Shown one piece after another: positions 1 through 26,712 of a stretch of DNA of 26,712 nt. Below the pieces are notes generated by a model. It was not told the DNA's origin. It made no database searches and saw nothing but the letters and a program-made list of their open reading frames with translations. How positions within the stretch are numbered: the first letter of the stretch is position 1; each line of letters starts with the position of its first letter. Source of the stretch: a virus; IMG/VR virus record IMGVR_UViG_3300014911_000632, positions 1 to 26,712 of that record; one strand, given 5' to 3'. A program made the translations under genes and the position numbers.

Positions 1-258
1 ATGCAAGGGGTGTTCAAAATGAAAAAAGAGCCAAAAAATGCGGAAGGGTCGCAAAGGACCTTGGTCAACTTGTATGACAAGAGAAACTCTTCAAAGCAAC
101 TCAAGACAGTAATTTTCACAAAGCACGTTCCTAAATTCGTTGACCTTGACCTTAAGACTATTGGACCTTTCAAGCCTGGAGACATTCTCAGAACTCATAT
201 TGACATTGCTAATCTGCTTATTTTGAAAGGCAGAGCAAAGGAGTTCGATATAGATTGA
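1..258 (+). CDS. GINS B-domain-like small protein
   Basis: Protein of 85 residues from the first ATG, or 79 from an internal ATG at 19. The second start has a Shine-Dalgarno-like aggggtg at 6-12 and may be the true one. From about residue 37 to the end it follows the pattern of the B-domain of archaeal GINS replication proteins: a beta-rich FxxxVPKFVDLDLKTIGPFK stretch, then GDIL and a final helix ending LLILKGRAKEF. In the family, GINS (Gins51/Gins23) bridges the MCM helicase to other replisome parts, and the small B-domain is one of its two domains. The helical A-domain is absent, so this is a stand-alone B-domain with a short basic N-terminal tail (residues 1-30). I infer a DNA replication or host-replisome contact role. 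The call rests on pattern recognition only. A small unrelated beta protein is the alternative. Confidence 0.5.
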   Translation: MQGVFKMKKEPKNAEGSQRTLVNLYDKRNSSKQLKTVIFTKHVPKFVDLDLKTIGPFKPGDILRTHIDIANLLILKGRAKEFDID

Positions 259-273
259 CGGGAGGTGATTCAA

Positions 274-441
274 GTGGGTGAAATAGAAAACATCAGGAAA
301 AGAATCCTTGCGGACATAGCCGCAATGAAACAAGACAACAATTCCTGGAAAAGGCAAATCCAGGAGAATGAGAGAAAAATAGCGGAACTTGAGCAAGCAG
401 CTGAAGTTCTAGGAAAGATAAGCGGAGGTGCTGAACAATGA
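274..441 (+). CDS. Small coiled-coil protein, unknown function
   Basis: A 55-residue ORF starting at GTG, placed by a near-perfect Shine-Dalgarno ggaggtgatt at 261-270. The product is highly charged and almost wholly helical, with a heptad-like run (IRKRIL, MKQDN, IQENERKIAELEQAAEVL) that suggests a short coiled coil or helical hairpin. There is no signal peptide, membrane segment or cysteine. Its stop overlaps the start of the next gene (ATGA-type), so the two are probably translationally coupled. No function is recognised. It lies between a replication-like protein and a methyltransferase, in the early-type cluster before the packaging genes. Confidence 0.6.
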   Translation: MGEIENIRKRILADIAAMKQDNNSWKRQIQENERKIAELEQAAEVLGKISGGAEQ

Positions 442-596
442 AACCGCTAAAGAGAAGGTACGTCTATGAAGAAAACTTTGAAGAAATAATGGCGTGGGCT
501 CATTCAAGAGGCATAAGAGCTCCAAACAGGAAGGATAACTTCCCTTATTTTCTCGATGCCTACTTGAAAGAACTGAAAGGAGAATCAACACAATGA
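438..596 (+). CDS. Small basic protein, unknown function
   Basis: A 52-residue ORF starting at ATG 438, with Shine-Dalgarno ggaggtg at 424-430 inside the end of the previous gene. It is rich in Lys, Arg and aromatic residues (KPLKRRYVYEENFEE, then AWAHSRGIRAPNRKDN and a C-terminal helix FLDAYLKELKG). The pattern could be a small helical nucleic-acid-binding protein, but no family is recognised. The four-base overlap with the upstream stop and the 21-base gap to the methyltransferase place it in the same transcript. Confidence 0.55.
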   Translation: MKPLKRRYVYEENFEEIMAWAHSRGIRAPNRKDNFPYFLDAYLKELKGESTQ

Positions 597-617
597 ACTT
601 GTTGGAGGTAGAACAAT

Positions 618-1565
618 ATGTGGAAAGGGTATGAAGCACTGCCAAGTTATTTTGGCGGAAAAAGAAAATTAGCCAGGAGAATACTCAGCTATGCAGAAGG
701 AAAAGTTTTCATCGATGCGTTTTTAGGAGGTGGCAGCGTTTCCTTATTGGCAAAAGCAAAAGGCTTCAAAGTAATATGCAATGACATTGCTGAGAGGTCA
801 CGAATTGTTGGAAAGGCCATTATAGAAAACAAGAACAAGAAATTAACTGATTATGACATTTACTCATTGTTTAAGGAAACTGATAATAATTTCATACGAG
901 ATAATTTTCCGAACCTGGCTCTTGAAAAAGACGTGAAGTTTCTTGACAACGCTTTTGCTAATGCCAAGACAGACCTTCAGAAACTACTGCTCATCAAGTT
1001 TCTCTTCAAATATAAACCATTTAGCATGTTGTCAAACAAAGTTCCTAAGGACTTGTCAAACTGCAATTTAAAGGTCATAAAGCCGCACTTGAAATATATG
1101 TTTAAGCCGATAAGAACCTTGAAAAGAATAAAGGAACAAATTAATTATGGAATATTTGATAATGGCCAAGACAATGAGTTTCATCAAAAGGATGTTTTTG
1201 AATTCTTGAGAAACGTAAAGGGAGATACTATTTATTTTGATCCTCCTTACGCTGGCAGTCAGAGTTATGAGGAGTTCTACAATATACTTGATAGCATTCT
1301 GATGCAGAAGAAGATACCTGTTAAGAAAAGCAAGTTTAACTCTGCTGAAGCAGAAAAGTTTCTTCACAGGTTGCTTGACGAATCTATGCACATTAAGAAA
1401 GTAATATTCAGCTTTGGCGGCCCTAAGATTGACGGGCAGCAATTGTTGAAAATAGTGCAGGAGCATCGCCCTGCTGAACTGTATGAGATTAAGCATAAAT
1501 GGTCTATCACGGCCAGCAAGGAGCAGATGCAAACTGCAACAGAAATATTGGTGGTGACAAAATGA
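618..1565 (+). CDS. D12-class DNA N6-adenine methyltransferase (Dam-like)
   Basis: The 315-residue product has the family's ordered motifs: FGGK at residues 12-15, the S-adenosylmethionine-binding motif DAFLGGGS at 33-40, and the catalytic DPPY at 208-211, preceded by GDTIYF. This order matches D12 (Dam/MboIIA-type) enzymes, which move a methyl group from SAM to the N6 of adenine. The length is near the family norm and no motif is missing. The start at ATG 618 follows ggaggt at 604-609. No partner restriction endonuclease is seen nearby, so it is an orphan methylase that probably protects viral DNA from host restriction or marks it for packaging or regulation. Its stop overlaps the start of the ParB-like gene. 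The recognition site cannot be read from the sequence; GATC is a guess from the family. Confidence 0.9.
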   Translation: MWKGYEALPSYFGGKRKLARRILSYAEGKVFIDAFLGGGSVSLLAKAKGFKVICNDIAERSRIVGKAIIENKNKKLTDYDIYSLFKETDNNFIRDNFPNLALEKDVKFLDNAFANAKTDLQKLLLIKFLFKYKPFSMLSNKVPKDLSNCNLKVIKPHLKYMFKPIRTLKRIKEQINYGIFDNGQDNEFHQKDVFEFLRNVKGDTIYFDPPYAGSQSYEEFYNILDSILMQKKIPVKKSKFNSAEAEKFLHRLLDESMHIKKVIFSFGGPKIDGQQLLKIVQEHRPAELYEIKHKWSITASKEQMQTATEILVVTK

Positions 1566-2227
1566 AAACTGAAAAAATACCAATGGAGTTAATCGAAGAA
1601 AACAACTACAATCCAAATGAGATGGATGAGAACAAGTTCAAGAAACTTGTCTTGAACATAAAACGCAAGGGTTTCAGGAAGCCTATTGAAGTGAGGAAAG
1701 TAGGGGAGAAGTACGTTATAATTGACGGAGCTCATAGATTCAGGGCTTGTAAGGAATTAGGTTACACCGAAATTGATTGCATAGTTGATGATGTTGATGA
1801 AACTGAGGCCATGATTGACACCCTCAACGCAAACATTCATGGCACCCATAATCCTTACAAGGAGGCGCAAATATTCAAGCAGATTCACGAGAGGTACACT
1901 CTCAGGGATATTGAGAAGTTGACTATTTTTAATCAGTCTGAGATTAAGGACAGGCTTGAGTTGCTTAGTCTTTCTCCTGCAATACAGAAAGAGATTGAGA
2001 AAAGGGAGAAGGCTGAAGCGAGGGAGGCGCCAGTAGTTCTTACTTTTATGATTAAGGAAGCCGAGAAAGAGATTGTAATGAAAGCTCTTGATCTTTGCGA
2101 GAACTCTTCAGACAAGAACAAGGCCCTGGTAGAGTTATGCCAGAAATCGCTTAATTTTATGGAGGTGAAAAACGTTGGAGAAGAAAGCGAGCAGTCAAAC
2201 GAGCAGTCAACATCCAAAACTGCGTAA
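1562..2227 (+). CDS. ParB/Srx-fold domain protein
   Basis: The 221-residue product begins at ATG 1562, overlapping the methylase stop (ATGA) and following ggtggtgac. An upstream in-frame ATG at 1499 would run deep into the methylase gene and has no ribosome-binding site. Residues 1-95 fit the ParB N-terminal fold: KIPMELIEENNYNPNEM, then KxxGFRKPIEVR, and the DGAHR box at residues 55-59 (IIDGAHRFRACKELGY). In ParB this box binds CTP or phosphate; in related phage proteins the domain is often called a ParB-like nuclease. A helical segment follows at 105-165 (NPYKEAQIFKQI, then DIEKL and SEIKDRLELLSLSPAIQ), resembling the ParB helix-turn-helix region. The tail is acidic and Ser/Gln-rich. Such genes often sit with methylases just before terminase genes in phages. 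A role in DNA modification or packaging is inferred. Confidence 0.8.
   Translation: MKTEKIPMELIEENNYNPNEMDENKFKKLVLNIKRKGFRKPIEVRKVGEKYVIIDGAHRFRACKELGYTEIDCIVDDVDETEAMIDTLNANIHGTHNPYKEAQIFKQIHERYTLRDIEKLTIFNQSEIKDRLELLSLSPAIQKEIEKREKAEAREAPVVLTFMIKEAEKEIVMKALDLCENSSDKNKALVELCQKSLNFMEVKNVGEESEQSNEQSTSKTA
2161..2168 (+). promoter_or_regulatory. Ribosome binding site fixing a TTG start at 2175
   Basis: The string ggaggtga lies inside the 3' end of the ParB-like gene, six bases before TTG 2175. No ATG or GTG in that frame is as well placed. The site therefore supports a rare TTG start for the terminase-small-like gene and an overlap of about 50 bases. Confidence 0.6.
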
Positions 2228-2768
2228 CTTTAAGGGAAACATTCACACATTAACGGAAGAGGACAGGAGGAAGGCAGGGAAAACTATGACGCCAAAAAGA
2301 AGGCTTGCTAACACGCTTAATCCTATGAAGACTGGCAGGTACTCCAAAAGAGTTCCTCACTGCCATACTTGTGTCTTCAAAAACAGATGCAGTGCCTATG
2401 ATCCTAAAGACCCAAAAGCAGCATGCAAAGTAATTGATATTCCTAACTATTTTCATCTTATGAGTGCCTTGACTTTTCGCACAGAAGAAGATTTTGATGA
2501 TTTTGTGAACAAACTCACTCAAAGATTGTATCTGAAGAATATGACCAGTGATGACTGGGACAAAATGAAAGACTTCTTGTTGATATTTCTAAGGGTCAAA
2601 GACTCAAAATTCAGGAATCCCAGAGAACAAACAGTCAACATCCAGATCAATAATTTTCATGAGGAGTTCAACTTGTTCAAAGATGTCACTTTGAAAGTGC
2701 TGAGAAAACATCCTGAAGTTATGAAGGAATGGAGGAATGCTCTTGATGCTGCCAAACAATCCGATTGA
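2175..2768 (+). CDS. Putative terminase small subunit with Cys4 cluster
   Basis: The 197-residue protein starts at TTG, chosen from the strong Shine-Dalgarno six bases upstream. Its N-terminus is basic and contains NPMKTGRYSKR, followed by a cysteine cluster H62, C63, C66, C72, C84 (CHTC, then RC and AC), which looks like a zinc or iron-sulfur site. The rest is helical with many charged residues. It lies directly upstream of and overlaps the large terminase gene, the standard place for TerS, whose role is to recognise viral DNA and start packaging. A basic segment plus a Cys cluster after a TGxYSK-like string occurs in some phage terminase-small-like proteins. The assignment rests on position and this loose resemblance. 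A separate DNA-binding regulator is possible. Confidence 0.5.
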   Translation: MEKKASSQTSSQHPKLRNFKGNIHTLTEEDRRKAGKTMTPKRRLANTLNPMKTGRYSKRVPHCHTCVFKNRCSAYDPKDPKAACKVIDIPNYFHLMSALTFRTEEDFDDFVNKLTQRLYLKNMTSDDWDKMKDFLLIFLRVKDSKFRNPREQTVNIQINNFHEEFNLFKDVTLKVLRKHPEVMKEWRNALDAAKQSD

Positions 2769-4212
2769 AACAGCGCTCTTTGAAAGTTTTAAAGAGCCGA
2801 CTTATGAGAACTTCATAGGATTTGTGAAGAGGTATCTCGCTCCTTATATGGAACAAGAATTTGTGGAAGAAGACTATTACAAGGAGTGGTTTGAACTTGA
2901 GCAAAAATACCAATACAATGCGATTGAAGCGCCAAGGGGACATAGCAAGAGTGAAAACTTCACAGTTTGGTTTACTATTTATTATGCTGTTTATGATCTC
3001 AAACACGAACAAATAATCTCATCTGTAAGCGGAGATCAGACAAATGAATTATTTGACAGGATTAAATATTTCTTCTATGTAAGTCCTTATCTTAATAGGA
3101 ATTTTAAGCCAGAAGGAGCTGACAAGAATGTCAGTTTAAGTTCCTGGAACTCAAAAAAGATCGTTCTCAAGAATGATGCTGTAATTCATGCGAGAAGTAT
3201 TGCTGGCAAGTGGAGAGGTCTTCACGTTGACAGGATTGTTTGTGATGACATCATTACAGAAGACAGCACGTTAAGCGATAAGCAAACCATTAACAAGTTT
3301 TATTCAGCCGTGTTTAATTGCTCAACCGCAAAGAAAGGAAGCATAACTGTAATTGGGACTCCCTTGCGTTATTCAGACATACTTTTTGATCTTAAGGCCA
3401 ATAAGCAATTTAATTTCAAGGTTTACCCTGCTATTCTTAACTTTGAGGAGAGAAAGGTATTATCTCCTAAAAGAAAATCTTTTGATGAATTGATGAGGAT
3501 CAAAGAAACCATAGGTTCTTTGAGGTTTCAGTGCGAGTTCATGCTTAATCCTATCGATGATCACAGTTCTATCTTCAAGAGGGCTTGGCTGAGAAGGGCA
3601 AGAAATGAGAGCATAGAACTGATTAGGAACAGAAGGGAACTTCAACAGTACGGTTTTGAAGTCACGTCTATTATGTGCGGTGCTGATTTCGCTTTCTCTG
3701 AAAGGAAAAGCGCAAACTATTCAGTGTTTTTGACATTAGCAAGACTGACTGATGGCAGACTCTTGCTTTGTGATTTTTTCAGGAAAAAAGGAATGACTGG
3801 CCAGCAACAGATTGACAAGTTAAGAGAACTTCATTCAGCATATGATTATGATGTTATGGCATTGGAAGAAAACAGCATTATGGCAATAAGCAGGGATATC
3901 AAGAACATTGGCTTGCCCATAAAGACCCTTAGGACAGGAACAAGGGACACAGACGTTTCAATCTCAAAAACAAATGCGATCTTAAGGATGACCACGTGGT
4001 TTGAGAATAATCAAGTTGTCATACCTTATGCGAGTGAAGAAGCTAAAGAAAAGTACGAACTTCTTGAGCAAGAGTTCCTGAGTTTTGCTCTTGAGGATGG
4101 GAAGATTACAGAAATAGGAGTTCATCCAGACATTCCAATAGCTTTTGTTTATGCAGCTGAAGCTGTGAAAAGAACAACCCCCACAGGTTTTGTCACAAGC
4201 ATAGTCAGATAA
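2746..4212 (+). CDS. terL: Terminase large subunit (ATPase and nuclease)
   Basis: The 488-residue DNA-packaging motor has the expected two parts. The ATPase part has a Walker A APRGHSKS at residues 62-69 and a Walker B VDRIVCDD with acidic residues 167-168. The RNase H-like nuclease part has three acidic positions: D314 (CGADFAF), E374/E375 (ALEENS) and D462 (HPDIPIAF). No motif is missing and the length is normal. ATG 2746 is preferred because ggagg at 2731-2735 lies ten bases upstream; the earlier in-frame ATG at 2737 is only one base from that site. The gene overlaps the end of the putative TerS. It drives ATP-dependent DNA translocation into the prohead and cuts genome units. Confidence 0.95.
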   Translation: MLPNNPIETALFESFKEPTYENFIGFVKRYLAPYMEQEFVEEDYYKEWFELEQKYQYNAIEAPRGHSKSENFTVWFTIYYAVYDLKHEQIISSVSGDQTNELFDRIKYFFYVSPYLNRNFKPEGADKNVSLSSWNSKKIVLKNDAVIHARSIAGKWRGLHVDRIVCDDIITEDSTLSDKQTINKFYSAVFNCSTAKKGSITVIGTPLRYSDILFDLKANKQFNFKVYPAILNFEERKVLSPKRKSFDELMRIKETIGSLRFQCEFMLNPIDDHSSIFKRAWLRRARNESIELIRNRRELQQYGFEVTSIMCGADFAFSERKSANYSVFLTLARLTDGRLLLCDFFRKKGMTGQQQIDKLRELHSAYDYDVMALEENSIMAISRDIKNIGLPIKTLRTGTRDTDVSISKTNAILRMTTWFENNQVVIPYASEEAKEKYELLEQEFLSFALEDGKITEIGVHPDIPIAFVYAAEAVKRTTPTGFVTSIVR

Positions 4213-4235
4213 AAAAAAGGAGGTAAGGAAACAAG

Positions 4236-4610
4236 ATGTTTGAACCAGATAAACTATCCAAGCGAGACAAGAGAATACTGAAAGCCCTGTTGTACTTTTA
4301 TCCCAGGAAGAAAAGCGCTGCTCAAATCCACAATTACATCTCAAAATATTGGCAGAAGAGCGGCATAAGGAATGCGAAAGCATTAGGACATATTTTGATG
4401 AGGTTTCCTGTTGATTCTGAATTAACAGTGATCAGTTCAGTGACTAAAACTGGGATAATAAACAGCAGATATTTGAGGATTTATGTTCTCAAAAAGAACT
4501 TCGTGAAGAAATATTATAAAGAAAAAAATGACCTGATAAAATTGGGAAATAAGAAGTCACGACGCAGTTCAAAGGCTAAAAAAGATGGAAGAACAAAAAG
4601 AAAAAAGTAA
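4236..4610 (+). CDS. Basic, possibly winged-helix protein
   Basis: The 124-residue protein follows a clear Shine-Dalgarno (aaaggaggt at 4217-4225). Residues 6-60 read like a helix-turn-helix or winged-helix unit: LSKRDKRILKALLYFYP, then SAAQIHNYISKYW and a helix NAKALGHILMRFP, followed by a beta-like wing (ELTVISSV, SRYLRIYVL). The last 25 residues are almost all Lys/Arg/Ser (KKSRRSSKAKKDGRTKRKK), a tail suited to nucleic acid. It sits between TerL and portal, where an accessory packaging or regulatory DNA-binding protein would fit. The 3' end overlaps the portal start by 26 bases. No named family is recognised. Confidence 0.6.
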   Translation: MFEPDKLSKRDKRILKALLYFYPRKKSAAQIHNYISKYWQKSGIRNAKALGHILMRFPVDSELTVISSVTKTGIINSRYLRIYVLKKNFVKKYYKEKNDLIKLGNKKSRRSSKAKKDGRTKRKK

Positions 4611-6669
4611 GCATTTTATGGTTCTGTCGCAAGTTAATGAAGGTGTACGGCAGACTGCGATCACAGTAGATTATTCTATCGTAAATTATGCCAAGCTTGA
4701 AAGCATTTACAAGACAGACCAAATGATCTTCCAAGCAATAAATATCATCAGCACATTCGCAATATCAAAAGGTTACGAGTACATAGTCAGCGAGAACACA
4801 GATGAACAGCTTGAAATGAAAGAAAAGATCCTTTCTTTCGATGCAAAAGTCGGTCTTTCGAAACTGTTGACAGATGTTGTGAGGCATCTGCACATTTATG
4901 GCAACGCATATCTTGAAATAGTTTATTCTAAAACAGATAAGAATAAAGTTGTCGATCTCGCACTTATTGATCCTAAAACAATATCCTTCAAGAAAAGAGG
5001 AAATGGGGAGATTGATTTTGATGAGAGTGGAAACATTAAAGGTTATGTGCAGAAAGTAAATGCCAAGACAGTGGATTTGTCACCAGATCAGATAATTCAT
5101 TTCAGAATAAACACGATTGCGGACTCTCTTACTGGAACAGGAATTATAGAACCTTTAATAAAAGTCATTGAAGCAAAAAGAAACATTGAGATTGGACTTG
5201 CAGAAGCAGTGTATCGCCACGGTTTTCCTCAGTTTCATGTAAAGTTAGGTGATTCTGATCACCAGCCAACAACCGATCAAGTGACTGAGGAAAGCGAGAA
5301 GTACAAGAGAATCAATTCAAAATCTGAATTTGTCACGCCATATTATTACGATATAAAACTCTTGGAAGCTCCTTCCTTAAAGGGCGGCGAGAGTTATTTG
5401 AAATACTTCATAGATCAAATTGTTGCAGGCACAGGAGTTCCTCAAAGCATATTATTAGGAACAGGAGAAGGAAGCAACAGAGCCACTTCATTCACTCAGC
5501 AACAGAATTTCTTTCTTTACATAGGCGGAGTGCAGATGCTATTAGCTGAAACGCTTCAGAAAAACTTGTTTACTAAATTGCTTGGCGTTGATGAAAGTCC
5601 TGTGTATATGGTCTTTAATTCTCTGCAAACAAAGACTGATCTCGAATTAGCGCAAGAAAGGGAAATCTATCTGAGAAACGGTGTTTTGACTCCTGATGAG
5701 GTCAGGCAAGAGATGGGTCTGGAACCTATTTCTTCACCCCCAACAACTGAGCAGAACATCTCTGATGATTCATCAGGAGATTTTATTTTTTCAGAGAATG
5801 AGTTTCTCAGCAATAAAGACCTGATGCTTGAAGAGGACGATGACTTTGAAAAAGTCTTTGGTCCTTATGCAGATAATTTCAAGGCAGCTGACAACCTTGA
5901 TTTCGGAGGGATACTTCAAGAACTGGGAAAACCAATAAGATCACGTTTCATAAAAGATCAACACATACTTACTCACAGGATTAATAAAATCATGGACAGA
6001 TCAAGAAAGAAGATACTTAACTTAATCGATGAAGCGCTTGGAGATAAGGATAAAAAACTTGCAGCAGAAGACTTGGTGATTGATCCTGAACTTCTTGCTC
6101 CTGAAAGGGATGCTTTGATAGCTGCCGTGTTCCTTGATTCAAAGAAGAAATTCAAGCAAGGAATTAAGCTTGGAGAGGAGTTCATAAAGAAAAAACATCC
6201 TGTAGTCGCAGGAATCAAAGTCAAAAGCACAGTTAATGAGCAGGCAATAAAAGCGCTTGATCTCCGTTCAACTCAGCTTGCCAAGACTGTTTCTGGAGAT
6301 CTTTTGAAAGCAACCCAAACAGTTATACGTGAAGGACTCCAGGCAAGGAAAGGAGCAAGACAACTCAAGGAAGACATTGAGAAAGTATTTGAAAGGTTCG
6401 GAGGGACTCCAGGAAGATTTAACAAGATAGGCACAAGGGCAGAACTAATAGCAAGGACAGAACTGCACAGGTCATTTATTGATGGAACTCTTCAAAGTTT
6501 CAAGGAATTAAGGGTTGAAAGACTCAGAATGATAGTCAACGTTGGTGCTTGCGAGCAATGCTTGGATGTGGCGGCAGACAATCAAGAAACACCCATTCAT
6601 TTATCTGACGGAATAATTCCTGTTCATCCAAGATGCAGATGCGGGTGGGTGGCCAAAACCATTAGATAA
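4585..6669 (+). CDS. Portal protein fused to MuF-like head morphogenesis domain
   Basis: The 694-residue protein has two parts. Residues 20-400 look like an HK97-type portal: an early helical segment (TDQMIFQAINIISTFA), HLHIYGNAYLEIVY, DQIIHFRIN, and QIVAGTGVPQSILLGTGEGSNRA typical of the stem/wing region. Residues about 560-694 match the MuF (Mu gpF/SPP1 gp7) domain: GTRAELIARTELHRS, then a metal-like cluster C656, C659, H681, C684 and C686 (ACEQC and HPRCRC). An acidic, low-complexity linker lies around 395-430. The portal forms the dodecameric DNA gate. MuF proteins are usually separate minor head proteins that may be injected. Here there is no stop between them. ATG 4585 or ATG 4618 could start it; neither has a strong ribosome-binding site. 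Confidence 0.9.
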   Translation: MEEQKEKSKHFMVLSQVNEGVRQTAITVDYSIVNYAKLESIYKTDQMIFQAINIISTFAISKGYEYIVSENTDEQLEMKEKILSFDAKVGLSKLLTDVVRHLHIYGNAYLEIVYSKTDKNKVVDLALIDPKTISFKKRGNGEIDFDESGNIKGYVQKVNAKTVDLSPDQIIHFRINTIADSLTGTGIIEPLIKVIEAKRNIEIGLAEAVYRHGFPQFHVKLGDSDHQPTTDQVTEESEKYKRINSKSEFVTPYYYDIKLLEAPSLKGGESYLKYFIDQIVAGTGVPQSILLGTGEGSNRATSFTQQQNFFLYIGGVQMLLAETLQKNLFTKLLGVDESPVYMVFNSLQTKTDLELAQEREIYLRNGVLTPDEVRQEMGLEPISSPPTTEQNISDDSSGDFIFSENEFLSNKDLMLEEDDDFEKVFGPYADNFKAADNLDFGGILQELGKPIRSRFIKDQHILTHRINKIMDRSRKKILNLIDEALGDKDKKLAAEDLVIDPELLAPERDALIAAVFLDSKKKFKQGIKLGEEFIKKKHPVVAGIKVKSTVNEQAIKALDLRSTQLAKTVSGDLLKATQTVIREGLQARKGARQLKEDIEKVFERFGGTPGRFNKIGTRAELIARTELHRSFIDGTLQSFKELRVERLRMIVNVGACEQCLDVAADNQETPIHLSDGIIPVHPRCRCGWVAKTIR

Positions 6670-6687
6670 TTTAGGCTTCTACTAAAA

Positions 6688-6719
6688 TAATATTAAGAAA
6701 AAAATAGATTTCTCAACTT
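6688..6719 (+). promoter_or_regulatory. Archaeal-type promoter (TATA-like box) before the protease gene
   Basis: The 50-base gap before ATG 6720 has no Shine-Dalgarno. It holds taatattaagaaaaaaa starting exactly 32 bases before the ATG, with the TATA-like core centred 28 bases before it. Archaeal TATA boxes lie about 25-27 bases before transcription starts, so a leaderless or nearly leaderless mRNA is expected. The same element at the same spacing precedes ATG 13205 and ATG 23358. Confidence 0.55.
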
Positions 6720-7940
6720 ATGAGCGATCAACTAATTCAAGAGATAAACAGTTTTATCAGTTTGTTGGATGTAACAGCTGAAACGTTGAATTCTAAGGAA
6801 CTCATAGATAGTTTTATTGCTCACAATGACGCAACAGTTCAAGAGATTAACCAATTCATTGAACTTATTCAAGATTTTGAAGAGAATGCCGTTGATCAAT
6901 CATTCTTCAAAGGAAGGCCAGGACTTCCTAGAAAGCAATTGCCAGACGCTGCTTTTGCAGTAGTTGAGGAAACAGGAAAGAAAGATGAGGAAGGAAGAAC
7001 TATTCCTGACATTGCAAGGCATTTGCCTCATCACACAGATGCTGTGAGGGATGGGACAGAAAATGACACTCTGGACATTGCAAGGTATAGAAACGCATTG
7101 GCAAGGGTCAGCCAGATAAAAGCAACGCAAGGAGGATCAACCGCTGAACTGATTGAAAAGGCAAGGAAACATCTGGAATCTCATAGGGAAGCACTTAACC
7201 CACCCGAAGATAATGAAAAGTTAATCCAGACATTTGAAGAGACAGAAAATGAGGTCACCTTTCTTCTTGAAGAACCATCTGCCTTTTTAGGCAACACTTT
7301 CAAAAGAAGGAATCTCGGAAACGGAATATCAATCATACTTGGAATGCTTAAGGATGTAACAAGGGCCAGCTTAGCACTCCAGAGTTTCAGGTTCAGCAAG
7401 AAAGAACCTTGGAACTGGACAATAGACCGAGCAAAGGCGTGGCTGCAAGGAAGAAGAATAATTGAGAATCAAGAACTCATAAGCAAACATCTTCAGTATG
7501 TCAAGATAAGCGATGTCAAGATTGAGCAGGTCCTAAGAGAAGGCACTGCTCTAAGGATCACAGGCATTGCCATAAGCGAAGGGACTTGGAACGGAATATT
7601 TTATCCTGCTGAAGAACTCAAGAAAGGCCATAAATCTTTGGAAGGGAAACCTCTAAGGATAGATCATTCAAGCAGCACTCGTGACATCGTTGGAAAAGTA
7701 ATCAAGTCAACATATAATCCGCATAAGAAATGGATAGAGTTTGAGGCTATTGTTACAGACGAAGACATTGCTCAGAAGCTGCTTGACAAGCTTATCGATT
7801 CTGTTAGTGTTGGAGTCCTCATAGATAATGAAGAAGAGGATGGCCGCCAGGTAGCACGCAACTTGGAGTTTAAGGAATTGAGTTTGGTAGATGATCCAGC
7901 ATGCAAAGATGCGAAAGTGAGTCCTGTAAAGAAAAAGTAA
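6720..7940 (+). CDS. Prohead (capsid maturation) protease
   Basis: The 406-residue protein has a C-terminal protease-like half (about residues 255-400) with the features of HK97-type U35 prohead proteases: LEGKPLRIDHSSS with a candidate catalytic His316, DSVSVGV with candidate Ser361/Ser363, and EFKELSLVDDPAC, the conserved closing segment with acidic residues. The N-terminal half is different. Residues 1-60 are helical. Residues about 75-155 carry LPDAAFAVVEE, then ARHLPHH and ARYRNALARVSQ, a segment also seen upstream of proteases or scaffolds in some tailed phages. The enzyme cleaves scaffold and other head proteins during maturation. It is followed directly by the scaffold-like gene. No Shine-Dalgarno precedes the start; a promoter-like element does. 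Confidence 0.85.
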   Translation: MSDQLIQEINSFISLLDVTAETLNSKELIDSFIAHNDATVQEINQFIELIQDFEENAVDQSFFKGRPGLPRKQLPDAAFAVVEETGKKDEEGRTIPDIARHLPHHTDAVRDGTENDTLDIARYRNALARVSQIKATQGGSTAELIEKARKHLESHREALNPPEDNEKLIQTFEETENEVTFLLEEPSAFLGNTFKRRNLGNGISIILGMLKDVTRASLALQSFRFSKKEPWNWTIDRAKAWLQGRRIIENQELISKHLQYVKISDVKIEQVLREGTALRITGIAISEGTWNGIFYPAEELKKGHKSLEGKPLRIDHSSSTRDIVGKVIKSTYNPHKKWIEFEAIVTDEDIAQKLLDKLIDSVSVGVLIDNEEEDGRQVARNLEFKELSLVDDPACKDAKVSPVKKK

Positions 7941-7957
7941 AGGAGGAGATGATCACG

Positions 7958-8419
7958 ATGGAAGAACCTAAAGAAATGAAACACGCAAAGTCTCTTTTGA
8001 AGAAAGCCTCTGAAGAACTTGCGCAAAAGAATCAAGAGATTGGAAAACTCAAGGAAGAACTTGCCAAGAAAGACAAGCTTATCTCAGAATTGACTGCCAA
8101 GCAAGAGAAATTGGCAAAGGAGTTTGAGGCTGTATCAAAAGAACTTAAGCAAATCAAACAAGAAGCAAGAGACGTTGTGCTCAAAGAACAAATTGAAGCT
8201 GAAGAAAAACTTGGCATTCTTGAAGTGCCCAAGGAACAAAGGCTTGCTGAGTTGAGGGAACTTGACGAAGCAGGAGGGTTTGATCTGTATGCCAAACAGA
8301 CAAAGAAAATGCTTGAACTTCACAAGAGCATTGGCGACAGGAAAACTCTGATCAATAATTCAAACCAGTCAGCTGACCGAAAGCAAGAGATTGCCAAGGC
8401 ACTGGGCATAGAATTGTAA
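7958..8419 (+). CDS. Coiled-coil scaffold protein
   Basis: The 153-residue product is nearly all helix. Residues 5-75 form a long charged coiled coil (SLLKKASEELAQKNQEIGKL, then KEELAKKDKLISELTAKQ), followed by a shorter helical end with SADRKQEIAKALGIEL. Start ATG 7958 is chosen because aggaggagatgatc at 7941-7954 lies just upstream; ATG 7949 in the same frame is too close to the core. The gene lies between the prohead protease and decoration/capsid genes, the usual place for the internal scaffold that shapes the prohead and is later removed. The major capsid protein is short (268 residues), with no long N-terminal delta-like domain, which fits a separate scaffold. Identity is inferred from structure and position. 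Confidence 0.75.
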   Translation: MEEPKEMKHAKSLLKKASEELAQKNQEIGKLKEELAKKDKLISELTAKQEKLAKEFEAVSKELKQIKQEARDVVLKEQIEAEEKLGILEVPKEQRLAELRELDEAGGFDLYAKQTKKMLELHKSIGDRKTLINNSNQSADRKQEIAKALGIEL

Positions 8420-8434
8420 AGGTGGTGAAACAAA

Positions 8435-8809
8435 ATGACATACGACATTCAAATTGATGATGGAAGAAATCCCAGCATGCTCGTTGCAGCAGCAGACCTG
8501 CAGAAAGGACAGTTCGTTGGTTTGGACCTTCAACCAGCAGCTGCTCAAGCAGACATCTTAGGCGTGTGCTTGAAAGACTCTGCTCAAAACAACCCAATCT
8601 CACTGGGTGCGATCGGAACGTTTTACGTTGACGTGGAAGTGGGAGCTTCAGCAGTTCTCAACGTTGGAGACGAACTGGAAGTGAAGGATGCAAGCACGTT
8701 GCAGGCAAAAAACACAGGAGTGACCGTTGCCAAGGCTTACGAAAAAGTTGACAACAGCGCAGGAGGCAGTGCGGTCGTGAAAAAAATCCCTGTGAAGATC
8801 ATAAAGTAA
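8435..8809 (+). CDS. Capsid decoration (cement) protein, DUF2190-like
   Basis: The 124-residue beta-rich protein follows aaaggtggtgaaa. It shows the pattern of small capsid cement proteins such as the DUF2190 family: VAAADLQKGQFVGLD, then ADILGVCLKDSAQ, an IGTFYVDVEVG strand, LNVGDELEVKD and a final AVVKKIPVKII. These proteins bind the outside of the expanded capsid and strengthen it. It is placed directly before the major capsid gene, the standard order in many siphoviruses. Codon choice is like the capsid gene next to it, as expected for highly expressed structural genes. A small head fibre is the alternative. Confidence 0.75.
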   Translation: MTYDIQIDDGRNPSMLVAAADLQKGQFVGLDLQPAAAQADILGVCLKDSAQNNPISLGAIGTFYVDVEVGASAVLNVGDELEVKDASTLQAKNTGVTVAKAYEKVDNSAGGSAVVKKIPVKIIK

Positions 8810-8826
8810 AAGGAGGAGAGAGCAAG

Positions 8827-9633
8827 ATGAAAACAATGCAAGAACTATTTTCAACGCAAGATGCCGCACCCCTCATAAAAGAAGTAATTGACTCCAACGT
8901 CTTCAAGGTAGCTGAAAGAGAGAGGGTTGGCAGGAAACTTTTGCGAGTTATCTCCCTGAACGAGGGTTCAGCTTTGAAGATTCCCAAGATGGGAGCAGGA
9001 CAAGCATACGTCATCCCTGAATTAGGTTCAATTCCTCTGGATGTAAGCACATTCAGTGAAGTGGTCATCACGCCATACAAGATTGGGAAGGCATTCGCAA
9101 TCTCAAAAGAATCAATTGAGGATTCTGCTTTTGATGTCGTTAGACTTAAGGCTGATATGGCTGCAGAAGACGTGGCCAGGAAAGAAGACGCTGAGATCTT
9201 CAGAGTGCTTGTCCAGACTACTAACACTGTCTCTCCAAAGACAGCTGGCGAGTTTGTCCAGGAAGACGTGATAACCTTGAGAAATGCAGTGAACAAGCAT
9301 AACTACAAGGCGAAATGGCTCGTGGCTCACCCAGATGATCTTGCCAAGCTTGAGAAAGACCTTATCAGCAAAGGGTACAAGGCTTTTGACAGGCTTGACG
9401 AAACAGGAATCATCGGGAATGTCGCAGGTCTTCAAGTCTTGGAGACAACCGCCCTGGACCCAGGAACTGTTCTCGCTCTTGACAGCAGAGCAGTTGTGTT
9501 GGTAGAAAGAAGGCCACTCTCAACAGAGAACTTCACAGATCCTTTGAGAGACCTAGCAGCTGGAGTCACAATCACGGAAAGGGTTGCACCTGCTGTGCTT
9601 GATGACAATGCAGTCGCTAAGATGACCTTGTAA
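8827..9633 (+). CDS. Major capsid protein (HK97 fold)
   Basis: The 268-residue protein follows aaaggaggagag. Its layout is that of small HK97-fold major capsid proteins: an N-terminal helix (MKTMQELFSTQDAAPLIKEV), an extended loop region (residues 35-80), the long spine-helix region (SIEDSAFDVVRLKADMAAED, then RKEDAEIF), an A-domain segment with WLVAHPDDLAKLEKD, and a C-terminal part with ALDSRAVVLVERRPL and ERVAPAVLDDNAVAKM. It lies after scaffold and decoration genes, exactly where the shell protein should be. Assembly forms the icosahedral head. The next gene encodes a paralog with a matching C-terminus. Confidence 0.9.
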   Translation: MKTMQELFSTQDAAPLIKEVIDSNVFKVAERERVGRKLLRVISLNEGSALKIPKMGAGQAYVIPELGSIPLDVSTFSEVVITPYKIGKAFAISKESIEDSAFDVVRLKADMAAEDVARKEDAEIFRVLVQTTNTVSPKTAGEFVQEDVITLRNAVNKHNYKAKWLVAHPDDLAKLEKDLISKGYKAFDRLDETGIIGNVAGLQVLETTALDPGTVLALDSRAVVLVERRPLSTENFTDPLRDLAAGVTITERVAPAVLDDNAVAKMTL

Positions 9634-9662
9634 GGCCAGCCAACTGAAAATGGAGGGGCAGT

Positions 9663-10400
9663 ATGGACCTAAGTAGCTTGAAGACTCAAATAATTGTGGA
9701 AGCAAACAAGTTCAGGCTAGGTCCAAGGCTCCTGAGGCTTCAAACGCAGACAGAGGGTTCTGCAACAAAAATCACAAAAATAAAGAACGTGAACGGAGCG
9801 ATAGTTCCCAGCTTGGGAGCAGCTCCTGTTTCGCTTTTAGAACTCGATTCAGTTATTGTGTTTCCCCTTACAATCAAATTGCCAATTCTTTTCGCAATTG
9901 AAGATTTTGAAGACAACGCACTCAATGACATCCTTCAAAGATCATTCAAGGAAAGTTTTCATTTCGCAGACATTGAGAATAGGCTTGTAGTTGAAACGCT
10001 TATTGCTGGAGCTGGCAAAACCATAACAGCACAAGCGAAACCTGACGTGAGAGAAGTTCCAATAATAGATAATTTTCTGGAAGCAATAAGATTCATAGAA
10101 GATAACGGATATGCTCCAAACAAGATTCTTGTCAATCCTGACATTGCCGAATCATTGAGGCAAAGAGAGGAATTGAAAGAGAAACTCATAGCATACGCCA
10201 TTGAAGTGATAATTAACATAGCAGTTCCATCTCAAACAGTTATCATTCTTGACAGTAACCATGCTGGCTTGCTAATTGAGAGGGTTTCTCTTGAGATAAA
10301 TGATTATATCGATCCTTGGCAGGGGAAGAAAGGTTTTCTTTTGAGAGAAAGGGTTGCTCCTGTTGTGATCAACGGAAACGCTGTGGCGGTGATACAATAA
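9663..10400 (+). CDS. Second HK97-fold capsid-like protein (paralog)
   Basis: The 245-residue protein follows ggagggg at 9652-9658. It aligns along most of its length with the capsid protein just upstream: GPRLLRLQTQTEGSATKI against GRKLLRVISLNEGSALKI, a DFEDNALND helix start against SIEDSAFDV, VNPDIAESL against AHPDDLAKL, and an end LLRERVAPVVINGNAVAVI against TITERVAPAVLDDNAVAKM. It is therefore a tandem paralog with probably the same fold. It may form pentons, a minor shell position or a mixed capsomer. It keeps an intact frame and a good ribosome-binding site, so it is not a decaying copy. Which of the two is the more abundant shell protein cannot be told from sequence. Confidence 0.8.
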   Translation: MDLSSLKTQIIVEANKFRLGPRLLRLQTQTEGSATKITKIKNVNGAIVPSLGAAPVSLLELDSVIVFPLTIKLPILFAIEDFEDNALNDILQRSFKESFHFADIENRLVVETLIAGAGKTITAQAKPDVREVPIIDNFLEAIRFIEDNGYAPNKILVNPDIAESLRQREELKEKLIAYAIEVIINIAVPSQTVIILDSNHAGLLIERVSLEINDYIDPWQGKKGFLLRERVAPVVINGNAVAVIQ

Positions 10401-11194
10401 TGGGTGTCGAGATTGAATTATTGGAACAAGTAAAAGCCGCTCTTGGTGAGATTAAGGCAGTCGCCAATGCGTTAAACATTGAGCCAGATGGGAGCATAAA
10501 CGTCAATAACAACAATCTTGCGGAATCTGTTTCAATCAAGGACGGAGCAGATCCTACAAAGAAAGCAATTGTTGATCAAGATGGAAGACTGCTTGTAAGA
10601 ACTCAGCAAGCAGGAACAACAGAAACAATCATAATCGATCCGAATAATCAAAATTTCAAAGCTCAAGTAGATTCTAACGGAAGGCTTCTTGTGAGTGCCG
10701 CTTCTGGCTCAAGCGGTTTACTGGGTTCTGTAAAGTTAGAAGATGCCTTTGATTCAAATAAAAAAGTATTTGTTGATGCTTCAGGAAGACTGCTTGTTGC
10801 CTTGCCTCCACCCAGCCCTCCAGCTGGAACAACAGAAGTGAAGAGAAGCAAGTTTAATGATGTTTTTGGCAACAGCGCAGATTACGATTATTATGTAATC
10901 CCAAATGGAGAGACTTTGAGGATTCAGAAACTGCTTGGTTCTTCAGAAGACAGAAGCAAGGACACTTATGTTGCCTTGTGGCTTGACAACAATGGGGACA
11001 CTCCATCTCCCACTCAACGTGACGGCCACCCTAACTGGGTACTCATTGCTATGGCCTTCACTAATGTCAGCAATGTGAACTTCGATCTTAACGAGGAAAT
11101 TGTTGGAGACGGAATTAAAAGAATAGTTCTGCACAGGAGAAGAATGGAAGCTGGAAGAAGGCTTGTTTTTGCCAGGTGGCAGGGGTATTACTAA
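10400..11194 (+). CDS. Repeat-containing structural protein, probable head-surface or fibre
   Basis: The 264-residue protein starts at ATG 10400, overlapping the capsid paralog stop by one base, with ggcggtgata just upstream. After an N-terminal helix (residues 3-27) come three repeats of a short beta unit ending VDxxGRLLV, at residues 44-66, 77-98 and 111-133, then a proline-rich hinge (PPPSPPAG, about 135-142). The last 120 residues form a beta-rich domain (DYDYYVIPNGETLRIQKLLG, WLDNNGD, HRRRMEAGRRLVFARWQGYY) resembling tail- or head-fibre domains. It has no enzyme motif. Its position after the shell genes suggests a protein displayed on the head. No named family is recognised. Confidence 0.65.
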   Translation: MGVEIELLEQVKAALGEIKAVANALNIEPDGSINVNNNNLAESVSIKDGADPTKKAIVDQDGRLLVRTQQAGTTETIIIDPNNQNFKAQVDSNGRLLVSAASGSSGLLGSVKLEDAFDSNKKVFVDASGRLLVALPPPSPPAGTTEVKRSKFNDVFGNSADYDYYVIPNGETLRIQKLLGSSEDRSKDTYVALWLDNNGDTPSPTQRDGHPNWVLIAMAFTNVSNVNFDLNEEIVGDGIKRIVLHRRRMEAGRRLVFARWQGYY

Positions 11195-11196
11195 AA

Positions 11197-11592
11197 ATGA
11201 CAGCTGAAAAATACAAGGGAAGGCTTGAATTGTACAATCCAAGCAGTCCAGTAACCCTAACAACTGCTTATGCTACCATATTCAACATATCTGGAGAAGG
11301 TTTCATTGATATGATGAAACTTGCTTTCACTAACATCACCGATGTTTTTGTCAAGGTAACCATAGACAATGAAATCTATTATGAGATTAATCTTTCAGAC
11401 TTGAAGAACAGGGTCAAGTTGACAAAGGATGAGCAGGATACGTTCCTCAATACTGCTCACAATGCTTTTTCAGATTCGTATCCTGTGCCTTTGTTCTTTG
11501 AGAGTTCCCTTCAAGTGGAAGTAAAGAAAGACACGGGAGCAAAAAGAAAGATCAAAGGAGGAATCATAAGGTACAGGTTGAGAGGTGATTGA
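11197..11592 (+). CDS. Beta-rich structural protein, unknown
   Basis: The 131-residue protein starts at ATG 11197, two bases after the preceding stop; a GTG at 11176 in the same frame would extend it by seven residues into that gene. It looks beta-rich: KGRLELYNPSSPVTLTTAY, then ATIFNISGEGFIDMMKLAF, TDVFVKVTIDNEIYYEINL, and a basic end KRKIKGGIIRYRLRGD. The central pattern resembles a jelly-roll-like virion decoration domain, but I cannot name a family. Tight packing with the previous repeat protein suggests they act together, for example as parts of a head-surface structure. Confidence 0.6.
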   Translation: MTAEKYKGRLELYNPSSPVTLTTAYATIFNISGEGFIDMMKLAFTNITDVFVKVTIDNEIYYEINLSDLKNRVKLTKDEQDTFLNTAHNAFSDSYPVPLFFESSLQVEVKKDTGAKRKIKGGIIRYRLRGD

Positions 11593-11594
11593 TT

Positions 11595-11831
11595 ATGGTA
11601 ACTGTTCAAGAAAAGATGGATGCTATTGAAAGCGGACCTAATTATGTTCACGGCTCGCTTATCATTAAGAGTTATGATGACAGGGGTGTTGTCCTCAAGT
11701 GGCTTGAACAGTCCAGCGGTGTTGCGGAAAGGAAGGAGCACTTCATTGAACTTAACGAGGATGAGTCAAATATGCCTCTTGAGAACAGGACTGCGGTCAA
11801 CGATATTGAAATAGAACCACCAAGCGGGTAA
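11595..11831 (+). CDS. Small acidic protein, unknown
   Basis: The 78-residue protein starts at ATG 11595 after agaggtgatt at 11581-11590; the stop of the previous gene lies inside this ribosome-binding region. It is acidic, with a possible small beta/alpha fold (NYVHGSLIIKSYDDRGVVL, then KWLEQSSGVAERKEHFIEL and a loose acidic tail). No cysteine, membrane segment or known motif is seen. It belongs to the head-gene operon by spacing. No function can be assigned. Confidence 0.55.
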   Translation: MVTVQEKMDAIESGPNYVHGSLIIKSYDDRGVVLKWLEQSSGVAERKEHFIELNEDESNMPLENRTAVNDIEIEPPSG

Positions 11832-11836
11832 TCAAA

Positions 11837-11992
11837 ATGGCAGTATGGAAGTACAAGGTCGTGCACAGGAGAGTGAAGAACATTTCAGAGAGAGCTCTGA
11901 ATCTGTTAGGCAATAATGGCTGGGAGTTGATCTTTATGACTCAACTCTGGAACGGCAAGGTTTTGGCCGTATTCAAAAAACAAGTGAGGTGA
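11837..11992 (+). CDS. Small DUF4177-like protein
   Basis: A 51-residue ORF from ATG 11837, five bases after the previous stop. It carries the short pattern of DUF4177-type proteins: a first strand WKYKVVHRRV, a helix ending ALNLLGNNGWELIFM, and a last strand KVLAVFKKQVR. The LNxLGxxGWEL core is the hallmark. The biochemical role of that family is not known to me; members are common as small accessory proteins in bacteria, archaea and phages. The gene's last bases form the Shine-Dalgarno (gaggtga) of the next gene, so the two are coupled. Confidence 0.65.
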   Translation: MAVWKYKVVHRRVKNISERALNLLGNNGWELIFMTQLWNGKVLAVFKKQVR

Positions 11993-11997
11993 AAACA

Positions 11998-12234
11998 ATG
12001 GCAAAGAGAGTTATAGTGCAACCAGCAGAATATGACCTTAAGCTAAGGCTCAAATTAGGCGTTAAGAGGTTCCTTAAAGGACTCGGCGCTTCGCTTCTCG
12101 TTGCAGGAGTGCAATATGCCGCTGAGTTTTTGCAAAACAGCAAGGACTTGTTTCCTCAAGAATACACTTTGTATGTTGGACTTGTGGTGTCAGCGTTGCT
12201 TGGAATAGAAAAGGCAGTCCAAAGGCAAAAATGA
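11998..12234 (+). CDS. Small membrane protein, holin-like candidate
   Basis: The 78-residue protein starts at ATG 11998 after gaggtgaaaa; a GTG at 11989 in frame is not needed. It has a basic N-terminus, then two hydrophobic stretches: about residues 26-44 (LKGLGASLLVAGVQYAAEFL) and 55-72 (YTLYVGLVVSALLGIEKAV), joined by a short polar loop, and a basic end QRQK. Two short membrane helices with a charged tail is the plan of many small holins, but no lysis enzyme lies nearby and archaeal virus exit is poorly known. A membrane anchor or virion membrane-contact protein is equally possible. Confidence 0.55.
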   Translation: MAKRVIVQPAEYDLKLRLKLGVKRFLKGLGASLLVAGVQYAAEFLQNSKDLFPQEYTLYVGLVVSALLGIEKAVQRQK

Positions 12235-12347
12235 GGTTTAAGAAAAGAATGGAAATTGAATTCGCCTTGCTAGCAGGCTGGGTGGTTGTCAAGTACAGGA
12301 AGATGAAAAAATGGCTCAAACAGAATATACGACTGTTGCGATTGTAA
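12231..12347 (+). CDS. Possible very small membrane protein
   Basis: A 38-residue ORF starting by ATGA overlap with the preceding stop and running 37 bases into the connector gene in another frame. The product is very basic with one hydrophobic stretch (IEFALLAGWVVVKY, about residues 8-21). It fills the 76-base gap that would otherwise be empty. The ribosome-binding site is weak (aaagg). It could be a real small protein working with the two-helix membrane protein upstream, or only a chance ORF. Confidence 0.3.
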   Translation: MRFKKRMEIEFALLAGWVVVKYRKMKKWLKQNIRLLRL

Positions 12348-12793
12348 AAGCAAGAGTTGGAGAGAACAACATTGGATCAGATGTTCAAGATAGTGAGATC
12401 TCTCAATGGATTCAAGAAGCGAGCAATTTCATAGACCTTTCAACAAAAAAGGTGGGTGTTGGCTTTGAACAAACAGATCCTCTCTATCCAACTGTGCAGC
12501 AAATAGTGACTGATTTAGCAGTCATAAAACTTATCCTGAGAATGAGCGGAGCTGGAAAGGCAACAACAGCGGGATTGTCGTACAGGATTGGAGAGTTTTC
12601 TGTTGACAAGAAGAACATAGATTCATCTTCTGCCAAGGAAATTCAAGTCTATGAGAAGAGCGCCAAGGACAGCTTGAAAGCATTAAAGGAGTATCTGGGA
12701 ATTGACAATGGTGGTTTTACAGGGGCAGCAGTCATAGAGGGAGAACCTGCACCCACAACAAACTTCGGAGAAAACACGCCTCAACAACCATAA
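12311..12793 (+). CDS. Head-tail connector (adaptor) protein
   Basis: The 160-residue protein has the helical build of HK97 gp6 / SPP1 gp15-type adaptors: TVAIVKARVGENNIG, then DSEISQWIQEASNFIDLST, a helix PTVQQIVTDLAVIKLILRMS, and SAKDSLKALKEYLG. The tail after residue 135 is loose and proline-rich. These proteins form a ring under the portal and start the neck. It stands first in the order adaptor, stopper, gp10-like protein, terminator, tube, as in many siphoviruses. No clear Shine-Dalgarno precedes ATG 12311. Confidence 0.75.
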   Translation: MAQTEYTTVAIVKARVGENNIGSDVQDSEISQWIQEASNFIDLSTKKVGVGFEQTDPLYPTVQQIVTDLAVIKLILRMSGAGKATTAGLSYRIGEFSVDKKNIDSSSAKEIQVYEKSAKDSLKALKEYLGIDNGGFTGAAVIEGEPAPTTNFGENTPQQP

Positions 12794-12797
12794 GAAA

Positions 12798-13175
12798 ATG
12801 ATAGGCATAAGCAGCGAGGATTTCGAGAAAGTAGTTGACCTTGACCTTGGAATAGATGTGATTCTCAGAAGAAAGACGCAAAGCATAGATCCAGATTATG
12901 GAAGCCTCGTGTCCGACTCTTATCAGGACACTCCCATAAAAGTAGTGTGGCAAGAAGTAACAGGGGAAGAAGAAAACTTCAGGCCGGAGGGGGAGTTCAA
13001 GATAGGAGACATCAAGTGCTTCACAAAACCATCATACGATAATGGCAACATAGTCCCTAATAGGGAAACAGACATTATCGTCAAGGATGGAAAAGAACAC
13101 AAGATAATCAAAATAACCTCAAAGACAGTTGGCAACTCAGTAGTTTACAGGTTGCTCCAACTAAGGCTGAAATAA
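12798..13175 (+). CDS. Head closure (stopper) protein
   Basis: The 125-residue beta-rich protein has a small-barrel pattern: VDLDLGIDVILRRKTQSIDP, PIKVVWQEVTGEE, a loop EFKIGDIKCFTKP, RETDIIVKDGKEHKIIKITS, and a final VVYRLLQLRL. The GDI...D.I....H.I...I layout is typical of SPP1 gp16-like stoppers, which close the head after packaging. Its place directly after the adaptor gene supports this. The start ATG 12798 has no obvious Shine-Dalgarno. The stop codon overlaps the promoter-like element before the next gene. Confidence 0.65.
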   Translation: MIGISSEDFEKVVDLDLGIDVILRRKTQSIDPDYGSLVSDSYQDTPIKVVWQEVTGEEENFRPEGEFKIGDIKCFTKPSYDNGNIVPNRETDIIVKDGKEHKIIKITSKTVGNSVVYRLLQLRLK

Positions 13176-13204
13176 TATAAAGAAAAAAACACGATTCAAA
13201 ATTA
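13173..13204 (+). promoter_or_regulatory. Archaeal-type promoter (TATA-like box) before the neck gene
   Basis: The string taatataaagaaaaaaa begins with the stop codon of the stopper gene and lies 32 bases before ATG 13205. It differs from the element before 6720 at only one of its 17 bases and has the same spacing. No Shine-Dalgarno is present before ATG 13205, which fits a leaderless start. Confidence 0.55.
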
Positions 13205-13567
13205 ATGGTCAAGATCACAATACTCAGTCCCGACCTGAAGAAGTTCAAGGATAAAATAACCAAACTTCGAGACAAGGGATTCAAAAAAGACATTCACGAA
13301 GGCATAAGGAAAATCCTTCCAAAAATCCACAGGGACGCTTTCCTGGCTGCTCCAAAGAAAACGGGAGCATTGGCAGCATCACTCCACGTGGGTTTTGAGG
13401 ATGAAACAACAGGTTTCATCGCGGACGGAGTATTTTATGGAGTCTTTCAGGAAGAAGGAACACGCTACATAGAACCTAAGCATTTCATGCGTAACGCGGT
13501 CAACAAACATTTCCCAAGCGTGGGAAGTGAAGTCACGAAAATCGTAAAGAAGCAATTCAACCAATGA
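13205..13567 (+). CDS. HK97 gp10-like neck/tail completion protein
   Basis: The 120-residue protein matches the HK97 gp10-like pattern: an N-terminal helical part (residues 10-45), then APKKTGALAASLHVGFEDET, a strand pair leading to GVFYGVFQEEGTRYIEP and a closing KHFMRNAVNKHFPSV. The P-x-x-TG-x-L and EEGT boxes are the family hallmarks. Members sit at the neck or help join tail to head. Its order between stopper and tail terminator fits. It is the first gene after a promoter-like element and lacks a Shine-Dalgarno. Confidence 0.85.
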   Translation: MVKITILSPDLKKFKDKITKLRDKGFKKDIHEGIRKILPKIHRDAFLAAPKKTGALAASLHVGFEDETTGFIADGVFYGVFQEEGTRYIEPKHFMRNAVNKHFPSVGSEVTKIVKKQFNQ

Positions 13568-13604
13568 AAATTGGGCATCTCTTCAAGAGCGAGGAGGCCA
13601 AGAA

Positions 13605-14066
13605 ATGGAGAAAGAACCGATAATCATAGTTCAGGATCTCTTGAGAGATCAATTGTATGACTACAATACTTCTCGCACTACTGAATGGATATACCCTGAC
13701 TTTCCGAACGTGAACTTGGGGAATGATTCTTATCCGAGGGTGTCTGTAACAGATTCAGATGAGCCCGCATCAAGAATGACTGTCGGAACAAAAGATGAGA
13801 TGCAAACAGTAGACATAGACATCAATGTATGGGTCAAGTCTGGAATCATCTATGAACGAGATGGCGAGCAGTTTGAAGGCGCAAAACTCAGGGATGCTAT
13901 TGCCAGAGAAGTGGTTGAAGTGTTGAGAACGCATCAGGATACTCTGGCAGCATATGGGTTGAACAATTATGAAAGGATTGGAATGAAGACGATTAACTCA
14001 GAAGTTGCTGAAGGCGTGTTAAGAAAACAGATCACTGTCCGATTCGCAAGGCCAGTAATGGATTGA
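13605..14066 (+). CDS. Tail terminator protein
   Basis: The 153-residue alpha/beta protein follows gaggaggcc at 13590-13598. It shows PIIIVQDLLRDQLYDY as a first helix, YPRVSVTDSDEP as a loop-strand typical of terminator/neck proteins, a strand VDIDINVWVKSG, a long helix RDAIAREVVEVLRTH and a last strand GVLRKQITVRFARP. This fold order (helix, strands, helix, strand) matches lambda gpU / HK97 gp10-11 region terminators, which cap the tail tube and set its end. The position just before the tail tube gene supports the call. Confidence 0.7.
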   Translation: MEKEPIIIVQDLLRDQLYDYNTSRTTEWIYPDFPNVNLGNDSYPRVSVTDSDEPASRMTVGTKDEMQTVDIDINVWVKSGIIYERDGEQFEGAKLRDAIAREVVEVLRTHQDTLAAYGLNNYERIGMKTINSEVAEGVLRKQITVRFARPVMD

Positions 14067-14116
14067 GTTTCAAAGAAAAGGATAGAACCAGAATAAACAA
14101 AGGAGGATGATCAAGA

Positions 14117-14584
14117 ATGGCAATATTTTTTGGAACTCAAGGAAGCATTACGATTGACGGTGTTCAATCACAAAACATAACCGAGTGGAGTTTATCAACA
14201 AGCGCTGACGTTGAGCAGATCAAGACAATTGGCAATTTCACAATATTTGATGAAAAACCTCTTGATTTGCTTGAGGGAAGTTTGAGCATCATAACAGATG
14301 ATGCTAGCTTCATCGCTAAACTATTCGGGAACGTTGCAACGCAACCTGACACTCCTAATGTTGGAGACACCACAACCACAGTCACCCTTGGAACTACAAG
14401 GATCAAGTTTGACGCAGAGTTCAGATACACTGATGCGAGTGGCAACGAAGTTAAGATAACCTGCATTGATTGCATAGCAACAGATCACGAGTTTAGCAAC
14501 GAGGCAGAAGGCATCTTTGAAGAAAGTTTCAGTTTCAACGTGAAGCCTGAAAACGTGACTATAACTCATGTGAAAAAAGCATAA
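14117..14584 (+). CDS. Major tail tube protein
   Basis: The 155-residue beta-rich protein follows aaaggagg at 14099-14106. It has the strand pattern of tail tube proteins: SITIDGVQSQNITEWSLSTS, FTIFDEKPLDLLEGSLSIIT, then a Thr-rich loop (TTTTVTLGTTRIKFDAEFRY), and an end EESFSFNVKPENVTITHV. It lies after the terminator and before the chaperone and tape measure genes, and no sheath gene is next to it, so the tail is non-contractile. Many copies stack to form the tube around the tape measure. Confidence 0.8.
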   Translation: MAIFFGTQGSITIDGVQSQNITEWSLSTSADVEQIKTIGNFTIFDEKPLDLLEGSLSIITDDASFIAKLFGNVATQPDTPNVGDTTTTVTLGTTRIKFDAEFRYTDASGNEVKITCIDCIATDHEFSNEAEGIFEESFSFNVKPENVTITHVKKA

Positions 14585-14608
14585 GGTAACATCATAAGAT
14601 CAAGTTCA

Positions 14609-14944
14609 ATGGAATCAGAACAAACAAAAAAGGAGAATGAAAGCGAGGAAAAGAGTCCGCAGGAAAGGTTTGAACAGCATGAGTTCCGCAACATAACCAT
14701 ATATCACATGCACAAGGAATTGGTTAAGGAATTCAAGGAATGGTGCAAGATTCATGCTGGCAACAAGTTTCCTGCAGGGATTCAACTCTTGCTTTCAAGA
14801 GCCAAGGCATTTGACCTGCTAACAACAATGGAAAGCAGGATAAAAGCTTTGGAACAACAAGTCGCCCTGCTATCTCAAGGGCGCAAGAGTGTCGAGGAAC
14901 ACTCAGAACAAAAAACAGAGGTAAAGACTATTGGAGGGAATTAA
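14609..14944 (+). CDS. Ribbon-helix-helix-like protein with coiled coil
   Basis: The 111-residue protein has an acidic, disordered start (residues 1-24), then a ribbon-helix-helix-like core: strand FRNITIYHM (27-35), helix KELVKEFKEWCKI (36-48), a turn, and helix FPAGIQLLLSRAKAFD (54-69). A coiled coil follows (MESRIKALEQQVALLSQ, 74-90). RHH folds dimerise and usually bind DNA. It is placed between tube and tail chaperone, where no regulator is expected. It could be a regulator, or a structural protein whose fold only looks similar. No Shine-Dalgarno is seen; a weak copy of the promoter-like element lies upstream (14577-14608). Confidence 0.5.
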   Translation: MESEQTKKENESEEKSPQERFEQHEFRNITIYHMHKELVKEFKEWCKIHAGNKFPAGIQLLLSRAKAFDLLTTMESRIKALEQQVALLSQGRKSVEEHSEQKTEVKTIGGN

Positions 14945-14945
14945 T

Positions 14946-15275
14946 ATGACAAACAGATACACGCTTCAAGAATTATTGGCAAAATCAGGCGAAAAGAAAA
15001 GGATAGAAGTTCCTTACGAGGACGGCATAGTGGAGATGGAAATAACGCCAGTGACATTTGGACCTGTCAGCAGGATTCAGAATGATAAAACTGATGATAC
15101 TACAATGACAAGAGAGATGATCAAGACAGCAACTGGCCTGACGGATGAGCAAATTGACAAGCTGCCACTAGGTTTTGTCCCAGCGCTTGGAGAAGCAATA
15201 TCAAAAGCCTCAGGGCTTGACAAAGTGACTCAAAAACGTGCGGAGCGTTTTCCAAGTCCTCAGAAGGAAAACTGA
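14946..15275 (+). CDS. Tail assembly chaperone, short form (gpG-like)
   Basis: The 109-residue protein starts at ATG 14946 after ggaggga at 14933-14939; a TTG at 14931 lies before the ribosome-binding site. Its pattern is that of gpG-like chaperones: YTLQELLAKSGEKKRIEVPY, a strand pair VEMEITPVTFGPVSRI, then MTREMIKTATGLTDEQIDKL and a helix VPALGEAISKASGL. These small proteins bind the tape measure and bring tube subunits. It lies directly before the tape measure gene. The stop TGA at 15273-15275 can probably be bypassed by a -1 shift to give a longer form. Confidence 0.7.
   Translation: MTNRYTLQELLAKSGEKKRIEVPYEDGIVEMEITPVTFGPVSRIQNDKTDDTTMTREMIKTATGLTDEQIDKLPLGFVPALGEAISKASGLDKVTQKRAERFPSPQKEN
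15266..15272 (+). promoter_or_regulatory. Candidate -1 frameshift slippery site
   Basis: The heptamer GGAAAAC is read in zero frame as GAA AAC just before the stop TGA. Slipping back one base gives GGA AAA, tolerable pairings for both tRNAs, and opens the gpT-like frame. A second candidate is TCAAAAA at 15230-15236. Neither is a perfect X XXY YYZ site. Confidence 0.35.
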
Positions 15276-15421
15276 TCTACATCCTTCTGAGGCATTACGG
15301 GATGAGCTGGGATGAAATAAGGAACTTGACAATGCCGCAAGTATATTTCATGCTAGCAGCCTATAATGAGGACATAAAACAAAGGAACAAGCAAATGAAA
15401 AAAGCAAGGAGAAAGAGATGA
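15266..15421 (+). CDS. Tail assembly chaperone extension (gpT-like), reached by -1 frameshift
   Basis: In the -1 frame relative to the upstream chaperone, an open stretch runs from 15221 to the stop at 15419-15421. From 15266 it reads GKLIYILLRHYGMSWDEIRN, then LTMPQVYFMLAAYNEDIKQR and a basic end. This is the usual look of a gpT-type extension (aromatic strand, YG-MSWDEI, then LT..Q...ML.AYNE). It has no good start of its own at the beginning of the conserved part; ATG 15302 would cut off LIYILLRHYG. A -1 shift near 15266-15272 (GGAAAAC, next to the zero-frame stop) would give a fusion of about 158 residues. The tape measure gene follows, as in the conserved G/GT arrangement of tailed phages. 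Confidence 0.6.
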   Translation, partial: GKLIYILLRHYGMSWDEIRNLTMPQVYFMLAAYNEDIKQRNKQMKKARRKR

Positions 15422-15462
15422 TATTCCTGCGAGGTCGGGTGAACTAAAATGAGTCGTGAAAC

Positions 15463-18400
15463 ATGGTTGAATCAGTACGCATCAAGTTCAAGGGAGAAGA
15501 CAGCGTCTCACCAGCACTGTCAAGAATCAACGCAGGAATTAGTAGATTAAGCTCTAAAATAGGCAGTGTTGGAAAAACTTTCTCCAGCTTCAACAAAAAA
15601 CTCCTTCTCGGTTTCACGGCAATAGGAACCGCACTAACAGCGCTGGGAATAAAAGCCATAAAGAGTTTCGGAGAGTTTGACAGGCAAATAAAGAGAGTTC
15701 AAGTCCTGGCTGGAGGGACGGAAAAAGACTTCAAAAGGCTTGCTGATACCGCATTCAAATTAGGATCAAGCACGGCTTTTTCAGCTCAAGAAGTTGCTGA
15801 GGCGTTTGAAGAATTTGCCAAGGCAGGATTTTCTGTCAATCAGATTCTTGACGCTTCAGAAGCAACTCTCGGTTTGGCAACTGCTGGGAATCTCAGCCTT
15901 GCTGAAGCAGTCAATATCGCGGTGGCTGCTTTGAATGCTTTTGGAAGAGAAGCAGAAGATATGAACAGCGTTGCCACAATACTTACAACAGCATTCACAA
16001 ATTCCGCTCAAACACTGCAAGACTTGGGACAAGCGTTGAAGTTCGTCGCTCCTTTGGCTTCAAGCCTTGGCATAAGCCTTGAAGAAGTAAGTGCGGCTCT
16101 TGGAGCTCTTGCTCAGGTCGGAATAAGAAGCAGCATAGCTGGAACAAGCTTGAACCAGGCATTGTTGCAATTGTTAAGGCCAACTGCTGAGTCATCAGAG
16201 ATTATGGAGGATCTCGGAGTTTCTTTTTTCACTTTGAATGAAGCAGGCCAAGCTGCAAGGGCAACCATTCAAGCAACAAAGGATGAGTTCAACGCTTTGA
16301 AAGAGAGAGTAAGAGAAAGCGATATCGAGGTTGCTGAGTTAGGGTCTAAACTGGCAGAAGCGAAAAGGCAGCTGAAAGCCTTTGGCGGTGAGACAGGAAG
16401 TTCAGAGAGCTTGTCAAAGAGTCTGAAAGTGCTGCAGGCTCAGTTTGACGAGGCAAGACTGAGAAACAAGGAACTTCGTGATTCATTAGAAGCTCAAGAG
16501 AAAACATTTGAAAGTCTCAGGAGACAAGTAAGGGAAGGCTCTCTTGAGTTCGTGGGATTAAGAGACGCTGCCAGGCAATTGAATGAGGCATTCAAGAAAA
16601 TGGATGCTTCAACGATACAGAAGGCAACAGCGCTTGTTCAAATTTTCAAGGTCAGGGGAGCAAGATCCTTTCTTACTCTTACAAAAGAACTTGAAGAGTT
16701 TGACAGGCTTTTCAATATCATCGCTGCAACTGAGTTAAGGACAGAACTTCTTGACGAGGGCAGCCTTAAGGCAGCTCTTTCCGCCCAGGACAGTTTCGCA
16801 AGGCAGTTCGGCATAACCTTTGAGAAGCTTGTCGCCAATGCTACCAAAGTGCCTGAAGGTGTTGACAAGGCACTGAGGGATGCAAAACTTGATGAGAGGG
16901 CAAGGGACATATTCAGAAACCTGAGGAACGAGATCAAGGCTCTGGGCTTGGAAAGCGAAGCAATAGAAGCGGTTCTTTCTGACTTCTTGCCTTTGGATGC
17001 TGTCAAGGATTTCAGAAAGATCATTCAACTTACAGATGAGGACTTTGAGAAGTTCCTTGAGAACATTAATGCTGCTAATCAGGATGCTCAAACATTGAAC
17101 AAAACGCTTCTTCAGAATCTTGGAAGTGCTTTGGAAGAGTTGCAGGACACAATAACGACCACTTTCATCAGGATCGGCGGAGCGATAGCCGAAAGACTTG
17201 ACCTTAGCGATGTAGTGAGAAACATCCAGCAATCCATAGAAGATTTCTCAACAGGAGGCGGAGTTGAAAGACTTGCTGACAGATTAGTCTCTGTTTTCAG
17301 GACAATAAGCTCTTTCTTCAAAGGCATTGGAAAAGGGTTCAAGCAAGTTTTCACACCAGACATTGTAGCGAACCTTAAGAACGCATTTGTCAAGAACTTT
17401 GGAACTATTCAGAAAGAGGCATCTAACTTTGGCACCATCCTGGGAAGGATATTCGGAAGCATAGTCAAAGGAGGAGCAGAACTCATCACAAGAATTCTTA
17501 ATGCTAACCTCATAGAAAACGCTAGCACAGCCTTCAAGAAACTTGGAAACGTGCTTGAGAAGATAGGGCCTGTTATTGGGGCTGTTGCTGCTGGATTTGT
17601 GATATTGTCTCCTGTTCTTGGACCTCTCTTTTTCATTCTCAGCAAAGTAGTCGGAGTTTTTGGCTTGTTAATAAGAGGGCTTAGTGGAGCCGGGAAGGCA
17701 ATTGCTTCCTTGTTTGGAGGAGTTGGAAAACTTTCATCTTTGTTTGGAGGGGTTGCTGGGAAAGCTGCGAGCGTTGGTTCTGCTGCCGTGAGTGCCACTA
17801 CTGGCACGACAGGGTTCTTGGCTAAATTAAGCGCTTTGGGTTCTACCATTAGCAGCATATTCTCTGCGATAGGAAGCGCATTAGGAGTTACTGCCGGAAC
17901 AGCAGCTGCCATTGTTGTTGCAATAGTTGGCACAATAATAGGGTTCATCAATCAAGTAAGGCAGAATTTTCTCGGGCTCGGAGATGACTTCAAAGTTATT
18001 TTTGGGGCAATAATCAATGTTTTCAAGGCCATTGGCAGTGCGATCATTGAGAATTTTGTTGATGTTGGCAAACTCTTGAAACCAATATGGGATGGCATAA
18101 AAGAAACTTTCAATGGGTTAGGCAAGATTCTGGCAAGCCTGGTGGCAATAGTCATCAAGCCCTTTGCTAACGGATTAAGGGAAGCAGGTCAGCAAGGCAT
18201 TAACAGCTTTGAGATTATAAAAGCACTTGTTTCAATATTGTTCGCCCCATTGAAATTAGTTCTCACTCTTGTCGGAAGCGTACTCAAGGCAATAGGAGCG
18301 ATAGTCAATTTCATAGGCGACTTAATAGGGGGCATTGTCGAGTTCGGATTCGCAGTGGCAGATGCTTTCAAGAGATTCAGGGAAGAAGGATTCTCAGCCT

Positions 18401-19575
18401 TTAATGAAGTAGGCGACTTGGCAAAGAAAATAGGGCTGTCAATTCTCAAATCATTCATAGGAGCTATTGATTCAATGATTAACATCTTCATTGATCTTAT
18501 CAATGAATTGATCAATGTTGCTCGAAAGATTCCTCTCTTGAACAAGCTAATTGGTGACAATTTCAAGATAGACAAGAATGTCCTAAGCAACTTGCTCGGA
18601 TTCACTAAGGAAGCTGAAAAAGCAGTTCTTCCAACCGTTGAACAAGGAAAGTCTGCTGGTTTTTCGTTTGCTTCATCAGCAAGAACAACCTTGACAGCAG
18701 AGAGCGGAGCAGTAACAGAAGCTGCAATTCAACCATTCAAACAGGCAAGCGCAGACGTTACTGAACTTGGTTTTCAGACTGTGTCAAATTTCACTTTGCC
18801 TTTCAAGGACCCAGTGAACGTTAATGCTGCCAGAGCAGATGTCATGAGCATATTTCCTGATCAGGCTCAAGCATCTCAAATGGGAAGAGATTTTGGAAGA
18901 GCGTTCTTCACAGGTCTTGCTGAAGGAGTTCAATCTTTGGCAGAAATTTTTCAGGAAAACATAAAGCCCGTCTTTATCACTATGAATGACGCATTGAAAG
19001 ATTTCATTGCATTGTTCCTGAGAAACTTGTTCACATTAAAACTTGTTCCTGTATTCTTGCAGAACCTTGCTGCCAGAATGTTTGACATATTTGTTGGAGG
19101 ATGGCACGCAATGTTCACTGCAGTGATTGACATTACTGAGAATTCCATTAACACAATGCTTTCCAATCTTCAGAAATTTTTCAATCAGCTTGTCTCTGTT
19201 GTGAACAGGCTGATTGCAGAATACAACAGAGCTGCTGCCGTTCTCTCAAGAGATATCACAAGAACAAGGATAAGGAGAGTCAGGAGAAGAACGAAGTCTG
19301 GGAAGATAAGGACCAGGATCATAAGAACCAGAGAAGTGCTGTTCAAAGGAGTGAACATTCCGAGACTGAGAGCATTTTCTCCAGTGAACCTGACTCCTCT
19401 CCAATTGGAGAGGCCAGAACTTCCAACGCCACCGCAAGGAGTTTCTGTCAATGCAGGCGGTTTCACTGTCAACATAGAGAACTTCAACGCATCTTCTGAG
19501 GCTGATAAGCAGAAACTGTTTGCTGAGATTGACGCATTCATAGCAAGAAAACTTGGGGAATTGGTGAGACTATGA
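15463..19575 (+). CDS. Tail tape measure protein
   Basis: The 1370-residue protein sets tail length; at roughly 0.15 nm per residue (general rule) it suggests a tail near 200 nm. The N-terminus has the typical basic start (VRIKFKGEDSVSPALSRI) and a TP901-type core at about 75-245: AGGTEKDFKRLADTAFKLG, STAFSAQEVAEAFEEFAKAG, then SLNQALLQLLRPT. A coiled coil at 270-370 is followed by the rest of the core (IFKVRGARSFLTLTKELEEF). Hydrophobic, probably membrane-active stretches lie at about 700-745, 812-830 and 922-970. A very basic patch RRVRRRTKSGKIRTR lies near 1270. No peptidase or lysozyme domain is seen. ATG 15463 is the only start; an upstream stop (15457) closes the frame and the ribosome-binding site is poor. 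Confidence 0.92.
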   Translation: MVESVRIKFKGEDSVSPALSRINAGISRLSSKIGSVGKTFSSFNKKLLLGFTAIGTALTALGIKAIKSFGEFDRQIKRVQVLAGGTEKDFKRLADTAFKLGSSTAFSAQEVAEAFEEFAKAGFSVNQILDASEATLGLATAGNLSLAEAVNIAVAALNAFGREAEDMNSVATILTTAFTNSAQTLQDLGQALKFVAPLASSLGISLEEVSAALGALAQVGIRSSIAGTSLNQALLQLLRPTAESSEIMEDLGVSFFTLNEAGQAARATIQATKDEFNALKERVRESDIEVAELGSKLAEAKRQLKAFGGETGSSESLSKSLKVLQAQFDEARLRNKELRDSLEAQEKTFESLRRQVREGSLEFVGLRDAARQLNEAFKKMDASTIQKATALVQIFKVRGARSFLTLTKELEEFDRLFNIIAATELRTELLDEGSLKAALSAQDSFARQFGITFEKLVANATKVPEGVDKALRDAKLDERARDIFRNLRNEIKALGLESEAIEAVLSDFLPLDAVKDFRKIIQLTDEDFEKFLENINAANQDAQTLNKTLLQNLGSALEELQDTITTTFIRIGGAIAERLDLSDVVRNIQQSIEDFSTGGGVERLADRLVSVFRTISSFFKGIGKGFKQVFTPDIVANLKNAFVKNFGTIQKEASNFGTILGRIFGSIVKGGAELITRILNANLIENASTAFKKLGNVLEKIGPVIGAVAAGFVILSPVLGPLFFILSKVVGVFGLLIRGLSGAGKAIASLFGGVGKLSSLFGGVAGKAASVGSAAVSATTGTTGFLAKLSALGSTISSIFSAIGSALGVTAGTAAAIVVAIVGTIIGFINQVRQNFLGLGDDFKVIFGAIINVFKAIGSAIIENFVDVGKLLKPIWDGIKETFNGLGKILASLVAIVIKPFANGLREAGQQGINSFEIIKALVSILFAPLKLVLTLVGSVLKAIGAIVNFIGDLIGGIVEFGFAVADAFKRFREEGFSAFNEVGDLAKKIGLSILKSFIGAIDSMINIFIDLINELINVARKIPLLNKLIGDNFKIDKNVLSNLLGFTKEAEKAVLPTVEQGKSAGFSFASSARTTLTAESGAVTEAAIQPFKQASADVTELGFQTVSNFTLPFKDPVNVNAARADVMSIFPDQAQASQMGRDFGRAFFTGLAEGVQSLAEIFQENIKPVFITMNDALKDFIALFLRNLFTLKLVPVFLQNLAARMFDIFVGGWHAMFTAVIDITENSINTMLSNLQKFFNQLVSVVNRLIAEYNRAAAVLSRDITRTRIRRVRRRTKSGKIRTRIIRTREVLFKGVNIPRLRAFSPVNLTPLQLERPELPTPPQGVSVNAGGFTVNIENFNASSEADKQKLFAEIDAFIARKLGELVRL

Positions 19576-19955
19576 AATTAATGGATGAAAATCAAACGCA
19601 GGACCTTTTCGTTTTCAACAATACTGACAAGGCTATAACAAGCCTTGAAACAAAGGATAAGATCATATGGATAGAACATGAAATTCCAAACAGGACAGGC
19701 AACATAAGGCACTTTATGGGAACGGGAGATGGAGACATCGTATTGACTGGCAAGCTTCTTGGGACGCATCAGGACAAGGTAAACAACAAGGAAACGCTAA
19801 GAAATCTTGCTCTTGCTGGGACTATCTTGTATCTTGATTCAGAAGGGTATGCTGACAACCTCAATGGCAAGTATGTGATAACTGAAATCGAGATTCCTGA
19901 AAGGGGAGGGGAGCCTTGGGATTTCACAATTGTGCTGACGCAATTCAATAATTGA
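19572..19955 (+). CDS. Distal tail / baseplate adaptor protein
   Basis: The 127-residue beta-rich protein overlaps the tape measure stop (ATGA). The pattern includes HFMGTGDGDIVLTGKLLGTH, KETLRNLALAGTILYLDSEG, then GKYVITEIEIPERGGEPWDF and a last strand TIVLTQF. A strand-rich unit with GxGD-xI-LxG, then a helix leading to G-x-x-LYL, then Y-I-x-x-I, is shared by P2 gpU-like and XkdN/XkdP-type baseplate proteins that lie between tape measure and hub. Its role would be to link the tube end to the hub. The next gene encodes the hub, only two bases further on. Confidence 0.6.
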   Translation: MKLMDENQTQDLFVFNNTDKAITSLETKDKIIWIEHEIPNRTGNIRHFMGTGDGDIVLTGKLLGTHQDKVNNKETLRNLALAGTILYLDSEGYADNLNGKYVITEIEIPERGGEPWDFTIVLTQFNN

Positions 19956-19957
19956 AA

Positions 19958-22513
19958 ATGGTAGAACCTCACAAACCCGTTTTCAAAGTCTATGTTGACA
20001 ATGGGAACGGATGGCAAGACGTAAGCGACAATGTTGTTAAATGGGACTCTTCAGTAGCTGTAACTACGAAGACCAATACTGCATCACTAACTTTTGATTA
20101 TGGAGTTCTTCAGCAAGTTCAGCAGCTTGATTCCTCTGCAAAAATCAAGATTGAGGCGGGTTATGACAGCAACAACCTCAAGCTTATCTTTGATGGCTTA
20201 ATAAGAAACATAAGGAAGAGCAACACGAAAGAGGATTTTGATGTTGACGCTGATGATTATTCTGTTTTTATGCTTGATAGGTTCATAACCGATGCTTTTG
20301 AGAATATCAAGGCTGTGGATATCATTAAGGACATTCTTTCTGAGAAAATTCCAGAGTATGTTTGGGATGCTGATTCCTTTGATGATCACGAATTCATTGT
20401 TGAGAAGATAGCTTTTGAAGACAAGCCAATAATCGAGATCATAGAGTACCTCGCAGAACTCATTGGCTTTGATTTTTGGGTGGAAAGCGATGGCAATGGA
20501 ACTATCAAGTTCTTCTGCAAAGTTAGGAAGAGCATAGAATCTGATTTTGTTCTTGAAAGAGGAAAAAATCTCAAAAGCCTTATATTCATAGAGGACAAGA
20601 GCCAAATGTTTAATAGGGTTATTGTTGAAGGTGACAAAAGAGAGTTTTCCACGAAAGAAGACTTCACAGGGGATGGGACAACAAAAGATTTTGTCCTAAG
20701 GTTCAGACCTCATAATGTTCGGGTGATTGTTAATGGAACGATTCTTCAGGGAGGAGTCGAAGGCATATCGCAGAACCCTGATTTCTTTGTTGATTTTTTC
20801 AACAAGAAAGTTACTTTTGTGAATGCTCCTCAAGCAGGATCGAGCATTGAAATAGAATACGCTTATGACATTCCCATTAAGGTAGAAGTTACTGACTTTG
20901 CTTCAATCTCTAAATATGGTGAAAGGGTTCAACTGATAAAAAACAAGAACATTAAGGAAAAAGCAGAAGCAAAGAGATTTGCCAGGGAGTACATCAAAAG
21001 GTACGGTAAGCCCTTGTTCATAGCAGAAGCTGAAGCGCCAGCAAGTATAGATTTCAGTGTGGGAGATGTCATTACAGTAAAGGACTTGGCAAAAGGAATA
21101 AATAATTCAATGCAAGTGTTGGAATGCACTTATTCTTATTCAAAGACGGAAGGATTCAATTCATCCCTGAAACTTGCTCAAACAGAACAAACAGGATCAA
21201 ACGTTCTCAAGGATATAATATTGAGACTTAAGCAACTTGAAGAACTTCTTAAGGGAGATGTTGAGGTAGTAACAAAACTCACAACTTTTGAGGAAACAAT
21301 AACTATCAGAATAAAGAGAATCACGGCAAAGAAAAGGCAGCTTCTTGAAGGGTTCAGTTGGAGCAGGGACGGAGTTTGGAGCGGGAATGATTGGGGAGTC
21401 GACAATTTCGTGAGTTATGAAACATTCTTTGAGTATGGAGATAAGGATGTCCTGCAAAAAGATTTCAATGTCATCCGGGAAGAAGAACTAAGGGTTGAGG
21501 TTCTGTTCAGTCCAGAACTTGATAAGATTCTTGTATGGTCTCTTGGAGATTGGACTAAGGATTCTTGGTCAGGAGAAACTGAATTCATTGTTCCAACACC
21601 GACTTTCCTTAAGGAGATAATTGACGAACTCAAGAGCGATCTTGAAAGGACGGCTTTCAATCTTTCAGTGCACCCAGATTACAGTTCAGCAACCATTTGG
21701 AGCTTGAATGGAGGCAGTCCGCCTTATTGGTCAAAAATAGGATTCACAAGAACATTGTCTCCAGCAGGGCCAACCCAGCAGACGCATGATAAGGCAGTGA
21801 CAGATCTGGCTTCATCTGATGAAAGACTTGGATTCGAGTTAAGAATTGAACCTGCACTTGATGATAAGACTCCTGTCTGGAGCATGAATTATGTATGGAG
21901 TGAGACTGGAACTGAAGCAGCAATAAGTGTTCCTGAATTCAAGAAATATGCTTCTGAATTGCTCAATGCCAGTGAAAGATTAACGCTTGCTCAGGAATTC
22001 CTGTCATTCCTTGATGATGAACTTGCTTGGAGCAGATCAAGATGGAGCAAGAGTCCAGCAATTGAGTTCGTGGAAACAGAAAATGTTATTTTGAAAGAAA
22101 TAGATGATAATATCATAAGCGGGGAGAAAATCTCCTTCAAGCTTAACGAACCAGAAGACGGGTTCTTCTGGAGCATGAGGGCCTGGAGCACGGATGACTG
22201 GGGGAACATCCCTCAAAATCTTGCTCAGCAGGACATACAGAATAGAATCGTAAGCGATGATTTGGTTTCTGAAGACAGCATAAAGATGGAGCTGTCGCTT
22301 GATTCATCCTTCCACGGATGGAGTCTCAAGATTTGGAGCAAAGACGGATGGATTAAGTTTGAGCAACCAGCACCTCAGCAAAGCACTCACTTGAAGACTG
22401 AGGAAGAATTGCTGGCAATAACAGAGAGGAAAGGGTTTGAGAGCATATTGAGTCTCAACCCGCAAACAGAGTTAATCAATACAAAATCAAAATGGAGTGA
22501 GGCAGCATGGTAG
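19958..22513 (+). CDS. Tail hub protein with C-terminal Trp-Ser repeat array
   Basis: The 851-residue protein starts at ATG 19958; TTG 19952 is also in frame. Residues 1-420 look like a siphovirus hub/Tal domain related to gp27 or ReqiPepy6 gp37-like proteins: VFKVYVDNGNGWQDVSDNVV, KLIFDGLIRNIRKS, DVDADDYSVFMLDRFITDAF, IEYLAELIGFDFWVES, and FSVGDVITVKDLAKGIN. A fibronectin/beta insert with DFTGDGTTKDFVLRFRP lies near 235-300. A coiled segment (DIILRLKQLEELLKGDVEV) leads to the C-terminal half, which has eight Trp-Ser units at W468, W527, W581, W641, W691, W738, W788 and W846. Most are followed 6-12 residues later by another W. The array has no known match and may extend the tip or bind glycans. 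The gene overlaps the next one. Confidence 0.8.
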   Translation: MVEPHKPVFKVYVDNGNGWQDVSDNVVKWDSSVAVTTKTNTASLTFDYGVLQQVQQLDSSAKIKIEAGYDSNNLKLIFDGLIRNIRKSNTKEDFDVDADDYSVFMLDRFITDAFENIKAVDIIKDILSEKIPEYVWDADSFDDHEFIVEKIAFEDKPIIEIIEYLAELIGFDFWVESDGNGTIKFFCKVRKSIESDFVLERGKNLKSLIFIEDKSQMFNRVIVEGDKREFSTKEDFTGDGTTKDFVLRFRPHNVRVIVNGTILQGGVEGISQNPDFFVDFFNKKVTFVNAPQAGSSIEIEYAYDIPIKVEVTDFASISKYGERVQLIKNKNIKEKAEAKRFAREYIKRYGKPLFIAEAEAPASIDFSVGDVITVKDLAKGINNSMQVLECTYSYSKTEGFNSSLKLAQTEQTGSNVLKDIILRLKQLEELLKGDVEVVTKLTTFEETITIRIKRITAKKRQLLEGFSWSRDGVWSGNDWGVDNFVSYETFFEYGDKDVLQKDFNVIREEELRVEVLFSPELDKILVWSLGDWTKDSWSGETEFIVPTPTFLKEIIDELKSDLERTAFNLSVHPDYSSATIWSLNGGSPPYWSKIGFTRTLSPAGPTQQTHDKAVTDLASSDERLGFELRIEPALDDKTPVWSMNYVWSETGTEAAISVPEFKKYASELLNASERLTLAQEFLSFLDDELAWSRSRWSKSPAIEFVETENVILKEIDDNIISGEKISFKLNEPEDGFFWSMRAWSTDDWGNIPQNLAQQDIQNRIVSDDLVSEDSIKMELSLDSSFHGWSLKIWSKDGWIKFEQPAPQQSTHLKTEEELLAITERKGFESILSLNPQTELINTKSKWSEAAW
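21359..22512 (+). repeat. Array of eight degenerate Trp-Ser repeats (coding)
   Basis: Within the hub gene, codons for Trp-Ser recur with steps of 59, 54, 60, 50, 47, 50 and 58 residues (TGG at 21359, 21536, 21698, 21878, 22028, 22169, 22319 and 22493). Typical units are WSRDGVWSGNDWG, WSLGDWTKDSWSG, WSMRAWSTDDWGN and WSLKIWSKDGWIK. Between them lie acidic helices and strands. The DNA itself is not a near-identical repeat, so the array is old or diversified. Confidence 0.75.
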
Positions 22514-22968
22514 AAGGAAAAGACACTCTTAAGGCAAAAGGAACTGTGAACATCAAGGTCATCCAAAAAGATGGCAAGGTCATTGAGAGCATGACCATAA
22601 ACAAAGTTGTTGATTTGGGCATTGAGGCATTGCTTCAACACATTAATGGAAACTATTCCAGTCTTATCAGCCATTTCAAGATCGGAACTGGAACAACTGC
22701 TCCTGCAGGAACTGACACTGATGTTGAGAACGGTGTTGAATTTGACACAGGAATAACCACAAAGGCATTTGACAACGTCAGTTTTCCCTCAGCGAAAGAA
22801 GTCAAGTATCAATTAACAGTGGACTTCACTGAAGGCAATGGCAACACGCTGAGCGAAGTGGGATTGTTCTTCGCTGACAACAGAATGTTTTCCCGTTTTG
22901 TGCATCAGGGAATTAACAAGACGAGTTTCATCAAGATAGTGTTCCAATACACGATCAAGATAGAATAA
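22507..22968 (+). CDS. Tail tip / fibre-base protein, paralog 1
   Basis: The 153-residue protein overlaps the hub gene by seven bases and follows gagtgaggc. It has KGTVNIKVIQKDGKVIESMT, a helix LGIEALLQHINGN, the box SHFKIGTGTTAPAGTDTDVE, and TEGNGNTLSEVGLFFADNR with a final RFVHQGINKTSFIKIVFQY. The GTGxxxPAxxDT plus SEVGLF boxes occur in many phage tail-collar and fibre-base proteins. The next gene has the same boxes and is a relative. It probably joins hub and fibre. Length and boxes are complete. Confidence 0.65.
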   Translation: MVEGKDTLKAKGTVNIKVIQKDGKVIESMTINKVVDLGIEALLQHINGNYSSLISHFKIGTGTTAPAGTDTDVENGVEFDTGITTKAFDNVSFPSAKEVKYQLTVDFTEGNGNTLSEVGLFFADNRMFSRFVHQGINKTSFIKIVFQYTIKIE

Positions 22969-22980
22969 GGAGGCTAAGAA

Positions 22981-23328
22981 ATGGTATTCACCAATGCTGG
23001 CAAGCAACAAATCCTGGAAGCGCTAAAGAATCAGATCACTCACGTGGCATTAGGGACTGGACAAAATACCGACACGGAATTCGCTACAAGTCTGGGGAAC
23101 GAAACTTTCAGGAAGCCAGTGACAGACAAAACAATAGAGACTGAAACCAATAGCATTGACATAGAATGCTTCTTGGGTTCAAGCGAGGGGAACGGAAATG
23201 ATTTCTCTGAACTTGGGCTGCTTGACTCTCCTAGCGGAGGAAACTTGTTCGTGATCACTAATTTCCCTCCAGAAAGCAAAACCCCGCTTCTTGAGTGGTT
23301 AATAGACATCGTGATTGAGATAAAATAA
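22981..23328 (+). CDS. Tail tip / fibre-base protein, paralog 2
   Basis: The 115-residue protein follows aaggaggct at 22967-22975. It carries the same layout in shorter form: FTNAGKQQILEALKNQITHV, ALGTGQNTDTEFATSLGNET, NGNDFSELGLLDSPSGGNLF and WLIDIVIEI. LGTG and FSELGLL correspond to IGTG and LSEVGLF of the protein encoded upstream. It probably arose by duplication, losing the N-terminal strands. It lies directly before the receptor-binding candidate, so it may be the fibre-attachment piece. The stop codon is the first part of a promoter-like element. Confidence 0.65.
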   Translation: MVFTNAGKQQILEALKNQITHVALGTGQNTDTEFATSLGNETFRKPVTDKTIETETNSIDIECFLGSSEGNGNDFSELGLLDSPSGGNLFVITNFPPESKTPLLEWLIDIVIEIK

Positions 23329-23357
23329 CATAAAGAAAGAAATATGAGGTGATTATT
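23326..23357 (+). promoter_or_regulatory. Archaeal-type promoter (TATA-like box) before the receptor-binding gene
   Basis: The string taacataaagaaagaaa starts with the stop codon of the previous gene and lies exactly 32 bases before ATG 23358, the same spacing as at 6720 and 13205. Here a Shine-Dalgarno gaggtgatt (23346-23354) is also present, so the gene could be translated both from a read-through mRNA and from a short-leader mRNA. This is the least certain of the three. Confidence 0.45.
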
Positions 23358-26027
23358 ATGGCATACGAAATCAAAAATAATGAAATCGCTTGGGCTGCTG
23401 CTGTTGAGAACATCAACCGAGGATATAGAGTTTTCGGCGTGAGCGAAGATAATGCATTCAAAGTTCTTCCATTTGAAGGCATGACAATTCATCTTCCTAA
23501 TGGCGGCCAATGTTGGATTAATGACGAGCGGAGCGTATGGACTGATCATATTCAGGATGATTTCGAAGGTGGAGTGAGTGATTGGAAAACTGATTCTGAT
23601 ACTACAATAAGTGAAGAGACTAGCATAGTGTATGCTGGCACTAAGGCCATGAAAATAGTCTGGAATCATGATGGTGTTACTCAATTCAATAATCGTGTGT
23701 ACAAAGAATATAACTCGGTTGACATTAAATATAGGAATAAACTGATCTTACAGTTTTATCCAGAATCAGCACTTCAAGATGACCTATATATTAAGTATAA
23801 GAATAACAATAGCGAATTCATCCTTACTCAAATACCTGCAGCATCATTAACTCCAGGGCAATGGAATAGGATTCTTGTTGATTTGCCTGCTAATGATGTC
23901 CAAAAAAATAAATTTCAAGCATTAATCTTTGAGTTTGACGGGCTTCAATGGAGTTCTGGAACGCATACATTCTATATTGATCTTGTGGAGTTTGACACTC
24001 AAATTGACATTCCTGATGCAGATCCTAATGATGAAAGAAAAGACTTGATCGTTGTAGGAGCAGATGGCAAGGTTGAATTAATTCAGGGCACACCTCAAAG
24101 CCAAAACCCTGTAGAACCACCTGATCTGCCCGTTGATAAACACGCTCTTGCAATCGTGACTGTGCCAGCAGGATTAACAACTATCACTTCTGCCCAAATA
24201 TTTGATACAAGAGTTCCTAATACCTTTGCAGTTAATGCGGACAAAACTAAAAATGAATTAACAGTGATTAAAAGTCAAATTGTTGATCTTGCACTTGCTG
24301 ACATAGAACAAAATGCTCTCCTTGGCCTTCCAAGCGACATTCCTTTCAGCAACATGGTTGTTGAGAAATTTTGGGATAGAGATGGTTTGAATAACACTGT
24401 TGAGACTGTGAATGAAGGAGAAAACATGCATGGTTTCTATGAGGCTATTGACGTGGCAAGAGGGCAAATAAATGTTAGTGGTTTGCCTGATATATCTGGC
24501 CTTGGTGGAACTGGCTGGACTGAGGCTACTTGGAGAACAAGAGCATATTATTGGAGAGGAAAGATCTGGACCTGGATGAAGAGAAATTCATCTTACGATG
24601 AAATGGGGTGGGGTATAGCAAGCATAAATCCCATAACTGGGGCAAAAATATTTGCTAACATATGGACTGATGATTGGCAAGCGGATCCCAATGATAATAC
24701 GCCCAATGGCAGCAGGCAATTTAGTTTCTTTAAAGACAATAGCACAACATGGTGCGCGCATCCTAAAGACTGGTGTCACGACGAAAACTATTTGTACGTG
24801 CCTGTTTATGTAAGCGCCACCCCCATAGGATGGTATAGCAGCCAAGTAGTCATATTAGTTATAGATGAGGATGGGCATGTTGTTAGATCAATCCAAGCAG
24901 AGGAAACAAACGGGCCGTTTCATGATTGGTATGGGATTCAATCATTTTATTATGATGTGAACCTTAAGGCATTTCTCTTATGGCATAATGGCAGAAGATA
25001 TACTGACTGGGGCCATTATTATGTGCCTGTAATGTATGATAAGAATTGGAATGCTATCTTTTCAGGTAATCTGCAAACTACGGAATATTACCCATATCTA
25101 TTTGCGTATCTGCCAGATAATCAGTACCTCTATCAACTTTCATGGAGGCAAGCAAGCGGCAATTATAGAATATACGCTTACAGGTGGAGAATAGTTAAAG
25201 ACATTAATGGAAATTTGAATATAACGAATGCTGGCAGCTACACAACAACGAACCATTCCAACACTAATGGTCGGCCAATTTGGTTCAATCAAACAACTAT
25301 CTGTAACCAGAAAGACAGGATTTGGATGTGTTACAGAGATAACGAGTACCATATAAGATGTCTGTATATACAAGCAGGGTATAATGATGATTGGTGGCAA
25401 AATTACAATATAGGAGACAATCCTCTTGATAGAGGGATAATAGTAGAGTCAAACGTAGAATCCTCACAAACAAACGGAATTCCTTTTGTTTCATGGGCTG
25501 TGGCATATGGAAGCGATACAGCATTTTATGGATTTGGAGATAAAACGTATAAACTCGAAGGAGGGAAAGCAGTTCCAGGGGAGGTTGTTGCCGCAGGTTC
25601 TTTTGCTGGAAGACGTGGCGTGAGCATCGTCGGAAGAAATTCAGTTACTTTTTGGGACACGACAAATGATGCTTTTTATATTGCAGACTATTCTAACGCA
25701 TTGACCGGGAGAGAACAGATTGGCTTTGATATAGTGACAAAGACATTTAATTTTGAGAACACCAAAGGAATCTATGTAACTGCTAAAGTTGCTGGAAGAG
25801 GAACAACAGCCTTATTATCAAAAATCAAGGTTGACATATTAGATTCTCTTGGCAATCCTATAACGGGATTAACTGATCTTGCAGTTGACACTTATCATCC
25901 CATTCCTGTTGATGCTCAACCGCTTGATCAGTTCAAACTGAGAATCTATTATGTGCCAGATGGTGTTGATAACATACTTGCTCAATTCCATGAATATGGC
26001 GTTTTTGTGGATAATGAGGTGGCTTAA
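23358..26027 (+). CDS. Putative receptor-binding tail fibre protein
   Basis: The 889-residue protein starts at ATG 23358 after gaggtgatt (GTG 23349 is in frame but lies within that site). It is very rich in Trp, Tyr, Asn and Asp. Parts seen: an N-terminal anchor (1-55); a carbohydrate-binding-module-like beta-sandwich at about 61-214 (DDFEGGVSDWKTD, then YAGTKAMKIVWNHDG and FYIDLVEFDT); a linker with KHALAIVTVPAGLTTITSAQ and FDTRVP at about 255-300, typical of tail fibres; a Trp/Tyr-rich repeat region at about 380-790 that could be a beta-propeller; and a small beta domain at 795-889. No catalytic motif is recognised. It is probably the host-surface binder. The middle is more AT-rich in codon choice than the neighbours. 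Confidence 0.65.
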   Translation: MAYEIKNNEIAWAAAVENINRGYRVFGVSEDNAFKVLPFEGMTIHLPNGGQCWINDERSVWTDHIQDDFEGGVSDWKTDSDTTISEETSIVYAGTKAMKIVWNHDGVTQFNNRVYKEYNSVDIKYRNKLILQFYPESALQDDLYIKYKNNNSEFILTQIPAASLTPGQWNRILVDLPANDVQKNKFQALIFEFDGLQWSSGTHTFYIDLVEFDTQIDIPDADPNDERKDLIVVGADGKVELIQGTPQSQNPVEPPDLPVDKHALAIVTVPAGLTTITSAQIFDTRVPNTFAVNADKTKNELTVIKSQIVDLALADIEQNALLGLPSDIPFSNMVVEKFWDRDGLNNTVETVNEGENMHGFYEAIDVARGQINVSGLPDISGLGGTGWTEATWRTRAYYWRGKIWTWMKRNSSYDEMGWGIASINPITGAKIFANIWTDDWQADPNDNTPNGSRQFSFFKDNSTTWCAHPKDWCHDENYLYVPVYVSATPIGWYSSQVVILVIDEDGHVVRSIQAEETNGPFHDWYGIQSFYYDVNLKAFLLWHNGRRYTDWGHYYVPVMYDKNWNAIFSGNLQTTEYYPYLFAYLPDNQYLYQLSWRQASGNYRIYAYRWRIVKDINGNLNITNAGSYTTTNHSNTNGRPIWFNQTTICNQKDRIWMCYRDNEYHIRCLYIQAGYNDDWWQNYNIGDNPLDRGIIVESNVESSQTNGIPFVSWAVAYGSDTAFYGFGDKTYKLEGGKAVPGEVVAAGSFAGRRGVSIVGRNSVTFWDTTNDAFYIADYSNALTGREQIGFDIVTKTFNFENTKGIYVTAKVAGRGTTALLSKIKVDILDSLGNPITGLTDLAVDTYHPIPVDAQPLDQFKLRIYYVPDGVDNILAQFHEYGVFVDNEVA

Positions 26028-26028
26028 A

Positions 26029-26184
26029 ATGAGAGTTTATAGAAGAAGACTATCAAAAGCTCAAATGATTCAAGCAAGAGCCAGACTGGCTGCTCAAAAA
26101 GCCGAATACGTTGCAGGCTCAGAAGAAGAAGCAAATTGCCAGGTAATGATTGACCGTTACGACCAATTGATTAACGCAGCTTAG
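26029..26184 (+). CDS. Small basic helical protein, unknown
   Basis: A 51-residue protein from ATG 26029, two bases after the fibre stop, with gaggtgg at 26016-26022. The start is basic (MRVYRRRLSKAQMIQARARL), followed by a helical, more acidic part (AAQKAEYVAGSEEEANCQ, then MIDRYDQLIN). It looks like a helical hairpin. A fibre assembly helper or small tail chaperone is possible by position only. No family is recognised. Confidence 0.5.
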   Translation: MRVYRRRLSKAQMIQARARLAAQKAEYVAGSEEEANCQVMIDRYDQLINAA

Positions 26185-26196
26185 GAGATGTAAAAA

Positions 26197-26712
26197 ATGA
26201 AAGAAATAGACGATTTTGATAAAGAATTTGCTATTGAAGGCAGATGGACGGAACGTCAGAAGGAATTAATGTCATCCTTAATGGATGAAATTATTGTTGT
26301 TTTAAAAAAAAGATTTCCTGATGTTGTAGAACAAATCAAATTAGATTATTTTTTCCCAAAGGAAAAGATAGGGATTAAGTTTAAGACAAAATTTTTAGCA
26401 ACTAACGAAAAATATCTTGGAGAACTTCAATCTCTTCATCTTTTGAATGCTTTTAAGGAAGAACCTGATGCTACTGAAAATTTATTGAAAACATTGTTTA
26501 ACAACCATGCAGTTATGCTCTATGAAGAAACAATTCATTATGTTCTTTCTAAATTGCTTCGTTATCTTGTCAAGAGAGCCAATGATGAGGATGTGGAGCA
26601 GGATGGTTCCTGGATTGCAGAAGGTATGAAGATTATTCCTGTCTTTGAAGTTCCTGAAAACGTGATTATTATGAATGCAAACACTTTTGATAAATTTAAA
26701 GATAAAAGGTGA
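26197..26712 (+). CDS. Hypothetical alpha-helical protein
   Basis: The 171-residue protein follows ttaggagatg, with ATG 26197. It is mostly helical: RQKELMSSLMDEIIVVLKKR, then a strand-like IGIKFKTKFLAT, a helix ATENLLKTLFNNHAVMLYEE, and a last beta-like PVFEVPENVIIMNAN. No signal peptide, membrane segment, cysteine or known motif is seen. It uses more AT-rich codons (TTT, TTA, GTT, AAA) than the structural genes and so may have come in separately. No function can be given. Confidence 0.5.
   Translation: MKEIDDFDKEFAIEGRWTERQKELMSSLMDEIIVVLKKRFPDVVEQIKLDYFFPKEKIGIKFKTKFLATNEKYLGELQSLHLLNAFKEEPDATENLLKTLFNNHAVMLYEETIHYVLSKLLRYLVKRANDEDVEQDGSWIAEGMKIIPVFEVPENVIIMNANTFDKFKDKR

Follow-up and report, generated by a model that had tools for sequence, protein, structure and literature searches.

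Distinct genes for the hexon and penton subunits of the capsid are considered rare among tailed viruses, T4 being the named example, and the large genome of T4 has been offered as the reason why separate genes are affordable there (PMC13185644). The initial annotation of the locus described here started from the premise that one shell protein is enough for most siphoviruses, which is in line with this literature (PMC13185644). In T4, the vertices are formed by gp24, a diverged copy of gp23 with ~20% identity to it, and mutations in gp23 that make gp24 dispensable fall in part on A-domain contacts inside the capsomer (PMC9958956). Paired adjacent shell genes are also found in the family 2B encapsulins of Streptomyces lydicus, with conserved differences located in the A domain (PMC12407261). 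The virus group to which our locus belongs is already known: Xu et al. (PMC11705971) named QZIT01000006_pro, a 51.5 kb element, as a Woesearchaeales tailed provirus (WATPV), and the accessible part of their text holds no mention of a second capsid protein. Here we consider a stretch of 26,712 nucleotides of a related virus (IMG/VR record IMGVR_UViG_3300014911_000632; hereafter the window), in which the gene for a major capsid protein, MCP1, is directly followed by that for a diverged paralog, MCP2.

The window sits in contig C2 (91.9 kb) of a 1.64 Mb genome. Host-type genes flank it on the left and genes resembling tyrosine recombinases on the right, the family of the latter being confirmed on their homologs in the related locus L004. 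The virus is accordingly most likely a provirus, and the window is most likely part of such a tailed-virus provirus of a Woesearchaeales archaeon. Long direct repeats were sought as attachment sites, and none was convincing. Two related tyrosine-recombinase-like genes lie near the right end of the provirus (G000:C2:83705-84550 and 90507-91475), a pair also present in L004. Relatives of the host genome within the same order include QZIT01000006 (G130), with match coordinates equal to those of L003. The locus L003 is a stretch of QZIT01000006.1, and its terminase, MCP1 and MCP2 are 82%, 89% and 71% identical, respectively, to those of the window, with the gene order from terminase to tape measure common to both. 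The tail genes scanned include no recognisable sheath gene, which fits a siphovirus, and the virus is probably siphovirus-like. The same assembly carries a second tape-measure-like gene (G000:C48:271-966, 34% identical), suggesting another tailed provirus or virus contig.

The head module runs in the order terminase, portal, protease, scaffold-position protein, cement, MCP1, MCP2 and one or two further genes, followed by connector and tail genes. The features are:

2737..4212, + strand: terminase large subunit (PF03237, E 2.5e-4, just below cut-off; orthologs in relatives)
4585..6669, + strand: portal protein with C-terminal extension (PF04860, E 1.8e-18)
6720..7940, + strand: head maturation protease, C-terminal part (phrog_80, E 1.5e-5)
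7901..8419, + strand: coiled-coil protein in the scaffold position (by place between protease and capsid genes and by composition; kept in relatives)
8435..8809, + strand: capsid cement/decoration protein, 124 aa (PF09956 Phage_cement_2, E 2e-5, above cut-off)
8811..8817, + strand: Shine-Dalgarno-like sequence of MCP1, aggagga (by sequence)
8827..9633, + strand: MCP1, HK97-type major capsid protein, 268 aa, likely hexon subunit (PF05065, TIGR01554, phrog_10, phage G gp27)
9634..9662, + strand: MCP1-MCP2 spacer, 29 bases
9652..9658, + strand: Shine-Dalgarno-like sequence of MCP2, ggagggg (by sequence)
9663..10400, + strand: MCP2, diverged HK97-family paralog, 245 aa, likely second shell subunit, putatively penton (MCP1 homology, sibling MCPs, phrog_1650)
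10400..11194, + strand: gene after MCP2, its start overlapping the MCP2 stop (variable among relatives)
15463..19575, + strand: tape measure protein (long tail), 1370 aa (phrog_1533, E 3e-65)

The true start of the coiled-coil ORF is probably internal, near 7958, and its product gave no firm match in Pfam or PHROG family searches. Unlike their neighbours, which are better conserved, the genes at 10400-11194 and 11176-11592 vary more than any others in the structural cluster: the product of the former is 34-65% identical to those of relatives, and the latter has no match in several of them. Further downstream, an ORF at 14931-15275 lies between the presumed major tail protein gene and the tape measure gene and is followed by a conserved -1 frame extension (EGKLIYILLRHYGMSWDEIRNLTMPQ...; 14931-15420 in all), which is also found in L003 and L016. 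This arrangement is likely a programmed-frameshift tail-assembly chaperone pair of the gpG/gpGT type.

The family matches of MCP1 are those of an ordinary major capsid protein of the HK97 type (PF05065, E 5.5e-22, 78.9 bits, cut-off 24.2; TIGR01554, E 1.2e-17, 64.1 bits, cut-off 27.5; phrog_10, E 9.9e-25), and the nearest solved sequence is gp27 of phage G (PDB 6wkk, E 2.5e-7). For MCP2 of the window there was no Pfam match, the best member of its family reaching only E 0.027 against PF05065, and no NCBIfam match; a tblastn search of the phage collection likewise gave none. Annotation by Pfam or NCBIfam alone thus overlooks second capsid proteins such as MCP2. The two proteins are nevertheless 26% identical (46% positives) over 246 columns by BLASTP (E 4e-18), and their local alignment score of 182 compares with 36 +/- 6 (maximum 68) in 1000 shuffles (z = 25). 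In a whole-genome search each retrieves the other (E 4.9e-14 and 3.1e-14). The similarity is not due to chance. Comparison of the two families by hhalign gave a probability of 98.8% over 223 columns, and comparison of MCP2 with the MCPs of single-MCP virus contigs, leaving MCP1 aside, gave 95.8%, against 0.0-0.3% for five column-shuffled controls. All seven members of the MCP2 family match phrog_1650 (major head protein; best E 2.1e-5), and the MCP2 HMM, applied to all ORFs of the sibling loci, picked 33 of 35 MCPs and no other ORF. Judged by these profile comparisons, the capsid homology of MCP2 is well supported, and an HK97 fold is expected of it by virtue of that homology. AlphaFold2 returned pLDDT values of 30 and 32 for the two families, from alignments of just 7-8 close homologs, probably too few.

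The initial annotation had described two tandem HK97-family paralogs, and pairwise, profile and tree evidence all support that description. Both frames are open from an ATG start at the coordinates it had given, and each is preceded by a good ribosome-binding site (aggagga and ggagggg). The shared motifs it had noted are present at the start (GRKLLR...EGSALKI in MCP1, GPRLLR...EGSATKI in MCP2) and at the end (ERVAPAVLDDNAVA and ERVAPVVINGNAVA, respectively). Its claim of alignment along most of the length holds for the 246 columns and needs qualification at two places: MCP2 lacks the N-arm tip (~15 N-terminal residues) and ~12 residues of the A domain, among them a G-rich segment common to MCP1 and the siblings. 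The latter loss fits an altered capsomer centre. With domain boundaries set by the general layout of the HK97 fold rather than by a structure, the identity between MCP1 and MCP2 is 31% for the E-loop region, 40% for the part of the P-domain at the C terminus, 15% for the spine helix and 17% for the A domain; the corresponding values between MCP1 and the siblings are 22%, 35%, 21% and 17%, so that in the first two regions the paralogs are the more alike. With the E-loop and P-domain similar and the spine and A domain diverged, the contacts between subunits and between capsomers seem to be kept in MCP2, while those at the capsomer centre seem to be altered.

At least seven distinct sequences (the window, L003, L004, L006, L008, L010 and L016) carry MCP1 and MCP2 side by side, both intact and with the gene order unchanged. 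In a survey of 371 genomes of the phylum MCP1 was present in six and MCP2 in exactly those six, and every relative found with MCP1 has an adjoining MCP2, intact save in L007. There MCP2 is broken at residue 114 and fused to a fragment resembling a tyrosine recombinase, after which comes a gatE-like gene of the host (L007:1680-2773); scaffold, cement and MCP1 are retained, and the L007 genome gave neither a terminase nor a tape measure match. L007 is a degraded provirus. Among the relatives dN/dS lies at ~0.03-0.13 in MCP1 and at ~0.08-0.24 in MCP2, and dS is often >1; both genes are under purifying selection at deep divergence, that on MCP2 being two to three times less strict.

Several of the other loci call for comment. 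The terminase and portal genes of L004 and L006 do not stand beside the capsid genes, and the two were considered as capsid-only satellites; this was rejected, the terminase being found ~12-16 kb upstream with inserted genes between. The inserts between terminase and protease comprise, among others, a reverse transcriptase gene (RVT_1 + HTH_40; L004:3955-5661 and L006:2635-4308), which is best matched by general reverse transcriptase models and shows no clear DRT type; the window has no reverse transcriptase gene between terminase and protease. In L004 the tail module is absent after the capsid genes (L004:9733-11073) and no tape measure match was found in the genome; L004 is a degraded or rearranged provirus. 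L005 (JAIPIH010000012.1), binned as Cloacimonadota, has match coordinates and identities equal to those of the Woesearchaeota contig L006 and is probably a mis-binned archaeal virus. L017, from the viral scan, was rejected as a close relative, since it has the look of a phage of bacterial type, whose one capsid gene is ordinary.

Where did MCP2 come from? Single-MCP contigs of the G213/L068 type provide a point of comparison: L068 has protease, cement-like protein and MCP in the order of the window, the MCPs of these contigs are matched by the MCP1 profile, and within the sequence examined neither L068 nor 35 related viral contigs contain a second HK97-like ORF. In a tree that also included the siblings, HGTV-1, phage G and other sequences, MCP1 groups with MCP2 in a single clade with support of 93/87, below the strict threshold, and the stem of MCP2 is longer (1.89 compared with 0.83 for MCP1). 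The tree favours an origin of MCP2 by duplication of the capsid gene within this virus lineage, though long branches may attract. The locus resembles that of Bacillus phage G, in which a decoration-protein gene is located directly upstream of gp27, as the cement gene precedes MCP1; phage G is, however, a jumbo phage, and the identity between gp27 and MCP1 is only ~25%. The likeness to T4 gp23 and gp24 consists in two paralogous shell proteins encoded by separate genes after duplication and divergence, with the shell membership of MCP2 deduced from homology. In contrast to T4, a large myophage with a prolate head, whose own protease cleaves gp23 and gp24, here we are dealing with an integrated, probably siphovirus-like archaeal virus. 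The window contains a head-maturation protease gene. The profile of MCP2 had no relevant match among the solved structures of the PDB, and an origin independent of T4 is therefore likely.

We lean, by a little over even, towards a shell of two kinds of subunit, in which MCP1 makes the hexons and MCP2 most likely the pentons, in the manner of gp23 and gp24. In such a shell MCP1, which retains the ancestral sequence features, would make the hexons. The duplicated copy, having lost the N-arm tip and the A-domain segment, would take the place of MCP1 in 11 pentons, at every vertex but that of the portal, and would touch neighbouring subunits through the E-loop and P-domain just as MCP1 does. We infer the incorporation of MCP2 into the shell from its sequence relationship; its placement in pentons draws on the analogy and would imply a low copy number. 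The twelfth vertex being taken by the portal, pentons at 11 vertices hold ~55 copies, and the figure of 60 expected in the initial annotation has to be corrected to this number. With 60(T-1) copies of MCP1, the expected ratio of MCP1 to MCP2 would be 360:55 for T=7 and 480:55 for T=9. The location of MCP2 inside the head module, between cement/MCP1 and the connector genes, supports this arrangement. Against it, a virus of ~50 kb does not obviously need a special penton protein. That an archaeal tailed virus of ordinary genome size evolved a dedicated penton by capsid-gene duplication, independently of T4, we hold to be a tentative proposition, with a chance slightly under even.

MCP1 and MCP2 might co-assemble in both hexons and pentons, at fixed or variable positions, in the way that the two shell proteins of family 2B encapsulins do; the S. 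lydicus pair is a precedent for a two-component HK97-fold shell of variable composition (PMC12407261), and two adjacent HK97-fold shell genes are common to both cases. The identity between MCP1 and MCP2 is highest in the E-loop and P-domain, and the window has good ribosome-binding sites for both genes and no T-run in the spacer, all of which would suit such a mixture. However, the encapsulin paralogs are ~70% identical, whereas MCP1 and MCP2 share 26% with deletions, and the contacts within the capsomer, through the A domain and spine, have diverged most, which argues for separate capsomers. Encapsulins are, moreover, cargo shells without portal, terminase or tail, whereas the cluster of the window has portal, terminase, tape measure and connector genes. 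On balance we consider co-assembly unlikely. Rather unlikely, too, is a role for MCP2 in small numbers at one particular site, such as the surroundings of the portal vertex, or in head assembly, where it would set the size or promote nucleation, instead of in all pentons: MCP2 is shorter, evolves faster and is placed after MCP1 in the head module, as might be expected of a minor component, but it keeps most of the capsid-protein sequence, including the E-loop and P-domain motifs, which suggests lattice contacts, and no complete HK97 paralog in a minor head role is known to us.

Functions outside the virion fare worse. Nothing direct speaks for MCP2 as a reused inhibitor that would block capsid assembly of a superinfecting virus or satellite, or delay assembly, and it always accompanies MCP1 in the head module, being found neither elsewhere nor on its own, which together with the strong purifying selection on it makes such a role improbable. 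The truncated copy in L007 could be taken as a sign that MCP2 is a decaying or redundant duplicate without function; but the break is that of a degraded provirus, and seven distinct sequences carry the gene unbroken, its dN/dS staying well under 1 although dS is high. Because of this conservation we give functionless decay next to no credence.

If MCP2 occupies the pentons, its expression might be expected to be the lower, and the signals around the two genes bear on this to some extent. GGAGG precedes MCP1 in all aligned relatives, and the sequence upstream of MCP2 in relatives is mostly AGGTGA or GGAGG. A run of seven T residues is present in the MCP1-MCP2 spacer in five of six relatives examined, representing two lineages, and is absent from the window and L016; in L010 it is the sole T7 run within 15.5 kb. 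T-rich internal terminators lower downstream transcription in archaeal operons (PMC10450193), and the spacer run is a possible archaeal attenuator that would lower MCP2 transcription in the two lineages. With no such run in the window or L016, and with a good ribosome-binding site before MCP2, a low copy number is unsupported in the window. Codon bias gave no expression signal that distinguishes MCP1 from MCP2.

Our search of the open-access literature yielded no account of an archaeal tailed virus with a paired HK97 capsid. A tailed-virus shell with two HK97 paralogs is known from T4, and the archaeal case described here is probably of independent origin. If the assignment of MCP1 to hexons and MCP2 to pentons is true, this would be the first known hexon/penton division in an archaeal tailed virus, and one for which single-MCP relatives are available for comparison. 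With a small archaeal virus as the second case beside T4, apparently independent of it, one could ask which selective pressures favour a penton protein of its own, and the relatives with a single gene could show which parts of the HK97 fold must change for a penton protein.
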